From Rickettsiales bacterium (GTDB taxonomy: Bacteria; Pseudomonadota; Alphaproteobacteria; Rickettsiales; SXRF01), in contig JAJTHB010000001.1 of the NCBI GenBank assembly GCA_021299465.1, forward strand, positions 1-64,000: a DNA stretch of 64,000 bases, given 5' to 3'. The notes under the pieces were generated by a model, which saw nothing but the letters and a program-made list of their open reading frames with translations, ran no database searches and was not told the DNA's origin. Below, in pieces: positions 1-64,000 of the stretch (the stretch's first letter is position 1; each line of letters starts with the position of its first letter). Both the position numbers and the translations under genes were made by a program.

Positions 1-46
1 CCAAATCACGCGGGTGTACGGGGTAGCTGCTTGGTCTTGCCATCAT
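1..46 (-). CDS. N-terminal fragment of an unidentified protein, runs off the left edge
   Basis: Reading leftward from position 46, an ATG ATG start follows a strong AGGAGG ribosome binding site and opens a frame beginning MMARPSSYPVHPRDL that continues past the edge of the window. Only about 15 residues are visible and I do not recognise the family. It is divergent from the CobW-type GTPase gene. One of the two Zur-like palindromes lies just upstream of its ribosome binding site, so zinc-dependent control of this gene too is possible. That link is inference from position only. Confidence 0.5.
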   Translation of the reverse strand, partial: MMARPSSYPVHPRDL

Positions 47-58
47 GCCTCCTAAAAC

Positions 59-81
59 AATTTGTTATATTATTACAAATT
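59..81. promoter_or_regulatory. Zur-like palindromic operator, site 1
   Basis: A 23-bp near-perfect palindrome with AATTTGT and ACAAATT arms around an A/T core that contains TTATATTATTA. Only one pair of positions mismatches. It resembles the GTTATA-type boxes bound by the zinc regulator Zur in proteobacteria. It lies between a divergent partial gene and a CobW/ZigA-type gene, a classic Zur target. Confidence 0.6.
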
Positions 82-115
82 GCTTTACATGCAACTGGAA
101 TCGCTGCTAAAACCT

Positions 116-140
116 CTATTTGTTACAATATAACAAATAG
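116..140. promoter_or_regulatory. Zur-like palindromic operator, site 2
   Basis: A 25-bp palindrome with CTATTTGTTA and TAACAAATAG arms separated by five bases, ending 8 bp before the CobW-type start codon. It shares the TTTGTTA/TAACAAA core with site 1, 57 bp upstream. A repressor bound here would cover the ribosome-binding region and probably the promoter. The match to Zur boxes is judged from the half-site sequence and the neighbouring gene. Confidence 0.65.
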
Positions 141-148
141 AGGCAAGC

Positions 149-1348
149 ATGTTACCAGTTACCGTCCTTTCTGGCTTTTTAGGCGCAGGAAAAACCACAC
201 TTTTGAATCATATTCTCAACAACCGTGAAGGCCGCCGTGTGGCGGTCATCGTCAATGATATGAGCGAGGTGAATATCGATGCCGAGCTGGTAAAAAACGG
301 CGGCGCGGAACTCAGCCATACGCAGGAAAAACTCGTGGAGATGAGCAATGGCTGCATCTGCTGCACTCTGCGCGAGGATCTGCTGGTGGAGGTGGAACGC
401 CTCGCCAACGAAAATCGCTTCGATTATTTGTTGATTGAATCGACGGGGATTTCCGAGCCGCTGCCAGTAGCGGAAACCTTCACCTTCGAGGGCGAGGATG
501 GCAAGAGCCTATCACACATCGCCAAGCTCGACACGATGGTGACGGTGGTAGATGCATTTAACTTCCTGCGCGATTATGGATCGCAGGACACACTCATCCA
601 GCGCGGCGAAGCGATGGGTGAAGCTGATGAGCGCACGGTGGTTGACCTGATTAACGAGCAGATTGAATTCTGCGATGTCATCGTGGTGAATAAGTCTGAT
701 CTGGTGAGTGGTGAGGATTTGCAGCGGCTGATTGCGATCCTGAATACGCTGAACCCACGCGCCAAAATCGTCCCCGCCGAGTTCGGTAAGGTAGAATTGG
801 ATCAGGTGCTTGGCACTGGCCTGTTTAACTTTGAGCAAGCCGAGCAAGCGCCGGGCTGGATGAAAGAACTGCGCGGCGAGCATGTGCCAGAAACCGAGGA
901 ATATGGCATTTCGAGCTTCGTGTATCGCGCACGCCGCCCGTTCCACCCAGAGCGTTTCAAGCGGCTGATTGATAGCGAGTGGCCGGGTGTGATTCGGTCT
1001 AAAGGATTTTTCTGGCTTGCCAGCCGCTATGATTATGCGGGGAACTGGTCGCAGGCGGGTGCCGTGTGCCGCAACGAGATGGCCGGAAAATGGTGGGATG
1101 CTGTGCCGAAGGAAAACTGGCCAGAACACCCAGAAGCACGCGCAGGCATTAAAAAATACTTCCAAGGCGAGCATGGCGACCGTAGGCAGGAAATGGTGCT
1201 GATCGGCGTGGGCATGGATAAGGAAAAGCTCACCGCCATGTTCGATGGGGCATTGCTCACCAATGAAGAAATGCGAAAAGGCAAAATCGGCTGGAAGCAG
1301 CTGCCTGATCCGTTCCCCGTCTGGGGCGCAAACAAGCAGGCAGCGTAA
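149..1348 (+). CDS. zigA: CobW/ZigA-family GTP-binding zinc chaperone
   Basis: A 399-residue COG0523-family GTPase thought to deliver zinc to client enzymes when zinc is scarce. The Walker A loop GFLGAGKTT is at residues 9-17. The metal-binding CxCC motif, in the context SNGCICC, is at residues 69-72. The NKSD guanine-specificity motif follows, and a CobW C-terminal domain fills the second half. The ATG at 149 has AGAGG upstream. Two Zur-like palindromes precede it. Its stop overlaps the start of a DUF1826 gene, a common partner of zinc-regulated COG0523 genes. The exact client is unknown, so the symbol is a family-level call. Confidence 0.85.
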
Positions 1349-1986
1349 TGAGTGCGTTGGCAAAAGCGACGCTCTGGCAGGATAACTGCTATTTTGTCAG
1401 CCAACCTGAGAAACTGGACATCATCCGTGAACGCCATATCAACCTTGCGGTTTGGCAGCGTCCTGTTGATCCGACCATGCTGCCGATTATCCATTGGCTG
1501 GCGAAAGAGCCGTTTGAACTGGAATATAAGACGGATGTGGAGGATGTATCGCAAAGTCTGCACAAACACATCACTGCACCGCTGGAATTTGAGCAGTCTC
1601 GCTATCGCCTGATTGCCGATATTAAGCGCTTGGCGGTGATGTTTGCTGACTATGCTGTTACGCGCTACGTTCGCCTGATCGTGGAATCTGTGCATGACGT
1701 ACCTTGCCCGAAATTTCATCAGGATAACGTGCCGCTGCGCCTTATCTGCACCTATGCAGGCGCAGGTACAGAGTGGTTGGAGAATAGCAACGTCAACACC
1801 CATGCCGATTGCTGCGGTGGCTCGATGGTGCGGGACACATCGCGCATCCAGCAGTTAAAGCCGTTTGAGGTGGCACTTATGAAAGGCAAGCTCTGGCCGA
1901 AGAATGACATAGGTATTTATCACCGCTCGCCCAAACCAGATGCCAACCAGCCAAGGCTGGTGGTGAAGATGGATGTTGCTGATTAG
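1348..1986 (+). CDS. DUF1826 domain-containing protein
   Basis: A 212-residue protein whose start codon overlaps the stop of the CobW-type gene (TAATG), so the two are translationally coupled. The sequence fits DUF1826: an N-terminal region with W-R-P and PxxxxxHWL patterns, then a conserved C-terminal core with CPKFHQDNVPLRLICTYAGAGTEW. That core resembles a small iron- or 2-oxoglutarate-enzyme-like fold through its HxD and the later ARG/LYS positions, but this is impression only. DUF1826 genes recur beside Zur-controlled COG0523 GTPases, so a role in zinc limitation is likely while the reaction is unknown. Confidence 0.8.
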   Translation: MSALAKATLWQDNCYFVSQPEKLDIIRERHINLAVWQRPVDPTMLPIIHWLAKEPFELEYKTDVEDVSQSLHKHITAPLEFEQSRYRLIADIKRLAVMFADYAVTRYVRLIVESVHDVPCPKFHQDNVPLRLICTYAGAGTEWLENSNVNTHADCCGGSMVRDTSRIQQLKPFEVALMKGKLWPKNDIGIYHRSPKPDANQPRLVVKMDVAD

Positions 1987-2472
1987 TTAGTATTCGCTGG
2001 CGAGCATGATCGTCAGCACGCGGGTGGCTTCCTGTTTCAAACCAACTGGTCGGCGCGTGCGGAGTTCGGCCTGCTTGGGGATGACAATTTCACCCTCAAA
2101 GTTTCGCCGGATGGCTCCACGTTTTATGATTCGCTGAAGATGCTGGCAGGCAGTGGCCGTGCGGCGGTGAAAGCCAATGGCGCAGGCCTAAGCGCGGCAG
2201 GCACCACGCAAGGCACCGCCACGGCGATTGCCAAGCAAACCAACCAGTTCACCACGGTGGGCGCTGGGCAAGGCGCAATCCTGCCTTCACCAGAGCAAGG
2301 CGAATTCATCTTCGTGGCCAATGCCGGGGCAAACGCACTGAACGTCTATCCCGCCACCGGCCACAGCATTAACGCACTCGCCAACAACGCCGCATTCTCG
2401 CTGGCGGTGGGCAAGAACGCCCTGTTTTGGGCGGCCACCACCAGCAAATGGTACGCAAATTTATCAGCTTAA
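1987..2472 (+). pseudogene. 5'-truncated phage tail-type protein (DUF2793-like) remnant
   Basis: The frame is open from 1987 to the stop at 2470-2472. The part upstream of the first ATG (2140) reads as coding: FQTNWSARAEFGLLGDDNF then TLKVSPDGSTFYDSLK, the signature core of DUF2793 phage tail or fibre proteins. The rest is a Gly/Ala-rich beta-type tail ending WYANLSA. The usual N-terminal part is missing and the frame abuts the DUF1826 stop codon. The gene therefore seems to have lost its 5' end when the zinc genes and the phage region were joined. A 110-residue product could in principle start at 2140. Confidence 0.6.
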
Positions 2473-2482
2473 AGGAGGATTT

Positions 2483-2654
2483 ATGGCTTCGGCTTTCGCT
2501 TATCAAATGGTGTTCAATGATTCACTGGCGCAGGAGTTCCGTAAAATCCTGACGAAGCCCCCTTAGTGGGGGAAATGGAAACTCACATACGACGCTCGAT
2601 GAAGCATTAGACCGCTATCAAATAGCAGATCAATCACAACTGGCCGCCCTCTGA
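2483..2654 (+). pseudogene. small phage gene interrupted by a frameshift at a CCCCC/GGGGG palindrome
   Basis: After an excellent AAAGGAGGA ribosome binding site, the ATG at 2483 opens 27 codons (MASAFAYQMVFND...) ending in TAG at 2566. Coding-like sequence continues in the +1 frame with NGNSHTTLDEALDRYQIAD and ends LAAL at the TGA at 2652-2654. The break coincides with CCCCC-TTAGT-GGGGG (2558-2572). This looks like a small phage gene broken by a short palindromic insertion. A programmed frameshift is an alternative. The family is not recognised. Confidence 0.45.
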
Positions 2655-2666
2655 GGCGGCCTTTTT
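2642..2666 (+). terminator. Rho-independent terminator
   Basis: GGCCGCC and GGCGGCC arms around a six-base loop, followed by TTTTT. It overlaps the end of the interrupted small phage gene and precedes the lysis genes, so it would end transcription from the tail gene. Confidence 0.75.
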
Positions 2667-2681
2667 CGTTTTGGGGAAATT

Positions 2682-2864
2682 ATGACACACGAAAAGGAAG
2701 CTGAAGACTTGGACGTGCATGTGGCCGTGTGCGCGGAGCGTTACAAGGCGCTGGAATATAGGCTGGATCGCATCGAGCGGGTGCTGTGGTGGTCAACCAC
2801 CATCCTCATGACCGGCATGGGCGGCATCATTTTCAAACTCATCACATTACGGGGGATTTTATGA
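2682..2864 (+). CDS. small phage membrane protein, haemolysin XhlA-like
   Basis: A 60-residue protein with a charged, helical first half (residues 1-33, with the pattern LEYRLDRIERVLWW) and one hydrophobic segment (about 34-58). This is the shape of XhlA-type proteins that act with holins during phage lysis. Its stop overlaps the ATG of the following holin-type gene (ATGA), and an endolysin follows that, which supports a lysis role. The family assignment rests on architecture and context, not on a diagnostic motif. Confidence 0.55.
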   Translation: MTHEKEAEDLDVHVAVCAERYKALEYRLDRIERVLWWSTTILMTGMGGIIFKLITLRGIL

Positions 2865-3286
2865 TCACACTTCTCGGTGCCATTGTTGGTTTTATCAGCG
2901 CGGCGTTTCCCGACCTGTTGAAGCTGTTCAAGGATAGTCAGGACAGGAAGCACGAGCTGACGATCCTGCGCCTGCAAATGGAGCAACAGGCGCAAGGCCA
3001 CGCCAACCGGCTGGAGGAAATCCATGTGCAGGCGGATATTGCCGAAAGCCGCGCCCTCTACAAAACCTTCTATTCCGGCATTCGCTGGGTGGATGCGCTG
3101 AATGGCACGGTGCGCCCGGTGATCGCGTACAGCTTCTTCGCTCTGTATGCGGTGGTGAAGGTGATGCAATTCTCCGCTGATCTGCCGTGGCTGCTGTGGA
3201 CGGAAGAAGATCAGGCGATTTTCGCAGGCATCATCAGCTTTTATTTCGGCCAGCGTGCCATGACGAAAGTGCGGGGTGGAAAATGA
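2861..3286 (+). CDS. phage holin-type membrane protein (holin of 3 TMs family-like)
   Basis: A 141-residue protein. I chose the ATG at 2861, which overlaps the previous stop and follows a GGGGG stretch, over upstream in-frame starts that would embed it in the preceding gene. Residues 1-20 are hydrophobic (MITLLGAIVGFISAAF). A charged coiled-coil stretch follows (about 25-60), then two hydrophobic segments (about 85-105 and 118-135). This layout matches phage 3-TM holins. It is followed with a 4-bp overlap by an endolysin gene, so it probably forms the membrane hole that releases the endolysin. Confidence 0.65.
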   Translation: MITLLGAIVGFISAAFPDLLKLFKDSQDRKHELTILRLQMEQQAQGHANRLEEIHVQADIAESRALYKTFYSGIRWVDALNGTVRPVIAYSFFALYAVVKVMQFSADLPWLLWTEEDQAIFAGIISFYFGQRAMTKVRGGK

Positions 3287-3729
3287 GGCACGTCACACAG
3301 GAAGGCCTGAGCCTGATTAAGCGCTTCGAGGGCTTTTCTCCGACGATCTATCCGGACGCAGCAGGCCTGCCCACGATTGGCTACGGGCATTTGCTGCGTC
3401 CCGGTGAAACGGAGATGTTCCGGCGCGGTATCAGCCACGAGGCTGCTATCGCGCTATTGATCAAAGACGTGGAAGCCGCCGAGCGTTCGGTGCTGCGCCT
3501 GATCACCGTGCCACTTACCAACGGCCAATTCGATGCGCTGGTGTCGTTCACATTCAATCTGGGCGGTGGTGCGCTTCAACGCTCCACCCTCCGCCGCAAG
3601 GTCAACCGCGAAGAACATGACGATGTGCCAGCCGAATTCCTACGCTGGGTCTGGGCTGGCGGGAAGAAGCTGCGCGGGCTGGTTAGGCGGAGAGAGGCGG
3701 AATTACTACTATATCAGAGCGTATACTAA
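3283..3729 (+). CDS. phage endolysin, GH24 lysozyme (muramidase)
   Basis: A 148-residue T4/lambdoid-type lysozyme that cleaves the glycan strands of peptidoglycan. The catalytic triad has the usual spacing: Glu16 (KRFEGF), Asp25 (YPDAAG) and Thr31 (LPTIGYGH). The later NLGGGAL and GLVRRREAE motifs are typical of the family C-terminal lobe. The ATG at 3283 overlaps the holin stop. There is no signal peptide, so export depends on the holin. It appears complete although the surrounding prophage is decayed. Confidence 0.9.
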   Translation: MRHVTQEGLSLIKRFEGFSPTIYPDAAGLPTIGYGHLLRPGETEMFRRGISHEAAIALLIKDVEAAERSVLRLITVPLTNGQFDALVSFTFNLGGGALQRSTLRRKVNREEHDDVPAEFLRWVWAGGKKLRGLVRRREAELLLYQSVY

Positions 3730-3741
3730 AGAATTCTCAAC

Positions 3742-3768
3742 CTTACACCGATGTCATGTGTGTGTAAG
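3742..3768 (+). promoter_or_regulatory. 27-bp response-regulator-type box, copy 1 (cfa operon)
   Basis: CTTACA-CCGA-TGTCAT-GTGTG-TGTAAG, ending 57 bp before the cfa start. The same spaced pattern occurs at 10341 and 11871. TGTCAT and TGTAAG start 11 bp apart, typical of OmpR/PhoB-family direct repeats, and CTTACA is the inverse of TGTAAG. I infer it is the operator of the OmpR-type regulator encoded at 8277. Confidence 0.65.
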
Positions 3769-3825
3769 GCCATCAGATACCTCAGATGTGCAAGATAAGG
3801 AAAATAACTGAGGTTCGATAGACAT

Positions 3826-4995
3826 ATGCTTAATAACGGTATCACGACATTATTTATCAATGCACTTGAAAAAAGCCAGTTTGGTCGTTTGCACCTGGAA
3901 TTTCCCGATGGAGAATCGCGTTGCTTTTTTGGTTCAAACGAAGGTCCAACAGCACATCTGAAGCTTCATGATTTTTCGGTTATCCGTGCCATAGCCACAG
4001 GCGGCGATGTTGCCTTAGCTGAAACCTATCGTGACGGATTGTGGGACAGCGACGATTTAGGTGCGCTGATTCTTTATGGACTAATAAATAATGACAACCT
4101 GTCTAAATACATTAATGGCACGCGTATTCGTCGCGCAACCCATCATTTCCAGAATTTCATGCGTCGCAATAGCTACAAAGGCAGCATGCGTAATATATCG
4201 GCGCATTATGATCTGGGAAATGATTTTTATGCATTATGGCTTGATGAGGGAATGACTTATTCTTCTGCGCTATTTTTGAATGAAGAAGAATCGCTTTATG
4301 AAGCTCAGAATAACAAATATGATAGGCTTTTAAGCAGAATCGGATTCACCTCCCAGAGCGTATTGGAAATTGGGTGTGGCTGGGGTGGTTTTGCCGAACG
4401 CACCGTAACGCAGACAGATCATAAACTACGCGCAATTACTCTTTCTCCGGCGCAGTGTGAATATGCGCATCAGCGACTTTCCAAACATCGCAGGCGTGCC
4501 AATATCCAGCTTCAGGATTACAGAGACCAACATGGGCGTTACGACTCGATTGTTTCGATTGAAATGTTTGAAGCGGTGGGCGAACGATATTGGCCGGTTT
4601 ATTTTCGCAAGGCAAAGCAATTGCTTGCGGCTCACGGGCGGCTTCTCATGCAAACCATTACCATTGATGATGCCTATTTTAATGCTTATCGAAAGCAGGG
4701 CGATGCCATTCGTCAGCTTATATTCCCCGGTGGAATCTTGCCAAGCGAGCTGCGTCTCAAGCAAGTGGCACAAAACAACGGGCTTATAATTACCGATCGC
4801 TACGAGTTCGGGCAACACTACGCACGCACATTAGAGCATTGGCTATCGCGTTTTAATGCTCAAGAAGCAGTCATTCTGGCTCAAGGTAAAGATCAGCGGT
4901 TTGTTCGTCTGTGGCGCTATTATCTCGCTTCATGCATCGCTGCTTTTCGTTGTGGCCGCACCAATGTTGTTCAACTGGAGCTTAGCCATGCGTAA
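3826..4995 (+). CDS. cfa: cyclopropane-fatty-acid-phospholipid synthase family protein
   Basis: A 389-residue SAM-dependent methyltransferase that adds a methylene across double bonds of phospholipid acyl chains. The CFA hallmark ISAHYDLGNDFYALWLD lies near residue 125, the SAM loop LEIGCGWGG at about 180, and SIEMFEAVG at about 245. FPGGILPS and the C-terminal LSRFN are also conserved. Acyl-chain methylases that initiate furan fatty acid formation share this fold, and the chalcone-isomerase-like, DUF3833, MFS and SDR neighbours also occur in such clusters, so the exact product is open. It heads an operon behind the 27-bp box at 3742. Confidence 0.88.
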   Translation: MLNNGITTLFINALEKSQFGRLHLEFPDGESRCFFGSNEGPTAHLKLHDFSVIRAIATGGDVALAETYRDGLWDSDDLGALILYGLINNDNLSKYINGTRIRRATHHFQNFMRRNSYKGSMRNISAHYDLGNDFYALWLDEGMTYSSALFLNEEESLYEAQNNKYDRLLSRIGFTSQSVLEIGCGWGGFAERTVTQTDHKLRAITLSPAQCEYAHQRLSKHRRRANIQLQDYRDQHGRYDSIVSIEMFEAVGERYWPVYFRKAKQLLAAHGRLLMQTITIDDAYFNAYRKQGDAIRQLIFPGGILPSELRLKQVAQNNGLIITDRYEFGQHYARTLEHWLSRFNAQEAVILAQGKDQRFVRLWRYYLASCIAAFRCGRTNVVQLELSHA

Positions 4996-5512
4996 TCTTT
5001 TAATCCTGCTGTATATTTCTCTGACCTTCTTTTCTGAATCTGCACAGGCTGGCAGCCAGCCGATTTTACAGCATGTTCCTGAAGCACAGAAAGTGGGGTC
5101 TGGCCGCTTAAGTTTTTTCATCTGGGATGTGTATGATGCCAAGCTATATGCCCCCAGTGAGCGCTATGATTCCAGCGAACCTTTTGCATTAAAACTTTCA
5201 TACCTGATTGATCTGAAAGGCGCGGATATTGCCGAGCGCTCGGTTGAGGAAATGCGAAAGCAAGACTTTAAGGACGAGGCCAAGCTGAAAGCATGGCAGC
5301 AGGCAATGGAAAAGATTTTCCCGGATGTGAAAGAAGGTAATACGCTAACTGGCATTCGTGATGCGAATGGTCGGTCGCTATTTTATCTGGACGATGTTTT
5401 GATTGGCAGCGTTGAAGACGAAGCCTTTACCAACCGCTTTTTTGCCATTTGGCTTGATCAAAAAACGTCTGAACCTGCGCTGCGTAAAAAACTGTTGGGG
5501 ATCGAACAATGA
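4988..5512 (+). CDS. chalcone isomerase-like periplasmic protein
   Basis: A 174-residue protein. The ATG at 4988 overlaps the cfa stop by 8 bp. A longer frame from 4856 would sit inside cfa and is rejected. Residues 1-21 form a signal peptide ending in AQA. The mature part has the VGSGRLSFFIWDVYDAKLY pattern of the bacterial chalcone-isomerase-like domain. No flavonoid chemistry is implied: in bacteria this fold commonly sits beside cfa and probably binds fatty-acid-like ligands in the periplasm. It is translationally coupled to cfa upstream and to the transporter downstream (ATGA). Confidence 0.78.
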   Translation: MRNLLILLYISLTFFSESAQAGSQPILQHVPEAQKVGSGRLSFFIWDVYDAKLYAPSERYDSSEPFALKLSYLIDLKGADIAERSVEEMRKQDFKDEAKLKAWQQAMEKIFPDVKEGNTLTGIRDANGRSLFYLDDVLIGSVEDEAFTNRFFAIWLDQKTSEPALRKKLLGIEQ

Positions 5513-6798
5513 CCATACAGCGCTTCAGTCTTCTGAACTATGGGTTGTTGGCATTTCCGATCGCATTTGCTGGTTTGCCGATTTATATTCATGCTCCCGA
5601 TTTTTATGCAACAGAGCTTGGTATACCTCTCGCATCTATTGGTTTTGTCTTGTTGCTCCTGCGCGTGATTGATGCGATTCAAGATCCGATTATCGGCACC
5701 TTGAGCGACCGTTTCCACCGCCAGCGTTTTAGCATTGTTTTAATTGGTATCGTGTTGCTTGGCGTGGGATTCTGGATGGTATTTCATCCCAATCCTGCTT
5801 ATCCGCTGACTTGGCTTGCAGTGAGCATGATAGTTTGCACCACCGGCTTTAGTATAACGATTATTAATCTGCAGGCGGCGGGGGGATTATGGCGGGTTTC
5901 ATCTGAGGAACGCACGCGCGTTGCCAGTGTGCGCGAGGCGCTTGGGCTGATTGGATTGCTTGCAGCATCTGTTATTCCAGCGGTACTTGTGCAGCGCTAT
6001 CAACCAGCACATGCCTTTCATCTGCTGACGCTGCTATACCTGCCAATTCTGGGTGCATGCGCTTTTGTTTTTTTTCGCTGGCTGCGTGATGCACGCCTTG
6101 CCAGACCGGAATCTTCACTTCCCATCACGTTTAGCGAGCTTTGGAATACGGCCTGGCTAAGACGTTTCATGCTTGTGTATGGGCTGAGCACCTTTGCGTC
6201 GTCCATTCCCGGCGTGCTGGTTTTATTCTTTATTCGCGATCATCTGCAAGCCGAGGAGCAGACCGGATTATTTCTGCTTCTATATTTCCTCAGCGGTGCA
6301 CTCGCCATGCCATTATGGCAAAAAATCGCCCGCAAGCGCAGCAAGCATTATGCATGGTGCATGAGCATGGCGCTCGCATGCCTCACCTTTGTCTGGGCAT
6401 TTATGCTTGCCCCCGGCGACATCTGGGCTTTTGCCGCCATTTGCCTGCTTTCGGGCATTGCATTCGGGGCAGATTTGGCACTGCCTCCTGCTATTATCGC
6501 GGATCACATTGCTATCATGCGCCATGAACGTGCTGCCAGCCGTTACTATGCGCTGCTTGCCTTTTTTTCAAAAGCAGCTTTGGCGCTAGCCACGGGTATC
6601 ATGCTGCCCGCGCTTGGCTTGGCTGGATACCAGCCCGGACATATCGATCATTCCGGAGCGCTTCCCATCGCTTATGCACTGATTCCCTGCATGATCAAAC
6701 TCAGCGCAGCACTGTTGCTGATGCTCAGTCCAATTCTAACCAAAGGAGAAAATCATGAAAAAAATCTTATTCGCTATCGGAGTCGTTATGCTGCTTAG
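5509..6798 (+). CDS. MFS transporter, GPH/MFS_2-type
   Basis: A 429-residue polytopic membrane protein with about 12 hydrophobic segments. The cytoplasmic loop signature DPIIGTLSDRF near residue 60 marks the GPH-like MFS_2 group. The start overlaps the previous stop (ATGA). Transporters of this group are a regular member of cfa-associated lipid-modification clusters, but the substrate is unknown. A lysophospholipid or fatty-acid-related cargo would fit the neighbours. The 3' end overlaps the DUF3833 gene by 44 bp. Confidence 0.8.
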   Translation: MTIQRFSLLNYGLLAFPIAFAGLPIYIHAPDFYATELGIPLASIGFVLLLLRVIDAIQDPIIGTLSDRFHRQRFSIVLIGIVLLGVGFWMVFHPNPAYPLTWLAVSMIVCTTGFSITIINLQAAGGLWRVSSEERTRVASVREALGLIGLLAASVIPAVLVQRYQPAHAFHLLTLLYLPILGACAFVFFRWLRDARLARPESSLPITFSELWNTAWLRRFMLVYGLSTFASSIPGVLVLFFIRDHLQAEEQTGLFLLLYFLSGALAMPLWQKIARKRSKHYAWCMSMALACLTFVWAFMLAPGDIWAFAAICLLSGIAFGADLALPPAIIADHIAIMRHERAASRYYALLAFFSKAALALATGIMLPALGLAGYQPGHIDHSGALPIAYALIPCMIKLSAALLLMLSPILTKGENHEKNLIRYRSRYAA

Positions 6799-7279
6799 CG
6801 CGTGTTCCGGCATCGACGGAAAAAAATACATCGATGCAAAGCCGAAATTTGATCTTAAAGCCTATTTCACAGGTTCGATCAAGGCATGGGGGATTGTGCA
6901 GGATCGATCCGGCAATGTTGTCAGCCGGTTTGATATAACCATGAAAGGAACATGGGAAGGCAATCGCGGCACGCTAGTAGAAGATTTTGTTTATTATGAC
7001 GGAACGAAGCAGCAACGTATCTGGAAGATTCTTGATCGCGGCGATGGCACCTATCAAGGGCTTGCAGATGACATTATTGACAAGGCAGAAGGCATCAGCT
7101 TCGGTAATGCCGGACAATGGACTTATGTCATGGATTTACCGGTAGGTGATACCACCTATCGCCTGAAGTTTGATGACTGGATGTGGGCAATGAATGATGG
7201 CGTGCTCATGAACCGCTCCTACATGAAAAAATTTGGTTTTACAGTGGCTGAAATTACCATTTTTATGCAGAAGCAGTAA
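6755..7279 (+). CDS. DUF3833 family lipoprotein
   Basis: A 174-residue predicted lipoprotein: a short basic N-terminus, a hydrophobic core, and the lipobox LLSAC with Cys17 as the acylation site. The body has the DUF3833 pattern (YFTGSIKAWGIVQDRSGNVVSRF, DGTYQGLADDI and a C-terminal LMNRSYMKKFG). DUF3833 genes occur almost only in cfa-linked clusters. An AAAGGAG ribosome binding site lies 6 bp before the ATG, inside the end of the MFS gene. The function is not known. A lipocalin-like lipid-binding role is a reasonable guess from the beta-rich sequence. Confidence 0.82.
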   Translation: MKKILFAIGVVMLLSACSGIDGKKYIDAKPKFDLKAYFTGSIKAWGIVQDRSGNVVSRFDITMKGTWEGNRGTLVEDFVYYDGTKQQRIWKILDRGDGTYQGLADDIIDKAEGISFGNAGQWTYVMDLPVGDTTYRLKFDDWMWAMNDGVLMNRSYMKKFGFTVAEITIFMQKQ

Positions 7280-7280
7280 C

Positions 7281-8027
7281 ATGACTACGCTCGCCACCCA
7301 TAGCTGGATTATTGGTGCAAGTAGCGGCATTGGCGAAGCGCTGGCAAGAGAGCTGGCTGCGCGGGGTGAAACTGTTTGCGTTTCTGCGCGTAGTGTCGAT
7401 GCGCTTGATACGCTGGTTTCATCCTTAAATGGTGAAGGTCATATGGCGCTACCGCTGGATGTTTCAAGCCACAAAGCAGTTTTACACGCGGCACACCGTT
7501 TGCGGGCTGAATTTCCCCGGATTGACAGGGTGATTTTCATGGCGGGGCTTTATACGCCAATGTCGTTTGGATCTATGAATCTTGAGGAGGCAGAGCGTAT
7601 CATTAAGGTGAACCTTACAAGCTCCATCTATGTTATTGAGGCAGTGCTGCCTGCGCTGCTTGCTCAGGGTGGCGGTCAGATTGCTTTGTGCGCGAGCGTT
7701 GCCGGCTATCGCGGATTGCCCAAAAGCCAGCCTTACGGAGCCACGAAAGCAGGGCTCATTAACCTTGCTGAAAGTTTGGCGGCTGAAGTGCCCGGGCAGA
7801 TAGATGTGCGCGTGATCAATCCTGGCTTTGTTGAATCCCGTCTAACGGACAAAAACGATTTTAATATGCCCATGCGTATTTCACCTGAGAAAGCTGCCAG
7901 AGCGATTGCAGATGGCCTTGATAAACGGGGATTTGAAATCCATTTTCCGAAAGCCTTCACACGGACAATGAAGCTACTATCGATACTACCGAACTGGCTT
8001 TATTTTACTTTGATGCGGAGGCGATAA
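7281..8027 (+). CDS. short-chain dehydrogenase/reductase (SDR)
   Basis: A 248-residue classical SDR. The nucleotide-binding loop GASSGIGEA is near residues 12-20, and NVNLTSS-like (VNLTSS) precedes the catalytic part. The Tyr-x3-Lys pair is Tyr152-Lys156 (PYGATKAG). NPGFVESRLTDK follows. I chose the ATG at 7281, two bases after the DUF3833 stop, over an upstream in-frame start. An SDR commonly closes cfa clusters and may reduce or oxidise a modified acyl chain. The substrate cannot be told from sequence. Confidence 0.85.
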   Translation: MTTLATHSWIIGASSGIGEALARELAARGETVCVSARSVDALDTLVSSLNGEGHMALPLDVSSHKAVLHAAHRLRAEFPRIDRVIFMAGLYTPMSFGSMNLEEAERIIKVNLTSSIYVIEAVLPALLAQGGGQIALCASVAGYRGLPKSQPYGATKAGLINLAESLAAEVPGQIDVRVINPGFVESRLTDKNDFNMPMRISPEKAARAIADGLDKRGFEIHFPKAFTRTMKLLSILPNWLYFTLMRRR

Positions 8028-8194
8028 TGCTTCGCTTGATTGTCTCCTTTCGTCACTACATGAGAACCAGCTTACAGCGGTTGCGCGCGGGAGAGTTAAC
8101 GTGGCGGGAAAAAATCATGATTATTGCTGCATTATTTCCTGTCAGCCCTACGCTGGGACTGATCGCTTATTTTGGGCACGGGATTGGCTGGTAA
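8027..8194 (+). CDS. small membrane protein at the end of the cfa operon
   Basis: A 55-residue open frame whose ATG overlaps the SDR stop codon (TAATG), so it is coupled to the operon. The N-terminal half is basic (about eight Arg or Lys in residues 1-30). Residues 30-50 form one hydrophobic segment (IMIIAALFPVSP...LIAYF). I do not recognise it. The tight coupling and the absence of a stop codon over 56 codons make it a credible gene that size filters would miss. Confidence 0.6.
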   Translation: MLRLIVSFRHYMRTSLQRLRAGELTWREKIMIIAALFPVSPTLGLIAYFGHGIGW

Positions 8195-8207
8195 TTATTT
8201 AACGAAT

Positions 8208-8229
8208 AACTCGCATTTTACAGCGAGTT
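8208..8229 (+). other. hairpin between the cfa operon and the two-component genes
   Basis: AACTCGC and GCGAGTT arms around an 8-base loop. No U-run follows (GGGGTAAAG comes next), so it is not a standard intrinsic terminator. It could slow readthrough into the response-regulator gene or mark an mRNA end. Confidence 0.4.
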
Positions 8230-8276
8230 GGGGTAAAGATTAGTAATGTTAATCATTGATAGTAAGATACAGAAAT

Positions 8277-8957
8277 ATGCGCTTTTTGGTGATTGAAGAT
8301 GATAAAGAAATGGTGGACTACATCACGAAGGGGCTGATGGAACAAGGCCATGTCGTTGATAAAGCGCTGGAAGGAAAGGACGGCTTGTTCTTTGCAACCA
8401 CAGAAAAATATGATGCGATTGTCATGGATCGGATGCTGCCTAATATCGACGGCATGACGATTCTCCAAAGTATTCGTGGGGCGGGTAATAAAACACCAGT
8501 GCTCATCCTGAGCACGCTAGGTTCCGTACAGGATCGCGTGAAAGGGTTGAAATCAGGATGTGATGATTATTTAGTTAAGCCATTCTCATTTGAAGAATTA
8601 ATGGCGCGTTTAGAGGCGCTTGTGCGCCGAAGTCGTGATCAGGCTTTGACTGCAACTAAGTTGACTGCTGGCAATTTAACAATGGATTTGTTAAGTCGCC
8701 GAGTCACGCGTGGCGGGAAAGAACTGGATCTACTGGCGCGTGAATTCCGCCTTCTGGAGTTTCTGTTGCAAAATAAGGGGCAAGTTGTAACGCGGACAAT
8801 GCTTACTGAACATGTATGGGATTACCATTTTGACCCGCTGACCAATGTCATTGATGTGCATATTTCACGACTGCGCAAAAAAGTGGATCGAGATTTTGAT
8901 GATCCCTTGATCTGCACCATCAAAGGGGCTGGGTACATTATTCATGATGATGCCTAA
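8277..8957 (+). CDS. OmpR-family two-component response regulator
   Basis: A 226-residue regulator. The receiver domain (residues 1-115) has acidic residues Glu7-Asp8-Asp9, the phosphoacceptor Asp51 (VMDRMLP) and the conserved Lys in YLVKPFS. The C-terminal winged-helix DNA-binding domain has LLAREFRLLEFLL and the TNVIDVHISRLRKKVD recognition region. I chose the ATG at 8277 because MRFLVIEDD begins the domain exactly. The gene overlaps the histidine kinase by 14 bp. Three copies of an OmpR-type operator lie in front of the neighbouring transcription units, and none was seen before this gene, so autoregulation is not evident. Confidence 0.9.
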   Translation: MRFLVIEDDKEMVDYITKGLMEQGHVVDKALEGKDGLFFATTEKYDAIVMDRMLPNIDGMTILQSIRGAGNKTPVLILSTLGSVQDRVKGLKSGCDDYLVKPFSFEELMARLEALVRRSRDQALTATKLTAGNLTMDLLSRRVTRGGKELDLLAREFRLLEFLLQNKGQVVTRTMLTEHVWDYHFDPLTNVIDVHISRLRKKVDRDFDDPLICTIKGAGYIIHDDA

Positions 8958-10320
8958 ACGCTATACTCGAAGCTCCAGCTTTATCGTTGCAGTAACCTCA
9001 GCAATCATTCTGGCGGTTGCCTCGTCCATCTTGGCGTATTTTTTATATTTGTTCGGCAACACGGATTTTATTCGGGAGACGCGAGCTGCCATCGTTACGG
9101 ATATTGGCAATATGCAGGATTGGTATGAATTGCACGGTATTAAAGAGGTGATTCGCATCATCGAGCACCGTAAAGGTGATTCTCAAAACCATTTTTATTT
9201 ATTAGTGGACAACGAAGGACAGAAAGTTGTTGGCAATCTGAAAGAATTGCCGCGCGATACCATCGAAAAATCGGGGTTGCTTAAATTTGAAGTACCCCAC
9301 TCTGAGCTCGTATTAGCTGAGATCAGCACCCGCTCTGAAAGCATCGAATACGATATTGTCGCTCAGATACACACATTTGATAATGGCTACCAGCTGCTCG
9401 TAGGGCGTGATATTGACGATATTGAAATCACTCAGGAACTGGTTGGTATTTTGGCATGGGCATGCTTAGGCGTATTGATTTTAGTGATGGTAGCCAACTT
9501 TCTATTGAGTTTTTATGTTGTACGGCGTGTGAACTACATCGCTATTACGGCGGGGCAGATCATGGAAACAGGCGATCTTTCGCAGCGTATCCACATGAAC
9601 ACGCAGTGGGATGATCTGAGCTATTTATCAAGAGTGCTGAATCATATGCTTGCGTCGATTGAAAAGCTGGTGGAAGGCATCAAGCAGGTTTCTGATAACA
9701 TTGCCCATGACCTGCGCTCACCTGTAACTCGCCTACAGCATCGTATCGAGAATATTCCAGCGGACAAGGCATTGACTGATTTGGAGCGGCAAAAACTATT
9801 GCAAGAGTCCCAAGGCTTGCTTGCTATGTTTAATGGCCTCTTGCGTATTGCCGAGGTTGAATCGGGCAAGCACTCTCTAGAGATGCAGCATGTAGAGCTA
9901 AAGGATCTTATTCAGGATGTAGTTGAGTTATTCGAGCCCGTTGCTCAGGAAAAAGGTTTAACCATTAAGACAGATCTTACGCCGCATACCCATAGAATCG
10001 ACCGCGACCTTTTGTTTCAGGCATTGATTAATTTGCTTGAGAATGCTCTCAAATTTACACCTCATGGCGGAGAAATCACCCTGACCCTATCCAGCCGCTA
10101 TGGCAGAACAGCAATTATTGTTTCAGATACCGGTCCGGGCATCTCAGACACGGACAAAGTGAAAGTATTTCGCAGGTTCTATCGTGTGGATTCCAGCAGA
10201 AATACACCCGGCTATGGGCTGGGTCTTAGCTTGGTCAAGGCCATCGTGGAATATCATGAGGGTATCATGACCCTGGAAGACAACACACCGCACGGTCTCA
10301 AAGCAACCATTTTGCTTTAA
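8944..10320 (+). CDS. sensor histidine kinase partner of the OmpR-type regulator
   Basis: A 458-residue membrane kinase. Transmembrane segments lie at about residues 12-35 and 170-195, with a periplasmic sensing domain of some 130 residues between them. A HAMP linker follows. The H-box has His255 in NIAHDLRSPVTRL. The ATP-binding domain carries the N-box LLENALKFTPHGG, DTGPGI and GYGLGLSL. It overlaps the regulator gene. The HAHDLRSP-type H-box with Asp after His is frequent in EnvZ/QseC-like kinases. The signal is unknown; the lipid and outer-membrane genes nearby point to envelope or membrane stress. Confidence 0.88.
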   Translation: MMMPKRYTRSSSFIVAVTSAIILAVASSILAYFLYLFGNTDFIRETRAAIVTDIGNMQDWYELHGIKEVIRIIEHRKGDSQNHFYLLVDNEGQKVVGNLKELPRDTIEKSGLLKFEVPHSELVLAEISTRSESIEYDIVAQIHTFDNGYQLLVGRDIDDIEITQELVGILAWACLGVLILVMVANFLLSFYVVRRVNYIAITAGQIMETGDLSQRIHMNTQWDDLSYLSRVLNHMLASIEKLVEGIKQVSDNIAHDLRSPVTRLQHRIENIPADKALTDLERQKLLQESQGLLAMFNGLLRIAEVESGKHSLEMQHVELKDLIQDVVELFEPVAQEKGLTIKTDLTPHTHRIDRDLLFQALINLLENALKFTPHGGEITLTLSSRYGRTAIIVSDTGPGISDTDKVKVFRRFYRVDSSRNTPGYGLGLSLVKAIVEYHEGIMTLEDNTPHGLKATILL

Positions 10321-10340
10321 CTTCCCCGCGTTTCTCCAAC

Positions 10341-10367
10341 CTTACATATTTGTCATCTCGGTGTAAG
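10341..10367 (+). promoter_or_regulatory. 27-bp response-regulator-type box, copy 2 (OMP-mlaA pair)
   Basis: CTTACA-TATT-TGTCAT-CTCGG-TGTAAG, the best-formed copy, 20 bp after the kinase stop and 80 bp before the outer-membrane protein start. Box order and spacing match copies at 3742 and 11871. Confidence 0.68.
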
Positions 10368-10447
10368 TGCCGTGTCTTTGCACGCACTTTATTCATGTAT
10401 GGCTTTGGCAATTAATCAATGACGTAAACATTTAAAAGGAGTCCTAC

Positions 10448-11104
10448 ATGAAATTCAAGCTCGCCGCACTTATTGCAGTATCTATTCTTCCTCTAGCGCA
10501 GACTGCGCATGCGCAAGACAAAAAGTTTTATGGTAAATTGACCGGTGGTCTTAGCGTGCTGGGAGATCAGAAGTTCTCGCAAAGCGGTGTTGCTTCCTCT
10601 GGTGCCACCGGCACAGGTGACTATTCAAGCGGTTTTTTAGCTGGCGGAGCGCTAGGTTACCGTATTACGGACAACTGGTCAACGGAGGTTGCATGGGATT
10701 ATCGCAACAACGGTGCAGATAAAACCACATTCTCAGATGGCTCTTCCTTTAACGACGGGGACTTTGCTTCAGCCATACTTTTCGCGAATGGCTATTACAG
10801 GTTCGACCCGGTGATGAACACAAAATTTCGTCCATACGTTGGCGCGGGTATTGGTTTTGGAGAAGTTGATATGGATTTAAAGAATGCCTCAGGAACTGAA
10901 CAGTCTTACAGCGATAACGTAGTTGCCGGGCAGATTATGGCGGGTGTCGAATATCCTATCTCACAGAACTTGGATTTCAGCACCGAACTTCGCTACATGA
11001 ATGTAAGCAACATGAAGCTCAGCCAGGAAAATGGCAACGGGCGCATAACCAATGTTGATTACGATCCTGTCACGGTTGCCGTAGGCTTAACCTATAATTT
11101 CTAG
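10448..11104 (+). CDS. outer-membrane beta-barrel protein
   Basis: A 218-residue protein with a signal peptide (residues 1-22, cleavage after AHAQ or AHA). Alternating beta strands are separated by Gly/Asn-rich turns, for example RPYVGAGIGFGEVDMD and FSTELRYMNVS. It ends in a terminal aromatic (LTYNF), as outer-membrane barrels do. It fits the OmpW/Omp25-type OMP_b-brl families with about eight strands. The ribosome binding site AAAAGGAG lies 8 bp before the ATG. It follows the 27-bp box at 10341 and is 7 bp from the MlaA-like gene, so the two are probably co-transcribed. Confidence 0.8.
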   Translation: MKFKLAALIAVSILPLAQTAHAQDKKFYGKLTGGLSVLGDQKFSQSGVASSGATGTGDYSSGFLAGGALGYRITDNWSTEVAWDYRNNGADKTTFSDGSSFNDGDFASAILFANGYYRFDPVMNTKFRPYVGAGIGFGEVDMDLKNASGTEQSYSDNVVAGQIMAGVEYPISQNLDFSTELRYMNVSNMKLSQENGNGRITNVDYDPVTVAVGLTYNF

Positions 11105-11111
11105 TTTTTTC

Positions 11112-11840
11112 ATGCGTCCCTTAGTTGCTTTTTCCGCCCTGCTTCTGTTTTTTTCGCACACAGCTAGCGGGGCGGAACTTTCTGAAGCAGAAAGTTTGCA
11201 AGATGACATCATTTCCGACGAAAAACTTTTTAACGATCCATGGGAAAAAGCTAACAGAGGCGTATTTGATTTTAACATAATAGCTGATCGCAATGTATTT
11301 AGGCCAATCTCAGATGCTTACGGTGAGTTACCTGATGATTTTCGAAATGCTACGAATAACATTCTGAATAACCTTTCTGAACCGGCAAATGTTGCTCACG
11401 GCATCCTACAGCTTGATCCCCAAATGGCACTTACTTCGTTCTGGAGATTTACGCTAAACTCTACAATTGGCATCGTTGGCATTCGAGATTTTGCAGGTAA
11501 TCAAGGGCTAGCCTACCAAAATCAGGGATTCACTAATACTTTTCACAAGTGGGGAATGCCATCTGGTCCTTATGTTGTCGTTCCACTTTTTGGACCATCC
11601 TCTGCGCGGGCAACAACCGGTCTAATCGCAGACATTGTCACCGATCCGTTTACCCTTGTCGCAGGCACACCTGCGGCCATTGCACGAGGCGGCGCGGATG
11701 CGGTCAATGAGCGGCATCGTAGAAATGCCATCGTAAACGATTTGTATTATGAGTCTCTAGACCCTTATGGGAAAACCCGCAGCGCCTATCGTCAGAATGA
11801 AACATTCACGGATAGCAAAGCCAGAAAGTTTTTCGATTAA
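11112..11840 (+). CDS. mlaA: MlaA (VacJ) family phospholipid-retention protein lacking a lipobox
   Basis: A 242-residue MlaA-family protein, the outer-membrane part of the Mla system that removes mislocalised phospholipids from the outer leaflet. Family motifs present are DPWEKANRGVFDFN, LNNLSEPAN, FWRFTLNSTIGIVGIRDFA and GPYVVVPLFGPSSAR. The N-terminus is an ordinary signal peptide ending near ASGAE. No cysteine sits at the expected lipidation site, unlike most MlaA proteins. It is 7 bp behind the barrel gene. The rest of the Mla transporter is not in this window. Confidence 0.85.
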   Translation: MRPLVAFSALLLFFSHTASGAELSEAESLQDDIISDEKLFNDPWEKANRGVFDFNIIADRNVFRPISDAYGELPDDFRNATNNILNNLSEPANVAHGILQLDPQMALTSFWRFTLNSTIGIVGIRDFAGNQGLAYQNQGFTNTFHKWGMPSGPYVVVPLFGPSSARATTGLIADIVTDPFTLVAGTPAAIARGGADAVNERHRRNAIVNDLYYESLDPYGKTRSAYRQNETFTDSKARKFFD

Positions 11841-11870
11841 TTGGCAGCTCAACCTTTGAGGGTTTCGGGT

Positions 11871-11897
11871 CTTACATATTTGTCATCCCCATGAAAG
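11871..11897 (+). promoter_or_regulatory. 27-bp response-regulator-type box, copy 3 (fasciclin gene)
   Basis: CTTACA-TATT-TGTCAT-CCCCA-TGAAAG, with one mismatch in the last box. It lies 30 bp after the mlaA stop and 114 bp before the fasciclin gene. The first 16 bases are identical to copy 2. Confidence 0.6.
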
Positions 11898-12011
11898 CTT
11901 AGTGTTTCTTTGCTGTGGTTACTTTGGGACTCATTCTTTGAAATAGAAAGGAGGCAATAATTCTATCAACACTAAATTAATCCATAACAATTTTAATCAT
12001 TAAGGATATTT

Positions 12012-12533
12012 ATGAAAAATAATCTCATTACTACTCTTGCTATTGCACTACTGGTTAGCACATCGGCTGCATCTATCAGTTTTGCCGGTAATTCCAGCCA
12101 TGCTGAGGCCGTTGCAAAAAAAGACGTTATTGACATCGCTGTTGGCGATGGAAATTTCAAAACTCTTGCTAGCTTACTAACTAAAGCTGAATTAGTTGAA
12201 ACCCTTAAAGGAGAAGGTCCATTTACTGTTTTTGCCCCAACAGATGCAGCATTTGCTAAACTCCCGAAGCAAACAATTGCAGATCTGCAAAAACCAGAAA
12301 ATGCAGCTAAACTCAAACAGATTCTTACCTATCATGTCGTTCCTGGGAAAGTGTTTTCAAAAGATATTAAAGGTAAGAAGCTTTCTCCAGAAACAGTAGC
12401 AGGGTCAAACCTTTCTATTGACGCAACAAGTGGCACGGTAAATGTCAATCAGTCTAAAGTGACTAAAGCAGATATTGAAGGATCCAACGGTGTTATTCAT
12501 GTAATTGATACTGTACTTCTACCATCTGAATAA
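12012..12533 (+). CDS. fasciclin (FAS1) domain secreted protein
   Basis: A 173-residue exported protein: a signal peptide (about residues 1-25, ending near SFAG) and one FAS1 domain. The two family boxes are present: GPFTVFAPTDAAFAKLP near residue 73 and HVIDTVLLPS at the C-terminus, with LTYHVVPGKV between them. FAS1 proteins are surface or periplasmic adhesion and stress proteins whose bacterial roles are poorly defined. It has its own promoter region with the third 27-bp box and ends at a strong terminator, so it is a single-gene unit. Confidence 0.9.
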   Translation: MKNNLITTLAIALLVSTSAASISFAGNSSHAEAVAKKDVIDIAVGDGNFKTLASLLTKAELVETLKGEGPFTVFAPTDAAFAKLPKQTIADLQKPENAAKLKQILTYHVVPGKVFSKDIKGKKLSPETVAGSNLSIDATSGTVNVNQSKVTKADIEGSNGVIHVIDTVLLPSE

Positions 12534-12540
12534 GGTTAAC

Positions 12541-12564
12541 AAAGGGGAGCTTCGGCTCCCCTTT
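12541..12564 (+). terminator. Rho-independent terminator after the fasciclin gene
   Basis: AAAGGGGAGC and GCTCCCCTTT arms form a 10-bp perfect stem with a TTCG tetraloop. The flanking A and T runs are short, and the structure could work in both directions. Confidence 0.85.
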
Positions 12565-12580
12565 GTACGTTGCTAGAAAG

Positions 12581-13501
12581 ATGGGATATTTTGCATATCT
12601 AAAAACTTTTGTTGCGGTCTATCGTTGTGGTTCACATAACAAGGCCAGTGATATCATAGGTTTGACCCAGCCCGCCATATCAAAACACATCGCCGCGCTG
12701 GAACAACAAATGGGAAAACAACTTTTTTATCGTGATGGTCCGAAGCGTTATGAAGCAACGGAAGTAGCCCACGCGCTGGCCAAAGAACTCGCGCCGCATA
12801 TCGATCAAATTGAGCAGATATTTAACGCCTCTCGCGCAAACACTTCAGATTTGCAAGGAATCGTTTACATCGGTGGATTGTGCGAATTTGCAGAGCAGCA
12901 TCCCACCTACACGATCAGCGCACTCATGCCGCATAACATCCAGTTTGTGGTGCAACAGGAAAAGGGAGTGGATTGGCGGCGTTTACTGGATAACCAGTCA
13001 TTGGATATGGCGATTGTGCCTTCTGTCATTGATTCTGAAGTCATCGGTTATCGCGAGCTGTTAACGGATGATTTGGTCATTGCAGTGCCAAATCAGGACA
13101 AAGCCGCCGCCATTCAAGATTTAGAGGATCTGCGTTATATTGCTCATAATGAGGATTTACCCTGTATCCGCCACTATCTCGGAAATTTACCCATCAACCA
13201 CGCCTTGCTCAAACAAAGCGCTTCGGTGGGAAGTTTTCGGCTTATCAAGGAACTGATCTTGAGCGGTGCAGGATTTAGCATACTTCCCCGTCAATTTATT
13301 CGCGATGAATTGCAAAATGGTTTATTGCAAGAAGTGCTGCTGGATGAGGAATTACCGCGCATCAGGCTTTATCTGGCATGGAATAAATTTGCGCTAAGAA
13401 AACCTCGCACACAATTTGTTCGTGATGCGATCTTAGAATCAGCTGCACGTTTCAAAAGTCCCAAACTGAAACAACCTAAGGTATATGAGCCGGAGCTATA
13501 A
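12581..13501 (+). CDS. LysR-family transcriptional regulator
   Basis: A 306-residue protein. The N-terminal winged helix-turn-helix (YLKTFVAVYRCGSHNKASDIIGLTQPAISKHIAALEQ, about residues 4-40) is the LysR pattern, followed by a substrate-binding-like domain (DMAIVPS, FSILPRQFI). The TTG at 12563 lies in the preceding terminator, so I prefer the ATG at 12581. LysR regulators usually act on a divergent neighbour, but no divergent gene is present here. The target is unknown. Confidence 0.85.
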   Translation: MGYFAYLKTFVAVYRCGSHNKASDIIGLTQPAISKHIAALEQQMGKQLFYRDGPKRYEATEVAHALAKELAPHIDQIEQIFNASRANTSDLQGIVYIGGLCEFAEQHPTYTISALMPHNIQFVVQQEKGVDWRRLLDNQSLDMAIVPSVIDSEVIGYRELLTDDLVIAVPNQDKAAAIQDLEDLRYIAHNEDLPCIRHYLGNLPINHALLKQSASVGSFRLIKELILSGAGFSILPRQFIRDELQNGLLQEVLLDEELPRIRLYLAWNKFALRKPRTQFVRDAILESAARFKSPKLKQPKVYEPEL

Positions 13502-13575
13502 ATTATCTTATAGGTTGTAATAATTCTTTTCATTATCCGCATACATTGAAAGCCGTTATTGGTATCCGTCCGAAC

Positions 13576-13609
13576 AGCTAACTATCAGAGAAAGAATTAG
13601 TTAATAGCT
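13576..13609. other. inverted repeat in the promoter region of the hypothetical gene at 13628
   Basis: AGCTAACTA pairs with TAGTTA-ATA-GCT across a 13-base loop. A second pair, CCGTTAT near 13553 and ATAACGG near 13614, encloses it. It may be an operator or an untranslated-region structure at the left edge of the phage-like replication module. Confidence 0.35.
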
Positions 13610-13627
13610 TATGATAACGGATTGGAC

Positions 13628-14311
13628 ATGGGCTTTCCAGCGAAAAAATATGAGCGTCTGGGATGCCTGCAACGTTTATGGCAGGTATCGCAAGAGGATG
13701 TCTATTATGCAGTAGAAAACGGCCTGCTAAAAACAGCCGTTTGGCTGCCGCTACGTTATGTGGAGCGTGGAGTTATCAAAAACCGCAAATTCATTTACGA
13801 GCGCCATGAGCATCTGGAGGGGTTCGTTGGCGTGAGGCCGGAAGACTCCCGGCAGATATTTAGCAATGGCCGCGCAAAGCTGCGTATGTTTCATTCTGTG
13901 TGCGATGAAAGCAGAATCTTACGCCTAGCATATGAACCACCGCAACCTGCCGTTTCGGTACGCATCAGTGACTTGATTGTTCTGCAGGAACATCGCGAAC
14001 AGTTTGAATGCTCATATCACTTGGCATCTACTGAAGCATTAGCATGTACAACAAAACCAAACAGGCAGTTTGAACCATCTTCGGATTATCGGCATGTACG
14101 GTTCAAAGACACAGATTATCATTTCGGGGATGTGCAGGCGAAAATTTTAGAAATGCTGCATGATGCCTCCCGTAGCCGTAATCCTTGGGTACATGGGAAA
14201 ACACTCATATATGAATCAGGCTCTCAGGCCATACGATTGCGCGATGTATTTAAGCACAAACGGGATTGGCGAGATCTGTTATTTCCAATGATCGGGGATA
14301 CTACCGGCTGA
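13628..14311 (+). CDS. hypothetical protein of the phage-like module
   Basis: A 228-residue soluble protein with no signal peptide or membrane segment. I chose the ATG at 13628 over a TTG two codons earlier. Charged, aromatic-rich sequence suggests a nucleic-acid-related role. The last 60 residues (DVQAKILEMLHDASRSRNPWVHGKTLIYES... to VFKHKRDWRDLLFP) look like a winged-helix domain. I do not recognise the family. Its place beside the replication and integration genes suggests an accessory regulator of the element. Confidence 0.6.
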   Translation: MGFPAKKYERLGCLQRLWQVSQEDVYYAVENGLLKTAVWLPLRYVERGVIKNRKFIYERHEHLEGFVGVRPEDSRQIFSNGRAKLRMFHSVCDESRILRLAYEPPQPAVSVRISDLIVLQEHREQFECSYHLASTEALACTTKPNRQFEPSSDYRHVRFKDTDYHFGDVQAKILEMLHDASRSRNPWVHGKTLIYESGSQAIRLRDVFKHKRDWRDLLFPMIGDTTG

Positions 14312-14441
14312 ATATTACTTCAGATGAAGTGCAAAATGATCCAACCGATGCCGCAATAAAAAACGATAAGAACGACAAGCGCTGTAAAGACTGATGCAAA
14401 AGATTCAATAAATAAGCTATGTTTGTATGGCTTGACGCGTT

Positions 14442-14504
14442 AGCCCCTATCATAGCCCCACCCAAGGTCACCCTTTAGCCCCCACCAAGCCCCACGCGAG
14501 CCCC
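14442..14504 (+). repeat. iteron-like array of AGCCCC repeats, 11-12 bp spacing
   Basis: AGCCCC begins at 14442, 14454, 14477, 14488 and 14499, and a degenerate copy (AGGTCACC) sits at 14465. Start-to-start distances are 12, 11, 12, 11 and 11 bp, so all copies fall on about the same helix face. It lies in the 246-bp gap before the phage-like replication genes, and no coding frame explains it. A binding array for a replication or partition protein is a plausible reading. Confidence 0.5.
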
Positions 14505-14525
14505 CCGTGTCGTAGTGCAGCTTCG

Positions 14526-14544
14526 TGTTTGAACAGTTCAAACA
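14526..14544. promoter_or_regulatory. perfect palindrome, phage-operator-like
   Basis: TGTTTGAAC-A-GTTCAAACA is a perfect 19-bp palindrome ending 13 bp before the ATG at 14558, next to its GGAGG ribosome binding site. A repressor bound here would block the replication genes. The left 10 bases recur at 16354. Confidence 0.6.
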
Positions 14545-14557
14545 ACGGAGGCACACC

Positions 14558-14770
14558 ATGAACGACTCACGATCCCCTATCTCACGCTTTGAAGAACTAA
14601 TGCACATGACGGAGCAGGCACTGCTCCGGATGGATCTGGATGAACTGATCCATTACCGAAAGCTCGCCAACAGAGAGTTTCACCTCTCCCTGACTGCGAT
14701 TCGGGCGCTCACCACAGCCATCACCAGAAAATTGGAAGCGCAAGGCAATGACAATGCCAGCGACGCATAG
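14558..14770 (+). CDS. small hypothetical protein of the phage-like replication operon
   Basis: A 70-residue helical protein (SRFEELMHMTEQALLRMDLDELIHYRKLANREFH...). I chose the ATG at 14558 because it follows CGGAGG at 8 bp spacing. It ends 7 bp before the replication-protein start. There is no recognised family. The leading palindrome suggests it is the first gene of a repressed early operon. Confidence 0.65.
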   Translation: MNDSRSPISRFEELMHMTEQALLRMDLDELIHYRKLANREFHLSLTAIRALTTAITRKLEAQGNDNASDA

Positions 14771-14777
14771 GTTCCCC

Positions 14778-15962
14778 ATGACATCCATCGAATGGTACAG
14801 GGTGTATCACGGCATGCCGGAAGACGCCAAACTCAAGGTGATTGCCAAGCGCAGCCAGCAGCTGATGACGCATGTGGTGACGGTGTGGCTGTGCGTGCTG
14901 GATGCCGCCTCGCGCCACAAGACACGCGGCACGGTGGAAGTGGATTCCGAGCAGATCGCGGTGGTCCAGGACATTGACCAGAAGATCGTGGAGCGGATTC
15001 TGCAAACCTTCCGCGAAAAGGGCATGATCAACGAGCAAAACCGTGTCACCAGCTGGGAAACGCGGCAGTATCTCAGCGATAAGGAACGCGCCCAGAAATA
15101 CCGCGACGGAAAAAAACAGGACATCACGGAGAATCACGAAGCGTCACACGCCGTCACGGAGCATCACGCCGAATCACCAAAAAACGTGAAATCCGTACCA
15201 GATACAGAGAACAGAAAGCAGATTACAGATTCAGAGGACAGAACTTCAGATTCCAGAACAGATGCAGAGAAAGACGCAGATAAAAAAACAAATTCAGATA
15301 AAAAAATCAGAGCGAGAGCAGAAAAGAGAGAGCGCGAGAGAGAAAAACAGACAAGCTGTGGAAAACAGATTTTAGAGCAGATGCTCGACATCTGGAACGC
15401 AGAAGTGCAGAGCAAGCTCACACCGGGGCAGAACGCAAAGCTGACGCCAAAGCGCAAAGAGCAGATGACCCAGCGGTGGCTGGAAGATTTCCAGCAAGAC
15501 ATCAGAGCGTGGCGCTACTACTGCGAGATCATCGGCGCTTCAGAGTTTTGCCTTGGTAAGATTGCAGGCAAGAACTGGACGATTGATCTCAGCTGGGCAG
15601 TGGAATCCAGCGATCATGTAGCGAAGATTCTGGAGGGCGGCTTCTCCGGCGGTAAACATCCGGCACCGCCACCGGCCTGCAATGATCCGCTGTTGCAATC
15701 AGGCTGGGATCATGTGCTTGCCTGCTTCACCGACAAATTCGGCAAGGCCGCTTGCAAAAGCTGGCTATCCAGCACCGTCGTGCGCGGCGCGGAAGTCCGG
15801 GGTGACGGCGCCTGCGTGATCATCACTTGCCCGAACCGCTTTGTGCGCGAATGGCTCACCACGCACTACCTGCCGCACCTGAAACTCTGGTGGGCGGAGC
15901 ATAGCTATCAATCACAGCGCATTACGGACGTGGCGCTGGTCACGCGGGAGGTGCAGCCATGA
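14778..15962 (+). CDS. phage replication initiator-like protein with a C-terminal DnaA N-terminal-type domain
   Basis: A 394-residue protein in three parts. The N-terminus (about 1-95) looks like a winged-helix replisome-organiser domain (SIEWYRVYHGMPEDAKL...). A very charged linker (about 100-200) is rich in Lys, Glu, Asp and Arg and encoded by A/G-rich DNA. The C-terminus (about 305-390, WDHVLACFTDKFG, AACKSWLSS, CPNRFVREWLTTHY) matches the DnaA N-terminal domain that recruits helicase or DiaA-type partners. It may thus load the host helicase at the element's origin. An alternative ATG at 14748 overlaps the previous gene. Confidence 0.7.
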   Translation: MTSIEWYRVYHGMPEDAKLKVIAKRSQQLMTHVVTVWLCVLDAASRHKTRGTVEVDSEQIAVVQDIDQKIVERILQTFREKGMINEQNRVTSWETRQYLSDKERAQKYRDGKKQDITENHEASHAVTEHHAESPKNVKSVPDTENRKQITDSEDRTSDSRTDAEKDADKKTNSDKKIRARAEKREREREKQTSCGKQILEQMLDIWNAEVQSKLTPGQNAKLTPKRKEQMTQRWLEDFQQDIRAWRYYCEIIGASEFCLGKIAGKNWTIDLSWAVESSDHVAKILEGGFSGGKHPAPPPACNDPLLQSGWDHVLACFTDKFGKAACKSWLSSTVVRGAEVRGDGACVIITCPNRFVREWLTTHYLPHLKLWWAEHSYQSQRITDVALVTREVQP

Positions 15963-16360
15963 AGCAGTGGACAGCGATTGACGTAGTGAAGCGTTTTGAA
16001 AGCGCGGTGTACACGCTGAAGCGCCTGCCGCCGGTGCGGGTGATGGGCTACAAAACACAGTGGCCAGCCGTCATGCTCACTGAAGCAGAGAAACTTCAGG
16101 CCGATAAGTTGCCGCTTCGCCTCGGACCACCGCTTGCCAGCGCAATCTCAGAGATGGAAGAAACCATCCAGTGGATTTTCTTCCTTGATGACGAACTGGA
16201 ACGACGCTTGGTTTGGCTGCGTGCTGCCAGAGTGCCTTGGAAACCAATCGTGGATCGTTTGGGGTATTGCCGTACTACGCTGCATTATCGCTATCGTGTA
16301 GCCATTTATACCATCACCATTCGCGTGAATTTAGCCCAGAGGAGTGTTCCCCGTGTTTGA
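15959..16360 (+). CDS. DUF6362-like phage protein
   Basis: A 133-residue protein overlapping the replication gene by 4 bp (ATGA). The sequence WTAIDVVKRFESAVYTLKRLPPVR... followed by ERRLVWLRAARVPWKPIVDRLGYCRTTLHYRY fits DUF6362 proteins of alphaproteobacterial prophages. The last part looks like a helix-turn-helix, so DNA binding (terminase-small-subunit-like or regulatory) is likely. The final residues after RYRVAIY may be divergent. Confidence 0.65.
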   Translation: MKQWTAIDVVKRFESAVYTLKRLPPVRVMGYKTQWPAVMLTEAEKLQADKLPLRLGPPLASAISEMEETIQWIFFLDDELERRLVWLRAARVPWKPIVDRLGYCRTTLHYRYRVAIYTITIRVNLAQRSVPRV

Positions 16361-16440
16361 ACATCTTTGTGCTAAACAGAGTGAACAAATTTTGCTATGT
16401 TCACAAATAAGATCGCGAGAGGTGCGTCAGTTTGCACCTC
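16354..16440. promoter_or_regulatory. control region before the recombinase unit
   Basis: Three elements lie in the 168-bp gap. TGTTTGAACA at 16354-16363 repeats half of the palindrome at 14526. GTGAACA (16381-16387) and TGTTCAC (16398-16404) form an inverted repeat with a 10-base spacer. GAGGTGC and GCACCTC (16419-16440) form a hairpin with an 8-base loop. Shared GAACA/TGTTC half-sites suggest one regulator for both early units. The exact operators are inferred. Confidence 0.45.
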
Positions 16441-16528
16441 AGAGCAGCCAAATCCAATTTTTCCATCGTTTTGAATCAAACGCATCTGCATACGCGCAGG
16501 CGGCGTTCGTGTGCGTTGGGGGCTGGCG

Positions 16529-16756
16529 ATGATTACCGACCTAACCCCGTATCGGCAGTATGTCGATAAGTTCGATTTGAGCGAAGAGCAAAAGCTCGAA
16601 CTGGTGAATGCGGTATGGGTAACGCTGGAGAATTATTTCGACCAGCAACTAGGCATTAACCAGCTGGCGTTAAAGGAAAAAAAACATCAAAAGAGCATTG
16701 ATTCCGAGCTGCACTTAGCTATCCTTCCGAAAGACCCTCAAGACATTGAATTGTGA
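16529..16756 (+). CDS. small hypothetical protein upstream of the recombinase
   Basis: A 75-residue acidic helical protein (MITDLTPYRQYVDKFDLSEEQKLELVNAVWVTLENYFDQ...). I chose the ATG at 16529; an upstream in-frame start at 16511 has no better ribosome binding site. Its last codons overlap the region just before the recombinase start. Small genes like this often precede large serine recombinases in alphaproteobacterial prophages and may be directionality or accessory factors, but this is inference. Confidence 0.6.
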   Translation: MITDLTPYRQYVDKFDLSEEQKLELVNAVWVTLENYFDQQLGINQLALKEKKHQKSIDSELHLAILPKDPQDIEL

Positions 16757-16764
16757 GGGCTTTT

Positions 16765-18350
<1,586 letters not shown>

Positions 18351-18410
18351 ACATTCAAGAACAGGCGTCTGTTTATCACAGACGCTCCGGCCTTACGGCC
18401 TTCGCTTGGG

Positions 18411-18438
18411 CGCTCTACCATACTTGAGCTACGCCCCT
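18411..18438 (-). pseudogene. tRNA-Ala 5'-half remnant
   Basis: The minus strand reads GGGGCGTAGCTCAA-GTA-TGGTAGAGCG, which matches the acceptor and D arm of the neighbouring tRNA-Ala with a small insertion in the D loop, and then diverges. Between it and the intact tRNA are two hairpins: GGCC-TTAC-GGCC near 18389-18400 and an AGCGTCTGT/ACAGACG pair near 18364-18385. It is either a decayed tandem tRNA or a scar from an earlier integration. Confidence 0.5.
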
Positions 18439-18490
18439 ACATAAATGCAGAGGCGAGAAATTAGACATCTCTACCAGATAGTCAAGCGGA

Positions 18491-18835
18491 TTATGATTCA
18501 ATAATCCGCGTCAGGCGTTTGATCGAGTCTTCAAGCTTGTTGTACGTGGCTCCGGCGACCTTGTGAAGGTCGCGATACTGGCCTTCGAGGTCGCTGATGG
18601 TCTGGGTCAGCTGGCTTCGCTCGGCCTTTAGCTCTTCGTTCTCGCGCTCGAATAAAACCAGCTGCTCCAGGTCATGCTCGCTATGCGAACGCTCAGCTCT
18701 CAGCGCCGACTGCCACTGCCCTAGGCGCTCTTCCAGACGGTCAAGCGCAGCGACGAGACGCTCGGCTGCGTCTGTTAACGCCTCGCTGGAGTCGTTTTTT
18801 TGGTTGAGAAGTATTGCTGCCTGTGCTTGAACCAT
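18491..18835 (-). CDS. DUF4164-type coiled-coil protein
   Basis: A 114-residue protein that is nearly all coiled coil (heptads from about residue 18 to 105, with LVAALDRLEERLGQWQ and LVLFERENEELKAERSQL). It fits the DUF4164 family found in alphaproteobacteria next to zapA and divergent from tkt, as here. This suggests a link to cell division. The expected zapA downstream is absent: the tRNA-Ala and the integrated element follow instead. No signal peptide or membrane segment is present. Confidence 0.7.
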   Translation of the reverse strand: MVQAQAAILLNQKNDSSEALTDAAERLVAALDRLEERLGQWQSALRAERSHSEHDLEQLVLFERENEELKAERSQLTQTISDLEGQYRDLHKVAGATYNKLEDSIKRLTRIIES

Positions 18836-18866
18836 ATCTCTTCCATCCTAGCCACCAACGGTTTCA

Positions 18867-20888
18867 ATGTCTACAGCCTCGATTGCAGTCAAACCTATGC
18901 CCGCTTCACCGCACTCTCACAATGATATGGCCAATGCCATCCGCGCCCTTTCGATGGATGCAGTGGAACGCGCGAATTCTGGCCACCCAGGCATGCCGAT
19001 GGGCATGGCCGATGTGACGACCGTGCTGTTTTCTGATTTTCTGAAGTTTGACCCGCAGCACCCAAACTGGCCAGCGCGAGACCGCTTTATTCTCTCCGCA
19101 GGTCATGGCTCAATGCTGCAATACGCCCTGCTCTATTTAACCGGCTATCCCGACATGACGCTGGATGAAATCAAAAATTTCCGCACCCTTGGCTCCAAAA
19201 CCGCCGGTCATCCGGAATTTGGCCATGCATCAGGCATTGAGACGACCACCGGCCCACTTGGGCAAGGCCTGGCAAACGGCGTCGGCATGGCACTCGCTGA
19301 GCGCATGATGGCGGCGCGATTCGGCGATATTACCGAGCATTACACTTATGTGATTGCCGGTGATGGCTGCCTGATGGAAGGCATCTCGCAGGAAGCGATC
19401 TCGCTGGCGGGGCACTGGAAACTGAATAAGCTGATCGTGTTATGGGATGATAATAAAATCTCGATCGATGGCCCCACCTCACTCGCCACCAGCGAGGACC
19501 AGCTGAGACGTTTTGAAGCAAGCGGCTGGAATGTGCAGTCCATTGATGGTCACAATCCCGAAGAAATCCGCCGCGCTATTGCGGCTGCGCAAAAAAGCGA
19601 TAAACCGGTGATGATTGCGTGCGCCACGAAAATCGGCTATGGCGCACCGACCAAAGAAGCTTCCGAAAAATGCCACGGCTCACCGCTGGGCAAAGACGAA
19701 ATTGCCGGCGCGCGCAAAAAGCTCGGCATTACTTACGGCGAGTTTGAGGTGCCTGCAGAAACGCTGGATGCGTGGCGCAATATTGGTAAGAAAGGCCACG
19801 AGGCCTATCATGCATGGACGGATCGTTATAATAAGCTAGACGGTGCAAAACGCGCCGAGTTTGAACGCCTGCAGCGCCGCGAGCTGCCGGAGGGCTGGCT
19901 TGAGAGGCTCGATGAATTCAAAAAACAGCTCGCCGAGAAAGCGCCAGGCGAAGCCACCCGCAAATCATCTGAAAATGCATTAAATACATTAAGCGAATGC
20001 ATTCCGGAATTGATCGGCGGCTCAGCGGATCTGACAGGCTCCAACAACACCAAAGCTAAGCACCAATCACCAATCACAAGGCACGATTATAGCGGTAGCT
20101 ACATTTATTATGGCGTGCGCGAGCATGCGATGGGCGCGGTGATGAACGGCCTTGCGCTGCACGGCGAGTTTATACCCTACGGGGGCACCTTCCTCGTCTT
20201 TACCGATTATTGCCGACCTGCCATTCGCTTATCTGCGATCATGGGCCAGCGCGTGATTTATGTGATGACGCATGATTCGATTGGTCTTGGCGAAGATGGC
20301 CCGACGCATCAGCCGGTGGAACACCTCGCCAGCCTTCGCGCCATGCCGAATGTGAATGTGTTTCGCCCGTGCGATGCGGTTGAAACAGCTGAATGCTGGG
20401 CGCTTGCGCTTGCTTCAAAAAGCGCGCCATCCATCTTATCACTCACCCGCCAGAATCTTCCTGCGCTTCGCACCGCACACGTACCAGAAAATCTCTGTGC
20501 ACGCGGGGGGTATGTGATTCGTGAGGCGGAAGTAGCCGATAGTGCGCCGGTCTACACGCTAATCGCCACCGGCTCGGAAGTATCAATCGCGGTGGAAGCA
20601 AAAAAACTGCTGGCCGAAAAAGACATCGCGGCGAAAGTGGTTTCCATGCCGTGCTGGGAACTGTTTGACCAGCAGCCGGAAAGCTACCGCAAACAGGTGC
20701 TTGGCAGCGGCCCGCGCATCGCCATCGAAGCAGCAAGCGGCTTCGGCTGGGAAAAATATCTGGGCGAAAAAGGCGTGTTCATTGGGATGACCGGCTTCGG
20801 CGCCTCCGCTCCGGCAAAAGACTTGTACAAACATTTTGGCATTACGGCGGAAGCAGTGGTGGATGCAGTTATGAGGATTTCATCATGA
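18867..20888 (+). CDS. tkt: transketolase
   Basis: A 673-residue thiamine-diphosphate enzyme that transfers two-carbon units between sugar phosphates in the pentose-phosphate pathway. Diagnostic stretches are SGHPGMPMGMAD near residue 38, GPLGQG near 128, the ThDP-binding GDGCLMEG near 168, and THDSIGLGEDGPTHQP near 470. The length is normal. It is divergent from the DUF4164 gene and starts a sugar-phosphate block: tkt, a small membrane gene, gap, pgk, pilin-like, fba. Confidence 0.97.
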   Translation: MSTASIAVKPMPASPHSHNDMANAIRALSMDAVERANSGHPGMPMGMADVTTVLFSDFLKFDPQHPNWPARDRFILSAGHGSMLQYALLYLTGYPDMTLDEIKNFRTLGSKTAGHPEFGHASGIETTTGPLGQGLANGVGMALAERMMAARFGDITEHYTYVIAGDGCLMEGISQEAISLAGHWKLNKLIVLWDDNKISIDGPTSLATSEDQLRRFEASGWNVQSIDGHNPEEIRRAIAAAQKSDKPVMIACATKIGYGAPTKEASEKCHGSPLGKDEIAGARKKLGITYGEFEVPAETLDAWRNIGKKGHEAYHAWTDRYNKLDGAKRAEFERLQRRELPEGWLERLDEFKKQLAEKAPGEATRKSSENALNTLSECIPELIGGSADLTGSNNTKAKHQSPITRHDYSGSYIYYGVREHAMGAVMNGLALHGEFIPYGGTFLVFTDYCRPAIRLSAIMGQRVIYVMTHDSIGLGEDGPTHQPVEHLASLRAMPNVNVFRPCDAVETAECWALALASKSAPSILSLTRQNLPALRTAHVPENLCARGGYVIREAEVADSAPVYTLIATGSEVSIAVEAKKLLAEKDIAAKVVSMPCWELFDQQPESYRKQVLGSGPRIAIEAASGFGWEKYLGEKGVFIGMTGFGASAPAKDLYKHFGITAEAVVDAVMRISS

Positions 20889-21100
20889 ATCTAAACGACT
20901 TAATTCCGATCATTTTGCTGATTATCGCTATAGCTGATACGATACTCATTAAATATGTCTTTCCAAGCATCTTTGCTAAAAACAAAGCTATACAGCCCCA
21001 GCATAAAATAAATCAGCAGAAAATGCTAAAAAGCCTCAATGTTTCGATTTATATTTTTGTTGTCACTGCGGTGATTATTTATTTCGCAAGACCATTTTAG
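20885..21100 (+). CDS. small two-TM membrane protein between tkt and gap
   Basis: A 71-residue protein overlapping the tkt stop (ATGA). It has hydrophobic segments at about residues 5-28 and 51-68 separated by a basic loop (AKNKAIQPQHKINQQK). The DNA is clearly richer in A+T than tkt and gap. It is unrecognised. Its position inside a glycolytic operon, with tight coupling, suggests it is translated, but a metabolic role is not implied. Confidence 0.6.
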   Translation: MNLNDLIPIILLIIAIADTILIKYVFPSIFAKNKAIQPQHKINQQKMLKSLNVSIYIFVVTAVIIYFARPF

Positions 21101-21108
21101 GAAAGACT

Positions 21109-22122
21109 ATGACCATACGCATCGGCATCAACGGACTGGGGCGCATCGGGCGCTGTGTGCTGCGCGCTATTTATGAGCATCCCGAAAAAGATATTGAACT
21201 CGTTGCCGTCAATGGCCCGGCGGATATCGCTACGCACGTGCACCTTCTGAAATATGATTCGGTGCATGGGCGTTTTGGCACCAAGCTCGAAGCCGATGGC
21301 GATGATGTGCTGCGCATCGCCGGCAAGCCCGTAAAACTCACTCGCCTGAAAGACCCGGCGCAGATACCCTGGGGGAGTATGGGCGTGGATGTGGTGCTGG
21401 AATGCTCCGGCAAGTTCAACAAGCGCGCGGAAGCGGCGAAGCATTTGGAAGGCGGCGCAAAACGCGTGCTCATCTCCGCACCAGCGGAAGATGCCGATAG
21501 CACGATTGTATACGGCGTGAATAATGCAATGCTAAAAAATGACCATCAGGTTGTATCTGTTGGTTCCTGCACAACCAATGCCTTAGCGCCGATTGCTAAA
21601 GTGCTACATGAAGCATTCGGCATTGAATCTGGCTTCATGACCACCATCCATGCCTACACCGGCGATCAGAACTTAGTCGATAACTCACACAAGGATTTAC
21701 GTCGCGCGCGCTCGGCCGCCATGTCGATGATTCCCACTTCAACCGGCGCGGCCAAAACCATTGGCCTCATTATTCCGGAACTGAAAGGAAGGCTTGATGG
21801 CATCGCGATTCGCGTGCCGGTGCCGAATGTGTCGCTCGTGGATTTGAGCTTCACGACCACACGCGAGGCAAGCAAAGACACCATCAATGACGTGCTTAAT
21901 AAAGCCGCTGAGACGGAAGCGCTTAAAGATATTCTGCACATATCGCGTAGGCCACTGGTTTCCATTGACTATACCCATACCCCGTATAGCAGCATTGTCG
22001 ATATCACTGGCACATACATGACAGGAAAAATGGGGCGTGTCGCTGCGTGGTATGATAACGAGTGGGGCTTTTCCTGCCGTATGCTGGATGTGGCTAAGCT
22101 GTGGAGTTCCCTTGATGGCTGA
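21109..22122 (+). CDS. gap: glyceraldehyde-3-phosphate dehydrogenase, type I
   Basis: A 337-residue NAD(P)-dependent enzyme of glycolysis and gluconeogenesis. The Rossmann motif GINGLGRIGR is at residues 5-14. The catalytic cysteine is Cys154 in SVGSCTTNALAP. HAYTGDQNLVD, RAAAMSMIPTSTGAAK-like (RSAAMSMIPTSTGAAK) and the C-terminal WYDNEWGFS are conserved. GGAAAG precedes the ATG. The stop overlaps the pgk start. Confidence 0.97.
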   Translation: MTIRIGINGLGRIGRCVLRAIYEHPEKDIELVAVNGPADIATHVHLLKYDSVHGRFGTKLEADGDDVLRIAGKPVKLTRLKDPAQIPWGSMGVDVVLECSGKFNKRAEAAKHLEGGAKRVLISAPAEDADSTIVYGVNNAMLKNDHQVVSVGSCTTNALAPIAKVLHEAFGIESGFMTTIHAYTGDQNLVDNSHKDLRRARSAAMSMIPTSTGAAKTIGLIIPELKGRLDGIAIRVPVPNVSLVDLSFTTTREASKDTINDVLNKAAETEALKDILHISRRPLVSIDYTHTPYSSIVDITGTYMTGKMGRVAAWYDNEWGFSCRMLDVAKLWSSLDG

Positions 22123-23356
22123 ATTCCCCCGCCTTGATGATATCAACCTAACCGGCAAGACGGTTCTGGTGCGCGCTGATCTCAATGTGCCGATGCAGGG
22201 CGGCAAAGTCACTGATGATACGCGCATCGTCCGCATCAAACCCACGATTGATTATTTGCTGAAGAAAAAAGCTAAAATTGTTCTGCTTAGTCATTTTGGC
22301 CGGCCAGAGGGCAAATTTGTGCCGGGCATGTCGCTGGCGCCGCTCATTGATTCACTCGCAGCTGTTTATGGTGTTAAGCAGGTAAGGTTCGGCGTAGATT
22401 GCGTGGGACCAGCCGCGCATGAGGCAGTCAAAAAAACCAAAGCAGGCGAAATGGTGCTGCTTGAAAATCTGCGCTTTCATCCCGAAGAAGAAAAAGGCGA
22501 CAAGGCTTTTGCGCGTGACCTTGCGAGCCTCGGCGATGTGTTTGTCAATGATGCGTTTTCCTGCTCGCACCGCGCCCATGCCTCGATCACCGGCATCGCC
22601 GAACATTTGCCCACGGTCGCCGGCCGCCTGATGGAAGAAGAGCTACGGGAACTCTCCGCTATTTTCACGCAGCCTAAAAAACCCATCACTGCGATTGTCG
22701 GCGGCTCTAAAGTTTCCACCAAACTCGACCTGCTGAACAACCTCGCCCGGAAAATGGACAGCATCATCATCGGCGGCGCGATGGCAAATACATTCCTCTA
22801 CGCGCAGGGCTTCAAGGTCGGCGCGTCGCTTCATGAGCCGGAACTGAAAGCTACCGCCCTCAAAATCCTGAAAACCGCAGAGAAATATGGCTGCCGCGTG
22901 CTGCTGCCGAGCGATGTGGTGGTCGCCAAAGCGTTTGAAACGCGCTCGCCCTGTGTGGTGGTGGATGTGGACGCAATACCGGCCGGAGGTATTGCGATTG
23001 ATGTCGGCCCCGCCAGCATTCAGCTCTTTTCAGAAGAGATTGCCCGCTCCAAAACCGTGGTGTGGAACGGCCCGATGGGTGCGTTTGAAATCAGCCCGTT
23101 CGATGCCTCGAGCGTCATGCTTGCGCGCGTGGTCGCCAAGCTCACGCGCCAGAAAAAAATCCGCTCGATTGGCGGCGGCGGCGACACGGTATCGGCACTA
23201 ACGCATTCGGCGCTTTCCGATTTCAGCTATATTTCCACTGCTGGCGGCGCATTTCTAGAATGGCTGGAGGGAAAGAAGCTGCCCGGCGTGGTATCGCTGT
23301 CACGAAACATCAAGAATGAGTCCAATACGAAACTAGTTCGCAAGGATATGTCATGA
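22115..23356 (+). CDS. pgk: phosphoglycerate kinase
   Basis: A 413-residue enzyme making ATP from 1,3-bisphosphoglycerate. Motifs are VLVRADLNVPMQ near residue 17, LLSHFGRPEG near 60, LLENLRFHPEEE, VGGSKVSTKLDLL, NGPMGAFE and GGGDTVSAL. I chose the ATG at 22115, which overlaps the gap stop. An upstream in-frame start would lie deep in gap. It is coupled to gap, and its own stop overlaps the pilin-like gene start. Confidence 0.97.
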   Translation: MAEFPRLDDINLTGKTVLVRADLNVPMQGGKVTDDTRIVRIKPTIDYLLKKKAKIVLLSHFGRPEGKFVPGMSLAPLIDSLAAVYGVKQVRFGVDCVGPAAHEAVKKTKAGEMVLLENLRFHPEEEKGDKAFARDLASLGDVFVNDAFSCSHRAHASITGIAEHLPTVAGRLMEEELRELSAIFTQPKKPITAIVGGSKVSTKLDLLNNLARKMDSIIIGGAMANTFLYAQGFKVGASLHEPELKATALKILKTAEKYGCRVLLPSDVVVAKAFETRSPCVVVDVDAIPAGGIAIDVGPASIQLFSEEIARSKTVVWNGPMGAFEISPFDASSVMLARVVAKLTRQKKIRSIGGGGDTVSALTHSALSDFSYISTAGGAFLEWLEGKKLPGVVSLSRNIKNESNTKLVRKDMS

Positions 23357-24162
23357 TGAATAAACAAGGCTTCACGTTAATTGAGCTATCTATTGTTATC
23401 GTAATTATTGGCTTGATTATTGGCGGTATATTGGTTGGCCGTGATTTGATTCGTGCCGCAGAAATTCGCGCGCAGATTTCTCAGATTGAAGAGTTTAATA
23501 CCGCAGCAAATACCTTTCGCTTGAAATATAACTGCCTGCCTGGCGATTGCCTTAATGCTCAGGAATCCGGCCTCGGTCAGACAGGGGGCCCGGGCGAAAA
23601 TGGCGATGGCAACGGTTCGCTTTTTGAAAGCGTAGATTCGATTCGCACTAAGGAAATGATCAATTTTTGGTATCATCTGGCGCAGGCAGGTTTGATTGCC
23701 GAGAATGCGAAAGGATATACGGATGGTGTGGTGCCTGCAACACCCGGAATTGATACGCCCGCACTGAAATTGACCGGCACCACCATTAAAAATTCAGCAT
23801 CTGCTACCAGCAATCCAAAGGGGGGAGTTCTCGTGATTGCACTAAGCAGAAATGGTGGCCACTCGTGGTATCTGGCATCTGATACATCCTGGACCGGCAT
23901 TCAGACCGTTTATCAGGGACAAACGCTCTATGCGATAGATAGTAAAATTGATGATGGTTATCCAAGATCTGGTAACATGACGTCTTTAGGTAACAGGCTA
24001 AGTGCAGCTTACGACTGGTTTGAGTCAATGGGCTATGCCAGATGCATGGTGCATACGGTCGATCCAATCGAATATAATCTGGCACCACAGTTTCAAAGTT
24101 ATTCGGGTTTCATTGTAGCAACCCAGAACTCTTGTTCAGCGTTAATTCAATCGAATTTCTGA
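23353..24162 (+). CDS. type IV pilin-like protein (prepilin N-terminal methylation motif)
   Basis: A 269-residue protein with the prepilin peptidase site KQG-FTLIELSIV: cleavage after Gly, then N-methyl-Phe and Glu at +5. A 20-residue hydrophobic helix follows. The rest is a pilin-like globular domain with Cys pairs (NCLPGDC and later RCMV...NSC). The start overlaps the pgk stop (ATGATGA). No other pilus gene is in the window. Orphan pilins of this kind are seen in several alphaproteobacterial lineages, but placement in a glycolytic operon is odd. Function unknown. Confidence 0.82.
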   Translation: MMNKQGFTLIELSIVIVIIGLIIGGILVGRDLIRAAEIRAQISQIEEFNTAANTFRLKYNCLPGDCLNAQESGLGQTGGPGENGDGNGSLFESVDSIRTKEMINFWYHLAQAGLIAENAKGYTDGVVPATPGIDTPALKLTGTTIKNSASATSNPKGGVLVIALSRNGGHSWYLASDTSWTGIQTVYQGQTLYAIDSKIDDGYPRSGNMTSLGNRLSAAYDWFESMGYARCMVHTVDPIEYNLAPQFQSYSGFIVATQNSCSALIQSNF

Positions 24163-24247
24163 TTTTTAAGTTAGTCTGTGATTGCTTGACAACTTGATGT
24201 GCAAGGCTACAAAACCTTGTGACAATCAAAAATACGGAGATATCAGC

Positions 24248-25207
24248 ATGAAATCCGCTACCAAGATAAGCGAATCCCTCAGCATAACAGCTGAAGTCAA
24301 AAAAATCCTCAGTCACTATGAGGGCATGAATAGCGGCACGCGTGAGAATCTTGTGCGCATCCTGATGCAGGGTAAGCTGGGCGGCACGGGTAAGCTGGTG
24401 ATCCTGCCGGTGGATCAGGGCTTTGAGCATGGCCCCGCCCGTTCGTTTGCTAAAAACCCTGCGGCGTATGACCCGCATTATCATTATCAGCTGGCGATCG
24501 ACGCTGGCCTATCAGCCTATGCCGCGCCGCTTGGGTTTCTGGAAGCAGGCATGGATACGTTTGCCGGAAAAATCCCAACGATTCTCAAAGTCAATAGCTC
24601 GAATTCGCTGACGCCGAAGGCCTCCGCGCCGAACCAGGCCGTCACCGGCTCGGTGAAGGAAGCGATTCGCCTTGGCTGCACGGCAATCGGCTTTACCATT
24701 TATCCGGGTTCAGCCGAATGCCTGAACATGATGGAAGAAATCCGCGAGATGACTGAGGAAGCTAAGGCCGCTGGCCTTGTGGTCGTGATGTGGTCGTACC
24801 CGCGCGGCGCGGATATTTCCAAAGACGGCGAAACGGCGATTGATGTCACCGCTTACGCAGCGCACATGGCGGCACTCATGGGCGCGCATATCATCAAGGT
24901 GAAACCGCAGACCGATCATATCGAGCAAGCGGAAGCGAAGAAAGTTTATGAGTCAGAAAAAATCGATGTCAGCACGCCGACTGCGCGTTTTGCACACATC
25001 AAACAATGCTGCTTCAACGGGCGCCGCATCGTGGTGTTCTCCGGCGGCAATGCCAAAGGCGAAGAGGATTTGCTGAACGAAGCCCGCGCTATTCGTGATG
25101 GCGGCGGTAACGGCTCCATCATCGGCCGCAACACCTTCCAACGCCCGCGCAATGAGGCGCTGAAGCTGCTGGAGAATATGATCAAGGTGTATAAGGGTGA
25201 GATGTGA
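24248..25207 (+). CDS. fbaB: class I fructose-bisphosphate aldolase (DhnA type)
   Basis: A 319-residue aldolase of the archaeal/DhnA class I family, which splits fructose 1,6-bisphosphate through a Schiff base and needs no metal. VILPVDQGFEHGPARSF near residue 53 and IGFTIYPGS near 145 are typical. The lysine in IIKVKPQTD is the likely Schiff-base residue. I chose the ATG at 24248 behind CGGAGAT. It follows the pilin-like gene by 85 bp and is in the same direction as gap and pgk. Confidence 0.93.
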   Translation: MKSATKISESLSITAEVKKILSHYEGMNSGTRENLVRILMQGKLGGTGKLVILPVDQGFEHGPARSFAKNPAAYDPHYHYQLAIDAGLSAYAAPLGFLEAGMDTFAGKIPTILKVNSSNSLTPKASAPNQAVTGSVKEAIRLGCTAIGFTIYPGSAECLNMMEEIREMTEEAKAAGLVVVMWSYPRGADISKDGETAIDVTAYAAHMAALMGAHIIKVKPQTDHIEQAEAKKVYESEKIDVSTPTARFAHIKQCCFNGRRIVVFSGGNAKGEEDLLNEARAIRDGGGNGSIIGRNTFQRPRNEALKLLENMIKVYKGEM

Positions 25208-25233
25208 TGTCAGAAGGCAGTGGGCAGTAGGCA

Positions 25234-25893
25234 GTGGATAGAAACTGCAGATTATACCTCATCTCCCCGCCCGCCATCGACCTGACGAAATTTTCGGAGT
25301 CGCTGAAGGCGGCGTTTGAAGGCGGGGATATTGGTTGTTTTCAGCTGCGTCTCAAAAATGCCAGCGATGATCAGATTTTGAAGGCAGCGGAGAAGTTATT
25401 ACCGATTTGCCGTGCACATGAAGCGGCATTCATCATGAATGATCGGCCGGATCTGGCGGTGAAATGCGGTGCGGATGGCGTGCATTTAGGCCAGGAAGAT
25501 TTAGAAACCATGCCAGTTCCTAAAGCACGCGAGATCGTCGGCGAGCAATCCATCATCGGTGTTTCCTGCCATGATTCCCGCCACCTTGCGATGGAGGCCG
25601 GTGAAGCGGGCGCGGATTATGTGGCCTTTGGCGCGTTTTACCCCACCAAAAGCAAAGATGCCGCCAAACTGGCGAAATATGGCGTGCCGACTGCAGAAAT
25701 CCTCAGCTGGTGGGCTGAAAATACCGTCTTGCCCTGCGTGGCGATTGGTGGTATGACCCCCAGCAACTCAGTGCCGCTGGTAAGGGCTGGAGCCGATTTC
25801 ATCGCGGTGATCACCGCGGTTTGGGAGCATCCGGATGGGCCAAAACAAGCGGTGGTAGAATTTAATCAGGCGATGGAAAGAAAAGCAGCATGA
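25234..25893 (+). CDS. thiE: thiamine phosphate synthase
   Basis: A 219-residue TIM-barrel enzyme that joins hydroxymethylpyrimidine diphosphate and thiazole phosphate. Conserved parts are QLRLKNAS, FIMNDRPDLAVKCGADGVHLGQEDL, IIGVSCHDS, DYVAFGAFYPTKSK and PCVAIGGMTPSN. The best start is the GTG at 25234. It lies in a run of degenerate GGCAGT repeats and its ribosome binding site is weak. The last codons overlap the efp start. Confidence 0.93.
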   Translation: MDRNCRLYLISPPAIDLTKFSESLKAAFEGGDIGCFQLRLKNASDDQILKAAEKLLPICRAHEAAFIMNDRPDLAVKCGADGVHLGQEDLETMPVPKAREIVGEQSIIGVSCHDSRHLAMEAGEAGADYVAFGAFYPTKSKDAAKLAKYGVPTAEILSWWAENTVLPCVAIGGMTPSNSVPLVRAGADFIAVITAVWEHPDGPKQAVVEFNQAMERKAA

Positions 25894-26459
25894 AAATCGA
25901 TGGCAGCGCAGTGCGCATGGGTATGGTGATTGAATGGCAGGACAAGCTATGGCTGGTAGTGAAGCACGAAATTCGCACGCCAGGCAACCTCCGCTCATTT
26001 AATCAGGTGGAACTCAAAGATATCCGCACTGGCACAAAAAATACCCCGCGCTTTTCTTCGGCGGAAAAAATCGAGCGCGTGTCACTGGATTCAAAGAAGT
26101 GCAACTTCCTCTATGCCGATGGCGATACGCTCACCTTTATGGATAATGAAAATTACGAGCAATTCACCATGAACAAAGACATGCTGGGCGAGCGTGTTAA
26201 ATTCCTGCAGGATGGTATGACCGTCGAGATGGAAACCTACGAAGGCAAGCCGCTTAGCGTTAAACTTCCTTCTAAGGTGAGCCTCAAAATCGTGGAAGCT
26301 GATCCCGTGGTCAAAGGCCAGACCGTTTCTTCTTCCTACAAGCCTGCAATTCTGGAAAACGGTGTGCGTGTTATGGTGCCACCATTTATTCCATCCGGTG
26401 AAACAATCGTGGTTGATACCGATACGCTTGAATATGTTGAGCGTGCGAAGGCTTCGTAA
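25890..26459 (+). CDS. efp: elongation factor P with an atypical modification loop
   Basis: A 189-residue three-domain factor that rescues ribosomes stalled at polyproline. The start overlaps thiE (ATGA). The fold is well kept (LKDIRTGTK, DNENYEQFTMN and the C-terminal RVMVPPFIPSGETIVVDTDTLEYVERA). The tip of the domain I loop reads TPGNLRSF where most EF-P have PGKGxAF. The lysine normally beta-lysylated therefore aligns with Asn, and an Arg lies two residues later. The factor may work unmodified or be modified differently. This is seen by eye and needs an alignment. Confidence 0.93.
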   Translation: MKIDGSAVRMGMVIEWQDKLWLVVKHEIRTPGNLRSFNQVELKDIRTGTKNTPRFSSAEKIERVSLDSKKCNFLYADGDTLTFMDNENYEQFTMNKDMLGERVKFLQDGMTVEMETYEGKPLSVKLPSKVSLKIVEADPVVKGQTVSSSYKPAILENGVRVMVPPFIPSGETIVVDTDTLEYVERAKAS

Positions 26460-26465
26460 CACAAC

Positions 26466-27269
26466 GTGAGCCAATCCCCCCTCATCAATGTTATGTCCGG
26501 CGCAGCCATCAAGGCTGGTAAAGGTTTGCTGCGCGATTTCTCGGAAGTGGATCAGCTGCAGGTCTCTCGCAAAGGCACCGCGAACTTTGTAACCCAGGCC
26601 GATCTAAAAACTGAGAAGCTGCTTCACCGCGAGCTATCCAAAGCACGGCCTGATTTCGGTTTTTTAATGGAAGAAGGCGGCGAGATCGCTGGTAAAAGTG
26701 ATGAGTTTCGTTTCATCATTGATCCGCTGGATGGCACGACTAATTTCATTCACGCCATCCCTTACTTTTGTATTTCGATTGGCGTAGAACAGCGCTACCG
26801 AAATGGCGATACCGAGATCATCGCCGGCGTGATTTATGATCCGATCAATAATGAATTATTCACCGCCGAAAAAAATAAAGGCGCGTTTGTGAACAACCGC
26901 CGCATGCTTGTGTCTGGCCGCGACAAACTGGAAGATGCCATGCTGGTGACTGGCGGCCTTCGCGGCTCAGCCAAAGAGCGCTACAGCCCGTCGCTGCTCA
27001 CCATCATTCAGGAGTGCGGCGCAACTATGCGTGTTTTTGGTGCAACCGCTCTTGATCTTGCTCACCTTGCCGCTGGCCGTATCGATGCCTGCTGGTATTA
27101 CAGCATCAAGCCATGGGATATCGCCGCTGGTATGCTGATGGTCAGCGAGGCGGGCGGCATGGCCACCGATCTTTCCGGCAAACCGGCGAGTCTTATTTCC
27201 AGCGACCTGATCGCCACCAACAAACATTTGGTGATGCCCGTTTCAAAGCTCCTCGTTAAAGCCGCCTAG
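26466..27269 (+). CDS. suhB: inositol monophosphatase family protein
   Basis: A 267-residue Mg-dependent phosphatase. The metal and substrate motifs are MEEGGE near residue 70, DPLDGTTNF near 88 and the C-terminal PWDIAAGMLMVSEAGG. It matches SuhB/IMPase enzymes, which dephosphorylate inositol phosphates and can also act on related sugars. The start is GTG at 26466, 7 bp after efp, with no upstream ATG in frame. A long A/T-rich inverted repeat follows the gene. Confidence 0.92.
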   Translation: MSQSPLINVMSGAAIKAGKGLLRDFSEVDQLQVSRKGTANFVTQADLKTEKLLHRELSKARPDFGFLMEEGGEIAGKSDEFRFIIDPLDGTTNFIHAIPYFCISIGVEQRYRNGDTEIIAGVIYDPINNELFTAEKNKGAFVNNRRMLVSGRDKLEDAMLVTGGLRGSAKERYSPSLLTIIQECGATMRVFGATALDLAHLAAGRIDACWYYSIKPWDIAAGMLMVSEAGGMATDLSGKPASLISSDLIATNKHLVMPVSKLLVKAA

Positions 27270-27334
27270 GTTTTTACTTGCGGGAAGCAGGGTTTTTGTT
27301 TTAAGTCATCGTGCTAGCAAAAAACCTTTTAGGC
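27264..27334. other. long inverted repeat between suhB and the OmpA-like gene
   Basis: GCCTAGGTTTTT (27264-27275, overlapping the suhB stop) pairs with AAAAAACC-TTTTAGGC (27318-27334) across about 42 bases. It could act as a terminator-like structure for suhB or as a leader structure for the next gene, whose ATG follows 6 bp later. Confidence 0.35.
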
Positions 27335-27340
27335 TGATTT

Positions 27341-28939
27341 ATGACCAATGCTTCTCGCTTACGTACCACCGTTTCACTGGTTGCTCTATTATCGATGTCG
27401 ATCATCGGCAGCGCTCATGCGCAAACCAGCCAGCCCACAATTGAGCTTAATCTAGATGTTCTGCAAAAGCTGAGCAATCAACCCGCGCCAAAGGCACCCG
27501 TAGTAGCACCTGCAGCCAAGCAAGAAGCCCTGACGACGCCAGCCGCCCCAGCGGCGCAAAAACAAGAAGCGCTTCTGCCTGCAGCCTCGCCAGCTGAAAC
27601 CGAAAATACAGCTGCGCAGAAAACACCAGCACCCGCCGTCACCACTGAGGACGGACAAAAAATGATCTGGGTGAAGGGTCCGGAAGGTAAGCCGCTTACC
27701 CCCGAGCAAGAACGCGCACTTCGTAAACGCCCATCGCAGCAGCCTGGCTATGCCAAACCCAAACCAACGCCGGTGAAAAAAGCTGAGACGAAAAAAGAAG
27801 CGGTGAAGGACGAAATTAAAGAAGAAGTCAAAAAAATTGAAGAAGCCAAGCCTGCTGAACCTTCCAAAGCACCCGCGCCCAAAGCAGAAGAAACCAAAAC
27901 TGAGGATACCAAGGCACCTGCCAAGCCAGCGGAAGCTGCAGTGGTGATCGTGCCTAAGGAAACAACGCCGCCACCAGCGCCTCCCGCTCCACCAGTAGTC
28001 AAAGCTGAAAAGCCAGTGGCTGAAGTTCCGCCTCCACCCGCTAAACCAGCAGAAGCAGCACCGGTGATCGTGCCTAAGGAAACAACGCCGCCACCAGCAC
28101 CTCCTGCTCCACCAGTAGTCAAAGCTGAAAAGCCAGTTGCTGAAGTTCCGCCGCCAGCTCCGCCAGCGCCAGTGGCTGCTGAACCAAAATCCACTGCGGA
28201 AGCGCCGCCAACCCTGCCTCCGGTTGAAAAAGCCAAACCTGTTGAACAGGCCCCACCTCCAGTGCCCCCCGCTGCTAAGGTTGAGGATGCCAAGCCCATT
28301 ATCGATGCTGAACCAATAATCGCTCCGGCAGCACCAGAAACGCCCGCTAAATTGCCAGACCCCGCTTTGGCGCTGCCGAAACCACCCGCACCTCCGGCTA
28401 TGCCAGATGTAAATAAACAAGTGGTTCCACCATCAGCACCAAAACCATCCGAGCCGCTGATAGCTGAACCAGCTGCACCGGAAGAGCCAACGAGTAAAGA
28501 GCCTGCTTTGCCAGTGCCTCCGCCTCCTGCTCCGCCTGCTCTGCCTAAAGTTGATGATGCCAAGCCTAAACCCGCTGATTCAAAACCGGTTGAAGAGCCT
28601 GCAGCGCAAAGCACTGACAAAGCTGATTTGAGTGTCGTTTTCAAACCAACCGAAACATCCGTGCCGCTGACCATGAAAGCGGAGCTTGATAAGATGGCGG
28701 AAAGCATCAAAGCATCCGGTGGTTCCCGTGTGAATCTTGTAGCCTATGCGTCAGGCGCGGAAGATCAGGCGAGCACCGCACGCCGAGTGTCGCTATCGCG
28801 CGCGCTGGCTGTTCGTGCTTATTTGATTGAAAAAGGGGTCGACAAGCTCGCCATCAATGTTCAGGCCGAGGGCAATAAAAACCCGGGCGGCGAAGCAGAT
28901 CGCGTGGATGTGTTTTTGGTGAAGGGGGAAAAGCAGTAG
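27341..28939 (+). CDS. Pro/Ala-rich exported protein with OmpA-like C-terminal domain
   Basis: A 532-residue protein. A signal peptide (about 1-27, ending AHAQ) is followed by about 390 residues very rich in Pro, Ala, Lys and Glu, and then an OmpA/MotB-like domain (about 430-525: ADLSVVFKPTETSVPLTMKAELDKMA, NLVAYASGAEDQ, RRVSLSRALAVRAYLIEKGVD). This suggests a periplasm-spanning stalk that anchors to peptidoglycan. The OmpA domain lacks some usual residues of the binding motif. The middle contains a perfect-length 40-residue tandem duplication. Antisense frames here are compositional artefacts. Confidence 0.82.
   Translation: MTNASRLRTTVSLVALLSMSIIGSAHAQTSQPTIELNLDVLQKLSNQPAPKAPVVAPAAKQEALTTPAAPAAQKQEALLPAASPAETENTAAQKTPAPAVTTEDGQKMIWVKGPEGKPLTPEQERALRKRPSQQPGYAKPKPTPVKKAETKKEAVKDEIKEEVKKIEEAKPAEPSKAPAPKAEETKTEDTKAPAKPAEAAVVIVPKETTPPPAPPAPPVVKAEKPVAEVPPPPAKPAEAAPVIVPKETTPPPAPPAPPVVKAEKPVAEVPPPAPPAPVAAEPKSTAEAPPTLPPVEKAKPVEQAPPPVPPAAKVEDAKPIIDAEPIIAPAAPETPAKLPDPALALPKPPAPPAMPDVNKQVVPPSAPKPSEPLIAEPAAPEEPTSKEPALPVPPPPAPPALPKVDDAKPKPADSKPVEEPAAQSTDKADLSVVFKPTETSVPLTMKAELDKMAESIKASGGSRVNLVAYASGAEDQASTARRVSLSRALAVRAYLIEKGVDKLAINVQAEGNKNPGGEADRVDVFLVKGEKQ
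27921..28152 (+). repeat. two tandem copies of a 120-bp coding repeat
   Basis: Copy 1 (27921-28040) and copy 2 (28041-28152) encode PAEAA-VIVPKETTPPPAPPAPP-VVKAEKPVAEVPPP units of 40 residues. The copies differ at only a few bases, so the duplication looks recent. It lies in the Pro-rich linker of the OmpA-like protein and lengthens the stalk. Confidence 0.85.
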
Positions 28940-28942
28940 TTT

Positions 28943-29012
28943 CGTAGGTTGCGTGGGCTTCGTAAATCAACCCAAGCAACATTCGTAACCTAAGAAACGT
29001 CCGCAACCTACG
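28943..29012. repeat. imperfect 70-bp palindromic element
   Basis: CGTAGGTTGC (28943-28952) pairs with GCAACCTACG (29003-29012), with further pairing inside (GGGCTT/AAGC and CGTAA/TTCG stretches). It fills the gap between the OmpA-like gene and yebC and resembles CGTAGGTTGGG-type dispersed palindromes of other proteobacteria. It could end transcription or be a mobile repeat. Confidence 0.55.
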
Positions 29013-29013
29013 T

Positions 29014-29772
29014 ATGGCCGGCCATTCCCAATTTAAAAACATCATGCGTCGCAAAGGCGCTCAGGATGCCAAAAAAGCCAAGGTGCTGAACAAGGTCGCG
29101 CGCGAGATCATCTCTGCCTGCAAAACCGGCGCGCCGGATCCTTCCATGAACCCGCGCCTACGCGCTGCCATCCAGTGGGCGCGCGAAGAGAACATGCCGC
29201 GCGATAAAATCGATGCGGCGATTAAACGAGGCAGCGGCCAGACAGACGGTGATAACTTCGAGCCGGTGCGCTATGAGGGCTATGGCCCGGGCGGCACCGC
29301 CATCATCGCGCAGGCGCTCACCGATAACCGCAATCGCACCGCGCCGGAAATGCGCGCCGCCTTCACCAAATATGGCGGTAATCTTGGTGAGACCGGCAGC
29401 GTTAGCTTCATGTTTGACCATGTCGGCGTCATCGTCTTTGCCGGCAGCGTTGCTCCTGAAGAACGTATGTTCGAAGCAGCCACTGAAGCTGGTGCTGAGG
29501 ACTGCGGATTTGAAGACGGCCAGCATATCATCACCGCCGCACCGACACAATTTGGCAGCGTGCAGGCTGCGCTCGAAAAACATTACGGCGCGCCGCTTTC
29601 CGCCAAAATGATCTGGAAACCGAAAAATACCGTCGCCGTGAATGAAGAACAAGCACGCCAACTCCTGAAGCTGATCGAAACGCTGGAAGATAACGATGAT
29701 GTGCAGGAAGTTTTTACCAATGTCTCTGATGACTCGATGATTCGTGTATTCGATGATTCGAGCGCAGCATGA
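29014..29772 (+). CDS. yebC: YebC/PmpR family protein
   Basis: A 252-residue protein with the invariant start MAGHSQFKNIMRRKGAQDAKK, then SMNPRLRAAIQWAREENMPRDKIDAAI and YEGYGPGG. YebC proteins were first described as DNA-binding regulators of ruvC-type genes and quorum sensing. Recent work links them to translation at polyproline stretches. In alphaproteobacteria the gene commonly precedes ruvC, as here with a 4-bp overlap. The palindromic element sits 1 bp upstream, so the ribosome binding site must come from inside it. Confidence 0.95.
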   Translation: MAGHSQFKNIMRRKGAQDAKKAKVLNKVAREIISACKTGAPDPSMNPRLRAAIQWAREENMPRDKIDAAIKRGSGQTDGDNFEPVRYEGYGPGGTAIIAQALTDNRNRTAPEMRAAFTKYGGNLGETGSVSFMFDHVGVIVFAGSVAPEERMFEAATEAGAEDCGFEDGQHIITAAPTQFGSVQAALEKHYGAPLSAKMIWKPKNTVAVNEEQARQLLKLIETLEDNDDVQEVFTNVSDDSMIRVFDDSSAA

Positions 29773-30326
29773 GATCTTCAGCCGGCCATCGTATCCTTGG
29801 TATTGATCCCGGCCTGACCCATACCGGATGGGGCATCATTGATAGTCAGCAGAACCGGCTTTCTTTTGTTGCCTGCGGCCGCATCACCCCCCCCAGCAAA
29901 GCACCCATGGCCGAGCGCCTGTGCTTTCTTCATGATGAGCTGTCGAAGGTCATAGAACTTTATCAGCCGCATGAGGCGGCGCTGGAAGAAACCTTCGTCA
30001 ATGTTAGCGGCAGCTCTACTCTTAAGCTCGGTCAGGCGCGTGGCGCGCTAATGCTGACCGTTTCACTAGCCAAACTAACGCTCGGCGAGTATAGTGCAAC
30101 GCAGGTTAAAAAAAGCGTGGTCGGCAATGGCCATGCCAGCAAAGAGCAGATTGCGATGATGGTGAAAACCCTGCTGCCACAAAGCCAAGCCACAAGCGCT
30201 GACGCCGCCGATGCGCTGGCGGTGGCGATTACGCATAGCCATATGAGTGCTTTTGTCATTCCTGCGAAAGCAGGAATCCTGAACACTCTACAGGATCCCC
30301 GCTTACGCGGGGATAAGAAGTTATGA
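29769..30326 (+). CDS. ruvC: Holliday-junction endonuclease RuvC with a repeat-derived C-terminal tail
   Basis: A 185-residue nuclease that cuts Holliday junctions. The catalytic acidic residues are visible: Asp in ILGIDPGLTHTGWG, Glu-Glu in AALEETFVN and the C-terminal DAADALAVAITH. The conserved protein ends around HSHMS. The last 23 residues (FVIPAKAGIL... to [10 protein letters not shown]) are encoded by a dispersed palindromic element at 30255-30317. The stop overlaps the ruvA start. It forms an operon with yebC, ruvA and ruvB. Confidence 0.95.
   Translation: MRSSAGHRILGIDPGLTHTGWGIIDSQQNRLSFVACGRITPPSKAPMAERLCFLHDELSKVIELYQPHEAALEETFVNVSGSSTLKLGQARGALMLTVSLAKLTLGEYSATQVKKSVVGNGHASKEQIAMMVKTLLPQSQATSADAADALAVAITHSHMSAFVIPAKAGILNTLQDPRLRGDKKL
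30255..30317 (+). repeat. paired-hairpin palindromic element inside ruvC
   Basis: Two hairpins, ATTCCTGC-GAAA-GCAGGAAT and ATCCCCGC-TTAC-GCGGGGAT, are joined by a 17-20 base spacer. The layout equals the common GTCATTCCTGCGAAAGCAGGAAT-type dispersed element of proteobacteria, split here for brevity. A half copy lies near 46991. The element adds codons to ruvC without a frame break. Confidence 0.8.
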
Positions 30327-30952
30327 TCAGCAAACTTCGCGGTCGCATTGAGGAAAAAGAAGAAGACAGCGTGCTGCTGGATGTCGGCGGCGTTGGCTAC
30401 CTCGTATTTTGCTCGCAGCGAACATTGGCAGCGCTTGGCGGTGAAGGCGAGGCAGCCGTGCTCTACACCGAAATGATCGTGCGCGAGGATGCTCACCAGC
30501 TTTACGGATTTCCCGACAAGGTCGAGCGTGAATGGTTTCGCCTGCTGACGACGGTTCAGCGCGTGGGTAATAAAGTCGCGCTGCAGATCATGAGCGCCTA
30601 TACACCGCAGCAGATGGCGCAGGCCATTATTGCTAAAGATACCAGCGCTTTTTCACGAATTAAAGGTATTGGGGCGGGGCTCGCCGAACGGATTGTGACG
30701 GAGCTGAAGGATAAGGTTGCGAAGATGCCTACCTCAGGGATCGGGGTTCAGGGATCGGGGGGCAGAAAAGAACTTTTAGAGGGCACAAAGCACAAAGCAC
30801 AAAGCACTCACCACGACGACGCCATCTCAGCCCTCGTCAACCTTGGCTATTCACGTACTGAGGCGTATTCCGCAGCGCTGAAAGCAAGCGAAGTAGCCAA
30901 GGGGCTTGATGAGATGATTAGATTAAGCCTCAAGGAGCTAGCGCGCGCATGA
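30323..30952 (+). CDS. ruvA: Holliday-junction branch-migration protein RuvA
   Basis: A 209-residue DNA-binding protein that forms a tetramer on Holliday junctions and recruits RuvB. The N-terminal OB domain ([12 protein letters not shown]... [16 protein letters not shown]), the helix-hairpin-helix region (GVGNK-like [12 protein letters not shown] and [18 protein letters not shown]) and domain III ([16 protein letters not shown]) are present. The linker between domains II and III carries a run of short repeats (30737-30810) rich in GGGATC and GCACAAA units. This looks like intergenic repeat DNA tolerated in a flexible region. Confidence 0.95.
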
Positions 30953-31989
30953 CCGAAACCGCTGAGCGCCTGATCGCCGCCGACATCCGCGAGGATGATG
31001 CCAGCCAGCACGCGCTGCGGCCGACATCGTTTTCGGATTTCACCGGCCAGCCGGAGGTGTGCGAGAATTTACGGGTGTTTGTCAGCGCGGCGAAAAAGCG
31101 CAGCGACAGCCTTGACCATGTGCTGCTGTATGGCCCGCCCGGCCTTGGCAAAACCACCCTCGCCCAGATTATCGCGCGCGAAATGGGCGTGGGCTTTAAA
31201 CCGACATCAGGGCCGATCCTCACCAAAGCCGGCGACCTTGCAGCCATTCTCACCAGCCTGCAGCCGAATGATGTACTCTTTGTCGATGAAATCCACCGCC
31301 TGTCACCGGCGGTTGAGGAAGTGCTTTATCCGGCAATGGAGGATTACAAGCTTGATTTATTAATTGGCGAAGGGCCAGCGGCGCGCACGGTACGTATCGA
31401 CCTGCCGAAATTCACGCTGGTGGGCGCAACCACGCGGCTTGGGCTGATTGCTGGACCCTTACGCGATCGTTTTGGTATTCCGCTGCGCCTGAGATTTTAT
31501 GATGTTGCCGATCTTCAAAAAGTGATTGAGCGCGCGGCAAGCCTGCTTGATATAGGCATCAGCAAAGATGGCTCGCATGAAATCGCGCGCCGTTCACGCG
31601 GCACGCCGAGAATCGCGATTCGCCTGCTGCGCCGCGTGCGCGACTATGCTGATAGTGCGGGCCATAAAACCATTGATAAAAAACTGGCCGATAGCTCCCT
31701 CATTAAACTGGAAGTAGATAGCCTAGGGCTGGATTCCGCCGATCACCGCTATTTGCGCTATATTGCGGAGCATTATAGCGGTGGGCCAGTGGGCGTGGAA
31801 ACCATCGCCGCTGGACTTTCCGAACAGCGCGACGCGATTGAAGAAACGATCGAGCCGTATTTGCTGCAAGTGGGATTCATCCAACGCACCCCGCGCGGGC
31901 GAACGCTTACTCAGGGCTGTTTCAAGCATCTGGGGCTGAAAGCGCCAGCGGCGCTGGGTAATTTGCCGCTGCTTGATGAGCATGAGTAA
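30949..31989 (+). CDS. ruvB: Holliday-junction helicase RuvB
   Basis: A 346-residue AAA+ motor that drives branch migration. Walker [11 protein letters not shown] is near residue 62, Walker B FVDEIHRL near 108, and sensor 1 VGATTRLG near 160. [24 protein letters not shown] and PRGRTLT mark the lid and winged-helix domains. The start overlaps ruvA (ATGA). The length is normal. Confidence 0.97.
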
Positions 31990-32407
31990 GCCTCACCAAT
32001 TCCCCATCCGCGTTTATTATGAGGATACCGATGCTGGCGGGGTGGTGTATTACGCCAATTACCTGAAATTTGCCGAACGCGCGCGCACCGAGGCGCTTCG
32101 TCAAGCAGGCTTAAACCAAATTAATTTGCTGGAAAAGGAAGGCATCGGGTTTGTAGTGCGCCATGTGAGCATCGATTATCTGAAACCGGCGCGGCTCGAT
32201 GATTTTCTGACCGTAACAACCTCGCTGGATGAGATGGGCAAAGCCAGCCTGATGATGAGCCAGATCATCTCCTGTGACAAGCTTGAGCTTGCAAAGCTTT
32301 CCGTAAAGCTAGCAGTGGTAAACCGTACGTTTGAGCCGGTGAAGCTCACCGCCGAACTTAATCAGCTACTGCAGGAAATCTTCGGATCACCTCATTCGCG
32401 AGAATGA
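31982..32407 (+). CDS. ybgC: Tol-Pal associated acyl-CoA thioesterase YbgC
   Basis: A 141-residue hotdog-fold thioesterase. The catalytic motif [27 protein letters not shown] near residue 10 contains the active-site Asp. I chose the ATG at 31982, overlapping ruvB; ATG 31976 is possible. YbgC genes head tol-pal clusters, and the enzyme has been linked to phospholipid metabolism at the membrane. It is 77 bp upstream of tolQ. Confidence 0.92.
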
Positions 32408-32483
32408 CAAAAAATTCACTCGCCGCCGCTCGCGCAATGCATTATAGGAAGTGCGCTTTGATTTTTCTGATACGAGGAACTCC

Positions 32484-33236
32484 ATGACTGCTGCAAACCA
32501 AGCTGTTTCTACTGCTACCACTGGTGTTGATGCCACCACACTCGCCGGAAGCGTTGCCAAGATCGATTTTTCGATGTGGGGCATGTTCATGCAGGCAGAC
32601 TGGGTGGTGAAATCGGTGATGATACTGCTCGTACTTGCTTCTTTCTGGTGCTGGGCAATTATTTTTGAGAAATATTTCCTGTTTCGCAATATTAAAGCCA
32701 AGGCCGCAAGGTTTGAGAGCGATTTCTGGTCGTCCGAGGCGCTTGATAAATTTTACGAGAAATCAAAAAAACGCGTGAACCATCCGATGGCGGTGATTTT
32801 TGTGGCGGCGATGGAAGAATGGTTCCGCTCGAAAAATGTCGCCAACCAAACACCGCAGGGCCTGCGCCTAAGCCTACGCGAACGCATTGTGCAGGTGATG
32901 ATGGTGGCGCGTAACCGCGAGGTGGAGAGCTTAGAAAAAGGCCTGGGTTTTTTAGCAACCGTTGGCTCAGCCGCACCTTTCATCGGGCTGTTTGGCACGG
33001 TATGGGGCATTATGAACAGCTTTCACTCGATTGCCATGTCACAGAACACCTCGCTGGTGGCCGTCGCGCCGGGTATCGCCGAGGCATTGTTTGCCACCGC
33101 TATTGGTTTGTTCGCGGCCATTCCAGCAGTCATTGCTTACAACAAATTTTCCAGCGAACTGGCGCGCTTTTCTAACAAGCTTGATGATTTCTCGACCGAG
33201 TTCGATACGATTCTCTCGCGTCAGTTGGAGGCTTAG
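32484..33236 (+). CDS. tolQ: Tol-Pal motor subunit TolQ
   Basis: A 250-residue inner-membrane protein of the proton-driven Tol motor that constricts the outer membrane during division. Three membrane segments lie at about residues 50-72, 150-172 and 185-210. The MotA/TolQ/ExbB core LATVGSAAPFIGLFGTVWGIMNSF and PGIAEALFATAIGLFAAIPAVIAYN is complete. I chose the ATG at 32484 behind GAGGA; an upstream in-frame start lacks support. Confidence 0.95.
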   Translation: MTAANQAVSTATTGVDATTLAGSVAKIDFSMWGMFMQADWVVKSVMILLVLASFWCWAIIFEKYFLFRNIKAKAARFESDFWSSEALDKFYEKSKKRVNHPMAVIFVAAMEEWFRSKNVANQTPQGLRLSLRERIVQVMMVARNREVESLEKGLGFLATVGSAAPFIGLFGTVWGIMNSFHSIAMSQNTSLVAVAPGIAEALFATAIGLFAAIPAVIAYNKFSSELARFSNKLDDFSTEFDTILSRQLEA

Positions 33237-33239
33237 GTC

Positions 33240-33695
33240 ATGGCTGTTAAGCTTGGTGGAAATGATAACCGCCGAAACCGAAGAGGCTTTCGCCAACCTG
33301 CTTTTACCGAGATCAACGTCACGCCGTTTGTCGATGTGATGTTGGTGCTATTGGTGATTTTCATGGTCGCTGCCCCCATGATGACGACCGGCGTCACAGT
33401 CGATCTGCCTAAAACCTCATCAACGCCAGTGCAGGGTCAGGATGAGCCGCTTTCCGTTTCAATAAGCTCAGACGGCAAAGTCTTTGTCGAGAAAACTGAA
33501 GTGCCGCTGAAAGATTTGCAATCTCACCTCGCCGCCATTGCCGGGCAGAAAAAAGATACTCGTATTTTCGTGCGCGGCGACCGCACGGTGGATTATGGCC
33601 GTATCATGCAGGTGGTGAGCGAAATTAATGCGGCAGGATTTACCAAGGTGGCGCTGCTCACCGAATCATCGCAGCCGGTGAGGCAGGGGCGCTGA
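33240..33695 (+). CDS. tolR: Tol-Pal motor subunit TolR
   Basis: A 151-residue single-pass membrane protein. The start AFTEINVTPFVDVMLVLLVIFMVAAPMM carries the conserved membrane Asp of the TolR/ExbD proton path. The periplasmic part follows (RGDRTVDYGRIMQVVSEINAAGFTKVALLTE). It starts 3 bp after tolQ. Confidence 0.95.
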   Translation: MAVKLGGNDNRRNRRGFRQPAFTEINVTPFVDVMLVLLVIFMVAAPMMTTGVTVDLPKTSSTPVQGQDEPLSVSISSDGKVFVEKTEVPLKDLQSHLAAIAGQKKDTRIFVRGDRTVDYGRIMQVVSEINAAGFTKVALLTESSQPVRQGR

Positions 33696-33697
33696 TC

Positions 33698-34519
33698 GTG
33701 GCTCATGAACGTCCCTCCGGCGTCATCTATTCCGCGGTCTTGCACCTTGCGTTTTTTTTGCTCGCGTTTTTTGGCCTGCCGGATTTTTTTAAACGTGATC
33801 AAATCATTGAACCGGCGGCGATCACTGTCGAGATCCTGCCAATTACCGGCATCACCAATGTGAAACCCTCCGAAGAGCCTCCTGCTCCGGAAGAAAAGAA
33901 AGAAGAAAAGCCAGAGGCCGAACAAGAAAAACCAAGCCCGCCGGTGAAACAGGCCGAAGCTACGCCCGAACCAAAAGAGCCGGAAGTTGTGAAACCGGAA
34001 AAGAAACCGGAAGAAAAAAAGCCTGAGCCCAAAAAAGAAGAAAAGAAGGATGACAAGAAAAAGAAAGAAGAATCGCTGGATGCAGTGCTAAAGGCTGTAA
34101 AAGATACCGCTCAGAAAAAAAAGGATGATAAAACCAAGAAAGAAAAAGATACCGCCAGCAGCAAGAGTAAGAGTTTTTCCAACCGCTTCGACCCTTCGAT
34201 GCAGCTTTCGATGAGCGAGCGTGATGCGATCATGAGCCAGATTGCCAAATGCTGGAGCGTGCCGGCTGGCGCGAAAGATGCACAGAACCTTATCGTGGTG
34301 GTGATGGTTGATATGAATCCAGATGGCAGCTATGCAAAGGTGGAGCTGGCCGACGACAGCAAGTCACGTTACAGCCGCGATAGTTTCTTCCGCGCGGCCG
34401 CAGACTCTGCTATTCGCGCCGTGAAGATGTGCAGTCCGCTCAAAGGCCTGCCCGCCGATCGCTATAATGGCTGGAGCCAGCTCGAGCTGCATTTCGATCC
34501 AAAATATATGTTAAACTAG
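33698..34519 (+). CDS. tolA: TolA
   Basis: A 273-residue protein linking the TolQR motor to Pal. It has one N-terminal membrane segment (about 12-30), then about 120 residues of Pro/Glu/Lys-rich and Lys-rich helix. The C-terminal domain (about 165-270) has MSERDAIMSQIAKCWSVPAGA and AIRAVKMCSPLKGLP, typical of alphaproteobacterial TolA. The start is GTG at 33698, 2 bp after tolR; ATG 33707 is an alternative. The long charged helix is encoded by A-rich DNA. Confidence 0.92.
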   Translation: MAHERPSGVIYSAVLHLAFFLLAFFGLPDFFKRDQIIEPAAITVEILPITGITNVKPSEEPPAPEEKKEEKPEAEQEKPSPPVKQAEATPEPKEPEVVKPEKKPEEKKPEPKKEEKKDDKKKKEESLDAVLKAVKDTAQKKKDDKTKKEKDTASSKSKSFSNRFDPSMQLSMSERDAIMSQIAKCWSVPAGAKDAQNLIVVVMVDMNPDGSYAKVELADDSKSRYSRDSFFRAAADSAIRAVKMCSPLKGLPADRYNGWSQLELHFDPKYMLN

Positions 34520-34591
34520 TTGTTAGTTGTTGGTTATTAGTTGTTGGTATATGTTTCGCTGAGTCATCATTTTTTATTTCAAGGAATTTAT

Positions 34592-35890
34592 ATGCGCATA
34601 CTACTTGCTGCCTTTGTTTTCGTTCTTTGTTCACTCCCCGCACAGGCCGCGCTACGCATTGATATCACGCGCGGCAATGTTGATCCGTTACCGATTGCAC
34701 TGCCGGACCTTGCAGGCAATCCTGCCGGTCAGGATATCATGCGTGTGGTTAGCGCCAATCTAGAGCGCTCCGGCCTGTTCAAACCTATCCCTGAGCAAGC
34801 CTTCATTGAACAGATTACCGCGCAAACTGGCACGCCGCGCTTTGGCGACTGGCGCCGGATCAATGCCGCCGCGCTCGTCACCGGCTCGGTAACCAGCGAA
34901 GGCGGCGACAAGCTGAAAGTATCGTTCCGCCTGTGGGATGTAACCGGAGAAGAGCAAATCGCCGGCAAGGAATATAATACCTTCAAGAGCAACTGGCGGC
35001 GCATCGCCCATATCATGTCGGATGAAATTTATAAGCGCCTGACCGGCGAGAATGGCTATTTTGATTCGCGTATCGTGTACATCGCCGAATCAGGGCCGGA
35101 TATCAAGCGCGTCAAGCGCCTCGCGATCATGGATCAGGACGGCGAAAACCATAAATTCCTCACCGATGGTCGCTTTCTGGTGCTCACACCTCGCTTCTCA
35201 CCGAATTCACAGGAAATCCTTTATCTCTCCTACGCTGGCAAGCAACCCCGTGTTTACTTAAGGGATTTGCAGACTGGCCGCGAGGAATCGCTTGGCGTGT
35301 TTGAAGGGATGTCCTTTGCGCCTCGCTTCGCCGAGGACGGCAACACCATCATCATGTCAATTGCAAACGGTGGCAATACCCAGATCTATCGCATGGATCT
35401 TCGCTCACGCCGTATGGTCAAACTCACCGACGGCGCCGGCATCAATACTTCCCCCAGCTACTCGCCGGATGGCAGCCAGATCGTTTTCAACTCGGATCGC
35501 GGCGGCTCACAGCAGCTCTACACCATGAATGCCGATGGCTCAGGTGTGAAGCGTATCAGCTTCGGCGACGGCCGCTACGGCACGCCGGTCTGGTCGCCGC
35601 GCGGTGATTTGATCGCCTTTACTAAAATGAGTGGTGGCCGGTTCTTTATTGGCGTGATGCGCCCGGACGGCAGCGGCGAGCGCCTGCTCACTGAAAGCTT
35701 TCTTGATGAAGGCCCCAGCTGGTCGCCCAATGGCCGCGTGATCGTATTCCATCGCTCGGAGCCTAGCCGTGGCGGCAAATCCGGCCGCACAAGGCTTTAT
35801 TCTGTTGATTTGACTGGCTACAATCTTCGCCAGATCGTCACTCCGATGGATGCTTCCGATCCGGCATGGTCACCGCTTTTGCCGATGTAA
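34592..35890 (+). CDS. tolB: periplasmic Tol-Pal protein TolB
   Basis: A 432-residue periplasmic protein with a signal peptide (residues 1-20, ending AQAA), an N-terminal mixed domain, and a six-bladed beta-propeller. Repeated blade motifs are [36 protein letters not shown] and [12 protein letters not shown]. It binds Pal and TolA. I chose the ATG at 34592 behind AAGGA. The 72-bp gap before it holds TTAGTTGTTGG-type short repeats. A terminator follows. Confidence 0.96.
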
Positions 35891-35898
35891 GCCAATAA

Positions 35899-35929
35899 CT
35901 GTTGCCGTTTTGGCACAACAGGTTTTTTT
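35899..35929 (+). terminator. Rho-independent terminator after tolB
   Basis: CTGTTG and CAACAG arms, with an inner CC/GG pair and a small bulge, are followed by TTTTTTT. It separates tolB from pal, which therefore probably has its own promoter in the remaining 115 bp. Confidence 0.75.
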
Positions 35930-36044
35930 GTCAGAGGGGTTTGCCGGTTCCGGTTGATTTGACCGTGGATTACACTAATTGGTAGACGTTTTATATTGTC
36001 TGGGTTCAGGCAATTCCAATCACTTGCTTTTAGGAGCTAAAAAT

Positions 36045-36530
36045 ATGAATTTATTCACGAAATCTCTTGCTATTGCTTCTGCTGTTCTTCTTCTCGCTGC
36101 ATGCGAAACCACCCCGGGTGGCTCTTCGGGTGCTGATGGCCGTGGCGGCGCTGCTGGCGGCAATGCTGCACCAGGAACTCAGGAAGACCTCGCTCAGAAT
36201 GTTGGTGATCGCGTGTTCTTTGACTATGACAGTGCAACCATCACCCCAGAAGGTCAGCGCACCCTTGAGCGCCAATCTGCATGGCTGAAACAATATGGTG
36301 ACATGAACATTACCGTGGAAGGCCATGCTGACGAACGCGGTACCCGCGAGTACAACCTGGCTCTTGGCGAGCGTCGCGCTAGCTCGGTTAAGAAATATCT
36401 GGTTGGCCTTGGTATTGCGGCAAACCGCATCTCCACCATCAGCTACGGCAAAGAGCGCCCAGCTGTAGTCGGTTCTGATGAATCGGCATGGAGCCAGAAT
36501 CGTCGCGGTGTAACGGTTCTCAGTAACTAA
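36045..36530 (+). CDS. pal: peptidoglycan-associated lipoprotein Pal
   Basis: A 161-residue outer-membrane lipoprotein. The lipobox LLAAC places the acylated Cys near residue 19. A Gly-rich linker follows, then an OmpA-like domain with VFFDYDSATITPEGQ, VEGHADERGTREYNLALGERRA and ISYGKERP, all residues for meso-diaminopimelate binding. I chose the ATG at 36045 behind AGGAG. A strong terminator follows. Confidence 0.96.
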   Translation: MNLFTKSLAIASAVLLLAACETTPGGSSGADGRGGAAGGNAAPGTQEDLAQNVGDRVFFDYDSATITPEGQRTLERQSAWLKQYGDMNITVEGHADERGTREYNLALGERRASSVKKYLVGLGIAANRISTISYGKERPAVVGSDESAWSQNRRGVTVLSN

Positions 36531-36545
36531 TTCTCTGATCTAAGA

Positions 36546-36583
36546 AATCGCCCTGCTGATCAGTTGGCAGGGCGATTTTTTTT
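36546..36583 (+). terminator. Rho-independent terminator after pal
   Basis: AATCGCCCTGC and GCAGGGCGATT form an 11-bp perfect stem with a 10-base loop, followed by a run of T. Confidence 0.92.
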
Positions 36584-36643
36584 GTGTTGTTTTTTGAAAA
36601 GATCGCTATCCTGCATGCGATAAAAACTTGAAAAAGGCTCTCC

Positions 36644-37516
36644 ATGAAACGCTTGTTTTTCCTACTTACCGCCTCCATGCTGGTTTACACGCCCGCGTAT
36701 GCCCAGTGGAATGATGACCAGGCGAATATGCAGCGCATGGAGCGCTTGGAACGCGAGCTGCAACTCTTGCAGCGCCAGGTCGCGCGCGGCGAAAGCCCTA
36801 CGGTGACAACCATTACCCCACTGAATGAAAACGAAGTCGCAGATACCGGAGGGCCAGCCGCCCTTGGAGTGCGTCTGAGCCAGATGGAAGAAGAGATGCG
36901 CGCGCTGCGTGGCAAGGTTGAGGAAGTTGAATTCAAAAATCGCCAGCTTGCAGAAAACTTAGAAAAACTACAGCGCGACACCGAGTTTCGTTTTAATGAA
37001 ATCAAACCCGGAACTACAGCTATGGTCGCCGAAACGGCAACTGAGACCGCCAGCAAAAACGAGCGCAAACCTCTGGCTGGTAATGCGCCGGATGGCAGCA
37101 CTGAACCAACCGAAAAACCAAGCGGTGAATTTGCAAATCCCCGCGATCACTACCAGCATGCGTTTCGTTTGCTTCAACAAACGAATTATGAGGAAGCGTC
37201 TAAATCCTTCGCTGATTTTATCAAGCGCTATCCCAAAGATCCGCTGATTGGTAATGCCTATTACTGGCAGGGCGAAACTTTTTACATTCGCCGCGATTAT
37301 GTTGGAGCGGCTGATCATTTCCGTCAGGGATTCGAAGCCCTGCCAAATGGCCAGAAAGCTGGTGACAACCTACTTAAACTCGCCATGTCGCTAAATGCGC
37401 TACAGCGCGATAAGGAAGCCTGCGTGGTGCTTGGCCAGGTGATCAGCCGGTTTAAGAAGAAATCACCCGCCATTGGTGATAAAGCCCAGCAGGAGCGCGA
37501 GCGCATTGGCTGCTGA
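36644..37516 (+). CDS. cpoB: Tol-Pal associated protein CpoB/YbgF
   Basis: A 290-residue periplasmic protein. A signal peptide (ending near AYAQ) is followed by an N-terminal coiled coil for trimerisation (about 28-115, MQRMERLERELQLLQRQV... EEEMRALRGKVEEVEFKNRQLAENLEKLQ). The C-terminus holds TPR-like repeats (about 165-285, YQHAFRLLQQTNYEEASKSF, NAYYWQGETFYIR). CpoB coordinates peptidoglycan synthesis with outer-membrane constriction. It ends overlapping the tilS start. Confidence 0.92.
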   Translation: MKRLFFLLTASMLVYTPAYAQWNDDQANMQRMERLERELQLLQRQVARGESPTVTTITPLNENEVADTGGPAALGVRLSQMEEEMRALRGKVEEVEFKNRQLAENLEKLQRDTEFRFNEIKPGTTAMVAETATETASKNERKPLAGNAPDGSTEPTEKPSGEFANPRDHYQHAFRLLQQTNYEEASKSFADFIKRYPKDPLIGNAYYWQGETFYIRRDYVGAADHFRQGFEALPNGQKAGDNLLKLAMSLNALQRDKEACVVLGQVISRFKKKSPAIGDKAQQERERIGC

Positions 37517-38492
37517 GCAATTAGCGGTTGCTTTCTCGTTCCATCGCGTCGCGATTGCCGTATCCGGCGGCGCGGATAGTATGGCGCTACTTCTGCTTGC
37601 GAGCGAATGGGCTAAAGAAAACAAAACAGCGATAGCAGCTCTCACTGTTGATCATGGCTTGCGTCCTGAATCAGCAGCGGAGGCAACGCAAGTAGCCCAT
37701 TGGTGCAGCCAGCTTGGCATCAATCACCATATTATTAGCGCTAAGGATTCAGGATTCAGGATTAATGGCAAACAGGAAGATGCCCGTAACGCCCGCTATG
37801 CCTTGCTTGTCGATTGGTGCAAAATCCATGGGTACCCAGCGCTCGCCACAGGACATCATCGCGGCGATCAGGCGGAAACGCTTTTCTTCAGGCTCGGGCG
37901 CGGCAGTAGCTTGCTGGGGTTATCCAGCATCGCGCCATCATCAACCTTAAACGAAATCATGCTGCTTCGACCATTGCTTGATGTCCCCAAATCAGCGCTG
38001 ACCGAATATCTGCACTCCAAAAACCAGTCATGGATTGAAGACCCTAGCAATCAAAATCCTCGCTATGCCAGAAACCTACTGCGAAGACATTTGCATAAAC
38101 ATGAGGATTACAATGCGCTGGAAGAGCGTGCAGCGAAGCTTGCGATATTCTTCAGCCGCATGAGGTTCTTGGTCGAGCAACAGGTGACGAAAGCGCTTAA
38201 TGTTTGTGTTAGCACAGATGAATCGCAGGTAGTCCTTCGTCATCATCTATTCAGGGATCTTCCAAGTGAAACCGCTAAACTGATGCTGGGAAAGTTGATC
38301 ACGATGCTAAATGACGATGATCACCCTCCCCGCAGCACCAAGCTTGACCATTTGCTAAGCCAGCTACGGGAGGAACATTTTCGTGCAGGCGAGCTTGCCG
38401 GACTTCGTTTTGTTCGAACTGGTAGCGATACGATTAAAATTACCAGAGAACACTTGAAAAAAGCGGCCAAAGTGCCATATTCTCTTGCTTAA
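37506..38492 (+). CDS. tilS: tRNA(Ile)-lysidine synthase TilS
   Basis: About 328 residues; modifies C34 of tRNA-Ile(CAU) to lysidine so that it reads AUA. The PP-loop ATP motif AVSGGADSMALL lies near residue 18, with TVDHGLRPESAAEA, NGKQEDARNARY, ATGHHRGDQAETLFFRLGRGS and DPSNQNPRYARNLLRR. The start is uncertain: I favour the TTG at 37506 with AGGAG 10 bp upstream, while GTG at 37476 or TTG at 37473 would add about 10 residues. A triple GGATTCA repeat near 37745 encodes DSGFRI in a variable loop. The C-terminal domain is short. Confidence 0.9.
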   Translation: MAAEQLAVAFSFHRVAIAVSGGADSMALLLLASEWAKENKTAIAALTVDHGLRPESAAEATQVAHWCSQLGINHHIISAKDSGFRINGKQEDARNARYALLVDWCKIHGYPALATGHHRGDQAETLFFRLGRGSSLLGLSSIAPSSTLNEIMLLRPLLDVPKSALTEYLHSKNQSWIEDPSNQNPRYARNLLRRHLHKHEDYNALEERAAKLAIFFSRMRFLVEQQVTKALNVCVSTDESQVVLRHHLFRDLPSETAKLMLGKLITMLNDDDHPPRSTKLDHLLSQLREEHFRAGELAGLRFVRTGSDTIKITREHLKKAAKVPYSLA

Positions 38493-38517
38493 GCGCAGCA
38501 TTTAACAAGGATAGCTC

Positions 38518-40458
<1,941 letters not shown>

Positions 40459-40461
40459 GCG

Positions 40462-41802
40462 ATGACCAGGCTCTTTGGCACCGATGGTATACGCGGCGCA
40501 GCGGGCACTTACCCGATGACGGCGGAGCTGGCGCTAAAAGTCGGCATGGCGGCCGGCACGCAATTTCTGCGCGGTGATCATCGCCACCGTGTCGTCATCG
40601 CCAAGGATACACGCCTTTCGGGCTATATGATCGAACCGGCGCTCACCGCTGGTTTTATAGCAGTGGGAATGGATGTGGTGCTGGTTGGGCCGATGCCCAC
40701 ACCGGCAGTTGCCATGCTGGTCAAATCGATGCGTGCGGATCTCGGCGTGATGATCTCGGCCTCACACAACCCTTACCATGATAATGGTATCAAACTCTTT
40801 GGGCCGGATGGCTACAAACTCTCTGATGAAACCGAAAACCAGATCGAAAAGCTGGTGTTTGATCCAAACGGCATCGCCTGCGCCAAAGCCGATAAACTTG
40901 GCCGCGCCAAGCGCCTTGAGGATGTTCGTGGCCGTTACATTGAATTCGCCAAAGCAACCTTCCCCAAACAGCTTACCTTAGAGGGTTTAAAAATTGTGGT
41001 TGATTGCGCCAATGGCGCTGCCTATCAGGTTGCCCCGACCATCCTGCGCGAGCTTGGAGCAGACGTGGTCGCCATCGGCGTGTCGCCTGACGGTTTTAAT
41101 ATTAACAAGGATTGCGGCTCAACAGCCCCTAAACAGCTTTGCGAAACTGTAGTCAAAGAAAAGGCGGATCTGGGTATCGCACTGGATGGCGATGCCGACC
41201 GGTTGGTGGTATGCGACGAAACCGGCCATGTCGCCGATGGCGATCAGGTCATGGCAATGATTGCAACCCACTGCCACCACGCCGGAACTATACGGGGCGG
41301 GGGTATTGTTGCCACTGATATGTCTAATATGGGGCTTGAGCACTATCTTTCCGGCCTTGGCCTGAAGCTGGTGCGCACCAAAGTTGGTGATCGCTATGTC
41401 GTCGAGCGTATGCGCGCCGATGGGTATAATATCGGCGGCGAGCAATCCGGCCATGTCATTCTTTCTGACTATGCCACCACCGGTGACGGCATTATCGCCG
41501 CCCTTCAATTGCTGGCTTACAAGAAAGAAGATGGTCGGCCGCTTTCGGTTTGTGGCCGGTTATTCACACCACTGCCACAACTCCTGCGCAACATACCCTA
41601 CCACGGTACTTCGCCATTAAAACAGCCGTCTGTGCAAGAAGCGATTGAGCAAGCCAAAGCAACACTTGGAAATCGTGGCCGTGTTTTTATTCGCGAATCT
41701 GGCACCGAACCATTGATTCGAGTTATGGCAGAAGGCGAAAGCCGCGATATGATTGAGAATGTGGTTGATTCAATCTGTAAGTCGCTCCAGAAAGCTGCGT
41801 AG
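40462..41802 (+). CDS. glmM: phosphoglucosamine mutase GlmM
   Basis: A 446-residue enzyme interconverting glucosamine 6- and 1-phosphate for peptidoglycan and LPS synthesis. The phosphoserine loop is ISASHNP with Ser101. The metal loop DGDADR is near residue 240, the sugar loop GGEQSGH near 325, and the phosphate loop [12 protein letters not shown] near 410. It starts 3 bp after ftsH. Confidence 0.97.
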
Positions 41803-41804
41803 CC

Positions 41805-42608
41805 ATGACCGCTAAGGGCCGTGTACTGATCATCGCCGGTTCTGATTCCGGCGGCGGCGCTGGCATCCAGGGCGATACCAAAACAGTAACCTGCCTCGGC
41901 GGATATGCCACCAATGCCATCACCGCACTGACCGCGCAAAACACCCTTGGCGTGCAGGCGATTCAAAGCGTACCGGTGCGCTTCATCCGAAAGCAAATTG
42001 AATCGGTGATGGATGATATCGGAACCGATAGCATCAAAAGCGGGATGCTGCATAACGCGTCGGTGATTGGCGCCGTTGCTGCTTCTATCAAGAGATACCC
42101 TTCGATTCCTTATGTTCTTGATCCGGTCATGTTTGCCAAGGGCGGCGCGGCGCTACTGGAACCCAGCGCACTTGGAGCGCTTAAAGTTAAACTTATGCCG
42201 CTGGCAACGATCGTCACTCCGAATGTTCCAGAAGCCGAATACCTCTCTGGCATTCAGATTCATTCGCTTGATGACATGATTGCAGCGGCGCGCAGTATCA
42301 TGGCGATTGGCACGCGCGCCGTGCTTCTTAAAGGTGGTCATCTGCCGGGCGATGAGGTTCAGGATGTACTGGTTGTGGACGGCATGTATGAGCTTTTAAA
42401 AACTCCGCGCATCCATTCCAGCCATACCCACGGCACCGGCTGTACACTTGCCTCCGCCATTGCTACCGGCCTGGCACAGGGTATGGCACTTGCTACTGCA
42501 GTCAAACGCGCCCATGCCTATGTTCAGGAAGCGATCAAGCATGCGCCTGGCTTCGGCGCTGGGCATGGACCACTGGGACACGGGTTTACGGTAAAGAAAT
42601 TCAGCTAG
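41805..42608 (+). CDS. thiD: hydroxymethylpyrimidine/phosphomethylpyrimidine kinase ThiD
   Basis: A 267-residue ribokinase-fold enzyme of thiamine synthesis. [16 protein letters not shown] near residue 12, [24 protein letters not shown], and the catalytic loop [14 protein letters not shown] near 205 are all present. It supplies the pyrimidine diphosphate that ThiE (25234) uses. The 3' end overlaps a convergent gene by 4 bp. Confidence 0.95.
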
Positions 42609-43672
42609 CGCTGCGCCACTGCGGCGGCTTCCGCTGCGCGGGAATCATTCACGCGCTGGACATGGCTTACCTGATCCATCGGCACACGCGCCACACGCTC
42701 TACAAAGCTACGCTGTGGCTGGTCATGCTCGTGATGATGCCCCGGCATATGATCGGCTACCTGATGCAGCCGCTCCTTGATGGTCATGAGCATAGTTTGT
42801 TTCGGTTTTTCGCCAGCGGTCGGCAACACGCCAGACATCTTACCTTCGACCTTAAACGTGAGTTCGGTTGCGCGGATACGGTTTGCATTGATATCATCAG
42901 TAATCTTGCTGATGCCTAACTTCTCGCCGATGGTTGTAATTATCACCTCTTTATCGGCAACTTTTAACTTGTCAAAGCGGTCACCGTAGGTCGCCACAAT
43001 GTATTGCTCGAGCTCAGGATTCGCGCTGACGAACACGGACATGACGCGCTCTTTGGTAATCTTGCGATCATCCGTACGATCAGCCGCCATCGCGGCGATA
43101 CGCTCAAAGGTAGTTTTCTCTTCAATGCCAAATGCTTTTTCTGCAATCATTGATAGCGGTTTTTTGATTGCACCGAAGATCAGAACGCTGGTCAAAATTT
43201 TTGCACCAAGCACCGCTGCGCCGCCATAGGCAGCAAGTGGTGCGAACATACTGGTGGCCAAAATACCAAAGCCACCTGTCATTACTGTCAATATAGCCGC
43301 AGTAGCTACCGTTGCGACAAAAATCGTCCCTACGGAAATCCGGCGTTCTTTTTTGTTCTTCTCTACCTGCTCGGCAATAACTTTGTTTTCATTTGCCAGA
43401 CGATCAATGTCATCGTTGGTTACCTCGTCTGGTTTTTTCTGCTGAGTCGCAGCCAGCTCCTGACGCAACAAGTTGCGCATATCGCGCTTCTTGGCACGGT
43501 ATTCCATCTGCGCAACAATCAAACCGACAGCAGCACCAAGGCCAACCCCGCCAACGATATTCCCGCTATTCATGGCGGCAACCGTAACCTTATCGCCGCC
43601 GACCTGAACAACTTCCTTCGTGCCGTGCTGAAGGGCGTTTCCAACTCTTTCTAAAACTTGTGGCTCGGCCAT
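42605..43672 (-). CDS. lineage-specific membrane protein, unknown function
   Basis: A 355-residue protein. A Gly-rich hydrophobic segment (about 38-55, IVGGVGLGAAVGLIVAQ) is followed by a charged helical stretch (to about 108), then two hydrophobic segments (about 112-135 and 138-165). A long soluble C-terminal part follows, with a His-rich patch (HHHEHD near 325) and the ending RSFVERVARVPMDQVSHVQRV. No signal peptide is seen. I do not recognise it. The style (Gly/Ala membrane segments, flexible helical tail) resembles the genes at 52614 and 53688, but I cannot show homology. Confidence 0.7.
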   Translation of the reverse strand: MAEPQVLERVGNALQHGTKEVVQVGGDKVTVAAMNSGNIVGGVGLGAAVGLIVAQMEYRAKKRDMRNLLRQELAATQQKKPDEVTNDDIDRLANENKVIAEQVEKNKKERRISVGTIFVATVATAAILTVMTGGFGILATSMFAPLAAYGGAAVLGAKILTSVLIFGAIKKPLSMIAEKAFGIEEKTTFERIAAMAADRTDDRKITKERVMSVFVSANPELEQYIVATYGDRFDKLKVADKEVIITTIGEKLGISKITDDINANRIRATELTFKVEGKMSGVLPTAGEKPKQTMLMTIKERLHQVADHMPGHHHEHDQPQRSFVERVARVPMDQVSHVQRVNDSRAAEAAAVAQR

Positions 43673-43730
43673 AAATCACATTACTCCAGTTCCCATTCTA
43701 CACGAAAACGAACCTAGAAATGTGAAAGTT

Positions 43731-44291
43731 TTATGACGTAGAACCGCCGAGGTTAAGCGCCTGATATTCTGCAATATGTTTGTAATAATTCTCGGCGGAG
43801 ACGGCAATATAGGCTATTTCCTGATCGGTTAAGTCCCTGAAATATCTAGCGGGATTGCCTGCCCAGAGCTGGCCTTTCGGGATGCGTTTGCCGGGGGTGA
43901 CCAGCGCACCGGCCGCCACCATCGCCCCTCTTTCCACCACCGCGCCATCCATGATCGTCGCGCGCATGCCGACAAAACAGCCATCTTCCAGCGTGCAGGC
44001 GTGAAGCAGCGCCGCGTGGCCGATGGTGATGCCGGAGCCGATGGTAGTTGGGCCGGTGTTTCGTGTGACATGGATGATGGTGCCGTCCTGAATGTTCGTT
44101 TTCTCGCCGATGCGAATAGGCGCGACATCGCCGCGAATGACGCAGCGAAACCACACGCCGGTGCCCGCGCCGATATGCACATCGCCGATCACCGCCGCGC
44201 CGGGCGCAACCCATGCTTTTGGCGAAATCAGCGGCGATACCCCATCAGGGGCATATTCACCACGATAAGAAAAAATGAGTGGTTTCGTCAT
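43731..44291 (-). CDS. gamma-class carbonic anhydrase family protein
   Basis: A 186-residue left-handed beta-helix protein with hexapeptide repeats. The three zinc-binding His are in TIIHVTR, IGHAALLHAC (two). RGDVAPIRIGEKTNIQDGT and KGQLWAGNPARYFRDL are family hallmarks. Such proteins interconvert CO2 and bicarbonate, or work as housekeeping gamma-CA-like hexapeptide proteins (YrdA/PaaY). The start overlaps the end of argC (ATGA), so the two genes are coupled. Confidence 0.88.
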   Translation of the reverse strand: MTKPLIFSYRGEYAPDGVSPLISPKAWVAPGAAVIGDVHIGAGTGVWFRCVIRGDVAPIRIGEKTNIQDGTIIHVTRNTGPTTIGSGITIGHAALLHACTLEDGCFVGMRATIMDGAVVERGAMVAAGALVTPGKRIPKGQLWAGNPARYFRDLTDQEIAYIAVSAENYYKHIAEYQALNLGGSTS

Positions 44292-45331
44292 GGGAATAAA
44301 GCCGTATGCATCAGCGCCGTTTCTTCCGGCCAGCCAAACATCACATTCATATTCTGCACCGCCTGTCCAGCCGCACCTTTGACCAGATTATCAATCGCCG
44401 AAATAATAATGACTCGTCCGACAGCGCGGTCAGCCACGACATTCATCACGCAGCGATTAGTGCCGCGCACCTGATGGGTGGATGGCATGATACCCTCTGG
44501 GAGTATATCCACGAACGGCTCGTGTTTATAAGTTTGCTCCAGCACATGGCGCACATCTGCTGCTGTATGAGCTGGCGAAAGCTTGGCATAGATGGTCGAT
44601 AAGATGCCGCGATTCATCGGGATTAAATGCGGCGTGAAAGATACGATGATATCCTGCTTCGCCGCCCAGCCGAGTGACTGCTCGATCTCCGGCGCATGCC
44701 GATGGGACGCAACGCCGTAAGCGGATAGGCCGCCATCGATCTCAGCAAAGAGATTGGCTTGTTTAGCGCTTCGGCCAGCGCCGGTGATGCCGGATTTAGC
44801 ATCGATGATGATACCCTCAGGGAGTATATGGTGCGTTTTGAGAAGCGGGAGTAACGGCAGCAACGCAGAAGTGGGGTAACAGCCGGGATTAGCGATGAGT
44901 CTAGCTTTTCGAATTTCCGCGCGGGCATGTTCGGTAAGGCCGTACACCGCTTCGCCCTGAAGATGCATCGCCTGATGCGCATGGCCGTACCATGTTTCAT
45001 ATAACTTGGCGTCAAACAACCTAAAATCCGCCGATAAATCGATGACCTTAAGATGCTCCGGAAGCGCGGCGATCACCGCCTGTGTCTCGCCATGCGGAAG
45101 GCAGGCAAAGACCAGATCGACCGTATCGAAATCGACCTGGTCGTGCCTTACCAGAGCCGGAAGATTTTTTCCAAACAGATGGGGATATACTGACTCGATG
45201 GGCTTTCCGGCCTGCGTGTCGCCGGTCAGCGCTGTGATGCCAGCATGAGGATGCGAAAGCAACAGGCGAATCAGCTCCGCGCCGGTATAGCCGGAGGCCC
45301 CTAAGATAGCGACATTGATACGAGATTGCAT
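44288..45331 (-). CDS. argC: N-acetyl-gamma-glutamyl-phosphate reductase ArgC
   Basis: A 347-residue NADPH-dependent enzyme, third step of arginine synthesis. The Rossmann start is VAILGASGYTGAELIRLL, the catalytic Cys is in IANPGCYPTSALLPLLPL (about residue 150), and KSGITGAGRSAK and HRHAPEIEQSL are conserved. AAGGAG precedes the ATG. A terminator for the ribosomal genes lies only 15 bp upstream, so its promoter must lie within or just after that structure. Confidence 0.96.
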   Translation of the reverse strand: MQSRINVAILGASGYTGAELIRLLLSHPHAGITALTGDTQAGKPIESVYPHLFGKNLPALVRHDQVDFDTVDLVFACLPHGETQAVIAALPEHLKVIDLSADFRLFDAKLYETWYGHAHQAMHLQGEAVYGLTEHARAEIRKARLIANPGCYPTSALLPLLPLLKTHHILPEGIIIDAKSGITGAGRSAKQANLFAEIDGGLSAYGVASHRHAPEIEQSLGWAAKQDIIVSFTPHLIPMNRGILSTIYAKLSPAHTAADVRHVLEQTYKHEPFVDILPEGIMPSTHQVRGTNRCVMNVVADRAVGRVIIISAIDNLVKGAAGQAVQNMNVMFGWPEETALMHTALFP

Positions 45332-45345
45332 GTATGCTCCTTACC

Positions 45346-45376
45346 ATAAAAAAAGGCGCCGTGTGGCGCCTTTTTT
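45346..45376 (-). terminator. Rho-independent terminator after rpsI
   Basis: AAAAAGGCGCC and GGCGCCTTTTTT arms around GTGT form a strong hairpin with A and T runs on both sides, so it may act in both directions. It ends the rplM-rpsI unit. Confidence 0.9.
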
Positions 45377-45398
45377 GAAAATATACGCCACCCAAAAA

Positions 45399-45902
45399 TC
45401 AGCGTTTGCTGAACTGGAAGCTACGGCGTGCTTTTTTGTGGCCGTATTTCTTACGCTCAACCACACGGCTGTCGCGGGTGAGGAACCCACCTTTACGAAG
45501 CGGTTTGTGGAAGATTGAATCATACTCGTCCAGCGCACGGCTGATACCGAGGCGAACCGCGCCGGCCTGACCGGAAAGGCCGCCGCCAACAACGGTGCAG
45601 TTAATGTCGAAGTTACCGATGCGATCAACAGCAAGAAATGGCTGGTTGATGATCATGCGCAGAACCGGACGCGCGAAATAAACCTCAAAGGCTTTACCGT
45701 TTACAACGATTTTACCATTGCCACGCTTCACCCATACACGAGCTACAGCATTTTTACGACGCCCCGTACCATAGGTGGTGAGCTCGTTGCTCGCAGGCGC
45801 TTTTTCTTTGGCTGGCTTGGTTGCTTTTGCGGGGGCTGCTTTAGGAGCAGCGGCTTTCACAGATGCAGGCGCTTTGCCGGTTTTTGGTTTCACAGTGGCC
45901 AC
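45399..45902 (-). CDS. rpsI: 30S ribosomal protein S9
   Basis: A 167-residue S9. The core starts near residue 42 ([26 protein letters not shown]) and ends with the invariant [17 protein letters not shown]. The first 40 residues are an Ala/Lys/Pro-rich extension, seen in several alphaproteobacteria. The gene follows rplM by 3 bp, the universal order. Confidence 0.97.
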
Positions 45903-45905
45903 AGA

Positions 45906-46367
45906 TTACCTCTTATTTTTAGGATTCATTGCCGCGAAGTTATAGACTTCAGGCTTTTGCGCTTCCTGCTCATGCTGGGTGCCGGCATAGACGCGAAGTT
46001 TGGTGAGTTGCTGACGGGCGAGCGGGCTTTCTTTTGGCATCATGCGCTCAACGGCTTTTTCAATCACGCGCTCTGGAAAAGCACCGTCCAAAATGAATTC
46101 AGCTGTCGGGCTTTTAATACCGCCTGGGAAACCAGTATGACGGTGATATTGCTTTACGGAGCGCTTCTTGCCAGTCATTTTGACCTTCTCGGCATTGATG
46201 ATGACAACATGGTCGCCAGTATCAATATGCGGGGTGAACATTGTTTTATGTTTGCCGCGAAGAAGCTTCGCCACCTGTGACGCGAGGCGTCCAAGCACGA
46301 CGCCTTCTGCGTCAATGAGTAGCCATTTCTTATTTACTTCAGAAGGCTTAGCCGAATAGGTCTGCAT
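45906..46367 (-). CDS. rplM: 50S ribosomal protein L13
   Basis: A 153-residue L13 with [53 protein letters not shown] and [33 protein letters not shown]-like C-terminal motifs. First gene of the rplM-rpsI operon. The promoter lies in the A/T-rich 90 bp upstream. Confidence 0.97.
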
Positions 46368-46460
46368 AAAAAAACCAACATTAAAATGCGAAAAATTTCA
46401 AAAAAGGAGCTGGAATCTATTGGATGAAGCAAGCCAAGTCAACAGCTATTTAGGGGATTT

Positions 46461-46910
46461 TTATGCTGTGTAAATCTTATAGCGCATCCCGCCAAAAACG
46501 GCCTTTACATCACCCTCTTCGCCAAGCGGCAGCAAGCATTGGCGGTACTTGACCATGTCGCCTCGGATATTTCGGAACTCCCCCTCATCCACCACGGGTG
46601 CTTTGCTGTGGATAATTTCCATGTAGCAATCAGCCATACGGTCAGCATTAGGGGACACCAAACCATTGGTATCTCCCTCAGCAAGGCCGCCCTGATAGGC
46701 TTTTTTAATCTCAGGACCAAGGTAGGTATATTGATAACCCTCCTTGCCCATATCCTTCACATTGAGCAGGAAACAATAATCCCAGAGGTCACTAATCGCG
46801 TCTGGGTCCACATCCTGCTCTCGCGGCATATCTCGCCCCGCCCTGAGCTTTTCCCAATACGCCATGAGCCGAACTGTGATACGGCGCTCATTAACTGATG
46901 AAGCCATCAT
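46461..46910 (-). CDS. PAS_5-type PAS domain protein
   Basis: A 149-residue soluble protein of the alphaproteobacterial PAS_5 family. It begins RITVRLMAYWEKLRAGRDMPREQDVDPDAI and has LWDYCFLLNV, YTYLGPEI and a terminal CLLPLGEEGDVKAVFGGMRYK. Such stand-alone PAS proteins lack an output domain, and their ligands are unknown. There are adjacent ATG codons at the start (46910 and 46907). It is a single gene between rplM and the pst cluster. Confidence 0.8.
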   Translation of the reverse strand: MMASSVNERRITVRLMAYWEKLRAGRDMPREQDVDPDAISDLWDYCFLLNVKDMGKEGYQYTYLGPEIKKAYQGGLAEGDTNGLVSPNADRMADCYMEIIHSKAPVVDEGEFRNIRGDMVKYRQCLLPLGEEGDVKAVFGGMRYKIYTA

Positions 46911-46985
46911 AACACCCTGAAATGGATAAAATTTTATAGAATATTATAGCACAAAAACCCGCTTGGGTCTAGCCGTGTTGAATAT

Positions 46986-47012
46986 ACAGGATCCCCGCTT
47001 TAAGCAGGGATT
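46986..47012. repeat. half copy of the palindromic element seen in ruvC
   Basis: ACAGG then ATCCCCGC-TTTAA-GCAGGGAT forms one hairpin and matches the right half of the element at 30255, with compensated changes in the loop. It lies just beyond the pstB stop and may end pst transcription. Confidence 0.7.
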
Positions 47013-47015
47013 TTA

Positions 47016-47771
47016 TCAGCCGTAACGCCCCATAATATAGTCCTGCGTCTGTTTATGGACGGGGGCGGAAAAGATTTGTTTGGTATCGCCTGTTTCGATC
47101 ACCTTGCCCAAATGGAAAAAACAGGTTTGCTGGGATACGCGCGATGCCTGCTGCATCGAGTGCGTCACGATAATAATAGTGTAATGCTGCCTGAGTTCAG
47201 CGATCAGCTCCTCGATGCGCGCGGTGGCAATGGGGTCGAGCGCCGAACATGGCTCATCCATCAGCACAATTTCAGGATTGACGGAGAGCGTCCGCGCAAT
47301 ACAGAGGCGCTGTTGCTGGCCTCCCGATAAGCCGGTTGCCATATCATGCAGTCGGTCTTTGACTTCATCCCACAGGCCCGCGCGAATCAGGCTGCGCTGA
47401 ACCAGCTCATCCATCTCGGCCTTGCCAGATACCATATGATGAATGCGCGGACCGTAGGCGATATTCTCATAGATGGTTTTAGGAAACGGATTGGGTTTTT
47501 GAAACACCATACCGATCCATGAACGAAGCTGCACCACATCCTGCGACGGATCATTGATATCATCGCCATCGACCAGAATCTTACCCTCAACTCGGCAACC
47601 TTCGATGGTGTCGTTCATGCGGTTGATGCAGCGAAGGAATGTCGATTTACCGCAGCCAGAAGGCCCAATGAGTGCCGTCACGGTTTTATCCTGAGCCTTA
47701 ATATTCACATCAAACAGCGCCTGCTTAGCGCCATAAAACACATTCACATGCTGGGCAGAGAGTTTTGTCAT
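47016..47771 (-). CDS. pstB: phosphate ABC transporter ATP-binding protein PstB
   Basis: A 251-residue ATPase of the high-affinity phosphate importer. Walker [10 protein letters not shown] is near residue 36, the signature LSGGQQQR near 146, Walker [14 protein letters not shown] near 165, and the H-loop THSMQQA near 200. [24 protein letters not shown] is PstB-specific. I chose the ATG at 47771, which overlaps the pstA stop. No phoU follows, unlike many pst operons. Confidence 0.96.
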
Positions 47772-49051
47772 CACCAACGAACCTCAAATTTTTTGCGTAA
47801 GAAAATAGCGAGCGCATTCATCGCAAGCAGTAAAACCAGAAGCACTAAAATACCAGCAGCTGTTTTTTCAACAAAGCCAGCCTCGGGGCTGCTCGCCCAT
47901 AAGAAGATTTGTACAGGCATGGCAGTCGCGGGATCGGTAAAACCACGCGGCACGTCAGCAACGAAGGCAACCATACCAATCATCAGCAGCGGCGCGGTCT
48001 CGCCAATGGCGCGCGCCATGCCAAGGATCGTGCCAGTCATGATGCCGGGCATGGATAGCGGCAGCGTATGATGCCATACCACCTGCAATGGCGAGGCACC
48101 AAGCGCACGCGCCGCATCACGTATGGAATCTGGAATGGAACGTAAGGATGATCGGGTCGCGATAATAATCACCGGCAGCACCATGAGCGCTAGCGTCGCG
48201 CCACCAACGAGTGCCGCCGAACGCGGCATACCCATCACGTTGATATATATCGAAAGCCCTAGCAGCCCGAAGACAATGGAGGGAACCGCTGCAAGGTTAT
48301 TGATATTGACTTCGATGATATCAACAAAGCGCCCCTTACCAGCAAATTCTTCGAGATAAACCGCGGTTGCCACACCCAGCGGGAATGCCACCATCAGGCA
48401 GATAACGAGCGTCAGCGCCGAGCCGACCATCGCCCCTAAGAATCCAGCGCGCTCCGGTGTGCGTGAATCACCTTCACTAAGAAAAAGACTATTAAATGAA
48501 AGCTCGACCAATTTTTTCGATTCGAGTGTTTTAAGCCAGCTGATTTGCTGATTATTCAAACGGCGGTCGGATTCAGGTGCGCGCTCATCCACCTTACCTT
48601 TAAAATAAAGATCAGCGTTGCTGGAAAGATAGAGCGTGATGGTTTGGGTGGTACCGAGCAGGCCGCTATCGGCCAGGAGCAGGCGCTTGATGGAAAGACC
48701 GGCGCTGGCGCTCACCAGACTGTAGAGTTTGCGAAGTTCACTTGGCTGTGTGACCTCAGGAAACTGCGTGCGCAGCGCCTGCTGGATCATGCGGTTATAG
48801 GCCGCAGGCGGCAGCGAGCCGGGATGTTTGCCTTCATCGATATCAAGCAGCGCCGCATCGAGCGCAACCGGTAGTGTTATCTTGCTGGCAACAAACCCGG
48901 GCGCGCCACGCCAGAATAAACTGCCAAGTAGCAACACCAGCACCAGCACTGCAAAACCAAGAGCTGCCCTGCCATACCAGCGGAAACGCTTTTCTGCTTT
49001 GAGACGAATCTCTAAATGCTGATTATGCTTTCGCAGTGAATGACTAGTCAT
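47771..49051 (-). CDS. pstA: phosphate ABC transporter permease PstA
   Basis: A 426-residue permease. It is longer than the enterobacterial form because a DUF3333-type periplasmic insertion (about residues 55-190) lies between the first membrane helix and the transport domain. The core has [37 protein letters not shown]-type and RAARALGAS-like ([30 protein letters not shown]) permease loops. It overlaps pstC by 8 bp. Confidence 0.94.
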
Positions 49052-49997
49052 ACTGCTCCCGATATTTTTTCACGATCCGTAGCGCGATGATGTTGAGCAC
49101 CAATGTGACGCACAGCAGCGTGAGGCCAAGCGCAAAAGCGGCAAGCGTTTTAGGGCTATTGAATTCCTGATCCCCTACCAGCAGCTTGACGATCTGCACC
49201 GTGACCGTCGTCACAGATTCAAGCGGATTAAAGGTGAGGTTCGCCGCCATACCGGCAGCCATCACGACTATCATCGTCTCGCCCACAGCGCGCGATACAG
49301 CGAGCAGCACCGCGCCCATGATGCCAGGCAGTGCCGCGGGCAGCACAACGCGGCGAATCGTTTCAGATTTGGTGGCGCCCAGCGCGTAAGAACCATCGCG
49401 AAGGCTGCGCGGAACGGCGGTGATGATGTCGTCGGAGAGTGATGATACAAACGGGATAATCATAATACCCATCACGATGCCGCCGGTGAGCGCGCTCTCG
49501 GTTGAAATATCCAGCCCGACGCTATGGCCAAAGCCACGAAGCATTGGTGCGATGAACATGATCGCGAAATAGCCGTACACGACGGTTGGAATGCCTGCCA
49601 ATATTTCAAGCGCGGGCTTTAAGCTACTGCGCGTTTTCTTATCAGCATATTCCGCCATATAGATGGCGGAAAAAAGACCTACCGGAATCGCGATCATCAT
49701 CGCAATCACCGTGATCAGGAAGGTGCCAAGGAAAAGCGGCACCGCGCCGAATGCACCACTAGATCCGGCCTGATCATCACGAATGGCCATTTGTGGGCTC
49801 CACTGAAGGCCAAACAGGAAATCAAAAAGCGGCACCTGCGAGAAAAATTTCAGCGCCTCAAAGAGCACCGAAAACACAATAGCAAGAGTAATGAGGATCG
49901 AAGCGGCGGCCGCCAGCCACAAAGCCGCATATACCCCCCACTGGGTATATTGGGTTAGCGGGCTGATCGTTTGGGTTCTTAGCGAGCGTGCCGTCAT
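49044..49997 (-). CDS. pstC: phosphate ABC transporter permease PstC
   Basis: A 317-residue permease with about six membrane segments. It carries LEILAGIPTVVYGYFA, IMIIPFVSSLSDDIITAVPRSLRDGSYALGATKSETI and the EAA loop VVLPAALPGIMGAVLLAVSRAVGETM. It starts 17 bp after phoR. The cluster order is phoR-pstC-pstA-pstB. No pstS gene for the binding protein lies in the window. Confidence 0.95.
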   Translation of the reverse strand: MTARSLRTQTISPLTQYTQWGVYAALWLAAAASILITLAIVFSVLFEALKFFSQVPLFDFLFGLQWSPQMAIRDDQAGSSGAFGAVPLFLGTFLITVIAMMIAIPVGLFSAIYMAEYADKKTRSSLKPALEILAGIPTVVYGYFAIMFIAPMLRGFGHSVGLDISTESALTGGIVMGIMIIPFVSSLSDDIITAVPRSLRDGSYALGATKSETIRRVVLPAALPGIMGAVLLAVSRAVGETMIVVMAAGMAANLTFNPLESVTTVTVQIVKLLVGDQEFNSPKTLAAFALGLTLLCVTLVLNIIALRIVKKYREQYD

Positions 49998-50014
49998 GCG
50001 GGCGCGACACTAGC

Positions 50015-51472
50015 CTAACTTACTTTTTCCGCCAAGTACTCTTTCTGTTTTTGTTCTAACTCAATGGCATCTTCATAAACCGGCAGGAAAACACTGAAGG
50101 TACTTCCCTGCCCCACCTCGCTATCAATCGTAAGCACACCGCGGTGGCGATTAAGGATATGCTTAACGATGGCAAGACCAAGACCGGTGCCGCCAACCTT
50201 GCGCGTGCGGGCGCTATCAACGCGGTAAAAGCGCTCGGTAAGACGGGGAATATGCTCTTTGGGAATACCCTCGCCCTGATCCTCGACCGAGAAACATAGC
50301 GCACGAGTTAAATTCCTGAGGCTTGGGTCTTTGGGAATGTCATTACTGATTTTAGCCGTAACGACGATTTCTGAATCAGGGTTGGTGTATTTGATGGCGT
50401 TGCCAAGCAGGTTACGCACCACCTGCGCCAGCTCCTCATCCTCGCCTTTGGTCGCGGGCAATGAATCGGTGAGCTTCAGGCGAATGGTGACATTTTTCTG
50501 TTTGCACGCCCATTCAAAATGCTGCTTCTCCGCGCGGATAATGCGCAGCAGATCAACTTTGGATTGCGGTTTGCTCGCAGCATTCATTTCAATTTTGGAA
50601 AGCGATAGCAGATCCGCGACCAGTTTCGACATGCGCTCAGCCTGGTCGGCCATCACTTTGAGGAACTCTTCGCGAGCCACCGGATCATCTTTCGCCGGTC
50701 CGCGCAGCGTTTCGATAAAGCCGATGATCGAGGCGAGCGGCGTGCGGATTTCATGGCTGGCATTGGCAACGAAATCGGCGCGCATGTGCTGGATGCGCTT
50801 TTGCGAGGTGATATCGGTCATGGTGATGACGATGGAAATGCCACCTTCAGAAGGAATCGGGAAGCGCTCGATTACCGCCTGGAAATCGCGCGAGATCGGC
50901 TCCTCCAGATGAAACTCCACCGCCTGACCGTTCAAATCCTCAATCACCGCCGTGATCGCCGAAAGCAATTTTTCATTGGGAATGATGTCGCGCAGATGGC
51001 GATGGGCGAGGTTCTGGCCAAAAATGTTGCGCGCGGCGCGGTTAGTGCGCACGACCAGCTTGTCGTCATTGGTCATGATCAGGATATCCGGCAGCGTATC
51101 AACGAGAATTTCGCGCTCGGTGATGATGGTTTCCATCTCCTGGCGCTTATTCTCCCACGAGCGCTGCAAGCGCGTGAGTGCGCCGGACAGCTCACCGACA
51201 TTGGATAGAACGCTGAGATCAGGCGAGCGCACGCGCTTATCCTGCGCAAGGTCATTCACATAGCGTGTGAGCGCCGAAATATTGGACAAGAATGGCAGCG
51301 CCAGCAGCAGCGACGCAAGCATGATGCCGCCGTAAGCATAAGCAAAATTGCGCACGCTTAAATCACCAAGCAGTACGAGCGCACCAAGCACAGCAAGCGC
51401 CGGACTGGTGAGCACTAGCATGGTCTTGATAACCGTAATGAAGAGAATATTTGGCGCCGGTTGCATGAACAA
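50015..51472 (-). CDS. phoR: phosphate-regulon sensor histidine kinase PhoR
   Basis: A 485-residue kinase. Two hydrophobic segments lie at the N-terminus (about 8-35 and 45-68), then a PAS-like region (EREILVDTLPDILIMTNDDKLVVRTNRAARNIFG, about 110-145). The H-box is NASHEIRTPLASIIGF (His near 240), with N-box LGNAIKYTNPDSE, VEDQGEGIP and GTGLGLAIVKHI. Placement directly before pstCAB supports PhoR. PhoB and PhoU are not in the window. It is 11 bp from trpS. Confidence 0.92.
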   Translation of the reverse strand: MFMQPAPNILFITVIKTMLVLTSPALAVLGALVLLGDLSVRNFAYAYGGIMLASLLLALPFLSNISALTRYVNDLAQDKRVRSPDLSVLSNVGELSGALTRLQRSWENKRQEMETIITEREILVDTLPDILIMTNDDKLVVRTNRAARNIFGQNLAHRHLRDIIPNEKLLSAITAVIEDLNGQAVEFHLEEPISRDFQAVIERFPIPSEGGISIVITMTDITSQKRIQHMRADFVANASHEIRTPLASIIGFIETLRGPAKDDPVAREEFLKVMADQAERMSKLVADLLSLSKIEMNAASKPQSKVDLLRIIRAEKQHFEWACKQKNVTIRLKLTDSLPATKGEDEELAQVVRNLLGNAIKYTNPDSEIVVTAKISNDIPKDPSLRNLTRALCFSVEDQGEGIPKEHIPRLTERFYRVDSARTRKVGGTGLGLAIVKHILNRHRGVLTIDSEVGQGSTFSVFLPVYEDAIELEQKQKEYLAEKVS

Positions 51473-51483
51473 TGTTTGAGATT

Positions 51484-52485
51484 CTAAAGTGAGAGGAATC
51501 CTACCAAATCTTTGACCTCTTTCATAGTGGCATTGGCACGCGTACGCGCACGCTCGGTTCCTTTGGTCAAAATCCCATCAAGGTAAGCTGTATCTGCCAT
51601 CAGCTCTCTCATTTTAGAGGTTATTGGCGATAGATGGGCAACCGCCACATCGGTGAGTTCTTTTTTGAAAGCTGAAAAATTCATGCCGGCCACGTGCTGA
51701 AGTGCCTGCGCGCGCGTGATGTTCCTCAGCGCCGCATAAATATTGATAAGGTTAGCAGCTTCCGGCCGCGCAGCTTCATCATAATTCATGCCCTCCACCA
51801 TATCGGATTTGGCTTTGCGGAATTTAAGCGCGATCGCGTCGGCATCATCGGTTAAGTTGATGCGAGAATAGTCAGACTCGTCGGACTTGCTCATTTTTTT
51901 CGTGCCGTCGCGCAGGCTCATCACACGGGTCGCCTCGCCCATGATGGCAGGCTCCGGCAGCGGAAATAGTTCCGTGCCATACGCGCGGTTAAAGGCGCCC
52001 GCAATATCGCGGCATAATTCGAGATGCTGCTTCTGATCCTCGCCCACCGGCACATGGCTGGGTTTATACAGTAAAATATCCGCCGCCATCAGAACCGGAT
52101 AGCCATAGAGACCAAGCACTGCCTCTTCGCGGTGCTTGCCGGCTTTTTCCTTAAACTGGGTCATGCGGTTCAGCCAGCCCAGCGGCGTATGGCAATTTAA
52201 AATCCACCCCAGCTCGGCATGAGCGCTCACTGCTGATTGCGGGAAGATCGCGCTTTTTTCAGGGTCAATGCCGCAGGCAATATAGGCCGCAGCTGTCTCA
52301 CGCACGCTTTGCCTGAGCTTACCTGGATCCTGAAACACGGTGATCGCGTGCAAATCCGCGAGAAACAAATAACATTCGGCAGATTCCTGAAGCTTTACCC
52401 AGTGGCGAATCGCGCCCAGATAGTTGCCGAGATGGAGGTTGCCAGTCGGCTGAACGCCGGAAAGAATACGGGTCATGGAGGTCAT
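51484..52485 (-). CDS. trpS: tryptophan-tRNA ligase
   Basis: A 333-residue class I synthetase. The HIGH-type motif is [13 protein letters not shown] near residue 12, the KMSKS loop is KKMSKSDES near 205, and [33 protein letters not shown] is the conserved core. The length is normal. It is transcribed toward phoR. Confidence 0.97.
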
Positions 52486-52613
52486 AAGGATGGATATAGC
52501 AGTAACATCAGAAGTTTACAGCGCTTTTTTAAACGGCTGAATTGTCACCAAATCGTCACATGATTTTGGCTTTTTTCATGGTAGATTTGAAAATGAGGAG
52601 TCGTGTTTAAACG

Positions 52614-53681
52614 ATGGTCATTGCCGCCGCCAATTCTGAAAGTGCCAAGCAGAAACCGCCTGAGACACAGGCGGCGGCTAGCGATGCGCCCAAAGCTCAG
52701 CCGGATGTATCGAATGCGCCTAACTGGGCGAAGAAGCTCGGCCATGCGGCGTTTGAGCACCGCGATCATTTTAACAGCACCACCGGCAGCATCTTATGGC
52801 GCAATATCGCCAAGGGCACGGTGGCGTGGGTGCCGACCGTCGTTGCCTTCACCGGCAACCGCTATTTGTTCAAAGCGCTGACGACGGAAGCGAAGCTGGG
52901 TAAATATCTTGCGCCTACCGCGAAAGAGCTTCTTGCCCATCCGTTTGGCGGCAAGGCGATTGAAAATACCAGCTTTGTTCTGGCAGGTTTTACCACCTAT
53001 CGCTCTTTCATCAAATTCTGGCAGCGCGCCTATGACCGTGTGTTCAAGGATGCCAAAACCGAAGCCGAGGCGATTGATGCAGTGGCGCATATTCCGTCCA
53101 ACATCATTCCCGATGCCAAGGACATCATCCCCCATGAATTTTCGAGCACCTTCCTTGCCGCACCGGTTCTTGCGATGGTGAGACTGGGTCTTAACCCAAG
53201 TCCGAAAGGCCCGCTTGATGGCCGTATGGATCTCGCCAAGGAAGGCTACCTGCACGACACCATCGCCGCCACCCTCGCCTATTCAGCATTCTTCGAGGTA
53301 AACGACCGCGCCTATGCCAATATCAGCGGCGGCAAAGATGCGGTGGATAAGATGTATTCACCGGTCAAAGACCCTAAGCATTATGACGAAAAGAAAAAAT
53401 TCCGCTTCTTCACCGATGACGGCGTAGGGCGCATCGTGTTTCGCCGTGTCGGCTCAGTGCTGGCGGGTTTCGTGCCTTACATTGCGATCCAGCGCTATTC
53501 ACGTGTTCATGCAGGCGATGTGAAGCCCTTTGAACATGGCTTCCTTAAAAACCTTACCAAGGAATATTCCAACCATGTCGCCTTCTCGGTCTATACCGCC
53601 GAATCAGAGCTTTATGGCAAGGCGTATGACAGGCTGTTTGAAAAGCTGGAAGCGAAAGATCAGGCCGCTTCGCTCAATTAA
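52614..53681 (+). CDS. lineage-specific hypothetical protein
   Basis: A 355-residue protein with an Ala/Pro/Lys/Glu-rich disordered start (1-40), then WAKKLGHAAFEHRDHFNSTTGSILWRNIAKGTVAWVPTVVAFTGNRYLFK. Several amphipathic or weakly hydrophobic helices follow, for example NTSFVLAGFTTYRSFIKFWQRAYDRVF and IVFRRVGSVLAGFVPYIAIQRYS. No known motif is seen. It is convergent with the next gene, with a 6-bp gap. I do not recognise the family. Good codon usage and length support a real gene. Confidence 0.68.
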   Translation: MVIAAANSESAKQKPPETQAAASDAPKAQPDVSNAPNWAKKLGHAAFEHRDHFNSTTGSILWRNIAKGTVAWVPTVVAFTGNRYLFKALTTEAKLGKYLAPTAKELLAHPFGGKAIENTSFVLAGFTTYRSFIKFWQRAYDRVFKDAKTEAEAIDAVAHIPSNIIPDAKDIIPHEFSSTFLAAPVLAMVRLGLNPSPKGPLDGRMDLAKEGYLHDTIAATLAYSAFFEVNDRAYANISGGKDAVDKMYSPVKDPKHYDEKKKFRFFTDDGVGRIVFRRVGSVLAGFVPYIAIQRYSRVHAGDVKPFEHGFLKNLTKEYSNHVAFSVYTAESELYGKAYDRLFEKLEAKDQAASLN

Positions 53682-53687
53682 TGCCAA

Positions 53688-54647
53688 TCAGCGTTTAGCG
53701 ATCAATTCACCGGCCTCAGCAGCAACGGCGCGGCTTTTAGCGACGAGCTCTTGGAAGCTATTTCGCATAGGTTCTTCAGACACAGAAAATCTAATGCTTG
53801 GCGAAGATACGGGTTTAATCTGCGAAGCGGCTTTCAGTTCTGCCTGTCTGGCTTGATCTTCCGGCGTCATCCACTGCCTGCCGAATTTTCTACCACCCAA
53901 AACTTCTCCCATAAACTCAGAAGCTTCTGAGGCCAATTTAGGGACGTTGATCGCAAACAACGCTCCAAAAGAAGTCATTGCACCTGCAAAGTAAGCAGTT
54001 ATCGCACCTGCATTAGCGGCGATAGCGGTACCTGTAAATGCTTCCACGCCTAGACCAGAAATCGCTCCTAATGCTGGTGCCAATGCATTTACAGCGCCGC
54101 CGGTGTATATGAATGCCGCTGCCATGATAAGGCCTGCAGCCAATCCCACTCCTGCATAAAAAACACCAGTGTAGGGATTGAAATATTCATAGTAAGCTTT
54201 TCGTAGTTTTTTTCCTAAGCTCTGTTTTGTTTTTATCTCTGATCCAGTGTAGTGATCTATCTGTGCATTAAGGTCTTGCCTCAATTCATTTTCGATGGCT
54301 TTTTCTTTTTGTCTTTTCTCCGCTTCCTTAGCTGCAGCAGCAGCTCCGCCTGCTGCTCTACCAGCCATCACGCCGCCTGCAACACCCATCGACATACCAA
54401 CAGTTGCGAACACAGCTATGGATATTGGTAAAGTCGCGGCAAGAGGTACAGCCGCTAGTCCAAGCGCCCACGGCAGAACTGGAGAAGCAAGCCCCATTAA
54501 GGCACCGACAGCAGTACCCACAATACCCGCACCCCATAGCGAGCCACCAGTTCCAAACCAACTACCTCTAAGAGCCGCAGGGTAGTATGACTTGACCTGA
54601 ATCTTCTCTTTCTCGTCGCGAATGCGCTTGTCTAGTTCTTCTGACAT
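53688..54647 (-). CDS. lineage-specific Gly/Ala-rich membrane protein
   Basis: A 319-residue protein. Two hydrophobic glycine-zipper-like blocks (about residues 36-98, GAGIVGTAVGALMGLASPVLPWALGLAAVPLA..., and 160-235) flank a charged coiled-coil stretch (about 103-155, AAAAKEAEKRQKEKAIENELRQDLNAQIDHY). The C-terminus is helical and polar (FQELVAKSRAVAAEAGELIAKR). No signal peptide. It is convergent with the 52614 gene. Glycine-zipper membrane proteins include pore-forming and effector-like proteins, but there is no direct evidence for that here. Confidence 0.65.
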   Translation of the reverse strand: MSEELDKRIRDEKEKIQVKSYYPAALRGSWFGTGGSLWGAGIVGTAVGALMGLASPVLPWALGLAAVPLAATLPISIAVFATVGMSMGVAGGVMAGRAAGGAAAAAKEAEKRQKEKAIENELRQDLNAQIDHYTGSEIKTKQSLGKKLRKAYYEYFNPYTGVFYAGVGLAAGLIMAAAFIYTGGAVNALAPALGAISGLGVEAFTGTAIAANAGAITAYFAGAMTSFGALFAINVPKLASEASEFMGEVLGGRKFGRQWMTPEDQARQAELKAASQIKPVSSPSIRFSVSEEPMRNSFQELVAKSRAVAAEAGELIAKR

Positions 54648-54744
54648 AATCTATAAATTAGCACTACTCCAGCTTGTATAATAGCAGTAGCCCAGTAAAT
54701 TTGTGTGAAGAATATATGACAAACAGCAGTAGAGTTTGACGAAT

Positions 54745-55395
54745 ATGACATCTCCGTTACACAGCGGCCAACCCCTTCATATTAAAAAATATAAAGCTTA
54801 TGTCAATCGCATCAAGGAGTTGCCTTGGACGCAGCTTTCTTCCCAAGAACTGCAGCAATTGATGGTGTTATCCTATAACTCAGCGGTTGAATTTGCGGAG
54901 GCATTAAGGATTACGGCTCGTTTATACCCTAACGATGAGCGGCTTAAATCAATGGCGGATGGAGAGCTTAATACAAACAATTTACAGTTCGGCGATTATA
55001 ATACAAAAGCCGATCACTGGGCGTTTTTGAAGCATTTTATTGACAAATACCGCATCGAAGCATCAGACAAAACCGAATCTGCAGGTCAGTACTATCGCCG
55101 CTATTGCACGACGCTATCAGACAATGTAAGGGCAGCATCGATATTCAGCAGGGAAGAAGAATTATCAGGAATTTTCGAATGCATTTTGAAAGCAAAAGAT
55201 TGGAGCGCACCCGGCTTGGACGCTTTTAGATATTATCTGGAAACACATATTTCTCTGGATAGTAACGAAGGCGGACATTATGAGCTGACCAGCCATTTCC
55301 CTATAGCTGAAGATTTATCGGGTTTTTACTTGGAACGACTACGTATGTATTTTTCTTTGCCGGGTTTTTCTCATTTCGCTGCGGATAAAAGCTAA
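54745..55395 (+). CDS. hypothetical helical protein upstream of hemB
   Basis: A 216-residue soluble protein rich in aromatic and His residues. I chose the ATG at 54745; a TTG three codons earlier is possible. The pattern LMVLSYNSAVEFAEALRITARLYP...KADHWAFLKHFIDKY... and ISLDSNEGGHYELTSHF resembles haem-oxygenase-like, iron-containing redox proteins. I cannot place the metal ligands with confidence. Its stop overlaps the hemB start, so a link to tetrapyrrole or iron metabolism is an inference worth testing. Confidence 0.6.
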   Translation: MTSPLHSGQPLHIKKYKAYVNRIKELPWTQLSSQELQQLMVLSYNSAVEFAEALRITARLYPNDERLKSMADGELNTNNLQFGDYNTKADHWAFLKHFIDKYRIEASDKTESAGQYYRRYCTTLSDNVRAASIFSREEELSGIFECILKAKDWSAPGLDAFRYYLETHISLDSNEGGHYELTSHFPIAEDLSGFYLERLRMYFSLPGFSHFAADKS

Positions 55396-56396
55396 TGATT
55401 ATAAATCCTACTACTGCCAACTTCCCCTCCACCCGCCTCAGGCGATTGCGACAAGCACCGTGGCTGCGCGAGATGGTGGCTGAGGTGCGGCTTCACCCGT
55501 CCGATTTGATATGGCCGGTCTTTATTCAGGAAGGCGAGAATACCGCAACGCCCATTAGCTCCATGCCCGGCGTTTTTCGCCTGACGCTTGACCTTTTGGT
55601 GAAAGAAGCCAAGGAAGCAGCAGAGCTTGGTATCCCCGCTATCGCGCTGTTTCCGGTGGTGGACGGCAAGCTTAAAACCGAGCGTGGCGATGAAGCACTC
55701 AATCCCGATAATCTCGTTTGCCGTGCGATTAAAATGCTCAAAGATACCCTACCCGGGCTGGGTATCATTACCGATGTCGCGCTCGATCCTTACACCTCGC
55801 ATGGGCAGGATGGGCTGGTGAAAAACGGCATTATCCTGAATGACGAGACGGTGGAAATTTTATGCAAGCAAGCGATCAACCAGGCGCGGGCGGGCTGCGA
55901 TATTGTCGCGCCAAGCGACATGATGGACGGGCGAATCGGTGCCATCCGCCGCGCGCTGGAAGCCGAAGGATTTCAGGATACTGTCATTCTTTCATACGCC
56001 GCAAAATATGCATCTAATTTTTATGGGCCGTTTCGTGATGCGGTGGATTCAGCAAAACATCTTGGCGCGGCGGATAAGAAAACCTACCAGATGGATGTTA
56101 GAAATAGCGATGAAGCGCTGCGCGAAGTGGCGCTCGACGTAGCGGAAGGCGCGGATATGGTGATGGTGAAGCCCGCAGGCAGCTACCTTGATATCATCCA
56201 GCGAGTTTCCAAGGCATTCCCCCTACCCGTGCTCGCCTATCAGGTGAGCGGTGAATATGCGATGATCAAAGCCGCAAGCGAGAAAGGCTGGCTTAATGAA
56301 GAAGCCGCAATGTTTGAGAGCCTGATCGCCATCAAACGCGCGGGCGCGCGGGCGATATTGACGTATAGCGCCATAGAGATAGCGAGGCAGTTATGA
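55395..56396 (+). CDS. hemB: delta-aminolevulinic acid dehydratase (porphobilinogen synthase)
   Basis: A 333-residue enzyme joining two aminolevulinates to porphobilinogen. The two Schiff-base lysines are Lys204 (YAAKYASNFYGPFRDA) and Lys259 (MVKPAGSYLDI). RLRRLRQAPWLREMVAE, DVALDPYTSHGQDGL and SDMMDGRIGAIR are typical. The TSHGQDG region lacks the three-Cys zinc site, so it is the Mg-type enzyme common in alphaproteobacteria. It overlaps ubiX (ATGA). Confidence 0.97.
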   Translation: MIINPTTANFPSTRLRRLRQAPWLREMVAEVRLHPSDLIWPVFIQEGENTATPISSMPGVFRLTLDLLVKEAKEAAELGIPAIALFPVVDGKLKTERGDEALNPDNLVCRAIKMLKDTLPGLGIITDVALDPYTSHGQDGLVKNGIILNDETVEILCKQAINQARAGCDIVAPSDMMDGRIGAIRRALEAEGFQDTVILSYAAKYASNFYGPFRDAVDSAKHLGAADKKTYQMDVRNSDEALREVALDVAEGADMVMVKPAGSYLDIIQRVSKAFPLPVLAYQVSGEYAMIKAASEKGWLNEEAAMFESLIAIKRAGARAILTYSAIEIARQL

Positions 56397-56962
56397 GCAA
56401 ACGTATCATTGTCGCCATCAGCGGTGCATCAGGCGCAATTTATGGCATTGAGCTGCTGAAGGGCCTGAAAGCGGCGGGTGTGGAGACACATCTTGTAATT
56501 AGTAAAACCTCGCAGATTACCATCGCGCATGAAACCGACTATACCCTACCCCAGGTACATGCGCTCGCCGATCATTATTACTCGGTGAATGATTTATCCG
56601 CTGCCATTGCCAGCGGTTCATTCAAAACTGATGGCATGATTGTCGCCCCCTGCTCGATGCGTTCGCTGGCGGAGATCGCCACCGGCAATTCAACGAATCT
56701 GATCACGCGCGCCGCCGATGTCATCTTAAAAGAGCGCCGGAAACTCATTTTGATGGTGCGCGAAACGCCGCTGCACTCGATTCACCTGCGTAATATGCTG
56801 ACATTATCGGATATGGGCGTGATTATCGCGCCGCCGGTGCCGGCTTTTTATAGTAAACCGGCAAGCATTGAGGCGTTGGTAAGGCACACGGTAGGGCGTA
56901 TGCTGGATATGTTTGATATCGAGGCTGGCCTTGTCAAGCGTTGGCAGGGTGTGGAAATATAA
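56393..56962 (+). CDS. ubiX: flavin prenyltransferase UbiX
   Basis: A 189-residue enzyme that makes prenyl-FMN, the cofactor of the UbiD decarboxylase in ubiquinone synthesis. The FMN-binding start IVAISGASGAIYGIELLKGL, the loop MIVAPCSMRSLAEIATG, and VRETPLHSIHLRNMLTLSDMG are conserved. It is coupled to hemB. UbiD is not in the window. Confidence 0.95.
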   Translation: MSKRIIVAISGASGAIYGIELLKGLKAAGVETHLVISKTSQITIAHETDYTLPQVHALADHYYSVNDLSAAIASGSFKTDGMIVAPCSMRSLAEIATGNSTNLITRAADVILKERRKLILMVRETPLHSIHLRNMLTLSDMGVIIAPPVPAFYSKPASIEALVRHTVGRMLDMFDIEAGLVKRWQGVEI

Positions 56963-57011
56963 ACGGCAACTCTTAATAAGTTGATAAAGTGGTGGGCTTT
57001 TTCCTTTTTTT

Positions 57012-57020
57012 TGCTATAAT
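57012..57020 (+). promoter_or_regulatory. extended -10 promoter before ydcH
   Basis: TGCTATAAT is a perfect extended -10 element 46 bp before the ydcH start. A clear -35 at 17 bp is not seen, as expected for extended -10 promoters. A TTGATA at 56981 is too far away. Confidence 0.5.
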
Positions 57021-57066
57021 GCGCGCATCTTGTTGTTTAACAGCCACTTAATGGATCTCATTTTCC

Positions 57067-57255
57067 ATGAACGAAGACCTTTTGCTCCATAAGCAGCTCG
57101 AAACCCTGCGTGATCAGCACCGCGACCTCGATGATAAAATCAAGCTTAACGGCATTGATGAGTTTTCTAAACAGCGCTTCAAAAAAATGAAGCTGCAGCT
57201 GCGCGACGAAATCATTCGCCTCGAACATCAGATCTACCCAGACATCATTGCCTGA
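57067..57255 (+). CDS. YdcH (DUF465) family protein
   Basis: A 62-residue helical protein with the DUF465 pattern: LLHKQLETLRDQHRDLDDKI then FSKQRFKKMKLQLRDEIIRLEHQIYP. These small coiled-coil proteins are common in alphaproteobacteria and lack a defined role. Its stop overlaps the start of the RNA methyltransferase gene. Confidence 0.85.
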   Translation: MNEDLLLHKQLETLRDQHRDLDDKIKLNGIDEFSKQRFKKMKLQLRDEIIRLEHQIYPDIIA

Positions 57256-58492
57256 TATTCACATCACATCACTGGGCGGCCTGGGCGACGGTATCGCTGA
57301 GCTTGATGGCAAACCTGTTTTTGTCGAAAAAGCGGCGGTTGGCGATCAGCTTCGCGTTCGCATCACCCAGCAGACAAAAGAATTTTTACGCGCCGAGATT
57401 CTGGATATCCTTGAAGCCGGCAAGGAGCGCATCATAGCGCCCTGCCCGCATTTTTCAGCATGTGGCGGTTGCAGCCTTCAGCATTTAACCGAAGCCGCCT
57501 ACCAAGGCCTTAAACATAAAATCATGCATGATGCGCTGGCGCATGCCGGCTTTGCGGATGCGCCGCGCGAGATGATTTTTCTTGAGGCGGCCTCGCGCCG
57601 CCGCAGCGAACTGAAATGGGATGGCGCGCGCTTTGCTTACTATGCCTCACGCACGCGCGATCTGGTGGCGATTGAGCAATGCCTCATTTTAGAGCCGGTT
57701 TTGCAATCGCTGCTTACGCCGCTGGCTGAAGCGCTGGCGGGATGGCACGCCACGCGCGCAATCAAAACCGTTCACCTTACCGCCGCCGACAGCGGTATCG
57801 ACATGGTGCTTGAATGCAGCTCCATCGTGGAAAATACCGACACACTAAGTGAGCTTGCCGAAAGGCTAAACCTGGCAAGGGTTTCACTTTCAGCGCCGGA
57901 TCAAAAACATCTGGTGGTCGTAAACCGCGCGCCGGTTACCATGCGGCTCGGCGGCTATGATATCGCGCTGCCTCAGGGCGCTTTCCTGCAAGCGACAAAG
58001 CAAGGCCAGCGCCTACTCACCGATGCAGTTATTAATGGCCTGGGCGAGGCAAAATCCGTTGCTGATTTATTCTGCGGTATCGGCACTTACAGCTTTGCGC
58101 TGGCCAGATCGATTAAGCGCCACGCGGTGGAATCGGATGGCGATATGGTAAGGGGCCTCAAGACGATGGTGCATCTGCATGGGTTGCAACGTCATTTTAC
58201 CACCGAAATGCGGGATTTATTCAAACACCCCTTAACCGCAGAAGAACTACGTAAATTCAACGCCGTTATTATTAATCCTCCCCGAACGGGCGCTAAGGCT
58301 CAGTGTGAGGAAATTGCCAAATCATCGATTGCGAAGGTGGTGATGGTCTCGTGCAATCCGGCGAGCTTCGCCCGCGACGCGAAAATCCTCAAGAACGCTG
58401 GTTTTTCTATGGTTTCCGCGCAAGGCATCGACCAGTTCGTGTTCAGCCCGCATCTGGAGCTGGTGGCGGTGTTTGCAAGAAGTTCGCAGTAA
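57248..58492 (+). CDS. TrmA/RlmD-family 23S rRNA (uracil-C5) methyltransferase
   Basis: A 414-residue SAM-dependent enzyme. An N-terminal TRAM-like domain (about 1-55) is followed by a [4Fe-4S] cysteine set (CPHFSACGGCSLQH near residue 65, with a further Cys near 140). The methyltransferase domain has QGAFLQATKQGQ, DLFCGIGTYSF, INPPRTGAK and the nucleophile loop VMVSCNPASFARDAKIL. It fits RlmD/RlmC-type 5-methyluridine formation. The start is TTG at 57248, overlapping ydcH by 8 bp. Confidence 0.88.
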   Translation: MPDIHITSLGGLGDGIAELDGKPVFVEKAAVGDQLRVRITQQTKEFLRAEILDILEAGKERIIAPCPHFSACGGCSLQHLTEAAYQGLKHKIMHDALAHAGFADAPREMIFLEAASRRRSELKWDGARFAYYASRTRDLVAIEQCLILEPVLQSLLTPLAEALAGWHATRAIKTVHLTAADSGIDMVLECSSIVENTDTLSELAERLNLARVSLSAPDQKHLVVVNRAPVTMRLGGYDIALPQGAFLQATKQGQRLLTDAVINGLGEAKSVADLFCGIGTYSFALARSIKRHAVESDGDMVRGLKTMVHLHGLQRHFTTEMRDLFKHPLTAEELRKFNAVIINPPRTGAKAQCEEIAKSSIAKVVMVSCNPASFARDAKILKNAGFSMVSAQGIDQFVFSPHLELVAVFARSSQ

Positions 58493-58500
58493 GCAGCGAG

Positions 58501-58583
58501 CAGTTGGCAGTGGACAATGAAGCGCGCTCCGTCTAATTATAGCGCCCATTTACTGTTTTCTGCAAACTGTCAACTGCCAACTG
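58501..58583. repeat. inverted repeat before lepA
   Basis: CAGTTGGCAGTGGACA (58501-58516) pairs with CTGTC-AACTGCCAACTG (58567-58583). Related GGCAGT-type repeats lie upstream of thiE (25214-25236). It fills the lepA leader and may be a dispersed repeat element. The lepA ATG follows 3 bp later. Confidence 0.55.
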
Positions 58584-58586
58584 AAC

Positions 58587-60389
58587 ATGACTGACCTCTC
58601 CCTCATCCGCAATTTTTCCATCATCGCCCATATCGATCACGGTAAGTCAACACTCGCCGACCGGCTGATTCAAACCTGCGGCGGCTTAGAAGCGCGCGAG
58701 ATGACCGAGCAGGTGCTCGATAGCATGGAAATTGAAAAAGAGCGCGGCATCACCATCAAAGCGCAAACCGTGCGCCTGAACTATAAAGCGAAAGACGGCA
58801 AAAGCTACATCCTCAATCTGATGGATACGCCAGGCCATGTTGATTTCGGCTATGAAGTGTCACGTTGCTTGGCGGCTTGTGAAGGCTCGTTGCTTGTGGT
58901 GGATGCATCGCAAGGCGTGGAAGCGCAGACGCTTGCGAATGTTTACAAGGCCTTTGATGCACATCATGAACTGGTGCCGGTACTCAATAAAGTTGACCTG
59001 CCGGCCGCCGATATCGAGCGCGCCAAAGCACAGATTGAAGACGTGATCGGTATTGATGCGTCCGACGCCATTCCCATATCCGCCAAAGCAGGCATCGGTA
59101 TCGAAGAAGTGCTGGAGGCAATTGTCACGCGCCTGCCGCCGCCAAAAGGTGACAGCAGCCTGCCACTGAAAGCCCTGCTGGTTGATAGCTGGTATGATAT
59201 TTACTTAGGGGTGATCATTCTCGTGCGCATTGTTGAAGGCACACTCACCAAAGGCATGAAAATCCGTATGATGAGCAATGGTAGCGCGCACAACGTTGAC
59301 CAGCTTGGGTTTTTCACACCCAAAAAAGTGCCCGCAGAGAAATTATTGCCCGGCGAAGTGGGTTATATCATCACCGGCATTAAGCTTGTGGCGGATTGTA
59401 ACATCGGTGATACCATCACCGAAGAACGCCGCCCTGCCGCCGAACCACTGCCTGGCTTCAAACCTTCACAATCGGTAGTGTTTTGCGGCTTGTATCCCAC
59501 CGATGCATCCGACTTTGAACATCTCAAAGATTCGCTGGGAAAACTACGCCTTAATGATGCGAGCTTTGAATATGAAACCGAAAGCTCAACAGCGCTTGGC
59601 TTTGGTTTTCGTTGTGGTTTCCTTGGCATGCTGCATCTGGAAATCATTCAGGAGCGCCTCGAGCGCGAGTTTGATCTTGACCTCATCACCACCGCGCCGA
59701 GCGTGGTGTACCGCATGCATTTAACTGACGGCACAATGGTGGAAATGCACAACCCCAATGATATGCCGGATGTCACGAAAATCGATCATATCGAAGAGCC
59801 GTGGATCAAAGCCACCATCATGACGCCAGATGATTATCTCGGCAATATCCTCGCGCTTTGCACCGAAAAACGCGGCATTCAGGAAACGCTTACCTATGTC
59901 GGCTCGCGTGCGATGGTTGTATATAAATTACCGCTGAATGAAGTGGTTTTTGATTTTTATGACCGCCTCAAAAGCTGCTCCAAAGGTTATGCCAGTTTTG
60001 ATTATGAACTCACCGATTACTCCGAATCCGATCTCGTGAAAATGAATATTCTGGTTAACGGAGAGCCGGTGGATGCGCTGGCGCTCATCGTGCATCGCTC
60101 GCAGGCTGATTTCCGTGGCCGAAGACTGTGCGAGCGCCTGAAAGATTTGATTCCCAAACATATGTTTGCGATTCCCATTCAGGCTGCGATTGGCGGCAAG
60201 ATCATTGCGCGCGAAACCATCTCAGCGATGCGGAAAGACGTATTGGCCAAATGCTACGGCGGCGACGTATCGCGTAAGCGCAAGCTGCTTGAGAAACAGA
60301 AAAAAGGTAAGAAAAAAATGCGCGAGATTGGCAACGTCAACATCCCGCAAAGCGCCTTCTTGGCGGCACTTAAGATGGGTGATGAATAG
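58587..60389 (+). CDS. lepA: translation elongation factor 4 (LepA)
   Basis: A 600-residue ribosomal GTPase. G1 [14 protein letters not shown] is near residue 13, G2 RGITIKAQ near 54, G3 DTPGHVDF near 79, and G4 NKVDLP near 133. The C-terminal LepA domain has [41 protein letters not shown] and the lysine-rich end [19 protein letters not shown]. Full length. Confidence 0.97.
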
Positions 60390-60400
60390 GAGGATTAGAT

Positions 60401-60910
60401 ATGGCCTTGATGATAGACCCCGAACTAAAGCAAACCATTGATCAAATGGTGGTTAGTTTTCAGCCCGTATACCAATTGTGGATTGGCGGGCAAAGCGATT
60501 CACAGCTGCCACAAAAAGCAGAAGATTGCCTCGCTGCTGATATCACCAAACTAGGCGGCTACATGATGGCCGCTGATAGCGTCGCCCGAACACTTGAAAA
60601 CAAGCTGCTATCCGAAATGATTGCGTGTTTGCGCACTGAGTATGACCACATGCCTTATGATTACGAACTGGCGGCGACCGATACATCGCTCTCAGATCAG
60701 CTAAGCAAGATGGAAACAGGTATGCCAGATTTGCTCAGCAAGCGCGTGCTTCAAGATTGGATCAACCAGCATCATGGTAACAAGGCGGTGGCAAACAGCA
60801 CACTTAAGTGTTTAGCGGCACTGGCCAACAGGCTTGTGATTCGCGATGGCAGATTGACCAGCGAAGAACTTAAACGTCTGTCGCAGCTTGAAAGCCACCT
60901 GCAACTCTGA
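60401..60910 (+). CDS. hypothetical helical protein (possibly TerB-like)
   Basis: A 169-residue acidic helical protein with no signal peptide. TAGGAGG precedes the ATG by 8 bp. ITKLGGYMMAADSVARTLENKLL is weakly like the TerB-type acidic helix motif with a metal-binding Asp. This is not enough for a firm call. The stop overlaps the ABC transporter start, and the gene starts 11 bp after lepA, so it probably belongs with the transporter. Confidence 0.6.
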   Translation: MALMIDPELKQTIDQMVVSFQPVYQLWIGGQSDSQLPQKAEDCLAADITKLGGYMMAADSVARTLENKLLSEMIACLRTEYDHMPYDYELAATDTSLSDQLSKMETGMPDLLSKRVLQDWINQHHGNKAVANSTLKCLAALANRLVIRDGRLTSEELKRLSQLESHLQL

Positions 60911-62682
60911 TGCAGCCGCAACCCATCAGTCTACTAACCTTTATCACGACTCATCTCGCAAAACAAAAAACCAGCTTTGGCTTGCTGGTCTTGTTTTCTC
61001 TCATGTGGTCTGTCGAGCAGGTTGCATTTCCATATGTGATTAAAATGATCATTGATACCCTCACCGGGTATCAAGGTGATAAAGCCGACATCTACAGTGT
61101 ACTAGCGACACCACTCGTCATTGGCGCGAGTGTCTGGCTAATCTCGATCGCGGCGTGGCGGCTATCTGACATTGCGGACTTCTTTTTTTCGCCTCGCTTT
61201 CAGGCTAGCGTGCGCGAGGCGATGACCGAACATGTGTTTGGCCATTCACAGCGTTATTTCTCGGAACATCTCTCGGGCAGCATTTCCAACAAAATCGCCG
61301 ATATGACACGCGGCACACATTATCTTACGATACAGTTTGCGCGATTCCTGTTTCCTAACCTCATAGCCATTATTCTTGTAGCAGTGGTAATGGCAACGAT
61401 TGCACCAGTATTTGCTGTCATTTTAGTGTCTTGGGCATTGGTGCATTTATGGATATGTGCCGCGAGATCACGTATTTGCGATGCCGTATCGAAAGAGCAT
61501 TCGGAGCTAAAAAGCGAGCTGGCGGGGCGTATCGTCGATGCCGTGACCAATTTCATCACGGTGCGGCTTTTTGCACGCGCGAAGGATGAGATGGATTACA
61601 TTCGCGGTTTTCAGCATAAAGAAATAAAAGCACATAAGCGTGTGCTGATTACTGTTGCCAAAGTACGCTTGCTTCTCGAAGTCCCCTGCTTGCTAATGAT
61701 TTGCGTGATGATTTTTTTCATCATCGAAGGCTGGAAGACCGGCAGCATCGGCACCGGCGACATTGCCTTTCTGCTCGGCGCGACGATGAATCTGATTTAT
61801 ATACTGTGGCGCGTTGGCATGGAGTTTCCAGCGCTTTACCGCGAGATCGGCGTTTGCCAACAGGCGCTGAGTTTAATTAGCGAACCACATGAAATTATTG
61901 ATCAACCGACTGCATACCCCCTTGTGGTATCTAAGGGTGAGATCACATTCGAGAATGTTTATTTTGAATACCGCCCTGGCCAGAATTTATTTCGTGATAA
62001 AACACTCACCATTCGAGCCGGCGAAAAAGTGGGCCTCGTTGGTTTTTCCGGCAGCGGAAAAAGCACCTTTGTGAATTTGCTGCTCAGGCTCTATGAAGTA
62101 GAGCGCGGGCGTATCCTGATTGATGGGCAGGCTATAGCCGAGGTCACACAAGATAGCCTGCGCGCGGCAATTGCGCTTATCCCGCAAGACCCTGTTTTGT
62201 TTCACCGCAGCCTGCGCGAAAATATTACGTATGGCCGCCCTGAAGCAAACGAAGCTGATATGATCCGCGCGGCGAAAGATGCTCATTGTCACGAGTTTAT
62301 CATGGCTGCAGAGGGCGGCTATGATGCCATTGTCGGCGAACGTGGCGTGAAACTTTCTGGCGGGCAAAGGCAGCGCGTGGCCATCGCCCGCGCCATTATC
62401 AAGAACGCACCCATCGTTGTATTTGACGAGGCGACCTCCTCGCTGGATTCAATCACTGAGCTTGCCATCCAGCAGAGCATGCAGGCGATGATGAAGGGGC
62501 GCACCACCATCGTGATTGCCCACCGGCTTTCCACACTTACCTTCATGGATCGTATTTTGGTGTTCGATCATGGCCGGATTATCGAGGATGGCAGCCATCA
62601 GGCGCTGCTTGCCGCCGGCGGCCACTATGCGCGGCTGTGGGGCATGCAGGCGCATGGCTTCCTGCCAGACCGGGCGGCTTAA
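60910..62682 (+). CDS. ABC exporter, fused permease and ATPase
   Basis: A 590-residue type IV half-transporter. Six membrane helices fill the first 310 residues. The ATPase domain (about 345-580) has Walker A GFSGSGKST, Q-loop LIPQDPVLFHRSLRENITYG, signature LSGGQRQRVAIARAI, Walker B IVVFDEATSSLD and H-loop IAHRLSTL. It resembles MsbA- or lipid/peptide-type exporters. The substrate is not evident. The start overlaps the hypothetical gene, which may be its partner. Confidence 0.9.
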   Translation: MQPQPISLLTFITTHLAKQKTSFGLLVLFSLMWSVEQVAFPYVIKMIIDTLTGYQGDKADIYSVLATPLVIGASVWLISIAAWRLSDIADFFFSPRFQASVREAMTEHVFGHSQRYFSEHLSGSISNKIADMTRGTHYLTIQFARFLFPNLIAIILVAVVMATIAPVFAVILVSWALVHLWICAARSRICDAVSKEHSELKSELAGRIVDAVTNFITVRLFARAKDEMDYIRGFQHKEIKAHKRVLITVAKVRLLLEVPCLLMICVMIFFIIEGWKTGSIGTGDIAFLLGATMNLIYILWRVGMEFPALYREIGVCQQALSLISEPHEIIDQPTAYPLVVSKGEITFENVYFEYRPGQNLFRDKTLTIRAGEKVGLVGFSGSGKSTFVNLLLRLYEVERGRILIDGQAIAEVTQDSLRAAIALIPQDPVLFHRSLRENITYGRPEANEADMIRAAKDAHCHEFIMAAEGGYDAIVGERGVKLSGGQRQRVAIARAIIKNAPIVVFDEATSSLDSITELAIQQSMQAMMKGRTTIVIAHRLSTLTFMDRILVFDHGRIIEDGSHQALLAAGGHYARLWGMQAHGFLPDRAA

Positions 62683-62688
62683 AAATCA

Positions 62689-62716
62689 TTGACACCCGCC
62701 ACTAGCGCGCTATCTT
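62689..62716 (+). promoter_or_regulatory. sigma-70 promoter of tRNA-Ala(GGC)
   Basis: TTGACA at 62689-62694 and TATCTT at 62711-62716 are separated by 16 bp. Transcription would start about 40 bp before the tRNA. Confidence 0.6.
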
Positions 62717-62763
62717 CCGCTTCCTTCTTTTGACATCTGACAACCGTCACCTGTCATCCGGAT

Positions 62764-62839
62764 GGGGCTTTAGCTCAGCTGGTAGAGCGCTTCCATGGCA
62801 TGGAAGAGGTCAGGAGTTCGACTCTCCTAAGCTCCACCA
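62764..62839 (+). tRNA. tRNA-Ala(GGC)
   Basis: A 76-base cloverleaf: acceptor GGGGCTT pairs with AAGCTCC (one G-U), D arm TAGCTCAGCTGGTAGAGC, anticodon arm CTTCC-ATGGCAT-GGAAG with anticodon GGC, T arm AGGAG-TTCGACT-CTCCT. The discriminator is A and CCA is encoded (62837-62839). Confidence 0.95.
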
Positions 62840-62908
62840 CTTCCTTGTTCGAACAATATTTATGCGCTAAATCATGGTATTCGGCGGTTCGACTCTTTCA
62901 GGGACTAA

Positions 62909-63979
62909 ATGGCAAAGCTTGATCCAGAAAAAGCTGCAAGAAATAAAAAGATCAATGAGCTAACGGCACAGCTCAAGGATATGTTGCCGCAGGTGCTAAA
63001 AGATACACAAGTAACTAATGAGCATTCCCTACATGCTTATTTTGCTACAAGAAAAGCCAAATATATTGATTTGAAGCATGAAGTAATTCCTTCGGCTGAA
63101 CATTATATCTCATTGTTCATTAAAGGCCTTAAAGCTGATCTCGAAACAGAAGGCAAAACTGCTTATCAGCAGTTTTATGAAAACCTTAGTGCATCAGAAA
63201 TTTCAAAAAAATATCTCTACATTTTCTTCCATCGCACTTATCTCCGAGAATATGAAAATCTTTCTAAGAATCGCCCTCATACAGACGATGCGGTTATCTG
63301 GATTGGGCAAAATAACGCTGATTATGGACTCCTTGTCACGCCGGTCTTTAAAAATGACACTTGGGTTAATGATAAAAGTGAAATTCGACGCTTTAAAAAG
63401 CGATACTGGTCAATTGGCCACATCTTGGAGACTGGTCTTGTTATTCCTAATAAAAATGAAACATTTGAATTCAAAAATGTTGACGAATATTTGAAATTTT
63501 TTGAACATGTCTTAGTAAGAAATACTGCCTCACCTTATCAGAAGCAGATCGCTGCGCTTTATACTCAGTATGTTAAAAAATCTAATGCGCCCGAAGAGAT
63601 ACTACTTCTAATACCTGAGTTTCGTTATGGTGGCATTGCTTCAAAGCATGAATACCGGTTAGATTTTTGTATTATAGATCCTGAAACCTGCAACAAAATA
63701 GGATTTGAGCTTTCTCCCTGGTCAACTCATGGAAAGTTAACTGGAACAAAAGATAAGAAACAGGTTCAGATTAATGCTGAGGCGTCGGCAAATTTTAGTA
63801 AGGAGATGAAAAAGCATAAAGACTATTATAAAAAATACGGGATTTTTTCTCTAGTATACACTGACACTGAATTAGCGGACATTCAGGGAGTTTTCTCAGA
63901 TATTGAGAAATATCTACACCCACAAAAAGTTGCGTCTCAACTTCAACTTCACGTGATTTCAGAATTTTTTAATAGCTAG
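62909..63979 (+). CDS. orphan protein with nuclease-like C-terminal features, next to tRNA-Ala
   Basis: A 356-residue soluble protein encoded by DNA richer in A+T than its surroundings, 70 bp after tRNA-Ala(GGC). The first half is helical and Lys-rich. Near residues 225-285 the pattern PEFRYGGIASKHEYRLDF...IGFELSPW, followed by a helix with KDYYKKYGIFSLVYTDTEL, recalls PD-(D/E)xK endonuclease cores (Asp in RLDF, Glu in GFELS), although the usual Lys after Glu is Ser. No partner methylase is visible before the window ends. I do not recognise it; a defence or mobile-element role is inferred from location and composition. Confidence 0.6.
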   Translation: MAKLDPEKAARNKKINELTAQLKDMLPQVLKDTQVTNEHSLHAYFATRKAKYIDLKHEVIPSAEHYISLFIKGLKADLETEGKTAYQQFYENLSASEISKKYLYIFFHRTYLREYENLSKNRPHTDDAVIWIGQNNADYGLLVTPVFKNDTWVNDKSEIRRFKKRYWSIGHILETGLVIPNKNETFEFKNVDEYLKFFEHVLVRNTASPYQKQIAALYTQYVKKSNAPEEILLLIPEFRYGGIASKHEYRLDFCIIDPETCNKIGFELSPWSTHGKLTGTKDKKQVQINAEASANFSKEMKKHKDYYKKYGIFSLVYTDTELADIQGVFSDIEKYLHPQKVASQLQLHVISEFFNS

Positions 63980-64000
63980 CCCCATTATGCTAATTTTAGA

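Follow-up and report, generated by a model that had tools for sequence, protein, structure and literature searches.

A rare asparagine-tipped elongation factor P in a clade of Alphaproteobacteria that may work without covalent modification

The efp locus

The stretch of DNA analysed in this work (the window) comprises 64,000 nucleotides and represents positions 1 to 64,000 of contig JAJTHB010000001.1 in the Rickettsiales bacterium assembly GCA_021299465.1. The following features are relevant to the analysis:

25234 to 25893, plus strand: thiE, the conserved upstream neighbour of efp (TIGR00693, 179.9 bits against 145.1)
25890 to 26459, plus strand: efp, coding for an asparagine-tipped elongation factor P (EF-P) of 189 amino acids (TIGR00038, single EFP_N match)
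25974 to 26000, plus strand: the beta3-beta4 loop of EF-P, RTPGNLRSF, residues 29 to 37 (from the sequence)
26466 to 27269, plus strand: a gene of the inositol-monophosphatase (IMPase) family (best model NF008027, 182 bits, below the cut-off of 332)
27341 to 28939, plus strand: a proline-rich OmpA-like protein with six PPP runs, a possible EF-P client (OmpA-like C-terminal matches, all below cut-off)
29014 to 29772, plus strand: YebC, a second possible polyproline factor (NF001030, 333.2 bits against 243)

The efp open reading frame is intact, and its product scored 228.4 bits with the curated profile TIGR00038 (cut-off 185.8) and 230.7 bits with NF001810 (cut-off 161), which places it among the EF-Ps; the EfpL/YeiP models did not recognise it (NF003392, 137.8 against 216 bits; TIGR02178, 134 against 264 bits). 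The gene is present in a single copy: the EFP_N family search of the whole 1.95-Mb assembly retrieved the 25890-26459 product and no second EF-P. All three domains are intact, and the AlphaFold2 model, for which 34 sequences from the window and the loci were used, has the three-domain EF-P fold with a mean pLDDT of 88.5; the best 21 matches of this model in a Foldseek search of the PDB were all EF-P or EfpL structures.

The 3' end of thiE and the start of efp share 4 bases. The thiE-efp order is identical in the loci harboring the asparagine-type loop (N-type) and in those harboring the lysine-type loop (K-type), and the IMPase-family gene adjoins efp in most loci of both types. Further upstream, a run of glycolysis genes includes pgk and fba, and positions 23353 to 24162 between these two code for a protein (MMNKQGFTLIELSIVIVIIGLI) that we take to be prepilin-like from its N-terminal motif.

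Asparagine at the tip of the loop

The loop residues are T30-P31-G32-N33-L34-R35-S36-F37, with the Asn codon AAC at 25986-25988 and the Arg codon at 25992-25994. The alignment of PGNLRSF with the PGKGGAF/xPGKGGAF loops of the relatives is ungapped; Asn33 occupies the place of Lys34 of Escherichia coli and Arg35 lies two residues further, so that Asn33, Leu34 and Arg35 correspond to the E. coli positions 34, 35 and 36. The Pro and the Gly ahead of the tip (Pro32 in the E. coli numbering) are retained. The preliminary description had proposed the replacement of Lys34 by Asn with an Arg two positions on, and both the ungapped alignment and the 22 out of 22 distinct EF-Ps with this loop type agree with it. 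The comparison with alphaproteobacterial EF-Ps that it had called for did not need a gap anywhere in the N-type set, which rules out that a different alignment places a Lys or an Arg at the tip.

Residues were counted in an alignment of 115 distinct sequences (22 N-type and 93 K-type), from which the long-branch rows L121 and L128 had been dropped. Position 33 of the window EF-P is Asn in 22/22 N-type sequences and Lys in 93/93 K-type ones. The next position is Leu (21) or Trp (1) in the former and Gly in all 93 of the latter, and position 35 is Arg in 22/22 N-type sequences versus Gly (88) or Pro (5) in the K-type ones. Thr30 and Ile28 likewise distinguish the N-type EF-Ps. According to these counts, the Asn34-Leu35-Arg36 triplet behaves as one unit.

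Over 33 loci, taken from overlapping sets in which some species are counted twice, the Asn codon is AAC in 17 and AAT in 16. The occurrence of the loop in independent assemblies, together with this codon variation, argues for conservation at the protein level and for neither error nor chance. No evidence was found for an error of sequencing or assembly at the Asn codon; this possibility is refuted by the recurrence of the same loop, with synonymous codon changes, in many independent assemblies, and its probability is negligible.

Distribution among relatives

We checked the presence of the loop in 55 genomes of relatives. An EF-P match was found in 47 of them, and the loop could be read in all 47, resulting in 17 PGN, 29 PGK and one QGR. 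The 17 PGN genomes comprise every genome of the same family in which an EF-P was matched (14, one of them through a mere 138-base fragment) plus three others of the order (G023, G031 and G040). Family f9 is mixed, since it includes the Asn-tipped PGNWRAM of G023 (locus L015) and the Lys-tipped PGKGGAY of G044 (L022). The same order also harbors a very divergent EF-P (L128, G017:C7:1446-1961) whose tip, QGRGGS, has an Arg and no Pro32; EarP was not found in this 81%-complete genome.

The best 80 loci of the genome collection, whose titles refer to Rickettsiales, Alphaproteobacteria, Pseudomonadota and Rhodospirillaceae MAGs, were 14 PGN (L032-L045) and 66 PGK. Four further distinct Asn-tipped sequences came from the named MAGs L042-L045, and two genomes from another family of the class also have the Asn-type loop. 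The comparisons cover 22 distinct alphaproteobacterial EF-Ps with this type of loop.

Furthermore, a loose loop pattern matched 134 of 385 genomes of the class, mostly in other genes; 11 of the matches were fetched, two of which were EF-Ps. The tight pattern PGN-x-R-[SA], which is blind to other Asn loops, matched 12 of the 385: five matches were EF-Ps (G000, G005, G031, G172 and G275), six had no similarity to EF-P, and the remaining one was G261 (PGNFSAF). Two of these EF-Ps with an Asn loop, those of G172 and G275, lie outside this order. At the phylum level, the tight pattern matched 6 of 398 genomes, three times in an EF-P (G000, G005 and G031, all from this order) and three times not. 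Outside the Pseudomonadota, two scans of viral contigs did not give any match, and PGNLR loops may occur in Verrucomicrobia. The Asn-loop type is rare and, in the sampled genomes, confined to part of the Alphaproteobacteria.

Origin of the N-type loop

A tree of the 117 distinct EF-Ps, built with the loop columns included and used for its topology, groups all the Asn-tipped rows (22) in a single clade (support 98/96). A second tree was built after removal of the loop columns, with 107 rows (L121, L128 and eight lysine-type rows being left out); in this tree, the two types split at a single branch with a moderate support (92/73), which was recovered in 91% of 200 bootstrap trees. These sequence data favour a single origin of Asn34 and do not prove it.

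The order fba-thiE-efp-IMPase, whole or in part, is common to N-type and K-type loci, including the Lys-type loci of Thalassobaculum and Nisaea. The position of the N-type clade beside Lys-type EF-Ps, in turn, together with the shared locus, suggests that the change arose in place. The replacement of the gene through a distant transfer is disfavoured by the trees and by the gene order shared with K-type alphaproteobacteria.

Known modification enzymes

The preliminary description had called for a search of epmA, epmB and earP, and none of them (KamA/EpmB family included) was found. No protein from the 55 genomes exceeded the cut-off of the EpmA model TIGR00462; its best match in the genome under study has 31 bits, in a frame of 612 amino acids, and the only strong one (G039, 232.7 bits) is an ORF of 499 amino acids, the full size of a LysRS. 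The KamA/EpmB model TIGR00238 did not retrieve any sequence from this genome nor from the 15 other members of the family. Three genomes of the order (G018, G020 and G036; loci L159, L160 and L161) do harbor a KamA/EpmB protein over the cut-off with no EpmA over its own, that is, orphan lysine 2,3-aminomutases. EarP (PF10093) was not found in any of the 55 genomes; a positive control with the same model on 120 genomes from the phylum gave matches in 14, so that the model is able to find EarP. A crude motif scan, run with no positive control, did not reveal EpmA- or KamA-like ORFs in the 66 K-type loci, and none was present among the five ORFs of the K-type locus L080.

The proposal that the window EF-P is either unmodified or differently modified is in agreement with the lack of the modifiable Lys and with the negative searches with these models. 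EpmA is also missing from the lysine-type genomes of the order; thus, its absence alone did not force the appearance of Asn, and it may have removed the reason for keeping Lys.

Polyproline-containing proteins and YebC

A search for ValS in the 55 genomes gave loci from 30 of them; the motif TPPPT[VI]SG is present in 8/8 of the N-type loci and likewise in the other 22 that were read. The retention of PPP in the ValS of N-type genomes implies that polyproline still has to be made. The genome had also been described as encoding very proline-rich proteins at 27341 and 33698; this is overstated, since only the former contains PPP (six runs), the latter having none. The homologues of the OmpA-like protein encoded at 27341 have from zero to six PPP runs among close relatives, and none in the same-genus locus L032; with such variation, this gene does not count as a conserved client.

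Near efp, there are 0.62 PPP per 1000 residues in the 14 N-type loci versus 0.52 in the 66 K-type loci, both values being based on mechanical ORFs with genes unmatched between the two types. The PPP density around efp in these 14 and 66 loci gave no sign of PPP avoidance in N-type genomes. YebC, encoded downstream, is a published polyproline factor that relieves polyproline stalls (PMC12234827).

Comparison with known systems

As a general rule, EF-P depends on a long side chain at the tip of the loop, which is often modified. Asparagine-tipped EF-Ps are already in print: among the 1166 EF-Ps of Volkwein et al. (2019, PMC6544042), 2.23% have Asn at the tip, in each case together with Pro32, and Asn is also listed in PMC11611912. 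The window EF-P shares both Asn34 and Pro32 with that group, and its clade is a well-sampled addition to a known, uncharacterised type. The text of PMC6544042 mentions neither the Asn-Leu-Arg triplet nor this alphaproteobacterial clade, and an overlap is possible in its supplementary tables. The texts of PMC6544042, PMC11611912 and PMC2821294, supplementary tables aside, do not contain a test of a native Asn-tipped EF-P; full-text searches, whose coverage leaves out many subscription papers, did not return any title on one.

The lysine-type EF-P of E. coli, with EpmA and EpmB, has the same fold, three domains, Pro32-Gly33 and a seven-residue loop; the window EF-P differs from it in lacking Lys34, with EpmA and KamA/EpmB not found. 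The arginine-type EF-P of Pseudomonas, with EarP, likewise combines the EF-P fold with a Lys-free tip, but the window protein has Asn rather than Arg at the tip and keeps Pro32, and EarP was not found; thus, none of the three hallmarks of the rhamnosylation type (tip Arg, loss of Pro32, EarP) is present. The 5-aminopentanol type of Bacillus (YmfI) requires a tip Lys, which the window EF-P lacks. The hypusine type of IF5A does not apply either, since there is no tip Lys and the deoxyhypusine synthase (DHS) homologue described below fails TIGR00321. Unmodified actinobacterial EF-Ps (Pinheiro et al. 2020, cited in PMC11611912) reportedly owe their activity to the sequence of the loop itself, the tip still being Lys; activity free of modification, reported there, is proposed here, for a tip with Asn followed by Leu-Arg instead of Lys. 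EfpL (YeiP) works with an unmodified Arg at the tip, which a docking model places stacked between the C bases of the CCA end (PMC11611912). The window EF-P would likewise work with no modified tip and with an Arg in the loop; however, its loop is not extended and the Arg lies two residues past the tip.

How the loop may work

The window encodes a genuine, single-copy representative of the rare Asn-tipped EF-Ps. We consider it probable, with moderate confidence, that in this protein Lys34 was lost in place and the loop works with no covalent modification. The loss would have occurred in a lineage already devoid of beta-lysylation. Arg36, fixed jointly with Asn34, would supply charge and contact, and Leu35 in place of Gly would stiffen the loop; the two co-fixed residues would thus allow the unmodified loop to function. 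The protein would still rescue polyproline stalls, and YebC may assist it. The joint fixation of the three positions (Asn 22/22, Arg 22/22, Leu 21/22) supports this reading at the level of sequence.

In E. coli, the K34N variant has no activity, and the overproduced, unmodified wild type keeps about half of it (text of PMC6544042). Hence, in a loop of the lysine type, Asn would not be expected to suffice by itself and, given that an unmodified Arg suffices in EfpL, Arg36 is proposed as the compensating residue. Some data are at odds with this explanation: K34N shows that a tip Asn can inactivate the factor, the known arginine-tipped cases carry their Arg at the tip and not two residues on, the support of the loop-free tree is moderate, and family f9 includes both types.

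The inactivity of K34N, together with the presence of YebC and its published activity on stalls (PMC12234827), might instead be taken to indicate a degenerate loop in an EF-P that has lost its polyproline activity, YebC or another factor having taken over. We regard this as unlikely: decay would give variation, whereas the loop is fixed across the clade despite synonymous codon changes, the three domains are intact, the EF-P models are passed, and the PPP of ValS is retained.

Alternatively, the loop may be modified after all, on the amide of Asn34 or on Arg36, by an unlinked enzyme not yet tied to EF-P that replaced beta-lysylation in the clade; such a modification would be new for any translation factor. 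Asn and Arg are each invariant (22/22), and the inactivity of the bare E. coli K34N protein (PMC6544042) requires that something compensates. Nevertheless, a compensating residue, Arg36, is already present in the sequence, no candidate enzyme lies beside efp, whose neighbours do not differ from those in the K-type loci, and we regard this scenario as unlikely.

A deoxyhypusine synthase homologue

A DHS homologue is encoded in the same genome, outside the window (C8:85999-86889), and homologues occur in 16/17 relatives with Asn34 versus 5/29 with Lys34. It passes the model of 1,9-bis(guanidino)-5-aza-nonane synthase (NF002699, 593.4 bits against a cut-off of 500) and fails that of DHS (TIGR00321 dhys, 221.7 against 304.25 bits); by family, it is thus predicted to be a polyamine enzyme. 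Both here (L234:9934-12326, on C8) and in G023, the gene adjoins that of an AR-fold decarboxylase. The pair probably represents a homospermidine pathway, and it fits the agmatine-coupling homospermidine route described in Thermus (PMC10981699). In the same locus, minus-strand ORFs at L234:18978-19897 contain tandem repeats rich in VGPVPPV and may be coding.

The skewed distribution of this homologue, along with the DHS-like proteins reported in some genomes with Lys- or Asn-tipped EF-Ps (text of PMC6544042), raises the question of whether it modifies the window EF-P. Given a single origin of Asn34, the 16 positive genomes out of 17 are not independent, and the association is weak. The family assignment and the adjoining decarboxylase speak against such a role; moreover, the L045 genome has a different DHS type, below every cut-off, and none is present in G172, whose genome is 99% complete and which lies on the deepest Asn34 branch. 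DHS modifies Lys, which is missing from the tip. On the whole, we consider this role very improbable.

Implications

The loss of Lys in place, with an unchanged gene order and no EpmA in the relatives searched, would represent a natural experiment on the minimal change that keeps EF-P working. It singles out residues 35 and 36 for transfer into the E. coli EF-P; in this way, the purpose of the modification would become testable.
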